Shown piece by piece: positions 1 to 64,000 of a stretch of DNA of 64,000 nucleotides. The stretch's first letter is position 1. The number at the start of each line of letters is the position of its first letter. The position numbers and the translations under genes were made by a program. The stretch is taken from contig NZ_FMCU01000004.1 in the NCBI RefSeq assembly GCF_900091525.1, forward strand, positions 248,001 through 312,000. The letters are read 5' to 3'. The notes beneath the pieces were generated by a model. That model ran no database searches and was not told the DNA's origin. It saw only the letters and a program-made list of their open reading frames with translations. The stretch is from Micromonospora matsumotoense. Its GTDB lineage: Bacteria > Actinomycetota > Actinomycetes > Mycobacteriales > Micromonosporaceae.

Positions 1-79
1 CGGTCTCGATCAGTGTCGGTGCGATCGCCGCCGGATCGGCCGGGGTCGAGTAGTTCCAGTAGTGCAGTCCGAGTCTCAT
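1..79 (-). CDS. LLM-class F420-dependent oxidoreductase, N-terminal fragment
   Basis: Only the first 26 codons are inside the window; the gene continues past the left edge. Reading leftward from the ATG at 79 gives MRLGLHYWNYSTPADPAAI, the typical first strand of luciferase-like (LLM) monooxygenases and reductases that use coenzyme F420 or FMN. The gene starts 24 bases after the stop of the TetR gene on the same strand, so the two are probably cotranscribed and TetR may control it. Family assignment rests on the N-terminal motif alone. Confidence 0.65.
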   Translation of the reverse strand, partial: MRLGLHYWNYSTPADPAAIAPTLIET

Positions 80-103
80 GCCTCGTCCACCTCCCCACCG
101 ATC

Positions 104-718
104 CTAGTGGCGTACGGGGCCGCCCGCCCCGGCTGCCGCCGGCGACGCGTCACCGTCCAGCACCGCGCGGGTCAGGGTGGCCAATCCCGCCTCCCAGCGC
201 GCGTCGGGCCAGTCCCGCAGGTGTTCCACCAGGTCGCTGCGCACGGCTGCCAACAGGGCGTGGGCGAGGTAGTCCGCCGACGCGGGGCCGCGCGCCTCGG
301 TGACGAGCGCGACCAGCAGGACGTGCCACTCCTCGTACGACCCGGTGCGGTAGGGGCTGCCGTCGCCCGCGTTCTCCAGGGCCAACGTCAGTACCCGACT
401 GTCCCGTTTGAACCGCACCACCTCGCGGAGCAGGTGCAGGGCGCGCTCCGCCGGTGGACCCCCCGGTGGCGCCGCCGTCAGTGCCGCCCGCAACTGGTCG
501 CCGCGCTGCGCGTACAGGGCACGGAGCAGCCCCATCCGGTCGCCGAAGCGGCGGAACAGCGTGCCCTTGCCCACGCCGGCGGCGGCGGCGATGTCGTCCA
601 TCGAGACCTGGTCGGGGTCGGTCGCGGCATCGAACAACCGATCCGCGGCGGCCAGTACGGCCGTCCGGTTTCGTGCCGCGTCGGCGCGCACACGCTCTCC
701 CCTCGCGAAACGGACCAT
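104..718 (-). CDS. TetR family transcriptional regulator
   Basis: 204 residues, normal TetR size. The N-terminal helix-turn-helix is clear at about residues 12-60: helix 1 RNRTAVLAAADRLF, then VSMDDIAAAAGVGKGTLFRRFGD, the classic TetR recognition-helix region. The C-terminal two thirds would be the ligand-binding helical bundle; the ligand cannot be read from sequence. The ATG at 718 is immediately followed (upstream) by an operator-like array at 721-753, which strongly suggests autoregulation and control of the divergent SnoaL/NmrA pair. The F420-type oxidoreductase follows on the same strand. Confidence 0.9.
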   Translation of the reverse strand: MVRFARGERVRADAARNRTAVLAAADRLFDAATDPDQVSMDDIAAAAGVGKGTLFRRFGDRMGLLRALYAQRGDQLRAALTAAPPGGPPAERALHLLREVVRFKRDSRVLTLALENAGDGSPYRTGSYEEWHVLLVALVTEARGPASADYLAHALLAAVRSDLVEHLRDWPDARWEAGLATLTRAVLDGDASPAAAGAGGPVRH

Positions 719-720
719 CA

Positions 721-753
721 GTCCGCTACAGTGAAGCGGACCGGCCGTCCGCT
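721..753. promoter_or_regulatory. TetR operator candidate: three half-sites
   Basis: GTCCGCT (721-727), AGCGGAC (735-741) and GTCCGCT (747-753) form two overlapping inverted repeats that share the middle arm, with spacers of 7 and 5 bases. The array lies between the divergent TetR gene (start 718) and the SnoaL-like gene (start 799), where autoregulated TetR operators usually sit. Binding by this TetR is inferred. Confidence 0.7.
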
Positions 754-798
754 ATGGTAGCCATGCAGCGGGACGGCACCGACGACCAGGGGACAATC

Positions 799-1215
799 GT
801 GTCGAACCCTTCCACCGTCCTGTTCCACCGGGCCATGCACCTGTTGCTCGCCAAGGACATGCCGGGATTCATCGCCCTGTTCGCCGACGACGGCGTCATG
901 GAGTTCCCGTTCGCGCCGGCCGGGCAGCCGAGCCGGGTCACCGGCCGGGCCGCCGTGCACGACTACCTCATCGACTACCCGCACATCCTCGACGTTCGCG
1001 AGATCACCGAGGTCACCGTGCACGAGACCACCGATCCGGCGGTGCTCGTCGCCGAGTTCACCGCCAGTGGCGTCGTCGTCGCCAGCGACCGGCCCTACCG
1101 ACTGCGGTACATCGCCGTGTTGACCATCCGGGACGGCCACATCGTGCACTACCGCGACTACTGGAACCCGCAGGCCGCACAGGACCTGCTCGGCGGCGGG
1201 CTGGTGCGCTCGTGA
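799..1215 (+). CDS. SnoaL-like (NTF2-fold) small protein
   Basis: 138 residues from the GTG at 799, chosen because AGGGGA lies about 7 bases upstream; an in-frame ATG at 763 has no ribosome site and lies close to the operator. The protein begins with a helix (VLFHRAMHLLLAKDMPGFIALF) followed by FADDGVMEFPFAPAG, the NTF2/SnoaL signature, and ends in a typical YRDYWNPQA strand. Such proteins are small cyclases, isomerases or ketosteroid-isomerase-like enzymes; no specific reaction can be assigned. Its stop overlaps the next gene by four bases (GTGA), so the pair is translationally coupled and probably repressed by the adjacent TetR. Confidence 0.8.
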   Translation: MSNPSTVLFHRAMHLLLAKDMPGFIALFADDGVMEFPFAPAGQPSRVTGRAAVHDYLIDYPHILDVREITEVTVHETTDPAVLVAEFTASGVVVASDRPYRLRYIAVLTIRDGHIVHYRDYWNPQAAQDLLGGGLVRS

Positions 1216-2069
1216 TCCTGGTCACCGGCGGCACCGGGACGACCGGCCGGCTCGTCGCCGCCACCCTCGCCGACGCCGGCCGCCCGGTCCGCGTCGCCAG
1301 CCGCCGGGCCTCCGCCGGGGACGTCCGCTTCGACTGGTACGACCCCGGCACCCACCACGCCGCGGTGGAGGGCGTGACGGGCGTGTACCTGATCCCGCCC
1401 GTCGGTGAGGTCGATCCCGCGCCGGTCATGCTGCCGTTGCTGGAACTGGCCCACACCCGGGGAGTGCGGCGGGCCGTCCTGCTCAGCTCCTCGGCAATCG
1501 AGGCCGGCACTCCCGGCCTGGGCGAGGTGCAGGCCCGACTGGGCACGCTCTTCCCCGAGTGGGCGGTGCTGCGGCCCTCCTGGTTCATGGAGAACTTCGT
1601 CGGCGATCATCCGCACGGCGTGAGCGCCCGGGAACGCGGCGAGATCATCAGCGCCACCGGCGACGCCCGGGTCGGCATCGTCGATCCGGCCGACATCGCC
1701 GAGGTGGCGGTCCGCGCCCTCACCGATCCGACGTCGCACGACACCGAGCACCTCATCACCGGCCCCGAACGCCTGAGCTACGCCGAGATCGCCGCCGTCC
1801 TCACCGACACCGGCGGCCAACCGGTCCGGCACCGTGCCGTCAGCGAGGCCGCACTCACGGCGTACCACGAGGCCAACGGCCTGCCACCCGACTTCGCCCG
1901 GTTCCTCGCGAGCCTGGACACGGCGATCGCGGCCGGCGCGGAGGACCGGACCACCAGCACCGTCGCGGACGTGACCGGCCGCCCACCCCGCTCGTTCCGG
2001 GACTTCTGCCGCGACCGGCTGCCCGGCGGCCCCCGCTCCACCCCGGACCGCGCCCCGACACCGACCTGA
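1212..2069 (+). CDS. NmrA-like NAD(P)-binding oxidoreductase
   Basis: 285 residues from a GTG that overlaps the SnoaL stop. The N-terminus ILVTGGTGTTGRLVA is the GxxGxxG dinucleotide-binding loop of atypical short-chain dehydrogenases. A Tyr-x-x-x-Lys catalytic pair is not evident, and VLRPSWFMENF at about residues 117-127 is typical of NmrA/quinone-oxidoreductase-2-like proteins. Likely role: NAD(P)H-dependent reduction or redox sensing of a small molecule, together with its coupled SnoaL-like partner. The substrate is unknown. Confidence 0.85.
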   Translation: MILVTGGTGTTGRLVAATLADAGRPVRVASRRASAGDVRFDWYDPGTHHAAVEGVTGVYLIPPVGEVDPAPVMLPLLELAHTRGVRRAVLLSSSAIEAGTPGLGEVQARLGTLFPEWAVLRPSWFMENFVGDHPHGVSARERGEIISATGDARVGIVDPADIAEVAVRALTDPTSHDTEHLITGPERLSYAEIAAVLTDTGGQPVRHRAVSEAALTAYHEANGLPPDFARFLASLDTAIAAGAEDRTTSTVADVTGRPPRSFRDFCRDRLPGGPRSTPDRAPTPT

Positions 2070-2116
2070 CGGGTCGGCCGGTACGGCCCGCGCCGGCCGA
2101 CGCCACGGCTGCGGCG

Positions 2117-2186
2117 TCGACCGGCGCGGATCGACCGGCGCGGATCGTCGGGAGCGGGTCGTCCGGCGCGGATCGACCGGCGCGGG
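2117..2186. repeat. Five tandem copies of a 14-bp unit
   Basis: Unit TCGACCGGCGCGGA in strict 14-bp phase at 2117, 2131, 2145 (degenerate), 2159 and 2173. It lies in the 220-bp non-coding gap between the convergent NmrA-like and esterase genes. Fourteen is not a multiple of three, and no gene spans it. Confidence 0.8.
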
Positions 2187-2290
2187 TCGTCCGGACGACG
2201 ACCGACGGTGCCGCCGGCCCCGGTGGGCAGCACGGTGCCGGCGGCGGGTGCCCCCGCCTACGCGGTCCCCCGCCCCGGGGAACGGGCCGG

Positions 2291-3091
2291 TCAGGGAGTC
2301 AGGAAACCCTCGGCCCGCAGCCACGCCTCGCACGCGTCGGTCCAGGTCGCCGTGTGCGCGTCGCGGGCGATGAAGGGGTGGCTCCGGCCGCCGTACGTGA
2401 TGCCGTCGGCCAGCCCGATACCGTGTCCACCGCGCGGGTAGATGTGCAGTTCGACCGGGACCCCGGCCGCCACGAGCACCCGGGCCCATTCCAGGGCGTT
2501 GGGGACCCCCGGCGGGTCCTGGGCGGCCGCCCACACGAACGTCGGGCAGACCGTCGAGTCCACGTGCCGCGCCGGCGACAACTCGTCCTTGATCGGGATC
2601 AGCTCGCCCAGCAGCCCCTCGACCGCCGGCGGGGGAAGCAGATCCAGATCGGCCAGGGCGTACGCCAGGATCGCGAAGTCCGGGCGCGGCGGGTCGACCA
2701 CACCGGTCTCGATCGACAGCACCGCACCGGTCATCAGCAGGCCGGCCAACTGCCCGCCGGCGCTGGAGCCGATCACCCCGACCGGGCCGGTCTCCAGCCC
2801 GTGGACGCCGCTCCTGACATGGTCCAGCGCGGCACGGGCGTCCTGCAACGGTGCGGGGAACCGGTCGGGCAGCAGCCGGTATTCGAGGACGAAGGCGTGC
2901 AGCCCGATGCTGGCCAGCCAGCGGGCGTAGCCCTCCCCCTCGTGCGGTGGGAGTTCCCGGAAGCGGCCGCCGGGGAGGACCAGCACGGCCGGCCGGGGGC
3001 CGGTGAAACGGTCGGCGGCCGGATAGACCGTGATCCGCTCGGAGATTGTTGCCTGAGTCGGCGAGATGGCAGTGCCACCTTTCGCTACCAC
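2291..3091 (-). CDS. Alpha/beta-hydrolase esterase
   Basis: 266 residues, no signal peptide, so probably cytoplasmic. LVLPGGRFRELPPHEGEGYA is the oxyanion-hole region of the hormone-sensitive-lipase/BD-FAE type (LPGG replaces HGGG), GVIGSSAGGQLAG contains the nucleophile Ser in GxSxG (about residue 125), and YPRGGHGIGL near the C-terminus holds the catalytic His. Such enzymes remove acetyl or acyl groups from sugars and oligosaccharides. The start is uncertain: the GTG at 3091 has GGAGG only one base upstream. The gene stands alone and converges with the NmrA-like gene. Confidence 0.85.
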   Translation of the reverse strand: MVAKGGTAISPTQATISERITVYPAADRFTGPRPAVLVLPGGRFRELPPHEGEGYARWLASIGLHAFVLEYRLLPDRFPAPLQDARAALDHVRSGVHGLETGPVGVIGSSAGGQLAGLLMTGAVLSIETGVVDPPRPDFAILAYALADLDLLPPPAVEGLLGELIPIKDELSPARHVDSTVCPTFVWAAAQDPPGVPNALEWARVLVAAGVPVELHIYPRGGHGIGLADGITYGGRSHPFIARDAHTATWTDACEAWLRAEGFLTP

Positions 3092-3163
3092 GCCTCCATG
3101 CCTGACGATCGTCCGCCACCGGCACGCGACGCTACGGCGATGCTAACCGGCGGCGCCGACGGC

Positions 3164-3201
3164 GCGCGGGGCGGGCGACCCGGTCGTCGCCCGCCCCGCG
3201 C
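3164..3201 (-). terminator. Terminator of the protease gene
   Basis: Perfect 16-bp stem GCGCGGGGCGGGCGAC (3164-3179) with its complement at 3186-3201 and a 6-base loop. It begins 10 bases after the protease stop codon. No T-tract, as is usual for actinobacteria. Confidence 0.75.
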
Positions 3202-3210
3202 CCGGGTCGC

Positions 3211-4749
3211 TCAGCCGCGCCGCCACTTCTGGTTGGCCCCGCCGGTGCACTCCCAGATGACCAGCCGGGCACCGTCCGCGCTGTTCGCGCCCTGCACGTC
3301 GACACACTTGTTGGCCTGCGGGTTGACCAGGTCACCGGCGCCACTGAGGACGAACTGCTGGGCCGGGTTGCCGCTGCACCTGGCCAACTGGACGACCGCT
3401 CCGTTGGCGGTCGAGCCCCAGGCCACGTCCATGCACAGCCCGAGCGCCCGCACGGTGCCGTCACCGGCGAAGGTCCACCGTTGGGCGTTGGTGCCGTTGC
3501 AGGTCCACAGTTGCAGGTACTGGCCGTCGACACCGTGGGAGTTGGGCACGTCGATGCACTTGCCGGCGTACCCGACGAGCTGGCCGGCACCGCCACCGCC
3601 GGTGGTGGTCAGCGACAGCCCGTACGCGCCGAGGATCTCGTTGACCGGCTGGTAGACGGTGGTGCCACCGGAGTTGCAGTCGCCACCGGCACCGGAGGTG
3701 ACCCCCTGCGCCTGGTTGCCGGAGATGAACGCCCCACCCGAGTCGCCGGGCTGGGCGCACGCGCTGCTCGCCACCAGGCCGTACACCAGGGAACCGGAGT
3801 AGTTGACCGTGACGTCCCGGGCGGTGATCGTGCCGCACCGCCAGCCGGTGGTCCGGCCGGACCGGCAGACCGCGCTGCCGACGGCGGCCTCCGCCGAGCC
3901 GGCCACCGCGGTCGTGCCGCCGTTGTAGGTGTTCACCGTGGGCGTGGCCACCCACGAGGAGTTGGTCTGCACCCAGGCGTAGTCGTTGCCCGGGAAGGAC
4001 GAGCCCCGGAAGGTGCCCTGCGCGACGCCGCTGCCGCTGGTGGTGCTGCCCGCCCCACCGCAGTGTCCGGCGGTGACGAAGCCACCGGCGACGGCGAAGC
4101 CGACCGAGCAGAGCGTGTTGTTGTTGATGACGTACTGGTCGCCGCCCCGGATGTCGTAGACCGGGCGGTACGGCTGCGCGGCGGCGACCGGACGGGCCGC
4201 GTCGGCGGTGCCGGTGGCCTGGGCGAACGCTTGGGCCGAGGCGGTGTCGGCGGCCTGGATCACCACGCTGTTGCTCGCCGGGTCGACATACCAGGAGTGC
4301 ACGGCCGGGCCGGCCCGGCCGGCCGCCCGGTCGAGGGTGGCCCGGGCCCGGTCCAGCTCGGCCAGGCTCCGGCGGACCACCTGCGGCTGAGCGCCGGTGC
4401 GGCGGACCCGCGTGGCGTCGGCGGCCGTGGTCACCCCGACCACCAGGGCCCTCCCGTCCCCCGCGATCCAGGACCCGCCGTACGCGACGCCCAGCTCGGC
4501 CCGGAGCCGGCGCTCGGTCGACGGCGCAGCGGCCTCGACGACCGAGCGGACGCGGAGCTGCTCGTCGGTCAGACCGAGGTCCCGGCGCAGCGCCGCCCGT
4601 TGCCCGGCGGGAAGGCCGGCGGACGGGTCGACGGCGGCCGACGCGGTCGGGTCGGCCGACGGGACGGCCGGCGCGGCCCCGGCGGGCGCGGCGGCCAGCG
4701 CACCGACCAGCGTCGCGGCCCCGAGAACGGCACCCAGGTGACGGATCAT
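3211..4749 (-). CDS. Secreted streptogrisin-like serine protease with ricin B (CBM13) domain
   Basis: 512 residues from the ATG at 4749, which has GGAGGG about 8 bases upstream; a longer frame to 4800 runs through the operator and is rejected. A signal peptide (IRHLGAVLGAATLVGALAAAPAGA) is followed by an alpha-lytic-protease-type propeptide (about residues 30-180, with LGLTDEQLRVRSVVEA), the mature S1E protease with FVTAGHC (His), GNDYAWVQ (Asp) and PGDSGGAF (Ser), and a C-terminal ricin-type trefoil (about 385-512, with QLWTCNGTNAQRW and VIWECTGGANQKW). It should be an extracellular endopeptidase tethered to carbohydrate. A LacI-type operator in its promoter suggests carbon-source control. 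Confidence 0.93.
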   Translation of the reverse strand: MIRHLGAVLGAATLVGALAAAPAGAAPAVPSADPTASAAVDPSAGLPAGQRAALRRDLGLTDEQLRVRSVVEAAAPSTERRLRAELGVAYGGSWIAGDGRALVVGVTTAADATRVRRTGAQPQVVRRSLAELDRARATLDRAAGRAGPAVHSWYVDPASNSVVIQAADTASAQAFAQATGTADAARPVAAAQPYRPVYDIRGGDQYVINNNTLCSVGFAVAGGFVTAGHCGGAGSTTSGSGVAQGTFRGSSFPGNDYAWVQTNSSWVATPTVNTYNGGTTAVAGSAEAAVGSAVCRSGRTTGWRCGTITARDVTVNYSGSLVYGLVASSACAQPGDSGGAFISGNQAQGVTSGAGGDCNSGGTTVYQPVNEILGAYGLSLTTTGGGGAGQLVGYAGKCIDVPNSHGVDGQYLQLWTCNGTNAQRWTFAGDGTVRALGLCMDVAWGSTANGAVVQLARCSGNPAQQFVLSGAGDLVNPQANKCVDVQGANSADGARLVIWECTGGANQKWRRG

Positions 4750-4778
4750 TCTGCACCCTCCAGAGTATTCGATGGACG

Positions 4779-4828
4779 TGAGAGCGCTCTCAGGCAACAA
4801 TCCTGACTAATTGAGGGACAGCTGTCAA
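4779..4828 (-). promoter_or_regulatory. Protease promoter with CebR-like LacI operator
   Basis: Reading leftward: -35 TTGACA (4828-4823), 17-bp spacer, -10 CAGGAT (4805-4800), then the perfect 14-bp palindrome TGAGAGCGCTCTCA at 4779-4792, just after the expected start site and 30 bp upstream of the ATG. The palindrome closely resembles the CebR/CelR operator TGGGAGCGCTCCCA of actinomycete cellulose regulons (established knowledge); which repressor binds here is not known. Confidence 0.75.
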
Positions 4829-4833
4829 TGCGA

Positions 4834-4918
4834 GGTCGCCGGACCGGTCGGCGACCAGGCCATCGGGCCGACCGGTTCCCCGAGCACCCTTCGCATTTCC
4901 CTTGAGCGGCATTAGGCT
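4834..4918 (+). promoter_or_regulatory. Candidate promoter and leader hairpin before the small peptide gene
   Basis: A TTCGCA (4890-4895) and TAGGCT (4913-4918) pair with 17-bp spacing would start transcription about 30 bases before the peptide ATG. A hairpin GGTCGCCG/CGGCGACC at 4834-4856 lies between the divergent protease and peptide promoters. This is a match by eye to actinobacterial -35/-10 elements. Confidence 0.45.
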
Positions 4919-4954
4919 CTGCGCAGTCCGGAGTGGACGACCACGGAGGTGCCC

Positions 4955-5038
4955 ATGAAGAAGATGACCGTCCGTCGTACGAGTGCACTGCGTCTGGTGT
5001 CCGGCGCCCGCCGGCTCTGGATCGAGTGGTGCTGGTAA
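4955..5038 (+). CDS. 27-residue cationic Trp/Cys peptide (signal or RiPP-precursor candidate)
   Basis: A small gene with an excellent ribosome site: GGAGG ends six bases before the ATG at 4955 and the TAA is at 5036-5038. The peptide starts MKKMTVRRTSALRLVSG and ends ARRLWIEWCW. It has two Lys and five Arg in the first 20 residues and three Trp plus one Cys in the last six, so a basic amphipathic segment precedes an aromatic C-terminus. No signal peptide. It is followed after 55 bases, across a strong hairpin, by the TPR gene on the same strand. I do not recognise a named family. Possible roles are a precursor of a modified peptide, an intracellular signal read by the TPR protein, or a membrane-active peptide. 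Confidence 0.7.
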   Translation: MKKMTVRRTSALRLVSGARRLWIEWCW

Positions 5039-5049
5039 CTGCCGGCCCG

Positions 5050-5071
5050 GCGGGCGCCCCCGGGCGCCCGC
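5050..5071 (+). terminator. Hairpin between peptide and TPR genes (attenuator or processing site)
   Basis: Nine-base-pair, all-GC stem GCGGGCGCC (5050-5058) / GGCGCCCGC (5063-5071) with a 4-base loop. It starts 12 bases after the peptide stop and ends 22 bases before the TPR start, a place where it could lower TPR expression relative to the peptide. Confidence 0.6.
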
Positions 5072-5093
5072 CCTCGGCGGCACCGGCCCGACC

Positions 5094-6791
5094 GTGACCG
5101 GCGCACCACCGGGGTACGACTGCCACCGCGACCACGGGCCGTACGCCGGGGTCGCGGATCTGCTCCACCGCATCGCCGCCGACCGCCCCCGGCTGGCCGC
5201 CCGGCACCGAACCGAACTGCGGGCCATCGCGCCCCGGCTCGACCCGACGGCCCGCACCGCCGCCGACGAGGCGCCGATCCGGTTCCACCCCGCCCGACGC
5301 ACCGCCGCCCTGGCCTACGGCGCGACCGAGTTCGTGGCGGCCTGGGCGGGCACCCTCCGACGCCCGGTCACGCTCCGGTTCGCGCACGTCGGCGCGGCCG
5401 ACGAGACCACCCGGGAGCTGCTCGACTCGCTGGCCGGCCGGCTCGGGGCGTACCCGGTGGGACTGGAACTGTGCGACGACGGCCCGGCCCGGCCGGCGGT
5501 CGACCCGACCCCGGCGACCCTGCGCACCAGCCTCGGCGAGAGCCTGGCCGGCGGCTTCTACCACCATGCTGCCCGCACGGGCCGGCACGGACGTGCCCTG
5601 GTCACCCCGGCCGACGACCTGCCGCACTGGTGGGCGTTCACCACCGGCCTGGCCACCGCCCTGGCGGCGCTGGACCAGGCCACCGAGGCGCTCGACCTCT
5701 ATCACGAGGCGCGGACCGTCACCGACGACCCCAAGATCACCATGTCGGCCGCGTACGCCACCGCCATGTTGTACGCCCGGCACCTGCCCGCCGCAGCCCA
5801 GGACCCGGCGCGGGCGCGGCACTGGCTGGAGCAGGCGCTCCGGCTCGCCCGCACGGTCACCGACCCCCGGCAACGGGTGCTGTCGACCGTCTTCTACGAA
5901 CAGGGCGTGGCCCTGCTGGACAGCCGGGCGGGTGAACCGGAGCGGGCGCTGCGGCTGATCGACGACGGGCTGGCCCGGCTGACGGCCGTGCTCGCCCCCG
6001 GTGAACGCCCCCAGGACCTGGCCCGGCTGCGCCACAACCGGGCCCAGGTCTATCTGGCGTTGGGTGATCCGCAGCGGGCCCTGACCGAACTCGACACCGT
6101 GATCGGCCACGACCCCGACAACTGCGAGTACTACGTGGACCGGGCCGCCCTGCACCGGGCGGCCGGGCGGCACCGGGCCGCGATCCGGGACCACGGCAGC
6201 GCCATCCGCCTCGGGCCGCACCTGCCGGAGGCGTACTACAACCGGGCGGTGCTGCACCAGGAACGGGGCCGCGCCGGGCAGGCCCGGGATGACCTGGAAC
6301 GGGTGCTCGCCATCGAGCCCGGGCACCTCGACGCCCGGATCGCCCTGGTCAACCTGCACCTCGGCCGGGGCGCGCTCGACGTCGCCGAGGCGGGGGCGCG
6401 GGCCGGGCTGATGCGGGCCCCGGACGAGCCGGCCCTGCTGTGCACCCTCGGGCTGATCCGCTCGGAGCGCGGCGACCCGGCCGGGGCCGAGGAGCTGTTC
6501 AGCCGGGCGTTGGCCGGCGATCCGGAGCTGGTCGAGGCGTGGACGAACCGGGCCGCCGTCCGGTTCGACCGGGGCGAGGTGGCCGCCGCCGTGGCCGACC
6601 TGGACCGGGCGGTCGCGCTGTCGGCGGCACCGGTGCCCCGCTACAACCGGGGCACCGCGCTGGCCCGGCTGGACCGGTGGGACGAGGCGGCCCGGGACTT
6701 CGCCGACGCGCTCGCCGCACCCGACCTGGACCGGTCACTGCGTCGCGACCTGCGCAGCGCACTCGCCCGCTGCCGCCGTCGCACCTCCTGA
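5094..6791 (+). CDS. TPR protein with degenerate ATPase-like N-terminus, paired with the small peptide
   Basis: 565 residues from the GTG at 5094 (the open frame extends back through the peptide gene, where codons belong to the peptide). The N-terminus has HGPYAGVADLLHRI followed, around residues 90-115, by TLRFAHVGAADETTRELL. The latter resembles the Walker B/sensor region (DDLHxAD) of STAND ATPases but lacks the acidic pair, and no Walker A loop is present. From about residue 200 to the end are roughly ten tetratricopeptide repeats, for example AEELFSRALAGDPELVEAWTN and NRAQVYLALGDPQRAL. It is cytoplasmic, with no membrane segment. TPR superhelices bind peptides, so the neighbouring WIEWCW peptide is a natural ligand or client candidate; this is inference. 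No regulator-type DNA-binding domain is visible. Confidence 0.8.
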   Translation: MTGAPPGYDCHRDHGPYAGVADLLHRIAADRPRLAARHRTELRAIAPRLDPTARTAADEAPIRFHPARRTAALAYGATEFVAAWAGTLRRPVTLRFAHVGAADETTRELLDSLAGRLGAYPVGLELCDDGPARPAVDPTPATLRTSLGESLAGGFYHHAARTGRHGRALVTPADDLPHWWAFTTGLATALAALDQATEALDLYHEARTVTDDPKITMSAAYATAMLYARHLPAAAQDPARARHWLEQALRLARTVTDPRQRVLSTVFYEQGVALLDSRAGEPERALRLIDDGLARLTAVLAPGERPQDLARLRHNRAQVYLALGDPQRALTELDTVIGHDPDNCEYYVDRAALHRAAGRHRAAIRDHGSAIRLGPHLPEAYYNRAVLHQERGRAGQARDDLERVLAIEPGHLDARIALVNLHLGRGALDVAEAGARAGLMRAPDEPALLCTLGLIRSERGDPAGAEELFSRALAGDPELVEAWTNRAAVRFDRGEVAAAVADLDRAVALSAAPVPRYNRGTALARLDRWDEAARDFADALAAPDLDRSLRRDLRSALARCRRRTS

Positions 6792-6842
6792 CCGGCCGCA
6801 CGTCACGGTGGCGACACCGGGTGGACAACGACGTCGGGGTAC

Positions 6843-6871
6843 GCGCAGCCGGGCGGACGGCCCGGCTGCGC
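6843..6871. terminator. Bidirectional terminator
   Basis: Perfect 12-bp stem GCGCAGCCGGGC (6843-6854) / GCCCGGCTGCGC (6860-6871) with a 5-base loop, between the convergent TPR gene and the GH141-like gene. Confidence 0.7.
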
Positions 6872-6892
6872 GCACCCCCGATGGTCGACCGG

Positions 6893-9289
6893 TCAGCTGC
6901 GCAGGCTCCACTGCTGGTTGGTGCCGCCGTTGCAGGCCCAGAGGATCAACTTGGTGCCGTTGGCCGTACCGGCGGCGTTCGCGTCCAGGCAGAGCCCGGA
7001 CTGCGCGCCGGTGATGGTGCCGTTGGCGTTGACGTTCCACTGCTGGTTGGTGCCGCCGTTGCAGTCCCAGATCACCACCTTGGTGCCGTTGCTGGTGCCC
7101 TGCCCGGAGGCGTCCAGGCACTTGTTGCCATAGACCATCAACTGCCGGCTGGCGGTCTGGGTCCACCGCTGGTTGGCCGCGCCGGTGCAGTCCCAGAGCT
7201 GGGCCTGGGTGCCGTTGGTGGTGCTGGAACCGGTGACCTCGGCGCACCGGCCGGACTGGACCCCGACGAGCTGCGCGCCCTGCGTCGGCGGGTTGGTGGT
7301 GCCCTGCACCCCGGCGTTGGCGATGACGGTCTGCGCGCCCGAGGGCCAGTTGTTGTTGCTGACCACGGTGTTGTTGTTGACGACGTTGCCCCGGTCACCG
7401 TTGGTCACGTTGGTGCTGTTGTTGGTCGACCAGTTGTTGGTGACGGTGAAGTTGCCCATGTTCTCGGCGTACCAGTAGTTGGCGGTCGCCCAGGTGCCGG
7501 TGGAGGAGAACACGTTGTTGCGGGCGGTGTAGTAGCGGGAGCCCTCGTCGAAGTAGAGCCCGAACCAGCCGTTGGTGCGCAGGCAGTAGTTCTCGTTGAT
7601 GGTCCCGCCCGGGTTGGCCGACAGCGTGTAGAGGCAGCCGCCGTCGGTCATCTGCTGCATCACGTCGTGGATGTAGTTGCCGATGACCTGGTTGTTGGCC
7701 GCCGTGGTCGCCGTCGAGTAACGCGGCTGGTAGTTGTAGAGACCCCGGTTGGCGTAGTGCTGACTGCCGCCCGCGTCGTTGGCGCCCCAGCCGTAGCCGA
7801 CCGACAGCCCGGTGTACGGCATGTTGTAGACCTCGTTGTGCGACACCAGCGAGGTGTTGACGTAGGTGGTCAGGATCGAGACGACGCCCCGGTACTCCAG
7901 GCCGAGGTCGTGCACCCGGTTGTTGCTGATGGTGATGTTCCGGTTGATCATCCGCTGGTCGCCCGGGTGGTGGGCGTCGGCGCGCACCCCGCCGACCACG
8001 ACACCGCCGGCCGAGTTGCGGGCGATCTCGGAACGGGTGACGGTGATGTTGCTGGCTCCCAGGCCGACCCCGCTGGCGTGCGCGTTGGCGTCGTTGCCGA
8101 TGCCGATGGCGGTCTGCCCGAGGTTGACGAACTGGGAGTCGCTGAAGGTGATGGTGTTGGCGGCGGAGACCTGCACGGCGGCCGGCATCTGGGCCCAGCT
8201 CGGCCGGGTCGCCTCGAACAGCGGGCAACCCTCCTGGCAGGAGGTCAGGGCGTCGGCCGGACGGGCCCAGGTGCCGACGATGTGCGCGCCGGTCTGCTGG
8301 TCGGCGAAGCCGTTGCTGCTGCTCGGGCCGAGCCAGCTGGTGCCGGTGAAGGTGATCCCGCTGAACGCGATGTGGTGCGCCGGAGCGTCATAGCTGCCAC
8401 CGACGTTCACCAGCGACTGCAACTGGGGCAGCTCCACGCTGACGCTGCTCATGTTCTGCCCGGCCAGCGGGATGTAGTTGAGCTGCCCGCTGCCGGGGTT
8501 GAGGTACCACTCCCCCGCGCTGTCCAGGAACTCGTAGGCGTTGGCCAGGTAGAACGGGCCGGCCCGGTGCGGCTTGGACAGGGTGTCGAAGCCGAACGTG
8601 TTGTTGTTCCAGGCCGGCTGCTGCATGGTCAGGAAGTTGCCGCTGATGCTCTGCACCGGCGAGTACCGGTCGGTGAACGAGCCGACGCTCTCCACCTCGA
8701 CCCGGTTCTGGTTGCCCAGGTTGTTCAGGTAGCTCAGCGCGCCGTTGCTGAACCGCATGCCGCTGGTGGTGAAGGTGAAGTCGGCCCGGTTCACCGCGGT
8801 CCGCGCCCGGGTGGCGACCGCGCCGTTGACGTAGAGCTGCCGGCTGTCGAGGCCGGCGGGGACGTTCGCCCGCCAGATGTTCTTCCCGGCGTCGACCAGC
8901 GACCAGCCGGTGACCGCCCGGGCCCCGCTGATCACCGGGCGGGCGGACGCGGCGGCCCGCCACGTCACGGTGTAGCCGTTGGTGCCGGAATCGGCGGCGG
9001 TCAGCCGGAACGGTGCGGCGAGCCGGTAGACGCCGTCGGCCAGCTCGACGACGATGTCGCCGGACATCGACGTGTTGAGGGAGCGCACCGCGTTCTGCGC
9101 CTCGGTCAGCCCGCACGGCTGGCTGGCGGAGCAGGCGGTGCCGGTGCCGGCGGGGGAGGCGTAGAGGGTGGTGGTGGCGGCCAGGGCGGGGGTGGCCGAG
9201 GCGACCACGGCGACCGCGGCGGCGACCGCCGTGGCGGCCAGGCCGGCCAGCACCTGCCTGCGCCCTGTGGGGGATGTCGGGACGGACAC
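6893..9289 (-). CDS. Secreted GH141-like right-handed beta-helix enzyme with ricin (CBM13) domain
   Basis: 798 residues; GTG start at 9289 with AGGAG 8 bases upstream. A signal peptide containing RR (TGRRQVLAGLAATAVAAAVA) suggests Tat export. The catalytic part (about 40-650) opens with TLYASPAGTGTACSASQPCG, continues with RQLYVNGAVATRARTA and then repeated beta-helix coils rich in N/T/V (ITISNNRVHDLG, YNMPYTGLSVGYGWG). This layout matches GH141, a family with alpha-L-fucosidase and xylanase members acting on pectin or xylan side chains (established knowledge). A ricin trefoil fills about 660-798 (GTNQQW and ANQRW repeats). It lies just downstream of the fucose-type catabolic operon, which favours fucoside cleavage. 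The exact linkage is unknown. Confidence 0.75.
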   Translation of the reverse strand: MSVPTSPTGRRQVLAGLAATAVAAAVAVVASATPALAATTTLYASPAGTGTACSASQPCGLTEAQNAVRSLNTSMSGDIVVELADGVYRLAAPFRLTAADSGTNGYTVTWRAAASARPVISGARAVTGWSLVDAGKNIWRANVPAGLDSRQLYVNGAVATRARTAVNRADFTFTTSGMRFSNGALSYLNNLGNQNRVEVESVGSFTDRYSPVQSISGNFLTMQQPAWNNNTFGFDTLSKPHRAGPFYLANAYEFLDSAGEWYLNPGSGQLNYIPLAGQNMSSVSVELPQLQSLVNVGGSYDAPAHHIAFSGITFTGTSWLGPSSSNGFADQQTGAHIVGTWARPADALTSCQEGCPLFEATRPSWAQMPAAVQVSAANTITFSDSQFVNLGQTAIGIGNDANAHASGVGLGASNITVTRSEIARNSAGGVVVGGVRADAHHPGDQRMINRNITISNNRVHDLGLEYRGVVSILTTYVNTSLVSHNEVYNMPYTGLSVGYGWGANDAGGSQHYANRGLYNYQPRYSTATTAANNQVIGNYIHDVMQQMTDGGCLYTLSANPGGTINENYCLRTNGWFGLYFDEGSRYYTARNNVFSSTGTWATANYWYAENMGNFTVTNNWSTNNSTNVTNGDRGNVVNNNTVVSNNNWPSGAQTVIANAGVQGTTNPPTQGAQLVGVQSGRCAEVTGSSTTNGTQAQLWDCTGAANQRWTQTASRQLMVYGNKCLDASGQGTSNGTKVVIWDCNGGTNQQWNVNANGTITGAQSGLCLDANAAGTANGTKLILWACNGGTNQQWSLRS

Positions 9290-9344
9290 GGGTGGGACTC
9301 CTATCGTGGTGGGGGGTGGTGGGACGTCCCGGCCGACGGTGGAA

Positions 9345-10328
9345 TCATGCCGCGACCGGGGTGAGCAGACCGGCGGCCCGCAGCGCCGGCCACAGCGTCG
9401 CCGGGACGTCGGCGTCCGCGCGGGCCAGGGTCTGCGTGACCTGCGCGCTGCTGCGCAGGCCGACGACCGTCGAGACGACTGCCGGATGGGACCGGACGAA
9501 GGCGAGCGCCGCCTGGGGCAGGGTGACGCCGTACGCCTGGCAGACGTCGGCGATCCGCCGGGCCCGGTCGAGCAGCTCCGGCGGGGCCTGCTGGTAGTTG
9601 TAGGTCGCGTCGGCCGGTGGCCGGTCCCGGGACAGCAGCCCGGAGTTGTAGACCCCGGCGATCACCACGCCGACGCCCCGCTCCTCGGCGGCGGGCAGCA
9701 GGTCGGCAAGCGCGCCCTGTTCAAGCAGGGTGTAGCGGCCGGCGCACATCACCACGTCCACGTCGGTCTCCCGGACGAACCGGGTGAGCAGGTGGGACTG
9801 GTTCATGCCGGCCCCGATGGCCCCCACCACGCCCTGGTCGCGCAGCTCCACCAGGGCGGGCACCGCCTCGGTCGCGGCCTGCTCCCAGTGGTCGTCGGGG
9901 TCGTGCAGGTAGACGATGTCCAGCCGGTCCAGGCCGGTGCGGGCCAGGCTGGACTCCAGCGAGCGGAGCACCCCGTCCCGGCTGAAGTCCCAGACCCGCC
10001 GGTGGTCGGCGGGCACGTCGAACCCCTCCGGGTCGCGCCGGTGCGCGTCCTGCGGCGACGGTACGAGCAGCCGCCCGACCTTCGTCGACACCACGTACTC
10101 GTCGCGCGGACGGGTACGCAGGGCCGCGCCGAGCCGCCGTTCGGACAACCCGAGCCCGTAGTGCGGCGCGGTGTCGTAGTAGCGCAGCCCACCCGCCCAG
10201 GCGGTGTCGACGGCGGCGGCGAACCCCTCGTCGGTGGTGGCCCGGTAGAGGTCGCCACCCTGCGCCCCACCGAAGCCCAGCTCGGTGAGGCGCACCGCCG
10301 GCCGGCGCGACAGCGCGTGCGCTCTCAC
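9345..10328 (-). CDS. Aldo/keto reductase (L-fucose or D-threo-aldose 1-dehydrogenase type)
   Basis: 327 residues from a GTG at 10328 that overlaps the preceding stop (GTGA). LGFGGAQGGDLYRATTDEG, YYDTAPHYGLGLSERRLGAAL (catalytic Asp and Tyr), STKVGRLL (Lys) and YLHDPDDHWEQ (His) are the four AKR active-site segments, and the close spacing to an amidohydrolase lactonase is typical of aldose dehydrogenases that oxidise L-fucose, D-arabinose or L-galactose to the lactone with NAD(P)+. It is the last gene of the leftward operon. A longer open frame to 11120 exists, but its N-terminal part is out-of-frame lactonase sequence. Confidence 0.85.
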   Translation of the reverse strand: MRAHALSRRPAVRLTELGFGGAQGGDLYRATTDEGFAAAVDTAWAGGLRYYDTAPHYGLGLSERRLGAALRTRPRDEYVVSTKVGRLLVPSPQDAHRRDPEGFDVPADHRRVWDFSRDGVLRSLESSLARTGLDRLDIVYLHDPDDHWEQAATEAVPALVELRDQGVVGAIGAGMNQSHLLTRFVRETDVDVVMCAGRYTLLEQGALADLLPAAEERGVGVVIAGVYNSGLLSRDRPPADATYNYQQAPPELLDRARRIADVCQAYGVTLPQAALAFVRSHPAVVSTVVGLRSSAQVTQTLARADADVPATLWPALRAAGLLTPVAA

Positions 10329-11197
10329 GACGCCTCCAGTCGGTACACCCGCCGGGCGGTGTGCCGCCAGATCGCCGCCCGGCCGTCGGGGTCGAGTGGG
10401 TCCAGCAGTCCCGCCAGGGTGTCGACCCAGCGGGGGTAGGAGCTGGCGAGCAGGCAGACCGGCCAGTCGGAGCCGAACATCAGCCGGTCCGGACCGAACG
10501 CGTCGAGGGCGTGCTCCACGGCCGGTCGCAGATCCTCCGGGGTCCAGGGCGAGTGGCCCACCTCGGTGACCAGGCCGGAGAGTTTCGCCGTGGTGTTGGC
10601 CGAGGCCGCGAGGGCGCGCAGGTCGCGGGCCCACCCGCCGAGGTCCGCTCCGCCCAGCGCGGGCTTGCCGAGATGGTCCAGGACGAACCGCACCTCGGGC
10701 AGGTCGCGGGCCACCCGGCTGGCCGCCGCCAGTTGGTGCTGGCGGACCAGCAGGTCGAAGGCGAGACCGGCGGCGCCCACCGCCGCGATCGCCCGCCGCA
10801 CGTCGGCCCGGTCGAGGAACGTCGGGTCGGGCTCGTCCTGGACGGAGTACCGGACGCCGACCAGCCGTTCGCCGCCCCGCGCCGCCCGCAGCCGGGCCAC
10901 CCGGTCGGGGACGTCGTCCGCGGTGAGATCCAGCCAGCCGACGACACCGCACACGAGCGGGCTGTCGGCGGCGACGCCCAGCAGGTCCACCGTCTCCGCC
11001 TCGGTGGAGTTGGCCTGCACCAGGACGGTCTGGGTCACCCCGGCGTCGCGGGCCACCCGGTCGAGGTCGGCCGCGGTGAAGTCGGCGTCGATCGCCGCCA
11101 TGGTGGCCGGGTCGATCCACGGTTGCGGGTGCCGGGCCCGCACCCAGAGATGGTGGTGGGCGTCGACGATGTCGGTGGGTCCGGCCGGCACGGTCAT
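10325..11197 (-). CDS. Amidohydrolase-2 family sugar lactonase
   Basis: 290 residues; ATG at 11197 overlaps the SDR stop (ATGA). IVDAHHHLWVRARHP near the N-terminus holds the HxH metal ligands, VRFVLDHLGKP a later His, and RLMFGSDWPVCLL the conserved Asp. This is the pattern of L-fuconolactonase and L-rhamnono-gamma-lactonase (COG3618). It should hydrolyse the lactone made by the downstream aldo/keto reductase, in the cytoplasm. The substrate is inferred from the operon. Confidence 0.85.
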   Translation of the reverse strand: MTVPAGPTDIVDAHHHLWVRARHPQPWIDPATMAAIDADFTAADLDRVARDAGVTQTVLVQANSTEAETVDLLGVAADSPLVCGVVGWLDLTADDVPDRVARLRAARGGERLVGVRYSVQDEPDPTFLDRADVRRAIAAVGAAGLAFDLLVRQHQLAAASRVARDLPEVRFVLDHLGKPALGGADLGGWARDLRALAASANTTAKLSGLVTEVGHSPWTPEDLRPAVEHALDAFGPDRLMFGSDWPVCLLASSYPRWVDTLAGLLDPLDPDGRAAIWRHTARRVYRLEAS

Positions 11198-11955
11198 CGG
11201 CCCAGCCACCCGCCGTCGACGGGCAGGACGACGCCGTTGACGTAGTCCGACGCGGGCGCGGCCAGGAACACCGTCGCGCCGGCGAGGTCGTCGGCGTTTC
11301 CCCACCGGCCGGCCGGGATCCGGGTCAGGATGGCCCGGTCGCGTTCCGGGTCCTCCCGCAGCGCCCGGGTGTTGTCGGTGGCGATGTAGCCGGGGGCGAT
11401 GGCATTGACGTTGACCCCGTGTCCCGCCCACTCGTTGGCCAGCGCCTTGGTCAGCCCGGCGATGCCGGACTTGGAGGCGGCGTAGCCGGGGACGGTGATG
11501 CCGCCCTGGAAGCTGAGCAGCGACGCGGTAAAGATGATCTTCCCTCGGCCCCGGGCCACCATTTCCCGGCCGATCTCCCGGCTCAGCACGAACTGGCTGG
11601 TCAGGTTGACCTCGATGACGTGGTCCCACATCTCGTCGGGGTGCTCCGCGGCGGGGGCGCGGGCGATGGTGCCGCCGTTGTTGACCAGGATGTCGATCGG
11701 GCCGAGGTCGTGCAGGTCCCCGACCAGGCGACGCACCGCGACGCGGTCGGCCAGGTCGGCGCGCAGCGCGGTGAACCGGCGGCCCGCCGCGCGTACCCGC
11801 TGCTCCACCTCGCTGCCGGTGGCCTCCAGCTGGGCCGACACGCCGACGACGTCGGCACCGGCCACGGCCAGCGCCTCGGCCATGGCCAGCCCGATGCCCC
11901 GGCGGGCGCCGGTCACCACGGCGGTCCGGCCGGACAGGTCGAACAGAGTGCTCAT
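11194..11955 (-). CDS. SDR oxidoreductase (KduD / keto-deoxy-sugar-acid dehydrogenase type)
   Basis: 253 residues, classical short-chain dehydrogenase. TGARRGIGLAM is the cofactor loop (about 15-25), NNGG the structural motif (about 92), Ser in FTASLLS and YAASKSG the catalytic Tyr-x-x-x-Lys (about 158-162). Closest in style to 2-deoxy-D-gluconate 3-dehydrogenase and to the 2-keto-3-deoxy-L-fuconate 4-dehydrogenase of the oxidative fucose route. It overlaps both neighbours by ATGA, so it is tightly coupled in the operon. Confidence 0.88.
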   Translation of the reverse strand: MSTLFDLSGRTAVVTGARRGIGLAMAEALAVAGADVVGVSAQLEATGSEVEQRVRAAGRRFTALRADLADRVAVRRLVGDLHDLGPIDILVNNGGTIARAPAAEHPDEMWDHVIEVNLTSQFVLSREIGREMVARGRGKIIFTASLLSFQGGITVPGYAASKSGIAGLTKALANEWAGHGVNVNAIAPGYIATDNTRALREDPERDRAILTRIPAGRWGNADDLAGATVFLAAPASDYVNGVVLPVDGGWLGR

Positions 11956-12977
11956 CGGTCCCCCTCCTGCCAGTCGAGCAGCACCTTCATCACGCCGCCG
12001 CCCTCCAGGGCGGTGAAGGCCGACGCCGCCGCGTCGGCGGGCACCACCCGGGAGATGAGTTGCCGGGCCGGGATCGCACCGGAGGCGACCAGCCGGACCG
12101 CCTCCACCATGTCGTCGCGCTGATAGAGCCGGGCGCCGAGCAGTTCCAGCTCACGCCAGAAGACCCGGTGCAGGTTCACCGGCCGGGGCTGCGGATGGAT
12201 CGCCACCATCACCAGCCGGCCCCGGGTGGTCAGCACGTCGACGGCGGTGCCGACACCGGCGGCGGAACCGGAGACCTCGAAGGCCACGTCGGCGCCCGCA
12301 CCCTCGGTGCGCGCGTCGACCAGGGCCGCCACGTCGGTCTCCCCCGGGTCGACGGCGTCGATCCCGATCCCGGTGGCCACCGCACGGCGGAACGGGTCCG
12401 GTTCGACCAACAGGACCCGCGCGCCACGCTGCCGGGCCACGGTGGCGATGAGCACGCCGACCGGTCCGCCACCGACCACCACGACCTGGTCGGCGTCGGT
12501 CACCCGGCCCCGCCGTACGTCGTGCACGGCGACCGCGACCGGTTCCACCAGGGCCGCCTCGTCGAGGGGCAGCCCGTCGGGGAGCGGCACGACCAGCTCG
12601 GCCGGGACGGTCCAGGAGGACTGCATGGCCCCGGGCGAGTCCACGCCGAGGAAGTTCATCGCGTGACAGATGTGCGGGTTCCCGCGCCGGCAGGCGACGC
12701 ACCGGCCGCAGAAGCGGGTGGGCAGCACGGTGACCGGCTGACCCACGGCGTGCCCGGTGACCCCCGCGCCGACCTCGGCGACCCGCCCGGACATCTCGTG
12801 CCCGATCACCGCCGACGCGCCCACCCGGGCGTCCATGTCCCCGTGGTAGACGTGCAGGTCGGTGCCGCAGATCCCGGTGTAGGCCACCGCGATCCGCAGC
12901 TGACCTGGCCCCGGCGGCTCGGGGTCGCGGTGCTCGACCTCCAGGTGCCGCGCGCTCCGGTAGACCACTGCCTTCAT
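11952..12977 (-). CDS. Zinc-dependent medium-chain alcohol dehydrogenase
   Basis: 341 residues. GICGTDLHVYHGD (catalytic-zinc Cys) and VIGHEMSGRV (GHE) at about 35-75 bind the catalytic zinc; CGRCVACRRGNPHIC (about 95-110) is the four-Cys structural zinc lobe; VVVGGGPVGVLIA is the Rossmann loop. The family includes threonine, sorbitol, galactitol and L-gulonate dehydrogenases. In this operon it probably oxidises a sugar acid or polyol alternative to the SDR step. Start ATG 12977; its stop overlaps the SDR start. Confidence 0.88.
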   Translation of the reverse strand: MKAVVYRSARHLEVEHRDPEPPGPGQLRIAVAYTGICGTDLHVYHGDMDARVGASAVIGHEMSGRVAEVGAGVTGHAVGQPVTVLPTRFCGRCVACRRGNPHICHAMNFLGVDSPGAMQSSWTVPAELVVPLPDGLPLDEAALVEPVAVAVHDVRRGRVTDADQVVVVGGGPVGVLIATVARQRGARVLLVEPDPFRRAVATGIGIDAVDPGETDVAALVDARTEGAGADVAFEVSGSAAGVGTAVDVLTTRGRLVMVAIHPQPRPVNLHRVFWRELELLGARLYQRDDMVEAVRLVASGAIPARQLISRVVPADAAASAFTALEGGGVMKVLLDWQEGDR

Positions 12978-13002
12978 GCGTACTCCCTCGCGGGTCGGGG
13001 TC

Positions 13003-14241
13003 TCAGTGCCCGACGGCGGACGGCAGGCCGTCGTGGTGGTGCGCCGGGGTGCCGGGCAGCCCGGTGACGTACCGCCCCGGCCCGGCAACGACCTGGTCGA
13101 CCTCCGCCAGCAGCCGGCGGCCGGCCCGTTCCGGCCGGACGTTGGGGCCGTCGGGCGTGGGCACGTCCGACCGGCGCGGATAGGTGCGGATCTCCTCCTC
13201 GGCGATCGTGACGCCCAGGCCCGGGGTGTCACCGAGGACGAACGCGCCGTCCTCGACGTGCAGGTCGCGGGTGATCCCGACCGGTGGCCGGAGGTCCTGC
13301 AACTCGCTGACCAGGTGGTTCGGCACCGACGTGGCGGCGTGCAGCAGCCCGACGGGACTGTTGCCGATCGGGCTGACCGGCAGGTCGTAGGCGTGGGCCA
13401 GGGCGGCAACCCGCAGGAAGTGGGTGACCCCCCAGACCGCGGCCATCTGCACGATGTCGACCGCCGACGCGGCGAGCAGCGGCCGGTACTGTTCGAGGCC
13501 GGTGAGGTTCTCCCCGGTGGCGACCGAGGCCCGGACCCCGCGCCCGACGACGGCCAGGCCTTCGGCGTCCCACCGTCGGACGGGTTCCTCGATCCAGACG
13601 AGGTCCAGGGTGCGTTCGAGTTCGCAGACGTGCCGGACGGCCTGCTTGCGGGTCCACGCCTCGTTCACGTCGAGCATCAGGCCGGGCCGCTGCCCCCGCC
13701 CGGCCTCGGTCAACACGTCCCGGACCAGGTGCAGCCGGTGCCGGTCCCGCTCGATGTCGAGGCCACCCTTGAGTTTGGCGGCCCGCAGCCCGTGTCGGGC
13801 GTAGACCGTGTAGGCCGCCGCCAGGTCGTCGTCGTCCAGGCCGATGTCGAGGCCGGACGCGTAGGCGGGCACCCGCGGGTCGCGGCCGCCCAGCAGCCGC
13901 CACAGCGGTTGACCCGCCGCCTGGGCCTTGATGTCCCACAGCGCGGTGTCCAGCGCCCCGATGGTGCCGAACACCGAGCCAGCGTGACCGGCCTTGAAGG
14001 TCTGCCGCAGCATCCGGTCGTAGAGGGTGGTCACGGCGCGGGGGTCCTCGCCGTCGATCGCGGCGAAGATCCGTTCGACGTCCGCATGTGGTCCGAGGCC
14101 GATCCCGGTGATGCCCTCGTCGGTCTCGACCACGATGATCGGCACCGAGGTCGCCCCGTCGGTGAAGACGCCGTTCGCGTCGCCGACGGGCCGACCCCAC
14201 TCCTGCACGGTGGTCAGGGTCCGGTATCCGGTGATCCGCAT
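13003..14241 (-). CDS. Enolase-superfamily sugar-acid dehydratase (MR/MLE type)
   Basis: 412 residues, normal for the family. An N-terminal capping domain (about 1-120) is followed by the barrel: AAKLKGG (KxK base), LMLDVNEAW (metal Asp), WIEEPVRRWD (metal Glu) and VATGENLTG (third ligand Glu). Dehydrates an aldonate to 2-keto-3-deoxy acid; given the lactonase, aldose dehydrogenase and SDR beside it, L-fuconate or a related acid is likely. Odd point: after strand seven the protein reads LPVSPIGNSPVG, with no obvious His where many members carry the His of the His-Asp dyad. One base separates it from the permease gene upstream. Confidence 0.85.
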   Translation of the reverse strand: MRITGYRTLTTVQEWGRPVGDANGVFTDGATSVPIIVVETDEGITGIGLGPHADVERIFAAIDGEDPRAVTTLYDRMLRQTFKAGHAGSVFGTIGALDTALWDIKAQAAGQPLWRLLGGRDPRVPAYASGLDIGLDDDDLAAAYTVYARHGLRAAKLKGGLDIERDRHRLHLVRDVLTEAGRGQRPGLMLDVNEAWTRKQAVRHVCELERTLDLVWIEEPVRRWDAEGLAVVGRGVRASVATGENLTGLEQYRPLLAASAVDIVQMAAVWGVTHFLRVAALAHAYDLPVSPIGNSPVGLLHAATSVPNHLVSELQDLRPPVGITRDLHVEDGAFVLGDTPGLGVTIAEEEIRTYPRRSDVPTPDGPNVRPERAGRRLLAEVDQVVAGPGRYVTGLPGTPAHHHDGLPSAVGH

Positions 14242-14242
14242 G

Positions 14243-15070
14243 TCAGCCCTTCGTGGCGCCGGCGGCGACGCCGTCGGCGATCTGGCGCTGGAGGAAGAGG
14301 TAGATCACCAGCACGGGTACCGCGGCGATCAGCACCCCCGAGGCGAAGGTGGGGATGTCGTCGGAGTACTGCCCCCGCAGCGAGGTGACGCCGACCATCA
14401 GGGTCCGATGGTCGGCCGAGGGCATCAGCAGCAACGAGATCAGCACGTCGTTCCAGCAGAACAGCGCGTTGAGGATGCCGACCGACAGCAGGGCCGGGGT
14501 GCCCAGCGGCAGCATGATCCGCCGGTAGACGCCGTAGACGTCGTTGCCGTCGATCCGGGCCGCGTCGATGATCTCCGGTGGGATGGTCCGGTAGTAGCTG
14601 GTCATCAGGAAGATCGTGAAGGGCAGGAACTGCGCCACGTAGGCGAGCACCAGCCCCGGGTAGGTGTCGACGAGGCCGGCGTCCCCCATGATCCGGGCCA
14701 GCGGCACCATGATCACCTGGAATGGCACGAAGAGCGCCGCGAGGCAGCACAGGAAGAGCACCGACGAACCCCGGAAGCGCAGCTGGCTCAACGCGAAACC
14801 GGCCATCGACCCGAACAAGAGCAGCAGGAACACCGAGACCGTCACCACGACCACCGAGTTGGCCAGGTACCGGGCCATCCCCACGCTGTTCCACGCGGTG
14901 GCGATGTTCTCCCAGTGCAGGGCGTCCGCCAGCGAGAACCGGTCGAGGATGTAGTCGCGGCGGGTCTTCATCGCCACGTTGGCGGTGAAGACCAGGGGGT
15001 AGACGGTCGCCAGGGCCAGCACGGCCATCGGGACGGCGAGCAGCCACCGACCCCACCGGGCTTGGGACAT
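14243..15070 (-). CDS. ABC sugar importer permease (MalG-like, CUT1)
   Basis: 275 residues with six predicted membrane helices, starting WLLAVPMAVLALATVYPLVF. The EAA loop is present as YYRTIPPEIIDAARIDGND followed by GVYRRIMLPLGTPAL (about 175-210), the contact site for the ATPase. No ATPase gene is in this operon; CUT1 importers in actinobacteria often share a distant MsiK-type ATPase. Start ATG at 15070 shares one base with the upstream permease stop. Confidence 0.92.
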   Translation of the reverse strand: MSQARWGRWLLAVPMAVLALATVYPLVFTANVAMKTRRDYILDRFSLADALHWENIATAWNSVGMARYLANSVVVVTVSVFLLLLFGSMAGFALSQLRFRGSSVLFLCCLAALFVPFQVIMVPLARIMGDAGLVDTYPGLVLAYVAQFLPFTIFLMTSYYRTIPPEIIDAARIDGNDVYGVYRRIMLPLGTPALLSVGILNALFCWNDVLISLLLMPSADHRTLMVGVTSLRGQYSDDIPTFASGVLIAAVPVLVIYLFLQRQIADGVAAGATKG

Positions 15071-16041
15071 CACGCCTCTCTCACCGCCCGCCGGAGCAGG
15101 CTGATCTGCAACAGCCCCACCACGAGCATGATGAGGAAGAGCACCGTCGAGGCGGCCGAGGCGAGCGCCGGTCGGTTCATCTGCCCCTGCTGGATCCAGA
15201 TGTAGTACTCCGGCAGGTAGGTCGAGCCCTCCGGACCACCGCTGGTCATCACGTAGAGCAGGCCGAACATGGAGGTCAGCATCCCGATCATCGTGGTGAC
15301 GAAGACGAACTGGATGGTGCGGGAGAGGCTGGGCACGATCACGTGCCGGATGGTCTGGGGCAGCGACGCGCCGTCCACCCGGGCGGCGTCCAGCAGCGAG
15401 GCGTCCAGGGTGGCGAACCCGGCGAGGAACACCACCAGCGCCATCCCGAAGGTCGCCCAGACGTGCACCCCGACCACCACGAACATCGCCACGTCCGGAT
15501 CGCCGAGCCAGTCCACCGGCCCGATGCCGACCCCGCCGAGCAGGGCGTTGAGCGGGCCGTCGAAGGCGAGCAGGAGGTTGAAGATGGCGCCGACGATGAC
15601 CGGGGACAGCACGGCCGGAAAGAAGTAGACGCTGCGGAACAGCCGGTGCCCGGGCACCCGCAGGTAGATGAAGGTGGCGAGCAGGCCGGGGATCGCCACC
15701 GCCACCGGCAGCAGCAGCACGAGCAGCCCCACGTTGCGCAACGCGCCCCGGAACAGCGGGTCCCCGAACAACTCCCGGTAGTTGTCCAGGCCGACCATCA
15801 GCCCGTTGCGGTCGCCGTCCCCGGTGAAGGAGAAGTTGACCCCGAGCAGCAGCGGCCAGAACCGCAGCAGCGCGAGGATCAGCAGGGCCGGGGCCAGCAA
15901 CACGAAGGGGGCGAGCCGCTCCGCGCGCCGGCCACCGCGCGAGGCGGCCCGAGCACGGGGTACGCGTTGCCGCGGCGGCGTCCCGTCGGTCCGTCCGGCG
16001 GGTGCCGGGCGGACCGACGGGATCGCCTCGTCGACCGGCAC
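15070..16041 (-). CDS. ABC sugar importer permease (MalF-like, CUT1)
   Basis: 323 residues. A basic, Pro/Arg-rich cytoplasmic N-terminus (about 1-40) precedes six membrane helices beginning APFVLLAPALLILALLRFWP. The EAA loop reads LDASLLDAARVDGASLPQ with IRHVIVPSLSR after it. GTG start at 16041, three bases after the binding-protein stop. Partner of the downstream MalG-like permease. Confidence 0.92.
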   Translation of the reverse strand: MPVDEAIPSVRPAPAGRTDGTPPRQRVPRARAASRGGRRAERLAPFVLLAPALLILALLRFWPLLLGVNFSFTGDGDRNGLMVGLDNYRELFGDPLFRGALRNVGLLVLLLPVAVAIPGLLATFIYLRVPGHRLFRSVYFFPAVLSPVIVGAIFNLLLAFDGPLNALLGGVGIGPVDWLGDPDVAMFVVVGVHVWATFGMALVVFLAGFATLDASLLDAARVDGASLPQTIRHVIVPSLSRTIQFVFVTTMIGMLTSMFGLLYVMTSGGPEGSTYLPEYYIWIQQGQMNRPALASAASTVLFLIMLVVGLLQISLLRRAVREA

Positions 16042-16044
16042 GGG

Positions 16045-17313
16045 TCAGCCGGCCTGATCGGAGGCGGCCAGCTGCTTCACCGCCTCGTCGACGGTGATCG
16101 AGCCGCTCAGCAGTTGCTGGGAGATCCGGCCCATCAGCTCCAGGGTCTTCGAGGAGAGCGCCACGTGCAGGGCGGGCTTGCCGGCCTTGAGGTCGGCGAC
16201 GATGGTGGCCACCGCCGGGCCACCCTGGGAGACGTCGATGGTGGTGTCGGAGGCGATCGCCCCGGCGTCGGCGTAGAAGGACTTGAGCGCGTCGGTCGAG
16301 GTCAGCGAACGCACCAGGTCGGCGGCGACCTTGGGGTCCTTGGTCCACTTGGCGACCCCGTAGCCGATGCCACCGTCGTAGGGCAGGTTCGGGGTGGCGC
16401 CGGGTACGACGACCGGGGCCCGCATCACGCCCAGCTTCTCGGCGGTGACGAACTCGCTGAAGTCCTTCCAGTGCCCGATGTCCGACATCAGCCCGATGAC
16501 GTGGGCAGCCTTCGCGGACTGGAAGATCGCGAAGGAGTCGTTGAACATCGCCGTCGAGTTCGCCCCGTCGCTGTTCAGCTTCGCGTCCTGGGTCTCCTTC
16601 CAGAGCGCGAAGATCCGCTTGACGTGCGGGGAGTTCCAGTCCCGCTTGCCGGCGATCCAGTCGTCCTGCTCCTGCGGGGTGAACACGCCGGTGCCGAAGG
16701 CGGAGAGGAAGAACTGGATGCCGAAGCCCTCCTTGTTGCCGAGGGCGAGGCACTTCGCGCCGGTCTGCTTGGTGAGGGTGGCACAGTTGGCGACGAACTC
16801 CGGCCAGGTCTTGGCCGGGTTGGCCGGGTCGAGGCCGGCCTTCTCGTAGAGCGTCCGGTTGTAGTAGATCGGGTGGCCCTGGAGGGTCACCGGGCCGGCG
16901 TAGGTCTTGCCGTCCTTGCTGAACGCCTCCCAGCCGGCGAGCCGCTGCCGGTCCTCGGCCACGTACTCGTCCAGGGGCAGCAGCGCGTCCGCCCGGTCCC
17001 GGATCTGGCCGCCGCCGTTGAACAGGATCACGTCGGGTCCCTTGCCGGCCTGGATCGCCGTGCCGAGCAGGGTGTAGTACTGCTCGTAGGGCTGGGCGAC
17101 GAACTCGACCGTGACGTTCGGGTGCTTCTTGGCGAAGTCGGCCTTCGCCTTCTGCAGGTACGCGCCGGCGGTCGCCTCACCGGACTTCCAGTCCCAGACC
17201 ACCAGCTTCCCGTCGGCGCCACCGGGCGAGGAGCGCGTGTCGGTGGCGCTCCCACAGCCGGCCAGGGCCAATGCCGCGACGAGGACGGCCGACCACACTG
17301 CTCGCTGCTTCAT
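16045..17313 (-). CDS. ABC sugar-binding lipoprotein (CUT1)
   Basis: 422 residues. Lipoprotein signal MKQRAVWSAVLVAALALAGC with the lipobox LAGC, so the mature protein is anchored on the outer face of the membrane. The body is a type-1 extracellular solute-binding protein (KLVVWDWKSGEATAGAYL, NVTVEFVAQPYEQYY, DVILFNGGGQIRDR). First gene of the leftward nine-cistron stretch; the divergent GntR gene and its operator lie just upstream. The ligand is presumably the sugar (L-fucose or an oligosaccharide) broken down by the operon. Confidence 0.92.
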   Translation of the reverse strand: MKQRAVWSAVLVAALALAGCGSATDTRSSPGGADGKLVVWDWKSGEATAGAYLQKAKADFAKKHPNVTVEFVAQPYEQYYTLLGTAIQAGKGPDVILFNGGGQIRDRADALLPLDEYVAEDRQRLAGWEAFSKDGKTYAGPVTLQGHPIYYNRTLYEKAGLDPANPAKTWPEFVANCATLTKQTGAKCLALGNKEGFGIQFFLSAFGTGVFTPQEQDDWIAGKRDWNSPHVKRIFALWKETQDAKLNSDGANSTAMFNDSFAIFQSAKAAHVIGLMSDIGHWKDFSEFVTAEKLGVMRAPVVVPGATPNLPYDGGIGYGVAKWTKDPKVAADLVRSLTSTDALKSFYADAGAIASDTTIDVSQGGPAVATIVADLKAGKPALHVALSSKTLELMGRISQQLLSGSITVDEAVKQLAASDQAG

Positions 17314-17380
17314 CGCTGCTCACCTTCGCCATCGCGCGGACCACTGGATCGAGACGCTTGAATTGACGAGAAAGTAACTC

Positions 17381-17398
17381 GTATGACGTATGACGTCA
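17381..17398. promoter_or_regulatory. GntR (FadR-type) operator candidate
   Basis: Two direct copies of GTATGAC (17381-17387, 17388-17394) merge into the palindrome TGACGTCA (17391-17398). The site lies between the divergent binding-protein gene (start 17313) and the GntR gene (start 17465), the usual position for control of both. The binding partner is inferred. Confidence 0.6.
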
Positions 17399-17464
17399 AC
17401 AGCGGGACGTAGAATTCGCGGCAGGCAGGTCGTGGCGCGGTCCGCGGGAGTCACTGGAGGGGAC

Positions 17465-18229
17465 ATGACGGCACGGGAGATCACCCTGAACACGGCAGCG
17501 CCCCCGACCTGGGCGCGACGACCGGCCAACCTCGCCACCGCGGTCACCGCGGAGCTGGTAGAACGCATCGTACGCGGAGTTCACCCGCCCGGCTCCCCGC
17601 TGCCCCCGGAGCCCGCGCTGTGCGAGGCGTTCTCGGTCAGCCGCACGGTCGTCCGGGAGGCCGTGAAGATCCTCCAGGAGAAGTGTCTGGTGCAGGTCCG
17701 ACAGGGCAGCGGCACCATCGTCACCCCGCCGTCGATGTGGGACATGCTCGACGAGTTGGTGCTCGCCGCCACCATCGCCGAGGACGACAGCCTGACCATC
17801 CTCGACGACCTGGTGGCCACCCGGCGGGTGCTGGAGTCCGACATGGCCAACGTCGCCGCCCGGCTGGCCGACCGGGAGACCGTCGACCGGATGCGCGCCC
17901 TGGTCGACCGGATGGACGAACTGGTCGGCGACCCGGCCGCCTACCACGAGCACGACCGGGCGTTCCACGACGTGATCATGCAGGCGTCCGGCAACCGGAT
18001 CGCCCGGGGTGTGGTGCGGTCGCTGGAGAGCCAGGTGGTGAACACCGCCCGGTACATGGGCCGTTCCGAGCGGGCGCTGTGCGTGGCGTCCAACCGGGGG
18101 CACCGGCGCATCTACGAGCGCATCGCCGCCCACGACCCGGACGGCGCCGCCGAGGCCATGGTCACCCACATCACCGAGGCATGGCTGGTCCGCCGCAGCG
18201 GACCGGACACCGCACGGCTGGTGCGCTGA
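17465..18229 (+). CDS. GntR family regulator with FCD domain
   Basis: 254 residues from the ATG at 17465 (GGAGGGGAC just upstream). Winged HTH at about 25-95: LVERIVRGVHPPGSPLPPEP, LCEAFSVSRTVVREAVKILQ, GLVQVRQGSGTIV-like wing (here CLVQVRQGSGTIV). The C-terminal FCD domain (about 105-245) has the metal/ligand residues in YHEHDRAFHDVIMQASGN and HRRIYERIAAHD. FCD regulators of this type sense sugar acids such as galactonate or uronates, fitting the divergent sugar-acid operon, which it probably represses. Confidence 0.9.
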   Translation: MTAREITLNTAAPPTWARRPANLATAVTAELVERIVRGVHPPGSPLPPEPALCEAFSVSRTVVREAVKILQEKCLVQVRQGSGTIVTPPSMWDMLDELVLAATIAEDDSLTILDDLVATRRVLESDMANVAARLADRETVDRMRALVDRMDELVGDPAAYHEHDRAFHDVIMQASGNRIARGVVRSLESQVVNTARYMGRSERALCVASNRGHRRIYERIAAHDPDGAAEAMVTHITEAWLVRRSGPDTARLVR

Positions 18230-18759
18230 CACCGGAACCCGACCCGACGACCCACCCCGGACCACCCGGGGAAGCGGCGTCCGCACCGGGCCGGCCGGGG
18301 CAGCTCAACCCACGGGCATCAATGGCTTGCGGGTGTTAACGATAACAAGATACCGTCGGCCGCAGAAGCGAAGGGCACGCTTCCACGCTCCACCCACCGG
18401 ACCGGTCGGCGGAGCGGAGTGCGGGCACGGGCGACGCCGGTCGGACACCTCCGGGCACCTCCGTGGACGCTGCACGTCGGCGGGTCAGGTCGATCATTCG
18501 CCTGCCCCGGGGAGCCCCGGCGCACATCGTCCAGCACCGTGGGGCCCGACCCGATCGCGTGCTGACCGCCGGGCCGCCCCTGGCCGGCACGGACGCGATC
18601 GGGGCCGCGACGCCACACCCGCGCACCCGCACGGCGGGCAGCTCAGACGAGGCCAGGCCCCACCGGCGGTCCGCCGACCCGGGGCCGGCGCGTCCGGGTA
18701 CGCCACCGAGCCGCGACGCCACCGACAGAGACACGCATCGCCCCTCCTGGGAGGTACTG
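18230..18759. other. Intergenic leader of the GH43-CBM6-CBM2 gene
   Basis: 530 bases without a credible gene. It holds the class A operator/promoter at 18327-18356; the remaining 400 bases would be an unusually long untranslated leader. I see no further repeat, riboswitch or terminator that I can support. Confidence 0.6.
18327..18356 (+). promoter_or_regulatory. Class A LacI operator within promoter (GH43)
   Basis: TTGCGG (18327-18332) and TACCGT (18351-18356) bracket an 18-bp spacer containing TGTTAACGATAACA (18334-18347). The same operator class recurs at 25628, 29856, 40383, 43603 and 52674. Confidence 0.7.
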
Positions 18760-20577
18760 GTGAAACCCGCACTGCCACCACTGCACCGATTGCGGCGCTC
18801 CTTCGCCTGGCTGGCGGCCCTGCTCCTGGTCTCGACCCTGCTCCCGGCCGGCACCGCGAAGGCCGACAACCCCGTCGTCCAGCACATCTACACCGCCGAC
18901 CCGGCCCCGCTGGTGCACGACGGGCGGGTGTACCTCTACACCGGCCACGACGAGGACGGCTCGACGTGGTTCACCATGAAGGATTGGCGGGTCTGGTCCT
19001 CCGCCGACATGGTCAACTGGACCGACCACGGCTCGCCGCTGAGCGTCGCCACCTTCAGCTGGGCGAAGTCGGACGCCTGGGCCGGCCAGGTCATCGCCCG
19101 CAACGGCAAGTTCTACTGGTACGTGCCGGTGACCGCGAAGTCGACCAACTCGATGGCCATCGGGGTGGCGGTGAGCGACAGCCCCACCGGCCCGTTCCGC
19201 GACGCCATCGGCCGACCGTTGGCGGCCAACGGTGAGATCGACCCGACCGTCTTCATCGACGACGACGGGCAGGCGTACCTCTACTGGGGAAACCCCAACC
19301 TGTGGTACGTGAAGCTGAACCCCGACATGATCTCGTTCTCCGGCAGCGTCACCAAGATCCCGCTGACCACCGCCGGATTCGGCACCCGCAACGGCAACGC
19401 CACCCGGCCCACCCTCTACGAGGAGGGCCCCTGGGTCTACAAGCGCAACGGGCTCTACTACAACGTCTTCGCCGCCGAGTGCTGCAGCGAGTTCATCGCC
19501 TACTCCACGGCGACCGGCCCCACCGGGCCGTGGACCTACCGGGGCACGATCATGCCCCGGCAGGGCGGCAGCTTCACCAACCACGCCGGGATCGTCGACT
19601 TCAACGGCGGGTCGTACTTCTTCTACCACAACGGCGCGTTGCCCGGCGGTGGCGGCTTCACCCGGTCGGTGGCGGTGGAGAAGTTCTCCTACAACACCAA
19701 CGGCACCATCCCGACGATCAACATGAGCACCACCGGCGCACCGCAGATCGGCACGCTGAACCCGTACGTGCGGCAGGAGGCCGAGACCATCGCGTGGGGC
19801 TCCGGCATCGAGACGGAGGCGTCGACCGAGGGCGGGATGAACGTCGGCTTCATCGAGAACGGCGACTACATCAAGGTCAAGGGGGTCGGCTTCGGCACCG
19901 GCGCGACGACCTTCAACGCCCGGGTGGCCTCGGCCGGCAGCGGCGGCACCATCGAGGTCCGGCTGGACAGCGCCACCGGCACCCGGGTGGCCAGTTGCTC
20001 CGTACCGGTCACCGGCGGCTGGCAGAACTGGCAGACCGTCTCCTGCCCGGTGTCCGGCGCGACCGGCACCCACGACATGTACCTGCGGTTCACCGGTGGC
20101 AGCGGCACCCTGTTCAACGTCAACTGGTGGCAGTTCGGCAGTGGGACCAACCCGACGCCCACCCCGACCGCGACGCCCACCCCGACGCCCACCGCTACCC
20201 CCACCCCCACCCCGACGACCCCGGCCCCGACGACCCCGGCTCCGACCACCCCGGCTCCGACCACGCCCGGCGGCCGCTCCTGCGCCGTCACCAACACGGT
20301 GGTCAACACCTGGCAGGGCGGCTTCGAAGGGAAGCTGACCATCACCAACGGGTCCGTCGCGGTCAGCGGCTGGCGGGTGAACTTCACCTTCCCCAGCGGA
20401 CAGACGGTGGCCCAGGCCTGGAACGGCACCCTCAGCCAGCAGGGCAACCAGGTCACCGTCACCAACGCCAGCTACAACGGACAGCTCGCGGCGGGCGGGT
20501 CCACCACCGTGGGCTACATCAGCTCGACCACCGGCAGCAACCAGCCACCGACCGACCTGACCTGCACGCCCGTCTGA
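18760..20577 (+). CDS. Secreted GH43 glycosidase with CBM6 and CBM2
   Basis: 605 residues; GTG 18760 with GGGAGG five bases upstream. Signal peptide (RRSFAWLAALLLVSTLLPAG). GH43 five-blade propeller (about 40-335) with the three acidic residues in YTADPAPLVHDG, GEIDPTVFIDDDG and LYEEGPWVYKRNG. CBM6 (about 340-462, QEAETIAWGSGIETEAS to NVNWWQFGSG) binds xylan or arabinan chains. A TP-rich linker (about 465-505) leads to a CBM2 (506-605, CAVTNTVVNTWQGGFEG). Probably an arabinoxylan arabinofuranohydrolase or xylosidase acting outside the cell. Followed by GH127 on the same strand. Confidence 0.9.
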   Translation: MKPALPPLHRLRRSFAWLAALLLVSTLLPAGTAKADNPVVQHIYTADPAPLVHDGRVYLYTGHDEDGSTWFTMKDWRVWSSADMVNWTDHGSPLSVATFSWAKSDAWAGQVIARNGKFYWYVPVTAKSTNSMAIGVAVSDSPTGPFRDAIGRPLAANGEIDPTVFIDDDGQAYLYWGNPNLWYVKLNPDMISFSGSVTKIPLTTAGFGTRNGNATRPTLYEEGPWVYKRNGLYYNVFAAECCSEFIAYSTATGPTGPWTYRGTIMPRQGGSFTNHAGIVDFNGGSYFFYHNGALPGGGGFTRSVAVEKFSYNTNGTIPTINMSTTGAPQIGTLNPYVRQEAETIAWGSGIETEASTEGGMNVGFIENGDYIKVKGVGFGTGATTFNARVASAGSGGTIEVRLDSATGTRVASCSVPVTGGWQNWQTVSCPVSGATGTHDMYLRFTGGSGTLFNVNWWQFGSGTNPTPTPTATPTPTPTATPTPTPTTPAPTTPAPTTPAPTTPGGRSCAVTNTVVNTWQGGFEGKLTITNGSVAVSGWRVNFTFPSGQTVAQAWNGTLSQQGNQVTVTNASYNGQLAAGGSTTVGYISSTTGSNQPPTDLTCTPV

Positions 20578-20707
20578 CCCCACAGCGGTGCCGGCCCGCG
20601 CCGCCCCACCAGGGCGGGCCGGCACCCCAGCACCGGCACCACCAACGATCCCGTACGACACGTCCCGGGCAGGCGTTAGCCCGCCGTCCGGTCAACCGGA
20701 GGTCCCC

Positions 20708-23050
20708 ATGTCAGTCCCGTCCCTCAACCGACGCCAGCTCCTCCAGGCCGCAGGCGCCACCGCGCTGGTCTCCGCCACCGGTAGCGCCCTCCTCGGGTCG
20801 ACGCCGGCCGCCGCGGCGCTGGTGGTCCCCCCGGCCCGGGCGGACCTCGGCGTCTCCGCGTACCCGTTCGAGCTGGGTCAGGTCCGGCTGACCGCCGGCC
20901 GGCTGCTGGACAACCAGAACCGGACGCTGAGCTACCTGCGGTTCGTCGACGTCGACCGGATGCTCCGCAACTTCCGGGCCAACCACCGGCTCGGCACCAA
21001 CAACGCCGCCTCCAACGGTGGCTGGGACGCGCCGTCGTTCCCGTTCCGCTCTCACATGCAGGGCCACTTCCTGACCGCCTGGGCGCAGGCGTACGCCGTG
21101 CTGGGCGACACCACCTGCCGGGACAAGGCGAACTACATGGTGGCCGAGCTGGCCAAGTGCCAGGCCAACAACGGCGCGGCCGGGTTCACCGCCGGCTACC
21201 TGTCCGGCTTCCCGGAGTCCGACTTCGCGGCGCTGGAGGCCCGGACGCTGTCCAACGGCAACGTGCCCTACTACTGCATCCACAAGACCTTGATCGGGCT
21301 GCTCGACGTGTGGCGCTACATCGGCAACACGCAGGCCCGTTCGGTGCTGCTGGCGTTGGCCGGCTGGGTCGACACCCGCACCTCGCGGCTGAGCTACAAC
21401 CAGATGCAGTCGATGCTGGGGACCGAGTTCGGCGGCATGAACGAGGCGCTGACCGACATCTACCAGTACACCGGCGACGGGCGTTGGCTCACCGTCGCCC
21501 AGCGCTTCGACCACGAAAGCGTGTTCAACCCGCTGGCCTCCAACTCCGACCAGCTCAACGGCAAGCACGCCAACACCCAGGTGCCCAAGTGGATCGGCGC
21601 GGCGCGGGAGTTCAAGGCGACCGGCACCACCCGGTACCGCGACATCGCCAGCAACGCGTGGAACATGACCGTCAACGCGCACACCTACGTCATCGGCGGC
21701 AACAGCCAGGCCGAGCACTTCCGGCCGCCGAACGCGATCGCCGGCTACCTGAGCAACGACACCTGCGAGCACTGCAACACCCACAACATGCTCAAGCTGA
21801 CCCGGGAGCTGTGGCTGCTCGACCCGAACCGGGTCGCCTACTTCGACTACTACGAGCGCGCCCTGCTCAACCACGTCGTCGGCGCGCAGAACCCGGCCGA
21901 CGGCCACGGCCACGTTACCTACTTCACCCCGCTCAAGCCGGGTGGACGCCGGGGCGTCGGCCCGGCCTGGGGCGGCGGCACCTTCAGCACCGACTACAAC
22001 TCGTTCTGGTGCTGTCAGGGCACCGGCATCGAGGCGAACACCAAGCTGATGGACTCGATCTACTTCTACAACGGCACCACGCTGACGGTGAACCTGTTCG
22101 TGCCGTCGGTGCTGACCTGGTCGCAGCGCGGGATCACGGTCACCCAGAGCACCAGCTACCCGGCCAGCGACACCAGCACGCTCACCATCGACGGCACGAT
22201 GAGCGGCTCGTGGAGCATCCGGGTCCGGATTCCGGCCTGGGCCACCGGCGCGACGATCGCCGTCAACGGCGAGACGCAGAGCGTGTCGACCAACCCCGGC
22301 AGCTACGCCACGGTCACCCGCACCTGGGCGGCCGGCGACACCATCACCGTCCGCCTGCCGATGAAGGTCGTCGTGCAGCAGGCCAACGACAACGCCAACG
22401 TCGGCGCCCTCACCTACGGGCCGGCGGTGCTGGCCGGCAACTACGGCAACACCGCCCTGAACTCCCTGCCGTCGCTCAACGTCTCGTCGGTCACCCGGAC
22501 CAGCACCAGCGCGCTGGCGTTCACCGCCACCGCCAACGGGTCCACGGTCAACGTCGGGCCGTTCTACGACGCCCACGGCTTCAACTACACGGTCTACTGG
22601 AGCACCACCGGGGGCGGCAACCCCGGTGGCGGCAGCTCGCGGCTCGTCAACGTCGGCAGCGGCCTGGTCCTCGGCATCCAGAACATGTCCACCGCCGACG
22701 GTGGGCTCGCCCTCCAGTGGGGTGACACCGGCACCGCCGACCACAACTGGGTGGTGGTGACCGACGGCGACGCGGTCCGGTTCCGCAACGTCAACAGCGG
22801 CAAGGTCCTCGGCGTGGAGAACATGTCCACCGCCGACAACGCCCGGGTCCTGCAGTGGGCGGACAACGGCACCGCCGACCACCGCTGGGTCCTGGTGAAC
22901 CAGGGTGACGGCACCTACAAGATCCGCAACGTCAACAGCGGGAAGCTGCTCGGCATCCTCAACGGCTCGACCACCCAGGGCGCACAGGCCGTGCAGGACT
23001 CCGACAACGGCAGCGCGGACAACCGGTGGCGGATCGTCGCCAACCAGTAG
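20708..23050 (+). CDS. Secreted GH127 beta-L-arabinofuranosidase-like enzyme with ricin domain
   Basis: 780 residues; ATG 20708 after GGAGGTCCCC. Tat-like signal NRRQLLQAAGATALV. The catalytic (alpha/alpha)6 domain (about 45-620) contains CEHCNTHNMLKL and SFWCCQGTGIEAN. In the characterised GH127 HypBA1 a Glu-x-Cys and a Cys-Cys pair bind zinc and supply the Cys nucleophile (established knowledge); both are present here as EHC and CC. C-terminal trefoil (about 640-780) with three GTADHNW/GSADNRW units. Removes beta-linked L-arabinofuranose, probably from hydroxyproline-rich glycoproteins or pectic chains. Same strand as the GH43 gene, 130 bases downstream, likely cotranscribed. Confidence 0.9.
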   Translation: MSVPSLNRRQLLQAAGATALVSATGSALLGSTPAAAALVVPPARADLGVSAYPFELGQVRLTAGRLLDNQNRTLSYLRFVDVDRMLRNFRANHRLGTNNAASNGGWDAPSFPFRSHMQGHFLTAWAQAYAVLGDTTCRDKANYMVAELAKCQANNGAAGFTAGYLSGFPESDFAALEARTLSNGNVPYYCIHKTLIGLLDVWRYIGNTQARSVLLALAGWVDTRTSRLSYNQMQSMLGTEFGGMNEALTDIYQYTGDGRWLTVAQRFDHESVFNPLASNSDQLNGKHANTQVPKWIGAAREFKATGTTRYRDIASNAWNMTVNAHTYVIGGNSQAEHFRPPNAIAGYLSNDTCEHCNTHNMLKLTRELWLLDPNRVAYFDYYERALLNHVVGAQNPADGHGHVTYFTPLKPGGRRGVGPAWGGGTFSTDYNSFWCCQGTGIEANTKLMDSIYFYNGTTLTVNLFVPSVLTWSQRGITVTQSTSYPASDTSTLTIDGTMSGSWSIRVRIPAWATGATIAVNGETQSVSTNPGSYATVTRTWAAGDTITVRLPMKVVVQQANDNANVGALTYGPAVLAGNYGNTALNSLPSLNVSSVTRTSTSALAFTATANGSTVNVGPFYDAHGFNYTVYWSTTGGGNPGGGSSRLVNVGSGLVLGIQNMSTADGGLALQWGDTGTADHNWVVVTDGDAVRFRNVNSGKVLGVENMSTADNARVLQWADNGTADHRWVLVNQGDGTYKIRNVNSGKLLGILNGSTTQGAQAVQDSDNGSADNRWRIVANQ

Positions 23051-23067
23051 TGGTTGGTGTGGACCGG

Positions 23068-23150
23068 CCGCAGGTCCGCCACCGCCGGCGAGACGGTGGC
23101 GGACCTGCGGCCTGACGAATGGGGCTGCCCCGATCGGGGCAGCCCCATTC
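23068..23150. terminator. Double bidirectional terminator
   Basis: Two strong stems between convergent genes. First: 17-bp perfect stem with arms 23068-23084 and 23094-23110 and a 9-base loop. Second: 23117-23150 is a perfect 34-bp palindrome centred on CGATCG (arm GAATGGGGCTGCCCCGA). They end transcription of GH127 (+) and of CBM13-GH43 (-). Confidence 0.85.
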
Positions 23151-23167
23151 CGTTTGCACCTGAACCC

Positions 23168-23246
23168 GGCACGAACCGGAGCCGGCACGAACCGGAGCCG
23201 GCGAACCGGAGCCGGCATGAACCCGGGGCCGGCACGAACCGGAGCC
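23168..23246. repeat. Tandem 16-bp repeat
   Basis: GGCACGAACCGGAGCC at 23168, 23184 and 23231, with two variant units (14 and 17 bp) between at 23200 and 23214. Non-coding, just beyond the double terminator. Confidence 0.8.
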
Positions 23247-23336
23247 TGGCCGCCGGGGCCGCCCGTGCCGACCGGGTCCGCTGGGCGGTCCGACGGTACG
23301 AGCGGTCCCGGCGTCTGCCGGCCGCGACCGGGTGGG

Positions 23337-25436
23337 TCAGGGGGTGGTCAGCTGGAACTGGCGGATCGTGCTGGTGCCACCGAGGGCCTGGGTGGCGTGG
23401 TTGAAGATGGCGAAGCGGTAGCCCATGAAGAACTGCCAGTTGCTGTCGAGGGTGAGCGCGTTGCCCAGGGCGGTGAAGTTGGTGCCGTCGGTGCTGTAGG
23501 AGAACCGGGCCTGCCGGCCGGAGCCGGGGCGGATGTCGGCGGTGGCCCGCAGCCAGATCCGACCCCCGCTGACCGGCGCGGAGGCGATCTCCGTACCGGT
23601 GTTGGTGGTCCGCCAACTGCCGTCCATGGTGAGGTTGTTGGTCATCGACACCCGGGTCGCCCCGTTGTCGCGCCGGACGCCGATCCAGGCCGACGAGTTG
23701 CGCAGCACCGCCAGCCCGGTCCGGTCGCCGTCACGCAGCGCCGAGTAGTCGAGTTCGACGGTGGCGGTGGAGGTGGGCCCCTGGATCCGGTGGGTGACCG
23801 TGTTCCGGGCGCTGTAGAGGTCGTTGGTCACGGTGGCGGTCTGCAACCGCAGGCCGTTGTTGACCGACCACTTGGTGTTGTCCGGGTTGTGGTTCCACTC
23901 CCACTGCGGGCCGAGGGTGCTGCCGGCAAAGGTGTCGGTGCCGGTCAGCGGCTTGACCGGCCGGATCGGCAACGGATTCGGGTACGACGCGCCCCAGCCC
24001 CCGTTGACCGTCTGGATCTGCGGCCAGCCGTCGGCGGTCCAGGTGATCGGGGCCAGGGCGGGCACCCGCCCACCGGGGTAGGCGTCGACGAAGGACATGT
24101 AGTACCACTGTCCACCCGCGGTCTGCACCAGTCCGCCCTGGTGCGGCACGCCGCCGCCGGAGATCGGGCCGGGCATGTTGAGCAGCACCTGCCGCATCTC
24201 GTACGGGCCGAACGGGCTCGACGACTTCAGGATGTACTGACCGTTGGCCGGCCGGGTGAGGAAGATGTAGTAGCTGCCGTTGCGCTTGTAGAACCGGGCC
24301 CCCTCCAGGGTGCCCACGCTCGACGGGGTGGAGAAGACCTGCTGGCTGCGGACCTCGCTCTTGCCGTCCGCCGACAGCTGCGCCACGCTGATCTGGCTGT
24401 TGCCGTAGGCGACGTACATGGTGTCGTTGTCGTCCACCAGCATGCCGGCGTCGTAGTAGCACTTGTTGATGGTGGCGTGCTGGTTCCAGGCCCCGTCCAC
24501 CGCGGCGGCGGTGTAGATGTAGGTCTTGGCGAAGTCGATGCAGCCGGCCCAGTAGTAGGTGCTGTTGCTCGGGCGGTAGTTCAGCGTCGACGCCCAGATC
24601 CCGTTGACGTACGCCCGCCCGCCGGACATGTCGTACTTCGCGCCGAAGTCGAGCTTGGGCACCGAGTGCCCGGCGAACTCCCAGTTCACCAGGTCGTAGG
24701 AGCGCAGGATCGGGGCGCCCGGGGAGTAGTGCATGGTCGAGGCGGACAGGTAGAACGCGTCACCGACCCGGATGATGTCGACGTCGGCGAAGTCCTGCCA
24801 CACCACCGGGTTGGTGAACGAGCCGTTCGCCGGTGGCGTGGTGGGAGGCGTGGTGGGGGTGGTGCCGTCGACGCGGACGAGTTGCCACTGCTGGTTGGTG
24901 CCGCCCCAGTCGGCGTACTGGACGATGTTCCCGCCGTCGGCCGTCGAGGCGCCCTGCACCTCCACCGCCTTGCCGCTGTTGCGGTTGAGCAGCCGGACGT
25001 AGCCGTCGGCCGAGTCGGCGAGCCGGAACTGCTGGTTGGTGCCGTTGCCGTCGGTCCACTGCACGATCGCCGCGCCGTCGGCGGTGGACCGGCTGGAGAC
25101 GTCGAGGACCTTGCCCGAGTTCCGTGACTTCAACCGGTAGTAGCCGCCGCCGGAGTCGACGAACTGCCACTGCTGGTTGGTACCGTCACCGCGGGTCCAC
25201 TGGGTGATCCGCGCCCCGTCGTTGGTGGCCCGGTTGTACACGTCCAGCGCCTTGCCGCTGTTTCGGTTCACCAACACGTACCAGGCGTTGGTGTCCACCG
25301 TCGCCGCGGCCGCCCCCGTCGACTCGACCACGACGAGACCACCGCCGACCAGCACCGTCAACAGCGCGGCGACGACCCGCGACCACCAGCCGCGCCGCCG
25401 CCGGACCGCGATCGGCACCTCACCCATGGCTACCAT
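23337..25436 (-). CDS. Secreted ricin-domain GH43 enzyme with C-terminal beta-sandwich
   Basis: 699 residues. A basic N-terminus and membrane stretch (WWSRVVAALLTVLVGGGLVV) form the signal peptide. The ricin trefoil is N-terminal here (about 48-190; three GTNQQW/GTNQQF units), then a TTP linker, the GH43 propeller (about 210-490: WQDFADVDIIRVGD, YYDAGMLVDDND, GTLEGARFYKRN) and the xylosidase-type C-terminal concanavalin-like domain (about 505-699). Likely extracellular beta-xylosidase or arabinofuranosidase. The ATG at 25436 has GGAGG only 3-4 bases upstream; a second ATG at 25427 is possible. A class A operator lies 190 bp upstream. Confidence 0.9.
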   Translation of the reverse strand: MVAMGEVPIAVRRRRGWWSRVVAALLTVLVGGGLVVVESTGAAAATVDTNAWYVLVNRNSGKALDVYNRATNDGARITQWTRGDGTNQQWQFVDSGGGYYRLKSRNSGKVLDVSSRSTADGAAIVQWTDGNGTNQQFRLADSADGYVRLLNRNSGKAVEVQGASTADGGNIVQYADWGGTNQQWQLVRVDGTTPTTPPTTPPANGSFTNPVVWQDFADVDIIRVGDAFYLSASTMHYSPGAPILRSYDLVNWEFAGHSVPKLDFGAKYDMSGGRAYVNGIWASTLNYRPSNSTYYWAGCIDFAKTYIYTAAAVDGAWNQHATINKCYYDAGMLVDDNDTMYVAYGNSQISVAQLSADGKSEVRSQQVFSTPSSVGTLEGARFYKRNGSYYIFLTRPANGQYILKSSSPFGPYEMRQVLLNMPGPISGGGVPHQGGLVQTAGGQWYYMSFVDAYPGGRVPALAPITWTADGWPQIQTVNGGWGASYPNPLPIRPVKPLTGTDTFAGSTLGPQWEWNHNPDNTKWSVNNGLRLQTATVTNDLYSARNTVTHRIQGPTSTATVELDYSALRDGDRTGLAVLRNSSAWIGVRRDNGATRVSMTNNLTMDGSWRTTNTGTEIASAPVSGGRIWLRATADIRPGSGRQARFSYSTDGTNFTALGNALTLDSNWQFFMGYRFAIFNHATQALGGTSTIRQFQLTTP

Positions 25437-25625
25437 GACCCTCCTTCACCAACGGTCGATCGACGGTCGCCCCGGAACACCGTCCGGACCCCGTCGTCGC
25501 ATTGTTCGAAGCCTGCCGATGTCAACGTTCACTCGGCGACGCGTCCGCGATGGCGCGCGACACGGGGCAGCGGCCGGCCAGGGATAGCGACCAGCCACTA
25601 CAGGAACGGCTTCAGCTATCCATAG

Positions 25626-25654
25626 ACTGTGAGCGATAACATGATGCCCGTCAA
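25626..25654 (-). promoter_or_regulatory. Class A LacI operator within promoter (CBM13-GH43)
   Basis: Reading leftward: -35 TTGACG (25654-25649), 17-bp spacer, -10 CACAGT (25631-25626). The operator TGTGAGCGATAACA (25628-25641, + strand) overlaps spacer and -10. The 19-mer GACTGTGAGCGATAACATG recurs exactly upstream of GH10 at 52671. Confidence 0.8.
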
Positions 25655-25691
25655 GCGGAAACATCGCGGACACGATCGACGGACAGACGGC

Positions 25692-25740
25692 AGGCACCCC
25701 GGGACACCGTCGGGTGGAGCCGAGGTGTTCCGGGGTGCCT
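25692..25740 (-). terminator. Terminator of the Ggu-type importer operon
   Basis: 17-bp stem with one mismatch: AGGCACCCCGGGACACC (25692-25708) and GGTGTTCCGGGGTGCCT (25724-25740), 15-base loop, 40 bases after the permease stop. Confidence 0.75.
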
Positions 25741-25779
25741 GGGTGGAGGACCGGAGTGCGGCCGAGCGCCGCCCCGCCG

Positions 25780-27026
25780 TCAGCGGGAGGAGCCGGCGCG
25801 GCGCTTGTTGTAGACGTCGAAGGCCACGGCGACGAGCAGCACCAGGCCCTTGACCACCGACTGGATGGACTGGTCGATGCCCATGAGCTGCATCCCGTTG
25901 CTCATCACCGCCATGATCAGACCACCGACCATCGCGCCGACCACGGTGCCGACCCCGCCGGTGACCGCGGCGCCGCCGATGAACGCGGCGGCGATCGCGT
26001 CGAGCTCGAACATGTTGCCCGCGGCGGGCTGGGCGCCGTTGGAACGCGAGGAGTAGATCACCCCGGCCACCGCCGCCAGGAAGCCCATGTTGACGAACAT
26101 CCAGAAGTTGACCGTCCGCACCTTCACGCCGGACAGCATCGCCGCCGAGAGGTTGCCGCCGATCGCGTAGACCTGCCGGCCGAAGACGGTACGCCGGGTG
26201 AGCAGGCCGTAGACCAGCACCAGCGCGGCCAGGATGATCAGCACGATCGGCAGGCCCCGGGCGTGCGCCAACTGCCAGGCGAAGTACATGATGACCGCGC
26301 CCACCAGCACCACCCGGGCGACGAACAGCGGGAACGACTCGACCGGCTGCTGGTAGCGGACCCGGGCCACCCGGGTCCGGAAGCCGCTCACCGCGTACCC
26401 GGCCACCGCGATGGCACCGATCAGCAGGGTGAAGGCGTCGAAGCCGTCCCCGCCGAGCAGGCCGTTGAGGAAGCCGGCCGCGACCTGCTGGTAGTCGGCG
26501 GGGAACGGGGAGAGCGAGATGTTGTCGAGCACCCGCAGGGTCAGACCCCGGAACAGCAGCATGCCGGCGAGCGTCACGATGAAGGCCGGGATGCCGGCGT
26601 ACGCCACCCAGAAGCCGTGCCACGCGCCGACCGCAACCCCCACCGCCAGCGCGGCCAGGATGCCGACCCACCACGGGTAGCCCTGTTGGATGACCAGCAC
26701 GGCGGAGACCGCCCCGGTGAGGGCGACCACCGAGCCCACCGACAGGTCGATGTGCCCGCCGATGATGATGATCACCATGCCGATCGCCAGCACCAGGATG
26801 TAGGAGTACTGGAGCACGATGTTGGTGATGTTGCCGGGGCTCAGCGACACCCCGTCGGTGAGCACGGCGAAGAGCCCGACGATGACGACCAGCGCGACGT
26901 AGATGCCGCTCTGCCGCAGGTTGTTCATGATCAGCGCACGCAGGTTGCTGGTGCCGGCGTGCAGGGCGACGCCCGGGCTCTTCCCGGTGGGCGGCGGGGA
27001 CGGCGGCGATGAGGTCTTGACGCTGG

Positions 27027-27030
<4 letters not shown>
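25780..27030 (-). CDS. gguB: Multiple-monosaccharide ABC importer permease (GguB/MmsB type)
   Basis: 416 residues, larger than CUT1 permeases and typical of GguB/XylH. About ten membrane helices; [24 protein letters not shown] (read in two halves around residues 80-105) and [19 protein letters not shown] near the C-terminus are CUT2 permease signatures. Starts at an ATG overlapping the ATPase stop (ATGA). Forms the membrane channel of the ChvE-Ggu system for arabinose, xylose, galactose or glucose. Confidence 0.9.
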
Positions 27031-28565
<1,535 letters not shown>

Positions 28566-28651
28566 GGTCAGCGTCCTGATCGTCGAAGCCTGAGGCGGGC
28601 TTCCGATGCGTCGGGCGCGGCGGCCGGTCACCGCCGCGCCCGACGACCGGC

Positions 28652-29794
28652 TTACTTCTTGGCCTGACCGGCGGCGACCTCTTCGGCCGACCAGTAACCG
28701 GAGTCGACCAGCGCCTTCTGGATGTCGTCCTTGTAGACGGTCTGGATCGGCAGCAGGTACGCCGGCACGACCTTGATCTTGTTGTTGTAGGTCTTGGTGT
28801 CGTTGGCCTGCGGCTGCTTGTCCTGGAGGAACGCCTCCGCCGCGATGACGGCCTGCTCGGCGAGCAGCCGGGTGTCCTTGAAGACGGTGGAGCCCTGCAC
28901 CCCGTCGTTGATCAGCTTGACCGAGGCGATCTCGGCGTCCTGGCCGGTCACCACGGGCAGCTTCTTCGCGCCCTTGCCGTAGCCGGCGTTCTGCAGGGCG
29001 GTGATGATGCCCCGGGAGATCCCGTCGTACGGCGAGAGCACCCCGTTGACCACCGTGCCGTCGTTGTAGGTGGAGGTGAGCAGGTTCTCCATCCGCTGCT
29101 GCGCGGTCTCCTGCTGCCAGCGCAGGATCGCCGCCTGCTCGATCCGGGTCTGGCCGGACTTGACCTTCAGCGTGCCGCTCTCGATGAACGGCTTGAGGGT
29201 GTCCATCGCCCCGCCCCAGAAGTACTGGGTGTTGTTGTCGTCCAGCGAGCCGGCGAACAGCTCGATGTTGAACGGGCCCTTCGCGGTGCCCTTCGCGCCG
29301 TCCTTGGTCTGCAGGCCGAGGCCGACCAGCAGGGCGGTCGCCTGGGCCACCCCGACCTTGTAGTTGTCGAAGCTGACGTAGAAGTCGACGTTCTTGTTGC
29401 CCAGCAGCAGCCGGTCGTAGGAGATGACCGGGATCTTCGCGGCGGCGGCGGCGTCCAACTGGCCGCTGAGCGCGGTGCCGTCGATGGCCGCGATGATCAG
29501 GACGTCCGCGCCCTGCGTGATCATCTGGTCGACCTGCTGGGACTGGGTGGGGATGTCGTCACCGGCGTACTGGAGGTCGACCTTGTAACCCTTGGCCTCC
29601 AGCTTCTCCTTCACCGCCTTGCCGTCGGCGATCCACCGCTCCGAGGTCTGCGTCGGCATGGAAACGCCGATGGTCAGATCGGCGGGCTTCTTGTCGCTGC
29701 TGTCGCCGCCGCTGCCCGCTCCCCCGCCACTGCACGCGGCAAGGCTGAACGCCAGTGCCGCGCCGCCGAGCGCGACCAGGAATTTCCTGCGCAC
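28652..29794 (-). CDS. chvE: Multiple-monosaccharide-binding lipoprotein (ChvE type)
   Basis: 380 residues from the GTG at 29794 (GAGGAG upstream). Lipoprotein signal [21 protein letters not shown] with lipobox LAAC. The periplasmic-binding fold begins [20 protein letters not shown] and includes [18 protein letters not shown] and [20 protein letters not shown], characteristic of ChvE/GguB-system proteins, with [21 protein letters not shown]-like C-terminus (positions about 345-365). Binds pentoses and hexoses released by the surrounding glycosidases. Controlled by a class A operator 60 bp upstream. Confidence 0.92.
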
Positions 29795-29853
29795 AGGTTT
29801 CTCCTCTCCAGAACTCCCGCCGACTGCGGGGACCACCTGTCACCTTTCGGGGT

Positions 29854-29882
29854 AGTGTTAGCGCTCACATCGCCCCCGTCAA
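29854..29882 (-). promoter_or_regulatory. Class A LacI operator within promoter (ChvE-Ggu importer)
   Basis: Reading leftward: TTGACG (29882-29877), 17-bp spacer, AACACT (29859-29854). Operator TGTTAGCGCTCACA at 29856-29869; its reverse complement is identical to the operator at 40383. Confidence 0.8.
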
Positions 29883-30083
29883 CACCCCCCCGGAAATCCG
29901 GACGTCACGGTCTCGTAACGGGCGTCTCCGACTTGTCCACCCACCGACCCCCCGCCCACCGGGTCGGCGCAGGGCGGTTTCCGTTGCGGCCACGCCGATT
30001 CCGGCCCGCCCACCTGCACCGGGGGTGGCTGGTCGGCCACCGACGACGTCACACCTGGTTTCGGACTTGTTACGGGTCCGCCA

Positions 30084-30130
30084 TTGACACCGGACAATCG
30101 GCGCTACATGCTCTGCTAAATCCATTTAGC
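30084..30130 (+). promoter_or_regulatory. Class B operator and promoter (secreted esterase)
   Basis: TTGACA (30084-30089), 17-bp spacer, CATGCT (30107-30112), then GCTAAATCCATTTAGC (30115-30130), an inverted repeat with 7-bp arms. The same -35, spacer length, -10 and operator spacing occur leftward at 36132-36178. Confidence 0.85.
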
Positions 30131-30215
30131 GGCCAGCTTCCTCCCGCGCGCATCCGGTGCTCCGGATGCCGGTGCCGCCGGGAGCCGATGGCCGCGCCCC
30201 GCGGAAAGGACCCGG

Positions 30216-31544
30216 ATGAGACTGCGCAGAGGACTGATCCCGCTCGCCGCGACGCTCGTGCTGGCCGCCTCCGCCGGCCCGGCGTACGGCACCCCGGGCG
30301 GTGACCGGGGTGGCCGGGACGCGATCCGCAGCATCACCCCGATCACCACCGTCTACACCTACGGCCAGAAGGTCTCCGCGGTGGCCGTCGAGTACGGCGC
30401 GACGGTCAACCCCCGGACGCTGGACAACGGCACCTTCGGGGTGGCCGACACGATCTACAACTTTCGCTTCAACCCCATTGAGGACCTGCCGAAACTCGCC
30501 GACCGCACGGTCACCCGCACCTACACCAACAACGCGCCGACCCCCCGTGCCGACCACCGCTCGGCGCCCGGGCGGTACGTCATCGTCGAGCTGGACCCGG
30601 CCGACCCCGGCGGCTGGACGGTGATCGTCTCCAAGTGCCCGACCTTCCTCTGCTCGGTGAAGGTCAACCCCGAGCTGCCGACCCGGGTGGTGCAGCGCAA
30701 GGACGTGCACGCCGCCCCCGGCCGGGGGAAGGGCAAGGGCCCGGTGCTGGCCAAGGCGACCCCGCGCCAGTCCCGCCCGGTCACCGAGGCGTCGGTCGAC
30801 CCACAGGTCGACGAGTTCCGCTACGGGTCGTTCCTGAGCGCCGGCATGGTGCTGCCCTACCACTACCGGCTGCCGCGCAACTACCAGCCGGGCCGCACCT
30901 ACCCGCTGGTGGTCGTCCTGCCCGGACACGGGATGGGCTGGGACGGGGACAACCTCGGCGTACAGCTCGCCGCCGACATCCCGGCGACCGCCTGGTCGCA
31001 GCCGAGCTGGACCGGCAGCCGGGAGGACGTGATCGTCCTCGCCCCGCAGCACCAGCGGGTCGGTGGGGTGGCCGAGGCCGACCTGCTGGTCAAGCTGCTC
31101 GACACGTTCGTCGGCGAGTACGCCGTGGACACCCGCCGGGTCTACGCGACCACCGTGTCGTACGGCTCCCAGCTGATGTGGGAGGCGTTCGCCAAGCGCC
31201 CGGACCTGTTCGCCGGTGGGCTGGTCACCGGGGGCTTCCCGGTCAACGCCGGCCAGGCCACCGCGATCGCCGCCGCCGAGGTACCGATCTGGATCACCCA
31301 CGGCGAGCACGACCACCTGCTCAACGTCTCGGGCGCGCGCAACTCCTCGGCCGCGCTGCGGCAGGCGTACGAGGCCCGGGGCAGGACCCCGGCGCAGATC
31401 GCCGACCTGGTCCGCTACACCGAGTACGCCGACTCGGCGTTCACCCTGCCGGACTACCACGCGGCGTTCGGGCCGACCTATTCCGACGGTCGCATCCTGC
31501 GTTGGCTGCTGGCCCAGCGCAGGCCGGCGAAGTCGGCCGGCTGA
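30216..31544 (+). CDS. Secreted alpha/beta-hydrolase esterase (PHB-depolymerase/feruloyl-esterase-like)
   Basis: 442 residues; ATG 30216 after GGAAAGGACCCGG. Signal peptide (RRGLIPLAATLVLAASAGPAYG). An N-terminal immunoglobulin-like domain (about 35-165, TVYTYGQKVSAVAVEYG) precedes the hydrolase domain: VVVLPGHGMGWDGDN (oxyanion region), YATTVSYGSQLMWEAF (nucleophile Ser, motif S-Y-G-S with a non-standard first position), ITHGEHDHLLNV (Asp/His region). Likely extracellular esterase acting on acetylated or feruloylated polysaccharide. Directly controlled by a class B operator, so grouped with the CUT1 importer and the GH32-like gene. Confidence 0.8.
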   Translation: MRLRRGLIPLAATLVLAASAGPAYGTPGGDRGGRDAIRSITPITTVYTYGQKVSAVAVEYGATVNPRTLDNGTFGVADTIYNFRFNPIEDLPKLADRTVTRTYTNNAPTPRADHRSAPGRYVIVELDPADPGGWTVIVSKCPTFLCSVKVNPELPTRVVQRKDVHAAPGRGKGKGPVLAKATPRQSRPVTEASVDPQVDEFRYGSFLSAGMVLPYHYRLPRNYQPGRTYPLVVVLPGHGMGWDGDNLGVQLAADIPATAWSQPSWTGSREDVIVLAPQHQRVGGVAEADLLVKLLDTFVGEYAVDTRRVYATTVSYGSQLMWEAFAKRPDLFAGGLVTGGFPVNAGQATAIAAAEVPIWITHGEHDHLLNVSGARNSSAALRQAYEARGRTPAQIADLVRYTEYADSAFTLPDYHAAFGPTYSDGRILRWLLAQRRPAKSAG

Positions 31545-31576
31545 GTCACCGGGCAGCCGCGCTGCGGTGACCAGCA

Positions 31577-31626
31577 CCGACGTGCGCCCCGGAGGCCCGA
31601 TGAGGGGCCGCCGGGGTGCACGTCGG
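31577..31626. terminator. Bidirectional terminator
   Basis: 16-bp stem with one mismatch, CCGACGTGCGCCCCGG (31577-31592) and CCGGGGTGCACGTCGG (31611-31626), between the convergent secreted-esterase and beta-lactamase-fold genes. Confidence 0.75.
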
Positions 31627-31639
31627 TCGTCCCGCGCGG

Positions 31640-32794
31640 TCAGTCGTCCAGGCAGGACCGCAGGGCGGCGGTCAGCAGGTTGGCCCGTTCGTCGCCCATG
31701 CCCTGCATCTGGTTCACCACGTAGCCGAAGCCGACCTGGTGGGCGTCGTCGCCGAAGGCGAGGTTCCCACCCGCGCCGTCGTGACCGAAGCTGCGCTCAC
31801 CGAGCAGCGGCCGGGCCGGCGGCGAGTGCAGCAGGAAGCCGCTGCCCCAGCGCTGGCCGGTGTCGGGCGGGCCGTGCCGCTGCTGGCCCCGGGACCGCAC
31901 GACCGTCGCGTCGTCCACCGATGCCGGGTCGAGCAGGGGCGGTCCCGCCACCGGCGACACACAGGCGGCGTAGAGGCGGGCCAGGCCGTCGGCCGTGCTC
32001 ACCGCGCCCGCGCCCGGGATGCCGGCGGCCTGGATGGCCGGATCGTTGAAGCTGACCAGGCCGGCGTCGTCGGCGGGGAACGCGAACGCGCCCCCCATGG
32101 TGATCCCCCGGTCGGCCACCGGGTCGACGAACGGCTCCGGGTCGGGCGCCGGGGCCAGGTTCCAGGCGACCGAGTCGCGTTCGCCGGCCGGCAGACCGAG
32201 CCAGGTCCGCAGGCCCAGCGGCGTCGCCAGGGCGTCGCGGAAGAACGCCCCGGGCAGCTGGCCGGTGATCCGGTGGATCACCTCGCCGATCAACCAGCCG
32301 TACGTCATCGGGTGGTAGCTGTGCGCCGTGCCCGGTCGCCACAGCGGGGCCTGCGCCTCGATCGCCTTGATCACCGGGTCCCAGCCGAGCACCTCGTCGA
32401 GGGACAGCGGGCGGTCGAGCGCGGGCAGGCCGGACTGGTGGGTGAGCAACCAGCGCACCGGGATGTCGGCCTTGCCGTGCTGGCCGAACTCCGGCCAGTA
32501 GCGGGTGACCGGCGCGTCCAGGTCGAGCCGGCCCTGCTGCACCAGCAGGTAGGCGCAGATCGCCAGGATGCCCTTGGTGCAGGAGAAGACGACGACCGGC
32601 GTCTGCGGCGTCCAAGGCCGGCCGGTACGGGGGTCGGCCGTCCCGCCGTACAGGTCGACGACCCGGCGACCCCGCACGTAGACGGTGACCGCCGCGCCGA
32701 CCTCCCCCCGGGTGGTGAAGTTGTCGCGGAAGACGTCGGCCACCCGCCCGAAACGTTCGTCGGCGTCGCCGTGGATCTGCGGCTGTGTGGCCAC
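31640..32794 (-). CDS. Beta-lactamase-fold serine hydrolase (class C / EstB type)
   Basis: 384 residues from the GTG at 32794 with AAGGG seven bases upstream; the longer open frame to 33469 is out-of-frame permease. VVFSCTKGILAIC carries the Ser-x-x-Lys nucleophile motif (about residue 70), SYHPMTYGWLIGEV the Tyr region, and FGHDGAGGNLAF the HxG motif. No signal peptide, so cytoplasmic; not an antibiotic-resistance enzyme in appearance but an esterase or peptidase of this fold. It is the last gene of the CUT1 importer operon (two bases after the permease stop), so it likely deacylates the imported sugar or glycoside. Confidence 0.88.
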   Translation of the reverse strand: MATQPQIHGDADERFGRVADVFRDNFTTRGEVGAAVTVYVRGRRVVDLYGGTADPRTGRPWTPQTPVVVFSCTKGILAICAYLLVQQGRLDLDAPVTRYWPEFGQHGKADIPVRWLLTHQSGLPALDRPLSLDEVLGWDPVIKAIEAQAPLWRPGTAHSYHPMTYGWLIGEVIHRITGQLPGAFFRDALATPLGLRTWLGLPAGERDSVAWNLAPAPDPEPFVDPVADRGITMGGAFAFPADDAGLVSFNDPAIQAAGIPGAGAVSTADGLARLYAACVSPVAGPPLLDPASVDDATVVRSRGQQRHGPPDTGQRWGSGFLLHSPPARPLLGERSFGHDGAGGNLAFGDDAHQVGFGYVVNQMQGMGDERANLLTAALRSCLDD

Positions 32795-32796
32795 TG

Positions 32797-33621
32797 CTAT
32801 CCCTTCAGTGAACCCTGGATCAGGGCCTTGATGAACTGACGCTGGAAGATCAGGAACACGATCAGGGTCGGGGTGAGGATCAGCAGCGAACCGGCGCACA
32901 GCAGCACCAGGTCGGTGCCCCACTGGCCCTGGAACGCCCCGAGCGCGCCCGCCATCGTGCGCTTGGCCGGGTCGTCGACCAGCACGATGGCCAGCAGGAA
33001 CTGGTTCCACGTCCAGAGGAACATCAGGATGGTCAGCGACGCGATGGCCGGCTTGGCCAGTGGCACCTGGACCCGCCAGAACAGCTGCCAGGTGCTGCTG
33101 CCGTCCACCCGGGCCGCCTCGGACAGCTCGACCGGCACGTTGCTGAAGTGCGCCCGCATCCAGAACACCGCGAACGGCATGTACAGCCCGATCAACGGCA
33201 GGATGATCGCCCACCGGGTGTTGAGCAGGCCGAGGTCCTGCATCTGGTAGTAGAGCGGGGTGACCACGGCCTCGAACGGCAGGGTCAGCCCGAGCAGCAG
33301 CAGACCGAACACGATCCGGCCACCGGGGACCCGTAGCTGCCCCAGCCCGAAGCCGGCCATGGTGGCGATCAGCACCGAGACCGGCACCACGCCGGCCACG
33401 ATCAGCAGGCTGGAGCGCAGCAGCGCGCCCATGTTCGCCACCGTGAAGGCGTCGGCGAAGTTGCCCCACTGCGGGTCCGACGGCCAGGCCAGGCCGCTGG
33501 GCACGGTGCCGCGCGGCTGGAGCGCCGCGGAGAGCATGCTGACGAACGGCAGCAGGGTGACCACGACCAGGACGATCAGGAAGACCCGGCCGGTCAGGTT
33601 CTCGCGCCGGCTCAGGTTCAT
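32797..33621 (-). CDS. ABC sugar importer permease (MalG-like, CUT1)
   Basis: 274 residues, six helices starting VFLIVLVVVTLLPFVSMLSA. EAA loop: VPVELSEAARVDGSSTWQ followed by FWRVQVPLAKPAIAS. ATG at 33621 overlaps the stop of the partner permease (ATGA). Part of the class B-controlled operon; no ATPase gene is present. Confidence 0.92.
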   Translation of the reverse strand: MNLSRRENLTGRVFLIVLVVVTLLPFVSMLSAALQPRGTVPSGLAWPSDPQWGNFADAFTVANMGALLRSSLLIVAGVVPVSVLIATMAGFGLGQLRVPGGRIVFGLLLLGLTLPFEAVVTPLYYQMQDLGLLNTRWAIILPLIGLYMPFAVFWMRAHFSNVPVELSEAARVDGSSTWQLFWRVQVPLAKPAIASLTILMFLWTWNQFLLAIVLVDDPAKRTMAGALGAFQGQWGTDLVLLCAGSLLILTPTLIVFLIFQRQFIKALIQGSLKG

Positions 33622-34589
33622 GACTTGTCCCCTCGGGTCAGTCGCTGGATCGGCAGCACGCAGAGCAGCACCAGCAGCATCAGCACGACGGCCAGCGCCG
33701 AGGCGAGCCCGACCTGCCGCTGCGAGAAGGCGAGCCGGTAGATCTCCAGGCCCGGCACGGTGGTCTGCAGGCCCGGACCACCGCTGGTCGAGATGTAGAC
33801 GATGTCGAAGCTGGCCAGGGCGGCGATGATGGTCACCGTCAGGCAGACCCCGATCTCCTGGCGGAGGCTGGGCAGGGTGACGGCGAAGAACTCCCGGATC
33901 GGGCCGGCGCCGTCGAGCCGGGCCGCCTCGTACAGCGCGGGATCGATCTTGCTCATCCCGGTGACCAGCAGGATCGTGCAGAGGCCGAGCAGGACCCAGG
34001 CGCCGATGACGCCGACGGCGGGCAGCGCGGTGTCGAAGTCACCGAGCCAGGCACGGGCCACCCCACCCAGGCCGACCGCGCGGAGCACCTGGTTGATCAA
34101 CCCGTTCGTCGACAGCAGCCAGCTCCACGCGATGCCCGCCGCCACCAGGGGGATGACCTGGGGCAGGAAGAGCACCGTCCGGACGACGGTGCCGAACGCG
34201 CCGGTGGTGATCCGACGGACCAGGCTGGCCACCAGCAGGCCGAGCGCGACCGGGACGAAGCTGAAGAAGACGATCAGGACGAGCGCGTTACCGATGATCT
34301 TCAGCAGGTCGCTGTCGGTGAACACGGTGAGGTAGTTGTCCAGTCCCGCCCAGCGGGCCACCCCGATGCCGTTCCAGTTGTAGAACGAGTACTGGATGGT
34401 CAGCACGAGCGGACGCAGGACGAAGGCCGCGTACATCACGACGGCGGGCAGGACGAAGAGCCAGCCCGTCCCGCCCGCGCGGGCCCACCGTTTCCGGTGG
34501 GCCCGCGCGGCGGAGGGACGGGTGGGACGAGCCGGTGTCGCCACCGGGTCGCCCCGCCCGGCCGGTGCGCTGCCGAAGGCAGACGTCAT
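33618..34589 (-). CDS. ABC sugar importer permease (MalF-like, CUT1)
   Basis: 323 residues. A basic N-terminal tail (about 1-35, ending RKRWARAGG) is followed by six helices beginning WLFVLPAVVMYAAFVLRPL. EAA loop: SKIDPALYEAARLDGAGP with FFAVTLPSLRQE. ATG at 34589 overlaps the binding-protein stop (ATGA). Confidence 0.92.
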   Translation of the reverse strand: MTSAFGSAPAGRGDPVATPARPTRPSAARAHRKRWARAGGTGWLFVLPAVVMYAAFVLRPLVLTIQYSFYNWNGIGVARWAGLDNYLTVFTDSDLLKIIGNALVLIVFFSFVPVALGLLVASLVRRITTGAFGTVVRTVLFLPQVIPLVAAGIAWSWLLSTNGLINQVLRAVGLGGVARAWLGDFDTALPAVGVIGAWVLLGLCTILLVTGMSKIDPALYEAARLDGAGPIREFFAVTLPSLRQEIGVCLTVTIIAALASFDIVYISTSGGPGLQTTVPGLEIYRLAFSQRQVGLASALAVVLMLLVLLCVLPIQRLTRGDKS

Positions 34590-35944
34590 CGGGAGAGTTC
34601 CTTCGCGTATTCGGCCTGGACCGCCTTCACGTACCCCTCGGGCGTCTGCTGACCGGCGATCAGCTTCTGCATCTCCGGCGTGATCGCGGCGGCGAAGATG
34701 CCACCGGTGGCGTTCGCGGTGAAGTCCACCGCGCCGTTCTCCTCACCGAGCTGCTGCGACGCCTTGAGCGTCTCGGCCAGCACGGTGTTCGGCGCGGCGG
34801 CCGGCACGGCCAGGTCGCTCGGGCCACCGGGGCTGGAGCCGCCGATCTTGACGGCGATCTCCCGGGCGGTGGGGTTGGTGTGCGCCCAGTTCAGGAAGAA
34901 CGCGGCGGCGTCGGGGTTCTTGGCCTTGGCGCCGATGCCGAAGGTGTTCGGGGCGGACATCGCCACGTGCTTGCCACCGGCCGACTCGCTCGGGAACAGG
35001 AAGAAGCCCACGTTGCCGGGCATCGTCTTGTCGAGGTTGGCCGACTCCCAGTCGCCGTTGAACATGAACAGACCGTTGTTCTTCTGGAACTCGCCCACCA
35101 TGCTCGCGTAGTCCAGGGCGTTGGCGTCCTTCGGGAAGTAGCCGGCCTGGGCCCACTTCTGGATGGTCTGGGTGGCCTTCAGCGCAGCCGGGGTGTCGAA
35201 CGTCGCGCCCGGCTTCTGGAAGATCCAGTCCGCCACCTGGGCCGGGTCGCCGAACTGGTTCTGCAACGCCTGGTGCGGGAAGTTGATGCCCGCGGTGTTC
35301 TTGTTGAACTGCATGATCGGCTGGACCCCGGCGGTCTTGGCCTTGGCCAGCAGCTGCTCGAACTCGGCGATGGTGGCCGGCGGCTGGGTCATCCCGACCT
35401 GCTCGGCCAGCTTCTTGTTGTAGAACACCCCGGTGACGCTGTAACCGAGGCCCATCCCCCACAGCGAGCCGGTGCCCCGGGTGGTGCCGCCCTCACCGAC
35501 CCGCAGCTGCACCAGCTGGGAGGCGGGGAACTTGTCCCAGCCGTACGCGGTGAAGTAGGGGTCGAGGTTCTTGAGCAGGTCGTCCTTGACCAGGTCGACC
35601 ATGGTGGGGAGCCGGATGATGTCCGGCGAGTTGTCCGAGGCCATCACCCGGGGCGCGTTCTCCACGATGACCGTGAACTGGTCCTCGCGGATGTTGAACG
35701 TGACGTTCGGGTGCTGCTTGGTGAACTCGTCGGCCAGCGCCTTGGCCAGCGGGAAGCCGGTCTCGGCGTACATCTCCAGGGTGATCGGGTCGGTGCCGAG
35801 ATCGGTGCTGACGGCGGCGTCGGAACCGGTGGTCGGCGACTCGTCCGCCCCGGGTGCGCTACACGCCGTGGCGGCCAACCCCAGCGCCAGCACGGGGGCC
35901 AGCAGCGCCGCCCGGCGGGAGAATTTTGTCAATGATGTAGCCAA
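34586..35944 (-). CDS. ABC sugar-binding lipoprotein (CUT1), TTG start
   Basis: 452 residues. No ATG or GTG fits; the TTG at 35944 has GAGGAG seven bases upstream and leads into FSRRAALLAPVLALGLAATAC, a lipoprotein signal with a twin Arg and lipobox ATAC. Type-1 solute-binding body: ITLEMYAETGFPLAKALADEF, NSPDIIRLPTMVDLVKDD, FMFNGDWESANLDKTMPG. First gene of a four-gene operon (binding protein, two permeases, beta-lactamase-fold hydrolase). Class B operator 190 bp upstream. Ligand unknown, presumably an acylated oligosaccharide or fructoside. Confidence 0.9.
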   Translation of the reverse strand: MATSLTKFSRRAALLAPVLALGLAATACSAPGADESPTTGSDAAVSTDLGTDPITLEMYAETGFPLAKALADEFTKQHPNVTFNIREDQFTVIVENAPRVMASDNSPDIIRLPTMVDLVKDDLLKNLDPYFTAYGWDKFPASQLVQLRVGEGGTTRGTGSLWGMGLGYSVTGVFYNKKLAEQVGMTQPPATIAEFEQLLAKAKTAGVQPIMQFNKNTAGINFPHQALQNQFGDPAQVADWIFQKPGATFDTPAALKATQTIQKWAQAGYFPKDANALDYASMVGEFQKNNGLFMFNGDWESANLDKTMPGNVGFFLFPSESAGGKHVAMSAPNTFGIGAKAKNPDAAAFFLNWAHTNPTAREIAVKIGGSSPGGPSDLAVPAAAPNTVLAETLKASQQLGEENGAVDFTANATGGIFAAAITPEMQKLIAGQQTPEGYVKAVQAEYAKELSR

Positions 35945-36356
35945 TTGAGGACTCCTCGACTCGTCCGTGCGTGCCTTGGCCGCTGGTTCTGCCGGCCCAT
36001 CGGACCGTCACGGTGGGTGACCAACCGCAACAGTACGTCGCGACCGGCGTGCCGCCACGGCACGCGATGCCGCCACCCATGGCTGCGCCCGGGGACGACC
36101 GAGAGTGCCGCCCGACCTGCCAGAAGTAGCCGCTAAACTGATTTAGCAGAGCATGCGCGCGGCGGCTTGAGCTGTCAAGGACAAAATTGCAACGGTCCGG
36201 AAACGTCTGGTTCACGCTCGGCCACCCCCGGCCGGACGGCCGGACCGAGTGGCCGCCGACACCACGCCGAGTGGCCGCCGACACGGACCGGAGGCGGCGA
36301 CGCATCATGATGGGCGGGAGCGGCGTCCGGGACACCGCCGGCGATTCGGAGGATTG
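35945..36356. other. Divergent intergenic region, class B
   Basis: 412 bases between the CUT1 operon (leftward) and its LacI gene (rightward). Holds the class B promoter/operator (36132-36178); about 190 bases of untranslated leader lie on either side. No other structure I can support. Confidence 0.7.
36132..36178 (-). promoter_or_regulatory. Class B operator and promoter (CUT1 importer operon)
   Basis: Reading leftward: TTGACA (36178-36173), 17-bp spacer, CATGCT (36155-36150), then GCTAAATCAGTTTAGC (36147-36132). The string CATGCTCTGCTAAAT is identical to that at 30107-30121. Confidence 0.88.
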
Positions 36357-37382
36357 ATGGGCCGCAACAGAGCAACCCTGGCCGACGTCGCACGGCGGGC
36401 CGGGCTGTCCAAGACCGCCGCGTCGATGGTCCTCAACGGCCGGGAGGGCACCCGCCTCTCGGCCGAGGCACACCAGCGCGTCTTCGCCGCCGCCGAGGAA
36501 CTCGGCTACCGGCCCAATCTGGCCGCCCGCAGCCTGCGTACCCGCAAGACCGCCACCATCGCGTTCGTCTCCGACATCGTCGCCACCACCCGGTTCGCCG
36601 GCGGTCTGATCCGCGGCGCGCTCGACGCGGCCCGGGAGCGGGACCACGTGCTGCTCATCACCGAGACCCAGGGCGACGCCACCTTCGAGCAGTACGCCAT
36701 CGAGGCCATGCTCGACCGGCAGGTGGACGGGGTGATCTACGCCGCGATGGCGACCCGCCGGCTGACCGTACCCCCGGCCATCCTGGGCGGCCCGGTGGTG
36801 CTGCTCAACGCCACCAGCGCGGACGACCTGCCCTGTGTGCTCCCCGACGACGAGCGGGCCGGCCGCACCGTCACCGCCGCCCTGCTCGACCAGGGACACC
36901 GGGACCGGATCGCGCTGATCGGCCGCAACCGCCTCAAGGAGGACGACACCGAGGTCTCCCTCGCCGCGCCGGCCCGGCTACGCGGCATCCACCAGGCGCT
37001 CGGTGCGGCCGGGGTCGACCTGCTGACCGAGTGCTTCTGCGCCGAGTGGCTGCCCGAACACGGCTACGCCGCCATGCGCACGCTGTTGAGCCGGCCGGCC
37101 CGACCCACAGCGATCATCTGCATGAACGACCGACTCGCGTTCGGCGCCTACCAGGCGCTCGCCGAGGCCGGACTGACCGTCCCGGACGACATCTCGGTGG
37201 TCTCGTTCGACGACGACCCGATCGCCGCCTGGCTGCGCCCCGGCCTGTCCACCACCGCGCTGCCGCACGAGCAGATGGGCCGGCGGGCAGTCGAGATCCT
37301 CCTCGACGGCGGCGACGCCGAACCGTCCCTCGTCCCCATGCCGCTGCGGCGACGCAGGTCGGTGGCCGCCCCGACCGAATAG
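36357..37382 (+). CDS. LacI family regulator, probable class B repressor
   Basis: 341 residues from the ATG at 36357 (GGAGGATTG upstream). HTH TLADVARRAGLSKTAASMVLNG has unusual recognition-helix residues: LSKTAASMVLN instead of the common VSxxTVSRVLN. The hinge helix (LGYRPNLAARSLRT) and periplasmic-binding-like effector domain (TIAFVSDIVATTRFAGGLI to DDISVVSFDDDPIAAWL) are complete. It lies between the divergent CUT1 operon and the GH32-like gene, both with class B sites, and its odd recognition helix fits an operator unlike class A. The effector sugar is unknown. Confidence 0.92.
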   Translation: MGRNRATLADVARRAGLSKTAASMVLNGREGTRLSAEAHQRVFAAAEELGYRPNLAARSLRTRKTATIAFVSDIVATTRFAGGLIRGALDAARERDHVLLITETQGDATFEQYAIEAMLDRQVDGVIYAAMATRRLTVPPAILGGPVVLLNATSADDLPCVLPDDERAGRTVTAALLDQGHRDRIALIGRNRLKEDDTEVSLAAPARLRGIHQALGAAGVDLLTECFCAEWLPEHGYAAMRTLLSRPARPTAIICMNDRLAFGAYQALAEAGLTVPDDISVVSFDDDPIAAWLRPGLSTTALPHEQMGRRAVEILLDGGDAEPSLVPMPLRRRRSVAAPTE

Positions 37383-37474
37383 CCCCGATCAGCCCGGCCG
37401 GACCGCCGGTCCGGCAGCGCCGCAGCGCTCGCACCGACCGGGCGGGGTGCGGTGGCGATGGCTCCTACCTGGCC

Positions 37475-37490
37475 GCTAAAACGATTTAGT
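37475..37490 (+). promoter_or_regulatory. Class B operator (GH32-like gene)
   Basis: GCTAAAACGATTTAGT at 37475-37490, arms GCTAAA/TTTAGt with a 4-base centre; one mismatch in the outermost base. It ends 15 bases before the ATG at 37506, where it would block both transcription and ribosome access. The -35/-10 is not obvious here. Confidence 0.7.
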
Positions 37491-37505
37491 GCTAGCTTCC
37501 CCGCC

Positions 37506-38459
37506 ATGCTACGTCTACCCGACCACTGGGTGTGGGACAGCTGGTACGCCCGGGACGACAACGACCGGTGGCACGCGTTCTTCCTGCGCGCCTCCCGCGC
37601 CCTGCACGACCCGCACCGCCGGCACCGCCGCGCCACGATCGGCCACGCCGTCTCGACCGACCTGCACACGTGGCACCTGGTCGCCGACGCCCTCGTCGCG
37701 GCCGACGCGCCGAGCTGGGACGACCTCGCGACCTGGACGGGCTGCACGGTGCGCGGCCCGGACGGACGGTGGTACCTGTTCTACACCGGGGTCGGTCGCG
37801 CCGAGGACGGGCTGGTCCAGCGGATCGGCCTGGCCGTCTCCGACGACCTGACCACCTGGCACCGGCACGGCACCAGCCCGCTCGTCGAAGCCGATCCCAC
37901 CTGGTACGAACTGCTCGACCGGACGCTCTGGTACGAGCAGGCCTGGCGGGACCCCTGGGTGTTCCCCGACCCGGCCGGCGACGGTTGGCACATGCTCGTC
38001 ACCGCCCGGGGCAACACCGGGCCGACCGAGACCCGCGGGGTCGTCGGCCACGCCACCTCACCGGACCTGGTGAACTGGACCGTCCAGCCGCCGCTGTCGG
38101 TCCCGGCCGACTTCGGGCACCTGGAGGTGCCCCAGGTCGTCGTCGTCGACGGGCAGCCCCTGTTGCTGTTCTGCACCGACGCCGCCGGCGCCCGCCGGGA
38201 CGGCCACCGGATCTGGGTGGCGGAAGGCCATGACGTACGCGGCCCGTGGGACATCGCCTCGGCCCGCCCGTTCCCGCATCCGCACCTCTACGCGCCCCGG
38301 CTGGTCCCGGGCCCGGCCGGCGACTGGTCGCTCATCGGGTTCCTCGACCACGTCGACGGGGAGTTCGTCGGCGCACTGAGCGACCCGGTCCCGGTCCGCT
38401 ACCGGCCCGGCAGCGGGCTGACCCCGGCCGGCACGCCGGCCACCACCGCCGCCGACTGA
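37506..38459 (+). CDS. Cytoplasmic GH32/GH43-clan beta-propeller glycosidase
   Basis: 317 residues, ATG 37506, no clear ribosome site and no signal peptide. Motifs of clan GH-J/F propellers: HWVWDSWYARDDNDRWHAFF with a candidate nucleophile Asp (about residue 11), AWRDPWVFPD (RDP motif, about 145) and FGHLEVPQVVVV (candidate acid Glu, about 195). Short for a full GH32 because the C-terminal beta-sandwich is missing. It may hydrolyse fructosides, arabinosides or another sugar brought in by the class B importer. The family call is by motif only. Confidence 0.7.
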   Translation: MLRLPDHWVWDSWYARDDNDRWHAFFLRASRALHDPHRRHRRATIGHAVSTDLHTWHLVADALVAADAPSWDDLATWTGCTVRGPDGRWYLFYTGVGRAEDGLVQRIGLAVSDDLTTWHRHGTSPLVEADPTWYELLDRTLWYEQAWRDPWVFPDPAGDGWHMLVTARGNTGPTETRGVVGHATSPDLVNWTVQPPLSVPADFGHLEVPQVVVVDGQPLLLFCTDAAGARRDGHRIWVAEGHDVRGPWDIASARPFPHPHLYAPRLVPGPAGDWSLIGFLDHVDGEFVGALSDPVPVRYRPGSGLTPAGTPATTAAD

Positions 38460-38540
38460 GCATCCCCCGATCACCGCCCGGTCGCACGGTCCGGGCGGAT
38501 ACCGCAGCGTCCACCGCCATGCGGGGTGGACGCCGGGCGG

Positions 38541-38639
38541 CCGGACCCGGACGATGTCCGCACCACACCGTCCGGGTCCGGCACCGCTCGCCGTCGCCGC
38601 TCGCCCGACACCCGGTCCCGGCGTCGGGCGAGCGGCGAC
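38541..38639. terminator. Two terminators between convergent genes
   Basis: CCGGACCCGGACG (38541-38553) pairs perfectly with 38569-38581; GTCGCCGCTCGCCCGAC (38593-38609) pairs perfectly with 38623-38639. The first suits the rightward GH32-like gene, the second the leftward GH27 gene. Confidence 0.8.
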
Positions 38640-38649
38640 ACCTGGTCGG

Positions 38650-40431
<1,782 letters not shown>

Positions 40432-40548
40432 TCAACTGCTTCCATGTTGTAGACGTCTCGCGCGGAGGGCCCCGGCGCGTCGACCCGCCAGCGGACAACC
40501 GGCGGGCCCCGAGACACCGTCGGGCAGGGAGACAGGCAGGCGGGAGCA

Positions 40549-40616
40549 TGGAGCCATCGTGGAGCCATCTGCGCCGCCTGACATCGAATACCCTGGCTCC
40601 ATGTCCAATGGCTCCA
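40549..40616. repeat. Four-copy TGGAGCCA array around a LacI start codon
   Basis: TGGAGCCATC at 40549-40558 and 40560-40569 (direct, 11-bp period), and the inverted TGGCTCCA at 40594-40601 and 40609-40616 (15-bp period). The ATG at 40601 lies inside the array. Likely protein-binding sites; autoregulation by the encoded chimeric regulator is inference. Confidence 0.75.
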
Positions 40617-41998
40617 GGCGCGGCCGGCGCGCCCGTGGCGAGATCGAGCAGCTACCCAGCGGCTCACTGCGGGTGCGGGTGTACGCCGGGATCGACCCCG
40701 TGTCGAAGCGCCGGCGCTACCTCACCGAGACCGTGCCCGCCGGCCCGGTCGCGGCCCGCCACGCCGAAGCGGTCCGCAGTCGACTGCTCGACCAGGTAAG
40801 ACGACAGCACGAGCGCCCCCCGTCCGCCCCGACCGGCGGTCTGGTCCACGGCGGTCCGGGCACCCCCACCGCGCCCCCCGCCACCGGCGTCAGGCCGGCA
40901 GCCGCCACCGTCCCGGCAGCCCCCGGCAGCCCCGCGCCCACCGTCTCCCCGGCGGCCGGCGCCCCGACCGGGGGACGACGGCGGAGCCGACGGGGTGAAC
41001 CGACGCTGACCACGATCGCCCTCCTGGCGGACGTGTCGGCACCCACGGTGTCGAAGGTCCTCAACGGCCGCACCGGAGTCGCGGCGGAGACCCGGGCCCG
41101 GGTGGAGTCACTGCTGCGGGAGCACGGCTACCGCCGGCCGGAGCTGGGCACCCCGAACGCCAGCATCGAGGTGGTCTTCTATGGCATGCAGAGCAACCTG
41201 GCGGTGCTGATCATGCAGGGAGTGCAGCAGGTCGCCGGGGCGCATCGGCTCGCCGTCGGCTTCACCGACGCCCGTCGACAGGTCTCCGAGGGGCGGTTCT
41301 GGGCTCGTGACCTGCTGGCCCGTCGCCCGACCGGGGTGATCGCGGTGCACCTCGGCTTCACCTCCGAACAACACGCCCTGCTGGCGGCGAGCGCGATCCC
41401 GCTGGTGGTCCTCGATCCCACGGGCGAGCCGCCGTTGCACGCCGTCCCGTCGGTGGCGACGACCAACTGGAGCGGCGGTTTCGAGGCCGCCCGACACCTG
41501 CTCGACCTCGGCCATCGGCAGATCGGGGTGATCTCCGGCCCGACCGAACGGCTGTGCGCCAAGGCTCGCCTGGACGGCGCGCGGGCGGCGCTGGAGGCGG
41601 CGGGGGTGGGACTGCCCGCGCGCCGGCTGCGCTTCGGCCACTGGTTCTCCTTCGAGGACGGACTCAACCTCGGCCAGGAACTGCTCCGACAGAACCCGGC
41701 GCCCACGGCGATCGTGTGCGGCAACGACCTCCAGGCGCTCGGGGTCTACGAGGCGGCCCGGTTGGCCGGCCGTCGGATTCCCCAGGACCTCAGCGTGGTG
41801 GGCTTCGACGACATCCCGTACACGATGTTCTGCGGACCGCCGATGACCTCGGTACGGCAGCCGCTGACCGAGATGGCCGCTGCCGCGACGCGGATGGTGC
41901 TGACCCTGGCGGCCAACGAGAGCCTTGCCCAGACCCGGGTGGAACTGGCGACCACGCTGGTGGTGCGGGGCAGCACCGCGGTCGCACCGCAGCACTGA
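40601..41998 (+). CDS. LacI family regulator with N-terminal integrase-arm-like DNA-binding domain
   Basis: 465 residues from the ATG at 40601 (a GTG at 40559 would add 14). Residues about 8-65 (RARGEIEQLPSGSLRVRVYAG, DPVSKRRRYLTETVPAG, AEAVRSRLLDQV) look like the three-stranded arm-type DNA-binding domain at the N-terminus of tyrosine integrases. A Pro/Ala-rich linker (about 70-130) joins it to a normal LacI HTH (TTIALLADVSAPTVSKVLNG, about 138-157), hinge and effector domain to the end (QDLSVVGFDDIPYTMFCGPP). No recombinase catalytic domain is present. LacI repressors normally start directly with the HTH, so this is a two-DNA-binding-domain chimera. It is flanked by GH27 and another LacI gene and is a candidate regulator of the class A sites. 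Confidence 0.85.
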   Translation: MSNGSRRGRRARGEIEQLPSGSLRVRVYAGIDPVSKRRRYLTETVPAGPVAARHAEAVRSRLLDQVRRQHERPPSAPTGGLVHGGPGTPTAPPATGVRPAAATVPAAPGSPAPTVSPAAGAPTGGRRRSRRGEPTLTTIALLADVSAPTVSKVLNGRTGVAAETRARVESLLREHGYRRPELGTPNASIEVVFYGMQSNLAVLIMQGVQQVAGAHRLAVGFTDARRQVSEGRFWARDLLARRPTGVIAVHLGFTSEQHALLAASAIPLVVLDPTGEPPLHAVPSVATTNWSGGFEAARHLLDLGHRQIGVISGPTERLCAKARLDGARAALEAAGVGLPARRLRFGHWFSFEDGLNLGQELLRQNPAPTAIVCGNDLQALGVYEAARLAGRRIPQDLSVVGFDDIPYTMFCGPPMTSVRQPLTEMAAAATRMVLTLAANESLAQTRVELATTLVVRGSTAVAPQH

Positions 41999-42514
41999 CC
42001 GGGCCGGCCGACACGACGCGGTCACCGGGAGTACGTCCTGGAAACCTGTCCTTGTCGTTACCGAACGGTTTCGAGTAGCATCCGATTCGATCGATACGGC
42101 ATGTCGTCACGGCGCGGTTCCCGTACCCGAGGCGGTTTCCGGTTCCACCGGTGGCGCACCGTCCGACGCCCCGCGCGACCTGCCGGTCGAGGTCAGGTTC
42201 ACCGTGCGGGTCGGCGGTGCCGGCCTGACCCGGGCGCACGACAGCAACCGTCGAGGACCGAGGGGGACAACAGAGGCCACCCGTCACCGCCAGTTCACGC
42301 GCCGCCCCCGATCCGTGATGACGAATATCACGGCGGGTGGGCGACACTCGGCCATGTTGCCGACCCACCCAGGGCGACACGCCGCGTAGAATCTCGCTGA
42401 TCCAGCGTTGTCCACGGCGTGTGCGCCCATGCCTTGTGTCCGACGTCCTATTCGGACGCCCGGGCCGGGCCGCCTCGCCGTCTACGGGCTGCGGGACGGA
42501 CCGAGAGGTGTGGA
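41999..42514. other. Intergenic between two LacI genes
   Basis: 516 bases without a credible gene. At 42056-42073 CGTTACCGAACGGTTTCG is an imperfect inverted repeat (6 of 8 arm positions match CGAAACCG/CGGTTTCG) resembling a LacI-family operator. Short open frames here lack ribosome sites and family motifs. Confidence 0.5.
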
Positions 42515-43519
42515 ATGACTGTGCGCGCTCCTGCAATGAGAGACGTGGCCCGCCTCGCCGGAGTGTCCCACCAGACCGTCTCGCGGGTCCTCAACGGACA
42601 TCCGCACGTACGCGAACAGACCCGCCTACGGGTCCAGGCCGCGATCACCGAGCTCGGGTACCGCCCGAACCGGGCCGCCCGCACGCTGGTCACCGGGCGA
42701 TCGCAGGTGCTCGGTGTGGTGGCGCTCAACACCACCCTCTACGGTCCGGCGTCCCTGCTCTCCGCCTTCGAACTCGCCGCGGCCGAGGCGGGCTTCGCCG
42801 TCAGTGTGGGCAGCGTCCGCAACCTGGACCGCACCTCCATCACCGCCGTCGTCGAGCGACATCTGGCGCACCGGGTGGCCGGCATCGTGGTGATCGCCCC
42901 GGTGGAGTCCGCCGGTGAGGCACTGGAGTGCCTGCCCACCGACATTCCGCTGGTCACCGTGGACGGCGACCCCCGCCGGCCGGTGCCGCTGGTCACCATC
43001 GACCAGGTGGAGGGCGGACGGTTGGCCACCCGGCACCTGCTCGACGCCGGTCACCGTACGGTCTGGCACGTGTCGGGCCCGGCCGACTGGTTCGACAGCG
43101 CGGGGCGGATCGCCGGCTGGCGGGACACGTTGCAGGCCGCGGGCGCGGAGGTTCCGCCGGTGCTCCAGGCGGACTGGTCCGCCGCCTCGGGGTACCGCTG
43201 CGGGCAGATGCTGGCCCGGACCCCGGAGGTCACCGCGATCTTCACCGCCAACGACGATCTCGCGCTGGGCGTGCTGCACGCGTTGCACGAGCACGGCCGG
43301 CGGGTGCCGGAGGAGGTCAGCGTCGTCGGTTTCGACGACGTCCCGGACGCCGCCTACTTCATCCCGCCGCTGACCACCGTCCGGCCGGACTTCGACACCG
43401 TGGCAGAGGTCAGCCTCGGTCTGCTGCTGACACAGATCGACGCGGGCGTCGACCACACGTTACGGCAGACCATCTCCCCCACCCTGATCACCCGGGACAG
43501 CGTCGCTCCACCCCGGTGA
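42515..43519 (+). CDS. LacI family regulator, candidate class A repressor
   Basis: 334 residues from the ATG at 42515 (GAGAGGTG upstream). Standard architecture: HTH AMRDVARLAGVSHQTVSRVLNG (about 7-28), hinge LGYRPNRAARTLVT, effector domain from VLGVVALNTTLYGPASLL to VSVVGFDDVPDAAYFIPPLTT. The recognition helix VSHQTVSRVLN is of the type that reads AACGNTT-centred operators. Immediately followed by the class A-controlled CE1/GH54/GH27 operon, so it is the simplest candidate for the class A repressor. Effector probably xylo- or arabino-oligosaccharide (inference). Confidence 0.9.
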   Translation: MTVRAPAMRDVARLAGVSHQTVSRVLNGHPHVREQTRLRVQAAITELGYRPNRAARTLVTGRSQVLGVVALNTTLYGPASLLSAFELAAAEAGFAVSVGSVRNLDRTSITAVVERHLAHRVAGIVVIAPVESAGEALECLPTDIPLVTVDGDPRRPVPLVTIDQVEGGRLATRHLLDAGHRTVWHVSGPADWFDSAGRIAGWRDTLQAAGAEVPPVLQADWSAASGYRCGQMLARTPEVTAIFTANDDLALGVLHALHEHGRRVPEEVSVVGFDDVPDAAYFIPPLTTVRPDFDTVAEVSLGLLLTQIDAGVDHTLRQTISPTLITRDSVAPPR

Positions 43520-43860
43520 CGGGTCGGCCGGCACCGCTGCCGGCCGCCGCACCGGCACCGGCAAAGCCCGTGCACTGATCGTCATCTATGGACAGCCTCC
43601 GCTGTTAACGTTAACGTAACCGACGATCGTCGATTCTCGGGACCGAATTCGGCCGCCCCGGTGACACTCTCGTCCGATCCGGGAAGGCCACGGCCGACGC
43701 CGTCGCGACGGGCAGGGCCGGCCGAAGGCGGGCCGGCGCCCAGCGGTCCTCGCCACCAGGACCGCCCCGCCCGCCGTCCGTGCCCGCGGGTCGACGGCCG
43801 GACCCGACGCCCGCACCACACCCCCGGCGCGGCGATCCCACCCCGGAAGAAAGGCCACCG
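43520..43860. other. Leader of the CE1-GH54-GH27 operon
   Basis: 340 bases. A weak 9-bp hairpin CGGCCGGCA/TGCCGGCCG (43526-43547 region) after the LacI stop, the class A promoter/operator (43589-43617), then about 235 bases of untranslated leader with nothing else I can support. Confidence 0.6.
43589..43617 (+). promoter_or_regulatory. Class A LacI operator within promoter (CE1-GH54-GH27)
   Basis: TGGACA (43589-43594), 17-bp spacer, TAACGT (43612-43617). The perfect 12-bp palindrome GTTAACGTTAAC (43604-43615) overlaps the end of the spacer and the -10. Confidence 0.8.
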
Positions 43861-45252
43861 ATGAAGGGCAGTCTGCGCGCCGCGCTGGCAGCCGTCGTCC
43901 TCGGAATCGCGACAGCCACCGTCCTGGTGACGGCACAGCCCGCGACCGCGGCGACCCTGACCAGAGTGACGGGATTCGGCAACAATCCCACCAACCTCAA
44001 CATGTACATGTACGCCCCGAGCAACCTGGCGGCCCGGCCCGCGCTGCTGCTCCTGGTGCACTACTGCGGCGGTTCGGCCAGCGGGATCTTCAACGGCAAC
44101 GGACGCGACTACGTGACCGCCGCCGACCGCTACGGCTACCTCGTCGTCGTGCCCGAGGCCACCCGCAGCGGGAACTGCTTCGACGTCTCCACCCCGGCCG
44201 CCCTCACCCGCAACGGGGGCGGTGACTCGACCGGGATCATGTCGATGGTGGCGTACGCGCGGCAGCGCTATGCGGTCGACCCGGCCCGGATCGTGGTCTC
44301 CGGCTTCTCCTCCGGCGCGATGATGACCAACGTGCTCGCGGCGCAGTATCCCGACGTCTTCGCCGCCGCGTCAGCGTTCTCCGGGGTTCCGGCCGGGTGC
44401 TTCGCCACTACCGACGGATCGCTGTGGAACAGCCGGTGCTCCGGCGGCAACGTGATCAAGACGGCGCAGCAGTGGGGTGACCAGGCCCGCGCGATGTACC
44501 CGGGATACACGGGCCGATACCCCCGGATGCAGTTGTGGCACGGCGCCACCGACACCACCCTGGCGTATCCCAACTACGGTGAAGAAATCAAGCAGTGGAC
44601 CAACCTGCACGGGTTGAGCACCACGCCCACCTTCACCGATCGTCCCCAGTCGCCCTGGACGCGCACCCGGTACGGCGGGACCGGCCCGCAGGCCCCCGTC
44701 GAGGGGATCAGCATCGCCGGGGTGGGTCACCAACTGCCGATGGCCGGCCAACTCGCGTACGCCATCACCTTCCTCGGCCTGGACGGCACCGCGCCGTCGC
44801 CCACCCCGACCCCGACCGCCACCCCGACTCCGACCGCCACCCCGACCCCGACGGTCACCCCCACGCCGACGCCGACGGTCACCCCGACCCCCACCCCGAC
44901 CCCGACGCCCACGCCGACGTCGTCGCCGCAGTCAGGGGCCTGCCGGGTCACCGACACGATCAGCGCGTGGAACAGCGGACTGACCGCGAGCATCACCATC
45001 GTCAACACCGCGACCACGACGCTCAACGGATGGTCCCTGGGGTTCGCCCTCCCCGCCGGGCAGGTCATCACCAGCGGCTGGAATGCCAGCTACTCGCCGA
45101 GCAGCGGCCAGGTCACCGCCACGAACGTCAGCTACAACGGCACCCTGGCCCCGGGCGCGTCGACGACGATCGGCTTCCAGGCCAACCACACCGGCAACGC
45201 CGCCGCCCCCACGGCGTTCACCCTGAACGGCGCGACCTGCGTGGTCGCCTGA
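43861..45252 (+). CDS. Secreted CE1 acetylxylan/feruloyl esterase (PHB-depolymerase family) with CBM2
   Basis: 463 residues; ATG 43861 after GAAGAAAGG. Signal peptide (LRAALAAVVLGIATATVLVTA). Esterase domain about 30-310: LLLLVHYCGGSASG (oxyanion hole), VVSGFSSGAMMTNVLAAQYP (nucleophile Ser), WHGATDTTLAYPN (Asp region), GVGHQLP (His). A long TP repeat linker (about 315-360, PTPTPT/ATPTPT) leads to a C-terminal CBM2 (about 362-463; CRVTDTISAWNSGLTAS). Removes acetyl or feruloyl groups from xylan. First gene of a three-gene operon; paralog of 49323-50642. Confidence 0.9.
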   Translation: MKGSLRAALAAVVLGIATATVLVTAQPATAATLTRVTGFGNNPTNLNMYMYAPSNLAARPALLLLVHYCGGSASGIFNGNGRDYVTAADRYGYLVVVPEATRSGNCFDVSTPAALTRNGGGDSTGIMSMVAYARQRYAVDPARIVVSGFSSGAMMTNVLAAQYPDVFAAASAFSGVPAGCFATTDGSLWNSRCSGGNVIKTAQQWGDQARAMYPGYTGRYPRMQLWHGATDTTLAYPNYGEEIKQWTNLHGLSTTPTFTDRPQSPWTRTRYGGTGPQAPVEGISIAGVGHQLPMAGQLAYAITFLGLDGTAPSPTPTPTATPTPTATPTPTVTPTPTPTVTPTPTPTPTPTPTSSPQSGACRVTDTISAWNSGLTASITIVNTATTTLNGWSLGFALPAGQVITSGWNASYSPSSGQVTATNVSYNGTLAPGASTTIGFQANHTGNAAAPTAFTLNGATCVVA

Positions 45253-45367
45253 CCCGCCGCACCCGACCGCGCCCGTCGCCCTCGCACGGGGTCGCGGGGT
45301 CGCGGGGTGACCGTCCGCCGCCCTGCCGGAGGCGTACCGCACCGTCCATCCACCATCAGGAGATCCC

Positions 45368-46837
45368 GTGCGAGAGACCCGATTCCTCCGCCGACGGCCG
45401 GCGCTCGTCGCCGCCACCGCCACCGCCCTCCTGCTCGTCACTGCCGCCGCCGCCCAGACCTCGGCCTCGGCCGCTGCCGCCGGATGCCAGGTGAACTACA
45501 CCGTCAGCTCGTCCTGGCAGGGCGGCTTCGGGGCCAACGTCACCATCACCAACCTCGGCGACGCGGTGAACGGATGGCGACTGACCTGGAGCTACCCCGC
45601 CGGGCAGACCGTCACCCAACTGTGGAACGGCAGCTACACCCAGGCCGGCGCCCAGGTCACCGTCACCAACGCCAGCTACAACGCCGCGATCCCCACCAAC
45701 GGCGCCGCCAGTTTCGGCTTCAACGGCGCCTGGACCGGCAGCAACCCCGCCCCCACCTCGTTCAGCCTCAACGGCACGACCTGCACCGGAGGGGTGGACC
45801 CCACCACCGGACCACCACCCAGCACCCCGCCCCCGAGCACCCCGCCCCCGACCACGCCCCCGCCGACCACCCCACCGCCCGGCACCAGCCAGCCGTGTGA
45901 CATCTACGCCGCCGGTGGCACCGCCTGCATCGCCGCGCACAGCACCACCCGGGCGCTCTACGCCGCCTACAACGGCTCGCTCTACCAGGTACGCCGATCC
46001 TCGGACAACAGCACCAGGAACATCGGCGTGCTGTCGCCCGGCGGACGGGCCAACGCCGCCAGCCAGGACAGCTTCTGCGCGAACACCAGCTGCGTCATCA
46101 CGGTCATCTTCGACCAGTCCGGGCGCGGCAACAACCTCGGATACCAGGGTGCCGGGGGCGTCGGTGGCGCCGTACAGCCGGCGGTGGCGAACAAGGAGTC
46201 GCTGACGGTCGGCGGCGACAAGGTCTACTCGCTCTACATCCCCGGCAAGAGCAGCTACTGGCGCGACGGTCATCTGACCGGGGTGCCGACCGGCGCCGCG
46301 CCGGAGGGCATGTACATGGTCACCAGCGGCACCCACGTCAACAGTGGCTGCTGCTTCGACTACGGCAACAGCGAGACGACCCGGCGGGCCGACGGCGCCG
46401 GGGCGATGGACGCGATCTACTTCGGCACCAGTTGCTGGTTCGGCGGCTGCTCCGGCTCCGGCCCCTGGGTGCAGGCCGACCTGGAGTACGGCCTCTACCC
46501 CGGGGGCAGCAGCTCCTGGAACTCCAACCAGCGGGCGTTCACCAGCAAGTTCGTCACCGCCACCCTGAAGAACAACGGCACCTCACGCTTCGCCATCAAG
46601 GGCAGCAACGCCCAGTCCGGCAGCCTCTACACCCTCTATGACGGTGCCCTGCCACGCGGGTACAGCCCGATGAAGAAGCAGGGCGCGATCATCCTGGGCA
46701 GCGGCGGGGACTGCTGCATCGACAACACCAACCAGAGCGTCGGCACGTTCTACGAGGGGGCGATGGTCGCCGGCTACCCGTCGGACGCGACCGAGAACGC
46801 GGTCCAGGCGAACATCACCGCCGCCGGATACCGCTGA
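45368..46837 (+). CDS. Secreted GH54 alpha-L-arabinofuranosidase with N-terminal CBM2
   Basis: 489 residues; GTG 45368 after CAGGAG. Signal peptide (PALVAATATALLLVTAAAA), CBM2 at about 38-140 (CQVNYTVSSSWQGGFGAN), PPP/TTP linker (about 143-175), then the GH54 (AbfB) catalytic domain: CDIYAAGGTACIAAHSTTRA, LYQVRRSSDNSTRNIG, FGTSCWFGGCSGSGPW, WVQADLEYGLYPGG with the expected nucleophile Glu, and GDCCIDNTNQSVGTFYEGAM. GH54 is best known from fungi, where it ends in CBM42 rather than starting with CBM2. Debranches arabinoxylan. 21 bases separate it from the next gene. Confidence 0.9.
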   Translation: MRETRFLRRRPALVAATATALLLVTAAAAQTSASAAAAGCQVNYTVSSSWQGGFGANVTITNLGDAVNGWRLTWSYPAGQTVTQLWNGSYTQAGAQVTVTNASYNAAIPTNGAASFGFNGAWTGSNPAPTSFSLNGTTCTGGVDPTTGPPPSTPPPSTPPPTTPPPTTPPPGTSQPCDIYAAGGTACIAAHSTTRALYAAYNGSLYQVRRSSDNSTRNIGVLSPGGRANAASQDSFCANTSCVITVIFDQSGRGNNLGYQGAGGVGGAVQPAVANKESLTVGGDKVYSLYIPGKSSYWRDGHLTGVPTGAAPEGMYMVTSGTHVNSGCCFDYGNSETTRRADGAGAMDAIYFGTSCWFGGCSGSGPWVQADLEYGLYPGGSSSWNSNQRAFTSKFVTATLKNNGTSRFAIKGSNAQSGSLYTLYDGALPRGYSPMKKQGAIILGSGGDCCIDNTNQSVGTFYEGAMVAGYPSDATENAVQANITAAGYR

Positions 46838-46858
46838 CCCGATGGCTGAGGAGGCCCG

Positions 46859-48688
46859 ATGTACCACCATGTCATCCATCCGGCGACCCGACGGGCGGCC
46901 GTCCTGCTCGTCACGACCCTGCTGCTCATGACGAGCCTGGTCGGCACCGCCGCACCCCGGCCGGCGCAGGCGTGGGACAACGGCGTCGCCGACACCCCAC
47001 CGATGGGCTGGAACAGTTACGACTCGTTCAACTGGAGCGTCACCGAGGCCGACGTCCGGGCCAACGCCGACTACATGGGCGCGAACCTGCGGCAGTACGG
47101 CTGGCAGTACATCGTCGTCGACTGGGCCTGGTACTTCCCCGGCCAGCACAACGGCAGCCCCAACCAGGACGCCAACCTGCAACCCCGGCTCCGGATGGAC
47201 GCCAACGGCCGGCTGCTGCCCGACACCACCCGGTTCCCGTCGGCGACCGGCAGCAACGGGTTCAAGCCCCTGGCCGACCACGTGCACGCCCAGGGGCTGA
47301 AGTTCGGCGTACACCTGATGCGGGGGATTCCCCGGCAGGCGGTCGCGGACAACGTGCCGATCCTCGGCACCTCCTGCCGGGCCAACCAGATCGACGCCAG
47401 CAACAGCGCGGCCTGGCTCAACCTGATGTGGGGGTTGGACATGGCCAACCCCTGCGCGCAGGCGTACCTCGACTCGGTGTTCCAGCTGCTGGCCGGCTGG
47501 GGCGTCGACTTCGTCAAGATCGACGACATCGCCGCACCGACCTACCGGCAGTCGGAGGTCGACGGTTACCGGCTGGCGATCCAGCACAGCGGCCGGCCGA
47601 TGGTGCTGAGCCTGTCGCCGGGGGCCACGCCGCTGTCCGCCGGGCCGCACGTGCAGACCAACGCGCACATGTGGCGGATCGTCAACGACCTGTGGGACAA
47701 CTGGTCGTCCGTCGACGCGTTGTTCGACCAGTTGCGCAACTGGACGCCGTACCGCAGGGCGGGGGCCTGGCCCGATCCGGACATGATCCCGATCGGCCGG
47801 CTGTCGAAGTACGGGCCGGTCGGCTCGCCGCGCTACTCGAACCTCAGCGCGGACGAGCAGCGCACCCTGATGTCGCTGTGGGTGATCAACCGGGCGCCGC
47901 TGATGTGGGGCGGCAACCTGGTGGAGAACCGGGCGTCTGAGCTGGCGTTGATGACCAACAGCGCGGTGCTCGCGGTCGACCAGCGCAGCGCCAACAACCG
48001 GCAACTCACCGGCGGCACCCGGCAGGTGTGGGTCGCCGACGTGCCGGACAGCACCGACCGGTACGTCGCGCTGTTCAACCGGGAGGGTGCGGCGGCCACC
48101 GTGTCGGTGAACCTGGCCGACCTCGGCATCGGCTCGGCCACCGCGACCGACCTCTGGTCCGGCGCGGCCCTCGGCACGTCGACCGGGACGTTCAGCCGCT
48201 CGCTGCCCGCCCACGGTGCCGGGCTCTACCGGCTGACGCCCCAGACCACCACCCCGACGCCGACGACGTACACCCTGACGGCGCGGCACAGCGCGAAACT
48301 GCTGGACGTCAGCAACGCCGCGACGGCCGACGGCACGAACGTCGTGCAGTGGGCCGCGAACGGGCAGGCCAACCAGCGGTGGCGGTTCCAGGAGGCCGGC
48401 GGTGGCTGGTCCACGGTGGTGAGCGCCCACAGCGGAAAGTGCCTGGACGTCTCCGGCGGTGCCGGCACGACCGCGGACGGCGCCCGGGTGGTGCAGTGGA
48501 CCTGCAACGGGGGCACCAACCAGCAGTGGCGGCTCCAGGACGTCGGTGACGGTCAGGTGCAGTTGGTCGCCCGGCACAGCAACAAGTGTCTCGACGTGCT
48601 CAACGCCGGTCTGACCGACGGGGTGCAGGTCGTGCAGTGGACCTGCGGCACCGGCACGAACCAGCAGTGGCGTCGTACCCCGCTGTGA
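46859..48688 (+). CDS. Secreted GH27-family enzyme with ricin (CBM13) domain, atypical active site
   Basis: 609 residues; ATG 46859 after GAGGAGGCCCG. Signal peptide (RRAAVLLVTTLLLMTSLVG). GH27 barrel about 38-370: [42 protein letters not shown] (nucleophile Asp; KIDD where alpha-galactosidases have KYDWC) and AWPDPDMIPIGRL (acid/base Asp). Trefoil at about 480-609. The replaced KYDWC segment and the W-rich first loop set it apart from the alpha-galactosidase at 38650. GH27 also includes beta-L-arabinopyranosidase and isomaltodextranase (established knowledge); being in an operon with arabinofuranosidase and CE1 favours an arabinopyranoside or galactoside substrate on xylan. Confidence 0.85.
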   Translation: MYHHVIHPATRRAAVLLVTTLLLMTSLVGTAAPRPAQAWDNGVADTPPMGWNSYDSFNWSVTEADVRANADYMGANLRQYGWQYIVVDWAWYFPGQHNGSPNQDANLQPRLRMDANGRLLPDTTRFPSATGSNGFKPLADHVHAQGLKFGVHLMRGIPRQAVADNVPILGTSCRANQIDASNSAAWLNLMWGLDMANPCAQAYLDSVFQLLAGWGVDFVKIDDIAAPTYRQSEVDGYRLAIQHSGRPMVLSLSPGATPLSAGPHVQTNAHMWRIVNDLWDNWSSVDALFDQLRNWTPYRRAGAWPDPDMIPIGRLSKYGPVGSPRYSNLSADEQRTLMSLWVINRAPLMWGGNLVENRASELALMTNSAVLAVDQRSANNRQLTGGTRQVWVADVPDSTDRYVALFNREGAAATVSVNLADLGIGSATATDLWSGAALGTSTGTFSRSLPAHGAGLYRLTPQTTTPTPTTYTLTARHSAKLLDVSNAATADGTNVVQWAANGQANQRWRFQEAGGGWSTVVSAHSGKCLDVSGGAGTTADGARVVQWTCNGGTNQQWRLQDVGDGQVQLVARHSNKCLDVLNAGLTDGVQVVQWTCGTGTNQQWRRTPL

Positions 48689-48720
48689 CGCGGCGGCGCG
48701 ATCGCCGCCGGTGAGGGAGG

Positions 48721-48751
48721 CGCAGGGTCGGGGTCGCTCCCCGGCCCTGCG
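48721..48751 (+). terminator. Terminator of the CE1-GH54-GH27 operon
   Basis: 13-bp stem with one mismatch, CGCAGGGTCGGGG (48721-48733) and CCCCGGCCCTGCG (48739-48751), followed by TCTTTGTCT. Confidence 0.8.
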
Positions 48752-48850
48752 TCTTTGTCTGCCCGGGTGCCCTCGGGGCGGCACCCGCCGACCGCCCCGG
48801 GCCGGATCGGGACCCCCGACCCGGCCGGGACCAGGCCGGCGGGCGGGGCG

Positions 48851-48881
48851 ACGCCCCCGGCGCGGTGCGCGCCGGGGGCGT
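48851..48881. terminator. Bidirectional terminator
   Basis: Perfect 14-bp stem ACGCCCCCGGCGCG (48851-48864) / CGCGCCGGGGGCGT (48868-48881), 3-base loop, between the GH27 gene and the ricin fragment. Confidence 0.75.
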
Positions 48882-48902
48882 GCCGGTGTCACCGGTACCC
48901 GG

Positions 48903-49322
<420 letters not shown>

Positions 49323-49615
49323 TCAGCTGGCGGTGCAGGTCGGGGTCATCCCCGCACCACTGCCGTTGCCCTGGAAACCGAACTCGGTGACCTGACCCGC
49401 ACCGAGCTGACCGTTGTAGTCCACATTCGTGAACCGCACCGTCCCGGAACTACCACTGGCCGACGCCGACCACGTACCGGTCACACTCGTCCCACCCGGC
49501 AGAGTCATGCTCACCGTCCAACCCCGCGTACCCGAGGAACCCGCGGTCACCTTCACCGTGGCCACGAAACCACCCGTCCACGAATTCAACGACACCGACG
49601 CCGAACACCCACCCG
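49323..49615. repeat. Near-identical CBM2-coding direct repeat, copy 1
   Basis: About 290 bp coding the CBM2 of the CE1 gene, almost identical base for base to 50829-51121 (offset 1506). Differences are few and the third codon positions match too, which indicates recent duplication or gene conversion, not just protein conservation. Confidence 0.9.
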
Positions 49616-50642
49616 TAGCCGGCGGCGTCGTGGTCGGGTTCGGCGGCGTGGTCGTCGGGTTCGGCGGCGTCGTCGGGTTGGCCGGGGTGGTCGTCGGGTT
49701 CGGCGGCGGCGTGGTGGGGCTCGCGGTGTCGAAGCCGAGGAAGCGGACGGCCTGCGCGGCGTCGAACGGGATGGAGTGGCCGTAGCCCTGGAAGCTGATC
49801 GCCTCCACCGGCGCCGTGCCCCCGGTGCCGCCGTAGCGGGTACGGGTGGCGCTGGTCTGCGGGTAGTCGGTGGCACTGGGGGTCTGGGACACCCCGAGCA
49901 CGTTGGTCCACTGCTTGATCTGCTCGCCGAAGTTGACGTAGCTCAGCGTGGTGTCCGTGGTGCCGTGCCAGATCTGCATCCGGGGGCGCTTGCCGGTGTA
50001 GCCGGGATAGGCGTTGCGTACCAGGTCACCCCACTGCTGCGGAGTCCTGACGATCCGGCCGCCGGAGCACTCGCTGTTCCACTCCGAGCCGTTGGTGGTG
50101 GCGAAGCAACCGAACGGCACACCGGAGGAGCTGACCCCGGCGTGGAACACGTCCGGGTAGACCCCCGCCATCACGTTGGTCATCATGGCGCCGGAGGAGA
50201 AGCCGGCGACACCGATCCGGTTCGCGTCGACCGGGTAGCGGTTCCGCACGTAGTCGATCATCGACTTGAGGCCGACGGGGTCGCTGCCGCCGCCGCGCCG
50301 CAGCGCCTGCGGGGAGGAGACGTCCCAGCACTTGCTGCTCCGGGTCACCGACGGGTAGATCACGATGTAGCCGTAGCGGTCGGCGAGGGTACTGAGCCCG
50401 AAGGTGGAGTGCACCGCCGGGCCACTGCCGCTGCAGTAGTGCAGCGCCAGCAGCAGCGCCGGCCGGGCGGCCACCCGATCCGGGACGTAGAGGTGCATCT
50501 GGAGGTTGGTCGGGTTGGTGCCGAAGTTGGTCACCTGGGTCAGCGTCGCGGCCGACGCCGGGGTGGCGGCCGTGACCACGGCCGTCATGGTCGCCAGCGC
50601 GGTCGCCAGCGCCGCGGCCAGCAGTGCGATTCTTGGTCTCAT
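49323..50642 (-). CDS. Secreted CE1 acetylxylan/feruloyl esterase (PHB-depolymerase family) with CBM2
   Basis: 439 residues; ATG 50642 with AGAGGAA eight bases upstream. Signal peptide (IALLAAALATALATMTAVVTA). Esterase domain: LLLALHYCSGSGPAV, GVAGFSSGAMMTNVMAGVYP (nucleophile Ser), WHGTTDTTLSYVN, GYGHSIPF. NPTTTP repeat linker (about 308-345) and C-terminal CBM2 (about 346-439), whose DNA is nearly identical to that of the GH10 gene. Paralog of 43861-45252. No class A site seen in front of it. Acts with the adjacent xylanase on acetylated xylan. Confidence 0.9.
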   Translation of the reverse strand: MRPRIALLAAALATALATMTAVVTAATPASAATLTQVTNFGTNPTNLQMHLYVPDRVAARPALLLALHYCSGSGPAVHSTFGLSTLADRYGYIVIYPSVTRSSKCWDVSSPQALRRGGGSDPVGLKSMIDYVRNRYPVDANRIGVAGFSSGAMMTNVMAGVYPDVFHAGVSSSGVPFGCFATTNGSEWNSECSGGRIVRTPQQWGDLVRNAYPGYTGKRPRMQIWHGTTDTTLSYVNFGEQIKQWTNVLGVSQTPSATDYPQTSATRTRYGGTGGTAPVEAISFQGYGHSIPFDAAQAVRFLGFDTASPTTPPPNPTTTPANPTTPPNPTTTPPNPTTTPPATGGCSASVSLNSWTGGFVATVKVTAGSSGTRGWTVSMTLPGGTSVTGTWSASASGSSGTVRFTNVDYNGQLGAGQVTEFGFQGNGSGAGMTPTCTAS

Positions 50643-50783
50643 CGACGGTTCCTCTGTCGGGAGTCGGTGGTGGGGGACGTCCTCGGTCGACTGCCCGGTC
50701 GGTGGGGCCTCCGCATGGGAGGCCCGGCACGGGCGGACGAGATCCCCGGCCCGCCAGCCGGCCCACGCCAGTCGGGCCGTGGA

Positions 50784-50822
50784 CCGTCGGCCCGACCCGG
50801 GAACACCGGGTCGGGCCGACGG
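50784..50822 (-). terminator. Terminator of the GH10 gene
   Basis: Perfect 17-bp stem CCGTCGGCCCGACCCGG (50784-50800) / complement (50806-50822), 5-base loop, six bases after the GH10 stop. Confidence 0.85.
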
Positions 50823-50828
50823 CGGGAA

Positions 50829-52547
<1,719 letters not shown>

Positions 52548-52671
52548 TCACCGGAATCTGCTGATGGGAATCCGATCCGACGTCCCGCATGCCCTGGGGG
52601 GACGTCGCGATCCGAGGTGCGACCAGCGCGGCTCGCCCGGTGAGCCATCAGGTGCTGTCGTCCTCGCATCG

Positions 52672-52700
52672 ACTGTGAGCGATAACATGCCATTCGTCAA
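52672..52700 (-). promoter_or_regulatory. Class A LacI operator within promoter (GH10)
   Basis: Reading leftward: TTGACG (52700-52695), 17-bp spacer, CACAGT (52677-52672). Operator TGTGAGCGATAACA at 52674-52687. Same arrangement as 25626-25654, including the shared 19-mer. Confidence 0.8.
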
Positions 52701-52761
52701 GTCGTAACGATTGCCCCGGGTCGATCGGTCGGCCACCTTCGCGACCGGGCCGCGCGGACCG

Positions 52762-52767
52762 TAGAGT
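52762..52767 (+). promoter_or_regulatory. -10 element implying a leaderless mRNA
   Basis: TAGAGT (52762-52767) lies 8 bases before the GTG at 52776, so transcription would begin at or within a base or two of the start codon. No ribosome site is present upstream of the GTG. Confidence 0.5.
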
Positions 52768-52775
52768 CTCTCGCC

Positions 52776-53855
52776 GTGATCGAGATCGGCACGCAGATCG
52801 ACCTGCCCCACCCCGCCGACCGGGTCTGGCGTGCGATGACCGATCCGGAGCTGCTGGGCCGCTGGTTCGCCGAGACCGAACCGATCCCCGACGGACCGGG
52901 CCGGTGGCGGGTACGCACGGCCGGGCTGCCCGGTTTCGAGACCGACGTCGAGGTGGAGGTGGTCGACCGGCGGGAACCGGAGCTGATCGTCGTACGGTGC
53001 CACGAGGGTGCCGACCGCAGCCTGCTGACCTGTGCCGTCACCCCGACCACGGTGGGTTGTCGGGTCCTGATCCGGGAGACCGTGGAGCACGGCGACTGGC
53101 CTGCCGAACGAGGTACGCGCCGCGAGGAGTGCTACCGGCAGTCGCTGGCCGGACGGCTGCCCGCGCTGCTCGACTGGCTGGCCTTCCAGCAGGTCGACCT
53201 GCGACGGGACAGTGCCGCGCCGACCGCCGTACTGCCGGTGGCCCTGATCGCCGATCTCGACCGGCGGCCGACCCGTCGTCGTACCACCTGGGTTGTTGCC
53301 GGCTCGGGCGCGGCGGCGCTGACCCTCGGGCTGGCGGGGTGGGCCCTGCTGCCGGGTGGGCCGCCGGCCGAGACCGCGGCGGACCCGGTGCCTCCGCCGG
53401 CCCGGTCGGCCGTCGCGCCCGACCCGACCCGGTCCGCCGTGACCCCACGCCCGACCCCGACCACCACGCCGAGCAGCGCCCGGCCGAGCCGGACCCCCTC
53501 GCCGACCCCGTCGCGTACGCCCTCGGCGTCCCCGTCGGCCCCGGACCCGGTGGGTGCCCGCTACGAGACCGTCTCGACCCGGGTCTTCGGGTACACCGGC
53601 GAGGTGGTGGTCGACAATCCGGGCGGGACGCCGGCCTCGGGCTGGACGGTGGTCGTCACCCTGCCCCGGGGCAACTCGGCCGCCGAGGTGACCGGGGCCG
53701 ACTGGCGACAGGACGGGCAGTCGGTCACCTTCACCGGGCCGGCCGTCCCGGCGGGCGGGGCCCAGGCCATCCGGTTCGACGTCCGTACCGCCGATCCGGT
53801 CACCAAGACGCCGCAGGGCTGCACGGTCGACGAGCGCCCCTGCGCCGGCCTGTGA
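52776..53855 (+). CDS. Membrane protein: cytoplasmic SRPBCC (AHSA1-like) domain, TM helix, extracellular CBM2-like domain
   Basis: 359 residues. About 1-140 is an AHSA1/START-type SRPBCC domain: IDLPHPADRVWRAMTDPELL, GRWFAETEPIPDGPGRWRV, ELIVVRCHEG. A basic stretch RRPTRRR precedes a single membrane helix (TTWVVAGSGAAALTLGLAGW, about 172-191), then a Pro/Ser/Thr/Arg linker (about 195-265) and a C-terminal beta-sandwich (about 268-359: YETVSTRVFGYTGEVVVDNP, GWTVVVTLPRG, VTFTGPAVPAGGAQAIRF) resembling a short CBM2. Positive-inside rule puts SRPBCC in the cytoplasm and the sandwich outside. It could sense or hold wall polysaccharide and signal inward, or serve a structural role. It shares the GH10 intergenic region and its class A operator. 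Confidence 0.8.
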   Translation: MIEIGTQIDLPHPADRVWRAMTDPELLGRWFAETEPIPDGPGRWRVRTAGLPGFETDVEVEVVDRREPELIVVRCHEGADRSLLTCAVTPTTVGCRVLIRETVEHGDWPAERGTRREECYRQSLAGRLPALLDWLAFQQVDLRRDSAAPTAVLPVALIADLDRRPTRRRTTWVVAGSGAAALTLGLAGWALLPGGPPAETAADPVPPPARSAVAPDPTRSAVTPRPTPTTTPSSARPSRTPSPTPSRTPSASPSAPDPVGARYETVSTRVFGYTGEVVVDNPGGTPASGWTVVVTLPRGNSAAEVTGADWRQDGQSVTFTGPAVPAGGAQAIRFDVRTADPVTKTPQGCTVDERPCAGL

Positions 53856-54175
53856 GCCGACGCCGGCCGGACAGCGCGGTCCCCGCACGGACAGCCGCCC
53901 GCCGGACCGGGCACCGGCCGGGTCGGTGTGGCCCGCCGCCGGGCGCCGTCCGCTCAGGGCGCCGGCGGTGCGGTGCTCTGCCGGACGGTGAGGGTGGTCG
54001 CGCTCACCGTCAACCTCAACGGCGCGTCTGGAGCGGCACGCAGAGGACGTAGCGGATCACGAAGTCCGGAAGCACGGTCACCGGCAGCCCGGCCTGACCG
54101 CAGGCGGGGCGTCGCAGCTCATCGCCCGCGACGCCCCGCTGCGCAGGTCAGCCGGCCGGCGCGGCGGGGCGCAGG
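53856..54175. other. Intergenic between convergent genes
   Basis: 320 bases. A leftward frame ending at 54026-54028 (about ..PDFVIRYVLCVPLQTRR, no start codon) might be a gene remnant, but support is weak. The right end overlaps the 28-bp tandem duplication (54141-54194). No clear terminator found. Confidence 0.4.
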
Positions 54176-54194
54176 TCAGCCGGCCGGCGCGGCG
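54141..54194. repeat. 28-bp-period tandem duplication across a stop codon
   Basis: The 26-mer beginning GCGCAGGTCAGCCGGCCGGC occurs at 54141-54166 and again at 54169-54194. The second copy contains the last codons and stop of the condensation-like gene. Confidence 0.85.
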
Positions 54195-57154
54195 CGGACC
54201 GTCGGCGACCACGGCCAGGGCACCTCGTGGAAGGCCGCCTCCACCAGCAGCGCCTCGACGCCGGACAGCAACCGCTCGGCCCGCTCGGCGGGAAGGTAAC
54301 GGGTGTCGGCGGTGACGACCAGCTCCACCGCGCCGGGGGCGTCGCGCACCTGCACCCGGCAGCGCCACGCGAACCGGTCCAACTCCCCCACCCAGCGCAC
54401 CGCCCCGGGCGTCACCATCCCCCGCAGGGCGGCCTCGTCCGGGCCGACCGCGCCCGGGTCCACCTCGGAGGCGAGCCGGGTGTCGTTGAGGTAGCAGAGC
54501 GGGGCCAGCACGCTGCGGTGGTCGTGCCCCAGGTCGGTGAAGGCGCGCTCGAACTCGGCCGGGTCGTAGTAGGCGTGCCGGTAGGCGTCCAGGCTCGCCC
54601 GTCCGGCCCGGGACAGCAGCTCGGCGAAGTCGGGCCGGTCGGCCAGGTCGAGGCGGCAGAGCCCGATCTGGTTCAGGGTGGCGACCGCGTGGTCGTACCC
54701 GGGTGGGAAACGGTTGTTCGCCATCACCACGATCCCGCAGGCGTCCTGCCCACCGTCCCCGGTCAGCACGGCGGCGGTCGCGGCCACCAGGACGGTCGAG
54801 GTGCTGACGCCGTGCCGGGCGGCGACCAGCCGCCCCGCGTGGTGGGCTGCCGGGGAGACCAGCGAGCCCTGCCGGTAGCGGGGCGTCGAGCCCGACCCGA
54901 CCGGGTCGGCCAGGTTCATCGGCAGACCGGTGAACTGCCGGACCCAGTACGCCACCGCCCGCTGCGAACGCCGCAGCCCGGTCGTACGCTCCCGCGCGGC
55001 GAGATCCAGCGACTGGAGGCCGGGCGGGCTGTCCAGCGACCCGCGCAGCAGCAGCACCCGCAGATCCCGCAGCACGGTCGTGGCGGCGTGGAAGTCGACG
55101 GCGCAGTGGCTGAACACCAGCACGATCTGCCGGACCCGATCGTCCACGGTGACCAGCGCGACCCGCAGCGGATACTCCACCGCGTGATCGAAGGGCGATC
55201 CGGACAGCTGCGCGGCCAGCTCCGCCGCCGCCGCCGCGCCGTCCGGGTCGTCGACCGCCCGGGGCACGGCGTGCACCCCGACGGGCAGCCGTCCGGCCGC
55301 CGACGCCTGCTGGCACAGTTCCCCGTCGTGCGGGCGGACCCGGGTGCGCAGCGACTCGTGCCGGGCGACCAGCGCACCCACCGCCCGGACCGCCCGGGGC
55401 ACGTCCACCCCGGCCCGCACCGACACCGCCAGGGTGCGGGGCAGGGTGAGCACCCGGTAGGCGGCGGGGGCCACGAACTCCGCCACCGTCCGCCACATCG
55501 CCCGCTGCCCCCAGGTCAGTGGGGCCGTCGCGTCCCGACCCCCGTGGAACTCGGCGTACGTCAGCCCGCCGCCGACGACCAGCCGGGCGGTGGTGGGCGC
55601 GGCGGCGACCGGCGGGGCGGTGGCGGGTGCGGCGGTCGCGGGCGGCGGGGCGACGACCGGCAGGGCGGCGGTGGGCGCGGCGGTGGCGGTGGCGGGCGAC
55701 CAGGGCCAGGGCACCTCGTGGAATGCGGCCTCCACCAGCAACTCCTCCAACCCGCGCAGGAACGGTTCGACGTCGTCCAGCGTGCGGTGCCGGGTGTCGA
55801 CCGTGAGTGTGACACCCACCCCGGCCGGCTCGTCGACCACGTGGGTCAGCAGGTGCCAGGACGCCTGGTCGAGCCCTGCGGTCCAGGAGAAGGTGCTGCG
55901 GCCCGTGGCGGCCCGCAACTCGTCCTGGGTCACCGCCGGCACCCGGTCGACGCCGCCGACCGGCAACCGGACGTCGTTGAAGTAGTAGTGCGGTGCGAAC
56001 GCCGACGCCGGGTCGACCCCCCGTTCCTCGAATGCGTGCCGAAGCGCGACCGGGTCGTAATACGCGTGCCGCAGCCCGTCCAGGGAGGCGCTCCACACCC
56101 GGGACAACAGCTCCCCGAAATGGGGGCGACCGGACAAATCCAGCACGCCGAAACCGATCTGACCGAGATTGGCGACGGCATTCGCGTACTCGGTGCGAAA
56201 CCGATTGTGGGCCATCGGGAATAGGCCGCAACGGTCCCGTTCGTGACGGCCCGTGGCCATCGCCGCCACCCCGGCCAGCAACACCGCGGAGCCGCTGACC
56301 CGGTGCCGGGCGGCGATCAGCCGGGTGGCCGTGTCGACGGCCGAGGAGACCAGCACCCCCCGACGCCACGGCGGGGTCAGGCCCGGCCCCGCCGCCGGCA
56401 GCGGCGACGTCGGCAGTGGCAGCGGCGTCGGCAGCCGGTCCCACTCCCGCAGCCAGTGCCCGATCGATCGGGCCGAGCGACCCCGGTCGGCGTCGTGCTG
56501 CCACCGCGCCACGTCCACCGACTGCGGGCCGGCCGGGGTGGGCAGGCCGCCGCGCAGCATGATCAGCCGCAGCTCCCGCAGCACCGTCTCGGCGGCGTGC
56601 GCGTCCACCGTGGAGTGGCTGAACACCACCACGACCTGCCGTACCCGGTCGGCGACGGTCACCAGCGCGACCCGCAACGGCCACTCGGCGGCGTGGTCGA
56701 ACGCGACGTCGCCGAGCCGGCCGGCGGTGTCCCGCGCCGCCTCGGCACCGTCCTGCGCCCCGACGCAGACCAGCAGCGGCAGCACCCCGGCCGCCGCCGT
56801 CTCCTGGCGCGGCTCGCCGCCGACGACCCGGACCCTGGTACGCAGTGAGCCGTGCCGGCCGACCAACGCGCCCACCGCGCGGGCGACGGCGGGCACCTCC
56901 GCCCCCGCCCGGGCGGACACCGGCACGGTACGGCGCAGGTTGAGGAAGACGTGATTCGCACCGTTGCGGGCGATCGACCGCCACATCACCCGCTGGGCCC
57001 AGGTCAACGGCGACAGCCCGGCCCCGTCGCCCGAGAACTCGGCGTGGACCAGCGTCTCCGACGCCCATTCCGCGGGCACCACCACGTCAACGAATCGCAT
57101 TCCCGACCGTACGACGCGACGTTCGTCGCCGAATCGCTCTTTCGTGCTTTCCAT
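54176..57154 (-). CDS. Tandem condensation-like (C-C) protein with degenerate catalytic motifs
   Basis: 992 residues made of two similar halves (about 35-490 and 530-985), each shaped like an NRPS condensation domain: LTWAQRVMWRSIA / LTWGQRAMWRTVA at the start, GRHGSLRTRVRV / ARHESLRTRVRP, and the repeated ending AAFHEVPWPWSP. The catalytic HHxxxDG is VVFSHSTVDAHA in the first half and LVFSHCAVDFHA in the second, so the first His is Ser and the Gly is lost while the second His and Asp remain. No carrier or adenylation domain. Divergent from the NRPS gene (84-bp gap). Start ATG 57154 lacks a good ribosome site; an ATG at 57100 is an alternative. Roles: non-elongating acyltransferase, scaffold or esterifying enzyme in the same pathway (inference). 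Confidence 0.85.
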   Translation of the reverse strand: MESTKERFGDERRVVRSGMRFVDVVVPAEWASETLVHAEFSGDGAGLSPLTWAQRVMWRSIARNGANHVFLNLRRTVPVSARAGAEVPAVARAVGALVGRHGSLRTRVRVVGGEPRQETAAAGVLPLLVCVGAQDGAEAARDTAGRLGDVAFDHAAEWPLRVALVTVADRVRQVVVVFSHSTVDAHAAETVLRELRLIMLRGGLPTPAGPQSVDVARWQHDADRGRSARSIGHWLREWDRLPTPLPLPTSPLPAAGPGLTPPWRRGVLVSSAVDTATRLIAARHRVSGSAVLLAGVAAMATGRHERDRCGLFPMAHNRFRTEYANAVANLGQIGFGVLDLSGRPHFGELLSRVWSASLDGLRHAYYDPVALRHAFEERGVDPASAFAPHYYFNDVRLPVGGVDRVPAVTQDELRAATGRSTFSWTAGLDQASWHLLTHVVDEPAGVGVTLTVDTRHRTLDDVEPFLRGLEELLVEAAFHEVPWPWSPATATAAPTAALPVVAPPPATAAPATAPPVAAAPTTARLVVGGGLTYAEFHGGRDATAPLTWGQRAMWRTVAEFVAPAAYRVLTLPRTLAVSVRAGVDVPRAVRAVGALVARHESLRTRVRPHDGELCQQASAAGRLPVGVHAVPRAVDDPDGAAAAAELAAQLSGSPFDHAVEYPLRVALVTVDDRVRQIVLVFSHCAVDFHAATTVLRDLRVLLLRGSLDSPPGLQSLDLAARERTTGLRRSQRAVAYWVRQFTGLPMNLADPVGSGSTPRYRQGSLVSPAAHHAGRLVAARHGVSTSTVLVAATAAVLTGDGGQDACGIVVMANNRFPPGYDHAVATLNQIGLCRLDLADRPDFAELLSRAGRASLDAYRHAYYDPAEFERAFTDLGHDHRSVLAPLCYLNDTRLASEVDPGAVGPDEAALRGMVTPGAVRWVGELDRFAWRCRVQVRDAPGAVELVVTADTRYLPAERAERLLSGVEALLVEAAFHEVPWPWSPTVRAAPAG

Positions 57155-57238
57155 AGTGGACCGATCAGCCGATCCGACGGTTCGGGCCCGACGTGCAGAC
57201 TACTGGCCACTGCCCGCACCGCTTTGAGAAGGCCCCGC

Positions 57239-60200
57239 GTGACCAACGTTGACGTACCGTCGCGGGCCGCCCCGCCGCATTCCACCGTCCCCCGCGCCAC
57301 CGGAAATCCGCGCCTGTCATTCGGTCAGGAACGGATCTGGTTCACCGAACAGCTCTCCCCCGGCACCGCCGCGTACGTCGTCCACTCGACCGTACGGCTG
57401 CGCGGGGCGTGCGACGTCGACCTGCTGCGCGCCACCCTGGACGCCACCGCCGCCCGGCACGACAGCCTGCGCATGCGGTTCACCGAGAGCGCCGACGGGG
57501 AACCCGTCGTGACGGTGCTGCCCGAGGTGTGGGTGCCGGTCACCGTCACCGCCGTGGCGACCGAGGACGCCGCCCACGCCCTGGTCGCCGACTCCGTCCG
57601 CACCCCGTTCGATCTCACCGCCGCGCCGCTGCTGCGGGCCCTCGTCGTCCGGCTGGCCGACACCGACCACCTCCTGCACCTGGCGATGCACCACATCGTC
57701 AGCGACGGCTGGTCGCTGGACCTGCTGCTCGGCGAGATCGCCGCCGGCTACGCCGCGCTCCGCGACGGCGGCGACCCGCCCGCCCCGCCGACCACCCGGT
57801 ACGTCGACTACGCCGGCTGGCAGCGGGACCGCCTCGACGGGCCGGCCACCGGGGACGGGTTCGCCCACTGGACCCGCGCGCTGGCCGATGTGCCCGCGCT
57901 GGAACTGCCCACCGACCGCCCCCGGCCGGCCGTGCAGTCGTACGCCGGCGGGAGCCACCGGTTCACCGTCGACGCCGAGCTCACCGACGGTCTGCGCCGA
58001 CTCGGCCGGGCCCACCGGACCACCCTCTACATGACCCTGCTCACCGGGCTCCAGGCCGTGCTGTTCCGCTACAGCGGACAGCGGGACTTCGCCGTCGGCT
58101 CCCCGGTGGCCGGCCGGGTCGTCCCGGAGCTGGAGAACCTCGTCGGCCTGTTCGTCAACACCCTGGCCCTGCGTGCCGACCTCGCCCCGGACCCGACGAC
58201 CGCCGCCGAGCCGAGCTTCACCACCCTGCTGCGGCGTACCCGTGGCACCGTCGTGCGCGCCCTGGCCCACCAGGAGATCCCGTTCGAACGCCTGGTCAAG
58301 GAGCTCAACGTCACCCGGGACGTGACCCGCGCCCCGGTGTTCCAGGTGCTGTTCACCCTGCAGAACTACGCCCGCAGCGGCGGCCGGTGGCCGACCGGGC
58401 TGGACGTCGAGGGCGTCGGCACCGACGCCGCCAGCGCCCGCTTCGACCTGTCGCTGTACGTCGGGGAGACCGCCGACGGACTACGCGGCATGTTCGTCTA
58501 CCACACCGACCTGTTCGACGCCGCCACCGTGGACCGGCTGGCCGCCGCCTTCCAGACCCTGCTGCGCGCCGCGGTCGCCCACCCGGACCGGCCGATCGTC
58601 GACCTGGACCTGCTCGGCCCGGCCGAACGGGACCGGATGCTGACCCTCGCCGGCGTCCCGGCGGCACCGCAGGCCCCGGCACCGCAGGCCCCGGAGGCGC
58701 AGGCCGTTCCGGGGGCACCGCCCACTCCGGAGGTGCCGCCGGCTCCGGCCGGCCGCACCCAGGGCCAGGCCCGCGAGCTGCCGCCCCACGACCGCACCGT
58801 GCCCGGCAGCGGAGTCACCGGGGCGGCGGTCACCCTGGCCGACCTGATCGCCCCGCACGTCGCCGCCACCCCGGACGCGCCGGCCGTGGTCTGCGACACC
58901 GACCGGATCAGCTACCGGGAGCTGGACCGGCGGGCCAACCGGCTCGCCCACTGGCTGCGGGCCCGGGGGGTCGGCCCGGACCGGCTGGTCGGGGTGCTGC
59001 TGGAGCAGTCGGTCGAGCTGGCCGTGACGCTGCTCGGGGTGCTGCGGGCCGGCGGCGCGTACCTGCCGCTGGACCCGGAGCAGCCCGCCGCCCGGCTGGG
59101 CCTGATGCTCGCCGACGCCCGGCCGTCCGTCGTCCTGACCAGCGCGGAACTGCACGACCGGCTGCCCACCGGGACGGCGGCGAGCTGCCTGGACGAGATC
59201 GCCGCCGAGATCGCTGCCGCACCGGACGACCCACCGGCGACCGGGGTACGCGGTGACGACCTGGCCTACGTCATCTACACCTCCGGCTCGACCGGCACCC
59301 CGAAGGGGGTGGCCGTGCCGCACCGGCCGGTGCTGCGCTATCTCGACGGGGTGGCGGACCGGTTCGGGGTCGCCCCGGCCGCCCGGTACGGCCTGTTGCA
59401 GTCGATGTCGTTCGACTTCGCCGTCACCGTGTTCTACCTGGCACTGGCCACCGGCGGCACGGTGCACCTGCTCCCCCGGCGGGGCACCGGCGCCGAACTC
59501 GCCGCCCGGCTGCGTGCCGAACGGATCGACTACCTGAAGATCACCCCGTCGCACCTGGCCGCGCTGGCCGCCGACACCGCACCGGACGAGCTGCTGCCGG
59601 CCCGTGCGCTGATCCTCGGCGGTGAGGCGTCCGACCTGGAGCGGATCGCCCCGCTCGCGGCCGGCCCGGCCCGGGTGTTCAACCACTACGGGCCCACCGA
59701 GGCCACCGTCGGCGTGGCCACCTACCGGGTGCCGGCCGACGGGCCGGACACCGGGGCGGTGCCGACCGGCCGGCCGCTGCCGTACGCCTCGGTGCACGTG
59801 CTCGACGCGCGGATGCGCCCGGTGCCGGTGGGGGTCCCCGGTGAGCTGTACCTCGGCGGGGACCGGCTCGCCCGGGGTTACCTGCACCGGCCCGGCCTGA
59901 CCGCCGACCGGTTCGTGCCCGACCCGTACGGGCCGCCGGGCGCGCGGCTGTACCGCACCGGTGACCTGGGCCGTTGGCGGGCCGACGGGGAGCTGATGTT
60001 CCTCGGCCGCCGCGACCACCAGGTCAAGATCCGCGGTTACCGGGTCGAGTTGGGCGAGGTCGAGGCCGCGCTGCGGGACTGCCCGGGGGTACGCCAGGCG
60101 GCGGTGCTGCTGCGCGACGAGCGGCTGGTGGCGTACCTGGAGCCGGAGGCGGGCGCGGACGGGTCGGACCCTACGCAGTGCCGCCGCCTGCTCGCCGACC

Positions 60201-62905
60201 GGCTGCCCGACCACATGGTGCCCACCCGCTGGGTGGTGCTGGACCGGCTGCCGTTGCAGGAGCACGGGAAGGTGGACCGGCGGGCCCTGCCCGAGCCCGG
60301 TGCCGACGAGTTGACCGGCGCGCGGGTGCCACCGGTCGGGCCGGTGGAGACCCTGGTGGCCGAGGTCTGGCGGGCCGTGCTCGGGGTGCCCGAGGTCGGC
60401 GTCACCGACGACTTCTTCGACCTGGGCGGGCACTCGCTGCTGGCCACCCGGGTGGTGGCCCGGCTGCGCCGGGAGCTACCCGCCGTCACCGACGGCACTC
60501 CGCCGGCGGTCAGCGTGATGGACCTGTTCCGCCACCGCACCGTACGCGAGCTGGCCGGTCTCGTCGCCGGGCCCGACGCCGGCCGGGCCGGGCTGCTGCA
60601 CGAGCTGACCCCGCCGGTGCCCGCCGCCGACCGGACCGCCACCCTGGTCTGCGTCCCGTACGGCGGGGGCAGCGCGGTGGTGTACCAGCCGCTGGCCGAC
60701 GCGCTGCCGGCCGGGTACCGGCTGCTGTCGGTGGCCGTACCCGGACATGACATCGGCCTCGCCGACGACCCCGCGCCGATCGCCGACGTCGCCGCCGACG
60801 TCGTCGCGGAGGTGCTGGCCCGGGTCGCCGGCCCACTGATCCTGTACGGGCACTGCGGGCCCGGCGGGGCGCTGGCCGTGGAGATCGCCCGCCGGCTGGA
60901 GGCCGCCGGCCGGGACCTGCTGGCGGTGTACCTCGGCGCGGTGTTCCCGTTCGCCCGGCCCGCCGACGGCCCGCTCGGGCCGCTGCTGCGGCTGCGGCTG
61001 GCCGAGCGGCTGCGCAGCGACCGGATCTACCGCACCTGGTTGCAGGCGCAGGGCACCGCCGTCGGCTCGCTCGCCCCCGACGAGGTCCGCTTCCTGGTCC
61101 GGGCGATGCGGCACGACGCCCGGGTCGCCGAGGACTACTTCACCGACCTGATGCGCCAGCGGGTCACCCCGCTGCGCGCGCCGGTCGTCTCCGTGGTCGG
61201 CGAGCGGGACCGCAGCACCGACTACCACGAGGAGCGCTACCGGGAGTGGCACTTCCTCAGTGACCGCACCGCCCTCGCCGTGGTCGACGAGGGTGGGCAC
61301 TACTTCCTCAAGTACCGGGCCGGTGAACTGGCCGAGATCGTCACGGACGTGCACCGGCGGCTCGACGCGCCACCCCGGCCGGCCCCGACCGGACCGGACG
61401 CCACGCCACCCGCCTGGCAGCTCGCCGCCGTCTCCCGCCGGACCGCCGACGGGCCACCGACGTCCGACCCGCCGGCAGCCGGCGGGGGCGGCGCGGTGGC
61501 CGGCGGGGAGCCGGGCCGGGCCACGCCGGCGCCGAGCCTGCGCCGCTTCGGCCTGGTCGCGGCCGGTCAGGTCGTCTCCGGCCTGGGCACCGCGCTGACC
61601 ACCTTCGCGATTCCGCTGTGGATCTACACGCAGACCGGGTCGCTCGCCCGGTTCGCGCTCTTCGCCGTGCTCGGCCTGCTGCCCGGCCTGCTGGTCGCGC
61701 CGCTGGCCGGGGCGCTGATCGACCGCACCAGCCGGCGGCGGGTCCTGCTGCTCGCCGGGGTCGCCGCCGGCGGCGCCAACGCGGTGCTGGCCGGGTTGGT
61801 GTTCACCGACCGGGCCGAGGTGTGGCACTTCTATCCGCTGGTCGGCTGGCTGTCGGTGGCGCTGGCCTTCCAACGCCTCGCCTTCGTCTCGGCGGTGCCG
61901 CAACTGGTGCCCAAACGGTTCCTCGGGCACGCCAACGGCCTCACCCAGACCGCCGTCGGCCTCACCCAGTTCACCGTGCCGCTGCTCGCCGTGGCCCTGC
62001 TGGAGACCGTCGGGCTACGCGGCATCCTGCTCATCGACGTGGCGTCGTACCTGTTCGCGGTCGGGGTGCTGGCGGTCGTCCGGTTCCCCCGCACGTTGGC
62101 CCTGCACCGCCGCGAGGGCATCGGCACGGAGATCGTCGCCGGGCTGCGCTACGCGCTGCGGCGTCGGGAGTTCCGCGCCATGCTCGCGTTCTTCGCCGCG
62201 CTGAACTTCTTCCTGTTCCCGGTGCTGTTCCTGCTCTCCCCCCTGGTGCTCGGCTTCGCCGACCTCACCGACGTGTCCCGCGTCGCGTTGACCGGCGGGG
62301 TCGGCGCGGCCACCGGCGGACTGGTGATGCTGCTCTGGGGTGGACCCCGCCGCCGCCGGATGCGGGCGGTGCTGCTGGGCACCCTCGGCATCGCGGTGGC
62401 CGCCGTGGTCACCGGGCTACGGCCGAACCTGCTGCTCATCGGGGCCGGCGCGTTCGGCATGTACCTGGCGCTGGGCATCGTCAACGGCGTCTACCAGACG
62501 ATCATCCAGACCAAGGTGCCGGCGCGAGTGCACGGTCGGGTGTTCGCGGTCAACCAGATGGTCGCCCAGTCCACCCTGCCGCTGGGCTGGGGCGTCGTCG
62601 CCCCGTTCGCCGCCCGGATGGTGGAGCCCACGCTGCTGCCCGACGGCGCGCTGGCCGACACCGTCGGGGTGGTGCTCGGGGTCGGGCCGGGCCGGGGCCA
62701 CGGGCTGCTCTATGTGCTGTTCGGGGTGTGCATCGCGCTGACCGCGCTGGTCTCGCTGGCCACGCCCACCCTCGCCCGGTTCGACGACGAGGTGCCCGAC
62801 GCGCCACCGGACGATCTGATCGGCATCGAGGAACGCCGGGCCAGGACGGCCGACACCGCCGACCGGACCCCGGTGGGCGTCGGGACGACGGGAGGGTCGC
62901 GGTGA
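57239..62905 (+). CDS. NRPS fused to MFS transporter: C-A-T-TE-MFS
   Basis: 1888 residues from the GTG at 57239 (GAGAAGG upstream). C domain about 20-460 with intact MHHIVSDGWS (about 150). A domain about 530-1025: YTSGSTGTPKGVAVPH, YGPTEATVG, YRTGDLGRW, GRRDHQVKIRGYRVELGE, LQEHGKVDRRAL. T domain: DDFFDLGGHSLLATR (Ser about 1065). TE domain about 1125-1370, with YGHCGPGGALA: Cys in place of the usual nucleophile Ser, and DEGGHYFLKY (His). After a Pro-rich linker, a 12-helix MFS permease (about 1435-1850; RRFGLVAAGQVVSGLGTALT, GALIDRTSRRRVLL). Hand-aligned pocket residues DFTKIGHVGK resemble Asp-type codes. Makes, releases and probably exports one small acylated amino-acid product. Confidence 0.92.
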   Translation: MTNVDVPSRAAPPHSTVPRATGNPRLSFGQERIWFTEQLSPGTAAYVVHSTVRLRGACDVDLLRATLDATAARHDSLRMRFTESADGEPVVTVLPEVWVPVTVTAVATEDAAHALVADSVRTPFDLTAAPLLRALVVRLADTDHLLHLAMHHIVSDGWSLDLLLGEIAAGYAALRDGGDPPAPPTTRYVDYAGWQRDRLDGPATGDGFAHWTRALADVPALELPTDRPRPAVQSYAGGSHRFTVDAELTDGLRRLGRAHRTTLYMTLLTGLQAVLFRYSGQRDFAVGSPVAGRVVPELENLVGLFVNTLALRADLAPDPTTAAEPSFTTLLRRTRGTVVRALAHQEIPFERLVKELNVTRDVTRAPVFQVLFTLQNYARSGGRWPTGLDVEGVGTDAASARFDLSLYVGETADGLRGMFVYHTDLFDAATVDRLAAAFQTLLRAAVAHPDRPIVDLDLLGPAERDRMLTLAGVPAAPQAPAPQAPEAQAVPGAPPTPEVPPAPAGRTQGQARELPPHDRTVPGSGVTGAAVTLADLIAPHVAATPDAPAVVCDTDRISYRELDRRANRLAHWLRARGVGPDRLVGVLLEQSVELAVTLLGVLRAGGAYLPLDPEQPAARLGLMLADARPSVVLTSAELHDRLPTGTAASCLDEIAAEIAAAPDDPPATGVRGDDLAYVIYTSGSTGTPKGVAVPHRPVLRYLDGVADRFGVAPAARYGLLQSMSFDFAVTVFYLALATGGTVHLLPRRGTGAELAARLRAERIDYLKITPSHLAALAADTAPDELLPARALILGGEASDLERIAPLAAGPARVFNHYGPTEATVGVATYRVPADGPDTGAVPTGRPLPYASVHVLDARMRPVPVGVPGELYLGGDRLARGYLHRPGLTADRFVPDPYGPPGARLYRTGDLGRWRADGELMFLGRRDHQVKIRGYRVELGEVEAALRDCPGVRQAAVLLRDERLVAYLEPEAGADGSDPTQCRRLLADRLPDHMVPTRWVVLDRLPLQEHGKVDRRALPEPGADELTGARVPPVGPVETLVAEVWRAVLGVPEVGVTDDFFDLGGHSLLATRVVARLRRELPAVTDGTPPAVSVMDLFRHRTVRELAGLVAGPDAGRAGLLHELTPPVPAADRTATLVCVPYGGGSAVVYQPLADALPAGYRLLSVAVPGHDIGLADDPAPIADVAADVVAEVLARVAGPLILYGHCGPGGALAVEIARRLEAAGRDLLAVYLGAVFPFARPADGPLGPLLRLRLAERLRSDRIYRTWLQAQGTAVGSLAPDEVRFLVRAMRHDARVAEDYFTDLMRQRVTPLRAPVVSVVGERDRSTDYHEERYREWHFLSDRTALAVVDEGGHYFLKYRAGELAEIVTDVHRRLDAPPRPAPTGPDATPPAWQLAAVSRRTADGPPTSDPPAAGGGGAVAGGEPGRATPAPSLRRFGLVAAGQVVSGLGTALTTFAIPLWIYTQTGSLARFALFAVLGLLPGLLVAPLAGALIDRTSRRRVLLLAGVAAGGANAVLAGLVFTDRAEVWHFYPLVGWLSVALAFQRLAFVSAVPQLVPKRFLGHANGLTQTAVGLTQFTVPLLAVALLETVGLRGILLIDVASYLFAVGVLAVVRFPRTLALHRREGIGTEIVAGLRYALRRREFRAMLAFFAALNFFLFPVLFLLSPLVLGFADLTDVSRVALTGGVGAATGGLVMLLWGGPRRRRMRAVLLGTLGIAVAAVVTGLRPNLLLIGAGAFGMYLALGIVNGVYQTIIQTKVPARVHGRVFAVNQMVAQSTLPLGWGVVAPFAARMVEPTLLPDGALADTVGVVLGVGPGRGHGLLYVLFGVCIALTALVSLATPTLARFDDEVPDAPPDDLIGIEERRARTADTADRTPVGVGTTGGSR

Positions 62906-64000
62906 CCACGACGCCCACCGGGACGCCTGCGCCGCGTACCCTGCCCGAACTGCTCGACTGGCGTACCGGGCTGCATCCGGACCTGGTGGCGGTGGAGGTG
63001 CACCAGGTGGCGACGCTGACCTTCGCCGAGTGGTCCGCCGGTGCCCGTGCCGTCGCCGCCGCGCTGCGGCACCGGGGGCTGCGCCACGGCGACCGGGTCG
63101 GGCTGGTGTTCGGCGCCCGCGACTGGACCCGGTACGCGGTGACGTACTGCGGGGTGCTGCGGGCCGGTGGGGTGGCCGTACCGCTGTCCGACCGGCTCGC
63201 CGCCGGGCAGCTCGGGCACGCGCTGACCCACTGCGCGGCCACCGCCGTCGTGCACGGCGACGACACCCCCGCCCCGCCGGCCCCGCCCGGCGTGGTGGTC
63301 TTCAGCGACGCCGAGCTGCGTGCCGACGGGCGCCCCGACGACCCCGGCCCGGCCACCGTCCACCCCGGCGACCTCGCGCAGATCCTCTACACCTCGGGCA
63401 CGACGGGCCGACCCAAGGGGGTGGCGGCCCGGCACGCCAACCTCACCGCCGGTGCGCCGCAGCACCCACGCCGGTTGGCCCTGGCCCACTCCCAGCGGTT
63501 CCTGCACGCCTTCGCCATCGGCACCAACGCCGGGCAGACCATGCTGCTCAACGCGTTGACCGCGAAGGCCGCCGCGCTCACCCTGCCCCGGTTCACCCCG
63601 GTCCGGTTCGCCCGGCTGGTCGCCGCCCCCGGCACCGGGACCGTCTTCGTCGTACCGTCGATCGCCATCGAGTTGCTGGACTCCGGGGCGCTGCGCGACC
63701 GGGACACCAGCGGTGTGCAGCTGATCGGGTCCACCGCCGCGCCGCTGCCCCCGGCGGTCGCGGCCCGGCTGGCCACGGCATTTCCGCAGGCCACGATCGT
63801 CAACTACTACACCTCCACCGAGGCCGCCCCGGCACAGACCACGATGATCTACGACCCGGCCCGGCCGGACGCGGTCGGCCGGCCGGTCGGCGGGCAGCTG
63901 ATGGTCGCCGACGCCGAGGGCCACCCGCTGCCCGCCGGGACGACCGGCGACGTATGGCTGCGGGCCCCGCACCCGCGCGCCTACTACCGCGACGACGCGG
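62902..64000 (+). CDS. Class I adenylate-forming enzyme, partial
   Basis: 366 codons to the window edge; no stop reached. GTG 62902 overlaps the NRPS stop (GTGA) and has GGAGGG upstream. AMP-binding motifs: ILYTSGTTGRPKGVAARH (P-loop, about residue 165), VNYYTSTEAAPAQTT (A5-like, about 300) and GDVWLRAPHPRAYYRDD. N-terminus LPELLDWRTGLHPDLVAVE is of the free-standing acyl-CoA-ligase/acyl-adenylate type, not an NRPS A domain. Likely activates the carboxylic-acid starter that the NRPS C domain joins to its amino acid. Confidence 0.9.
   Translation, partial: MTTTPTGTPAPRTLPELLDWRTGLHPDLVAVEVHQVATLTFAEWSAGARAVAAALRHRGLRHGDRVGLVFGARDWTRYAVTYCGVLRAGGVAVPLSDRLAAGQLGHALTHCAATAVVHGDDTPAPPAPPGVVVFSDAELRADGRPDDPGPATVHPGDLAQILYTSGTTGRPKGVAARHANLTAGAPQHPRRLALAHSQRFLHAFAIGTNAGQTMLLNALTAKAAALTLPRFTPVRFARLVAAPGTGTVFVVPSIAIELLDSGALRDRDTSGVQLIGSTAAPLPPAVAARLATAFPQATIVNYYTSTEAAPAQTTMIYDPARPDAVGRPVGGQLMVADAEGHPLPAGTTGDVWLRAPHPRAYYRDDA

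Follow-up and report, generated by a model that had tools for sequence, protein, structure and literature searches.

The window analysed here is a stretch of 64,000 nucleotides from a Micromonospora matsumotoense contig (NZ_FMCU01000004.1). Near its start, an unannotated gene of 27 codons encodes the peptide MKKMTVRRTSALRLVSGARRLWIEWCW and is followed by a hairpin and by the gene for a TPR protein (Table 1). The peptide is basic, carries a net positive charge and has a hydrophobic end, WIEWCW; no secretion signal or signal-peptide-like N-terminus was seen by eye. Its ribosome site lies 4 nt upstream of the ATG, and a ribosome site precedes the peptide in all 38 distinct loci that were compared. 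These features bear out the initial annotation of this DNA, which had described a short gene with an excellent ribosome site, a basic peptide with this ending, and a GC hairpin and a TPR protein following on the same strand.

A promoter-like element of the form TTCNTA-N17-TANGCT is located around 42–45 nt upstream of the peptide start. A scan picked this element, with its 17-nt spacer, in 33 of the 38 distinct loci, although two of the picks (L042 and L142) land on a different stretch. In four of the five unpicked loci, the same element was seen by eye just beyond the distance window of the scan; at the Streptomyces locus it is absent, both in the scan and by eye. We regard the element in the window as a putative promoter.

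Table 1. Features of the peptide–TPR locus, in positions of the window
Feature	Position	Strand	Basis
Promoter-like element: −35 TTCGCA 4890–4895, 17-nt spacer, −10 TAGGCT 4913–4918	4890..4918	+	Scan of 38 distinct loci
Ribosome-binding site GGAGGT of the peptide gene	4945..4950	+	Sequence
Peptide gene, 27 amino acids, MKKMTVRRTSALRLVSGARRLWIEWCW	4955..5038	+	ORF listing and homologue comparisons
GC hairpin between the genes: 10-bp stem 5049–5058/5063–5072, 4-nt loop	5049..5072	+	33 distinct rows
TPR protein, 565 amino acids: residues 1–130, P-loop-less AAA_16-like remnant; ~139–565, TPR superhelix	5094..6791	+	ORF, profiles, model

Peptide and TPR genes form a conserved unit

Among 101 genomes of the genus, eight encode a TPR orthologue of at least 78% identity, including that of the window. 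The peptide is present in all seven for which upstream sequence exists; the contig of the eighth (G048, the thirty-fourth orthologue overall) begins inside the last peptide codons (CTGGTAA). A further 26 orthologues (at least 67% identity) came from searches that covered 330 genomes at the level of the family, 394 at that of the class and 249 in another order, and the peptide accompanies each of them. Thus, 33 of 33 orthologues with upstream sequence (7 from the genus, then 13 and 13 from the further searches; hereafter, TPR-first loci) have the peptide upstream. The initial annotation had asked whether the small ORF always precedes this TPR family. Among the orthologues with upstream sequence, TPR loci lacking it numbered 0 of 33, and neither stops nor frameshifts interrupt the peptide frame in any of them.

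The same association is seen from the side of the peptide. A pattern search matched 18 of 160 Micromonospora genomes, and at 17 of these 18 loci an intact TPR gene lies directly downstream. The remaining genome (G021) keeps the peptide gene, with its promoter-like element and ribosome site and an unusual K3T change, next to a TPR gene reduced to an N-terminal remnant; loss of the TPR gene of G021 in place is suggested by the upstream genes that L052 and L055 have in common. Scanning a collection of 84,980 species yielded 28 hits, of which 26 are real and two, without a stop codon, are chance matches. The real hits are from Micromonospora (8), Streptosporangium (6), Microtetraspora (4), Nonomuraea (3), Hamadaea (2) and one each from Catellatospora, Spongiactinospora and Streptomyces. 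Downstream of 25 of them is a TPR gene (58–91% identical); the stretch of the twenty-sixth stops 103 nt past the peptide. The peptide and the TPR protein are therefore a real two-gene unit across several actinobacterial families, present in Micromonospora, other Micromonosporaceae, Streptosporangiaceae and one Streptomyces.

The peptide is selected at the protein level

The 38 distinct loci encode 29 distinct peptides, and silent changes prevail across their codons. The pN/pS ratio is 0.39 for codons 2–21 of all 38 distinct loci and 0.27 for codons 2–27 of the 33 TPR-first loci (32 distinct DNA sequences and 25 distinct peptides); an earlier value of 0.23 from 20 loci included four named records as stand-ins, and 0.27 is the value for the exact TPR-first set. 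The ORF encoding MKKMTVRRTSALRLVSGARRLWIEWCW is a real gene that is selected at the protein level.

Thirteen residues are invariant in the TPR-first loci (M4, R7, R13, L14, G17, A18, R19, R20, W22, E24, W25, C26 and W27), and S16 and L21 change once each, both in L250. The Streptomyces peptide additionally deviates at R13, S16, G17 and A18. The tail is thus nearly invariant, SGARRLW(I/F)EWCW; its columns were partly imposed by the pattern in the peptide-first and whole-collection searches, whereas the TPR-first sets were chosen independently of the tail. The stop codon is TAA in 15 and TAG in 23 of the 38 distinct loci (11 and 22 of the 33 TPR-first loci) and TGA in none of either set, although the search pattern permitted TGA.

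The window peptide has no match to the cut-offs of NCBIfam or Pfam. Four related peptides gave nothing in NCBIfam and one weak chance match in Pfam (PriS_C, E 0.16), so that none of the five peptides scanned reaches a cut-off in either collection; the initial annotation likewise gave no named family for the pair.

A predicted TPR superhelix on a probable ATPase remnant

The TPR gene begins with GTG. At the equivalent site, 25 loci have GTG and 4 have ATG, an alternation that supports this start. The structural model of the protein (pLDDT 92.1, pTM 0.87) contains a superhelix from around residue 139. Its closest structural match, among the matches listed, is the TPR domain of OGT (Z 24.2, rmsd 6.5, 386 aligned); the TPR domain of LGN is also listed and, lower, Rap with its peptide (rank 50, Z 17.6). 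These are the best matches, so the absence of a family among them was not taken as evidence.

In profile scans of the window protein, only TPR families pass their cut-offs and AAA_16 is not matched. Four of five homologues scanned match AAA_16 weakly (E 0.0007–0.02), from profile position 58, 69, 77 or 94 to position 161–164 of 167. As these matches begin behind the first 57 profile positions, the P-loop part is missing; no Walker A P-loop is found in the window protein, which AAA_16 does not match, or in the matched parts of the four homologues. We read the protein, on the basis of its model and profiles, as a probable superhelix of a type that binds peptides, set on an AAA_16 remnant without a P-loop. 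With residues 1–130 read in this way, the degenerate Walker B stretch (FAHVGAADE) proposed in the initial annotation is plausible, and alignment by eye places it at the Walker B region of AAA_16. The profile scan found no HTH or other output domain, as expected from the earlier statement that the TPR protein has no DNA-binding domain.

Asn occupies the TPR ladder positions N315 and N383 in 44 of 44 cases. Asn at a ladder position is the ordinary TPR consensus and does not single out peptide binding, and we dropped it as a special sign of such binding. The sole output of PADLOC was PrimPol matches within the TPR stretch.

The intergenic hairpin

Across 33 distinct rows, 99.7% of cells in the stem are paired. 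Two-sided changes occur in 4 of the 10 stem pairs, a level reached by 2 of 500 shuffles, and the covariation score is higher than in any of the 500 shuffles or any slid control. Rfam returned nothing up to E 5 for positions 4700–5400. Only 3 of 29 loci have a ribosome site of their own at the TPR start, and the TPR gene of the window has no Shine–Dalgarno sequence.

RiPP operons commonly have such a stem between the precursor gene and the genes that follow it, as a means of keeping the precursor in excess. Among eight related peptide types (see below), five have strong stems 3′ of the precursor (mean z −3.4 to −4.5, against shuffles that preserved base composition only). Stems are weak in the remaining types, with mean z of −0.8 for IHKG (7 loci), −1.7 for KHVG (2 loci) and −0.3 for QPLY (26, mostly inner copies). 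Loci of the window type, referred to here as WCW loci, have a mean z of −1.2 in the same test (38 loci).

A larger family of leader peptides

Distant homologues of the TPR protein (30–45% identical) are also preceded by short peptides, which join the leader MKK[IV]x[VI][RH]KxG[ST]VxLT to family-specific tails. After removal of three duplicate TPRs, the leader motif was found within 2.6 kb upstream at 58 of 64 distinct distant TPR loci and in 0 of 182 control stretches; the motif had been written after part of the same loci had been seen. Loci with the protease described below (39 of 42) and without it (19 of 22) both have the motif. Three loci that it misses (L212, L213 and L232) carry LRKIAVRKAGTVRLT-type peptides that escape its spelling, and no peptide was found at L079 (30% identical, in another context), L224 or L217 (for which there is only 861 nt of upstream sequence).

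A profile built from non-WCW peptides only gave E 1.2e-4 for MRKMTTRKSGTVALTGNSRRLWFEWCW, the WCW peptide of the Streptomyces locus, and E 0.0095–0.017 for three further WCW peptides. The rest were weaker, many with E > 0.1, in a search set that held 14,425 background ORFs and in which the best unrelated match had E 0.026. Together, the shared position and the Streptomyces intermediate make common descent likely between the WCW unit and this larger group of leader-conserved peptide clusters. We propose that M1–V15 of the 27-mer is a leader, homologous to the MKK[IV]x[VI][RH]KxGxVxLT leaders, and that S16–W27 is a conserved tail.

Some of the distant loci are protease-less two-gene forms with tails SVIHKG, SPKHVG or PRHCG/PRHLT. 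Others encode a protein of around 400 amino acids between the peptide and the TPR protein; by eye, a flavin-reductase-like gene often lies behind the TPR gene in these loci. Five clusters have tandem precursors with varied ends, such as MKKIQVRKTETVRLTSAAQPLYAGGC, at 5–7 per locus within 2.6 kb.

The AlphaFold model of the intervening protein has a pLDDT of 89.8. Residues 4–84 align with RREs (lasso B1 with leader, Z 10.5, 79 aligned, rmsd 2.1; PqqD, Z 7.7) and residues 139–338 with site-2 proteases (RseP, Z 9.2; SpoIVFB, Z 8.9; mjS2P, Z 7.3), and HExxH is present in all 42 intervening proteins taken. The only Pfam matches, to PqqD and M50, were weak. Foldseek alone found no match at E ≤ 0.001 (a lasso RRE was at the top, with E 0.08), and the assignment is thus drawn from the VIA-align scores. 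The models show the protein as a predicted fusion of an RRE to a site-2 protease, which is encoded at 42 of the 64 distant loci, and the distant leader-peptide loci look like RiPP clusters.

No RRE-protease (E ≤ 0.001) was found near any of 45 WCW loci, and 7 of 18 unit-bearing Micromonospora genomes (G104, G111, G112, G121, G123, G128 and G130) have none at this threshold anywhere. Hence, the unit does not depend on an RRE-protease, and the idea that one serves it in trans is not required. The best reading is that the pair in the window is a stripped-down branch of the RRE-protease peptide clusters.

Genomic surroundings and distribution

We compared the neighbours of the 18 Micromonospora loci with each other, using neighbourhoods from a simple, purpose-written gene caller with several gene names assigned by eye. 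The TPR family alone is found throughout (at 17 loci and at the truncated contig of G048), and no modifying enzyme or other third gene is constant. Approximately 14 different surroundings were counted; those that are shared join L050, L051 and L066; L053 and L058; and L052 and L055. In Nonomuraea spiralis (L134), a PqqD-like gene around 3 kb upstream is the sole RRE seen near a WCW locus and, by eye, it is part of a distinct lasso-type cluster.

Phages and true plasmids yielded no copy of the unit, and IMG/VR viral contigs no match to the peptide pattern. The sole plasmid record is an 11.85-Mb sequence of Nonomuraea gerenzanensis, with 35% identity and no annotation at the matching place. Streptosporangiaceae TPR proteins are about as close to that of the window as are many Micromonospora TPR proteins. 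The tree rejects neither one Micromonospora clade (AU p 0.265) nor one Streptosporangiaceae clade (p 0.323); despite the differing surroundings, horizontal transfer was therefore not upheld as a proven claim.

Comparison with known systems

RRNPP regulators, such as Rap and PlcR, are firmicute proteins in which a TPR superhelix is paired with a short peptide gene. The pair described here resembles them in its TPR domain and short peptide gene, and Rap is among the structural matches listed. It differs in being actinobacterial and in that no HTH was found and no secretion signal was seen by eye; without an HTH domain, RRNPP membership is unsupported.

For RiPPs, a short precursor with a conserved leader was found (on the Streptomyces match and the 58 distant loci; most WCW peptides are weak alone), but a co-encoded RRE or modifying enzyme was found neither at the 45 WCW loci nor as a constant neighbour at the 18 Micromonospora loci. 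A defining RiPP feature is thus missing at loci of the window type. The initial annotation had suggested a RiPP-like precursor with a recognition protein: the part of this that concerns descent, from precursor clusters with leaders and tails, holds, whereas an RRE-protease and a constant modifying enzyme are lacking. Its other suggestion, a peptide with a carrier or receptor, may also apply.

Daptide clusters encode a fusion of an RRE with a site-2 protease, and peptides with an ELExMEAP leader and an invariant C-terminal Thr (PMC10036551). The clusters of the relatives share the fusion, but have the leader KKxxVRKxGxVxLT and no invariant C-terminal Thr. A TPR protein is constant in them, and the aminotransferase, alcohol dehydrogenase and methyltransferase genes of daptide clusters were not noticed by eye. 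In the window branch, the RRE-protease is also missing, and the peptide columns (38 and 33 loci) show neither the ELExMEAP leader nor the C-terminal Thr.

FxSxx/VMAP systems (PMC7159879) are alike in pairing an actinobacterial short peptide that has a conserved C-terminal motif with a STAND-type ATPase that has TPRs. However, they include a zincin peptidase and an AP-ATPase, joined by a radical SAM enzyme in systems of the FxSxx type; none of these genes is constant here. The ATPase core here has no P-loop and the C-terminal motif is WxEWCW, not FxSxx; comparison of neighbours found no constant radical SAM or peptidase partner at the 18 Micromonospora loci.

In pearlins and epipeptides, the M50 proteases TglG, TmoG and EpeP act on short ribosomal precursors (PMC10885120), a likeness to the distant clusters, although pearlin or epipeptide enzymes were not noticed by eye beside these clusters and the protease is missing from the window branch. 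TMcins are another RiPP class with a site-2-type protease and no TPR protein in the text available (PMC13252029), and neither TPR nor M50 occurs in the available text of PMC12710340 and PMC7470986. Literature searches by topic and by motif letters found no description of the pair or of KKxxVRKxGxVxLT peptides. Within the literature searched, the pair is undescribed, and it is widespread. As each class lacks at least one of its defining features here, we do not file the pair as a RiPP, a daptide, an RRNPP system or an FxSxx system, but as a variant derived from RiPP-type systems.

Interpretation

On balance, we think that the pair is probably a minimal RiPP-derived system, composed of a precursor-like 27-mer and a dedicated TPR binding partner. 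Counted in favour are the near-obligate pairing, selection at the protein level, leader homology, the RRE and site-2-protease folds of the relatives, tandem precursors, the TPR fold and the hairpins that follow precursors; counted against are the missing RRE-protease (0 of 45), the lack of a constant third gene, the weak leader homology of most WCW peptides and the peptide types without a strong hairpin. We infer that a leader of around 15 N-terminal residues would be followed by the nearly invariant tail as the active end. The peptide would be strongly translated from its own promoter, and the hairpin behind its stop codon, together with the absent ribosome site of the TPR gene, would leave it in excess over the TPR protein. 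The superhelix would be its dedicated partner, most likely holding the leader and presenting or protecting the tail. The protease step of the ancestral clusters would have been lost in the WCW branch, so that the peptide may act uncleaved or a general protease may finish it. Antibiotic RiPPs have variable cores; the fixed tail seen here suggests a single, unvarying product, for example an intracellular signal or a cofactor-like molecule.

More tentatively, and we consider this doubtful as a whole, the loci could represent a new and widespread actinobacterial peptide system in which a P-loop-less STAND–TPR protein, rather than an RRE, is the constant leader reader and the RRE-site-2-protease is optional. 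In its two-gene forms (WIEWCW, SVIHKG, SPKHVG and PRHCG), an unmodified peptide of fixed sequence would be a dedicated intracellular ligand. 

These results tie an unannotated gene of 27 codons to an entire group of precursor peptides that had been overlooked, and they provide RiPP-type precursors with a TPR partner. Should the TPR protein prove to read the leader, a second type of leader-binding module would join the RRE. The fixed tails are more in keeping with defined products than with variable antibiotics, and the two-gene forms, with just one peptide and one partner, are small enough for direct testing.

Among the alternatives, an unlikely one is that the peptide is a signal, perhaps exported and re-imported, that binds the TPR protein as a receptor, which then switches a third protein by contact, as Rap does. 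The Rap–peptide complex among the structural matches, the fixed tail and a TPR protein in which no DNA-binding domain was detected are consistent with this, but the peptide is basic with an N-terminus that is not signal-peptide-like by eye, no third gene is constant nearby, and leader homology favours precursor biology.

Still less probable is an arrest or attenuation leader, in which the peptide stalls or times the ribosome and thereby controls the TPR gene through the hairpin. Three Trp codons and one Cys codon at the peptide end, a conserved tail that reaches the stop, a stop that is never TGA, the conserved hairpin and the rarity of a separate TPR ribosome site would fit such a role. It is at odds with the conservation, through silent codon changes, of residues distant from the tail, and with homologous peptides that precede a different gene (that of the RRE-protease), some in 5–7 tandem copies. 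Trp is missing from the related tails SVIHKG, SPKHVG and CTDCC but occurs in CWPF-type tails. Nor is the gene order that of a trp-type attenuator: no Trp biosynthesis gene lies downstream, that place being taken by the TPR gene at the 33 TPR-first loci and at 17 of the 18 peptide-first loci.

We give as little credence to a toxin–antitoxin or toxin–immunity pair, in which a harmful cationic, Trp-rich peptide would be sequestered by the TPR protein. Its charge and hydrophobic end, the near-obligate pairing and the scattered occurrence (~14 surroundings among 18 loci) are what such a pair might show, but the peptide gene of G021 persists with only a TPR remnant (albeit with K3T), PADLOC yields only the PrimPol match in the TPR stretch, and gene order and hairpin favour an excess of peptide, which runs counter to the needs of an antitoxin. 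Finally, short ORFs are common in high-GC genomes, but an ordinary chance ORF next to a housekeeping TPR protein has a negligible probability and is ruled out by the conservation of the peptide, with 27 codons and an intact frame, in 33 of 33 orthologues.

Stop codon of the WCW peptide

The WCW peptide, the 27-residue precursor-like peptide with the tail WxEWCW (WIEWCW in the window), ends in TAA or TAG, and TGA is found at 0 of 38 distinct loci (stop at 5036-5038 in the window). TGA is the usual or sole stop in six of the eight related peptide types—short precursors upstream of distant TPR homologues, with a similar leader and other tails—and stands at 2:2 in one other type. Read-through past the last Trp of the WCW peptide is perhaps avoided.

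Related clusters

Further two-gene peptide–TPR units (L163-L184), with the conserved tails SVIHKG, SPKHVG and PRHCG/PRHLT, occur in family f19, which is probably Streptosporangiaceae.

Ten loci (L116, L119-L126 and L129) form a second branch of clusters that encode the RRE-site-2-protease fusion (RRE-M50). Among the matches listed, their RRE-M50 proteins are more distant, about 31-34% identical, at least 6 of the 10 loci have a short upstream peptide of the type KxxxxVRKLExxETT, and no TPR gene was seen. A ThiF/E1-like protein of about 370 amino acids (assigned by eye) precedes the RRE-M50 gene at these loci.

Five RRE-site-2-protease–TPR clusters (L218, L219, L222, L227 and L228) carry 5-7 small tandem precursors of the type MKKIxxRKTETVRLTSAAQPLYxGxC, the C termini of which differ; a flavin-reductase-like gene (by eye) follows the cluster in four of them. 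They look like RiPP clusters without an earlier description.

SARP/AfsR-like or LAL-type regulator genes (by eye) lie close to several RRE-protease clusters (L072, L075, L110-L115 and L124-L126). The TPR protein resembles such STAND–TPR regulators, but lacks their DNA-binding part.

Genomic setting of the unit

The window unit is flanked on both sides by opposite-strand genes for secreted proteins, a complete setting that is conserved in close relatives only.

Secreted-protein genes flanking the window unit (assigned by eye)
Feature	Position	Strand
Secreted trypsin-like protease, ricin-type C terminus	3211-4750	minus
Secreted beta-helix-type protein, ricin-type repeats	6893-9289	minus

In Nonomuraea spiralis (L134), a lasso-type cluster (by eye) lies about 1-3.4 kb upstream of the WCW peptide, and one of its genes encodes a PqqD-like RRE (E 1.8e-11 against Pfam PqqD); no such cluster was found at the other loci inspected.

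In the Micromonospora genome G021 (L023/L033/L052), the peptide gene has a promoter-like element and a ribosome site, and the TPR gene is cut to about 30 N-terminal residues. Its peptide carries K3T, a rare change.
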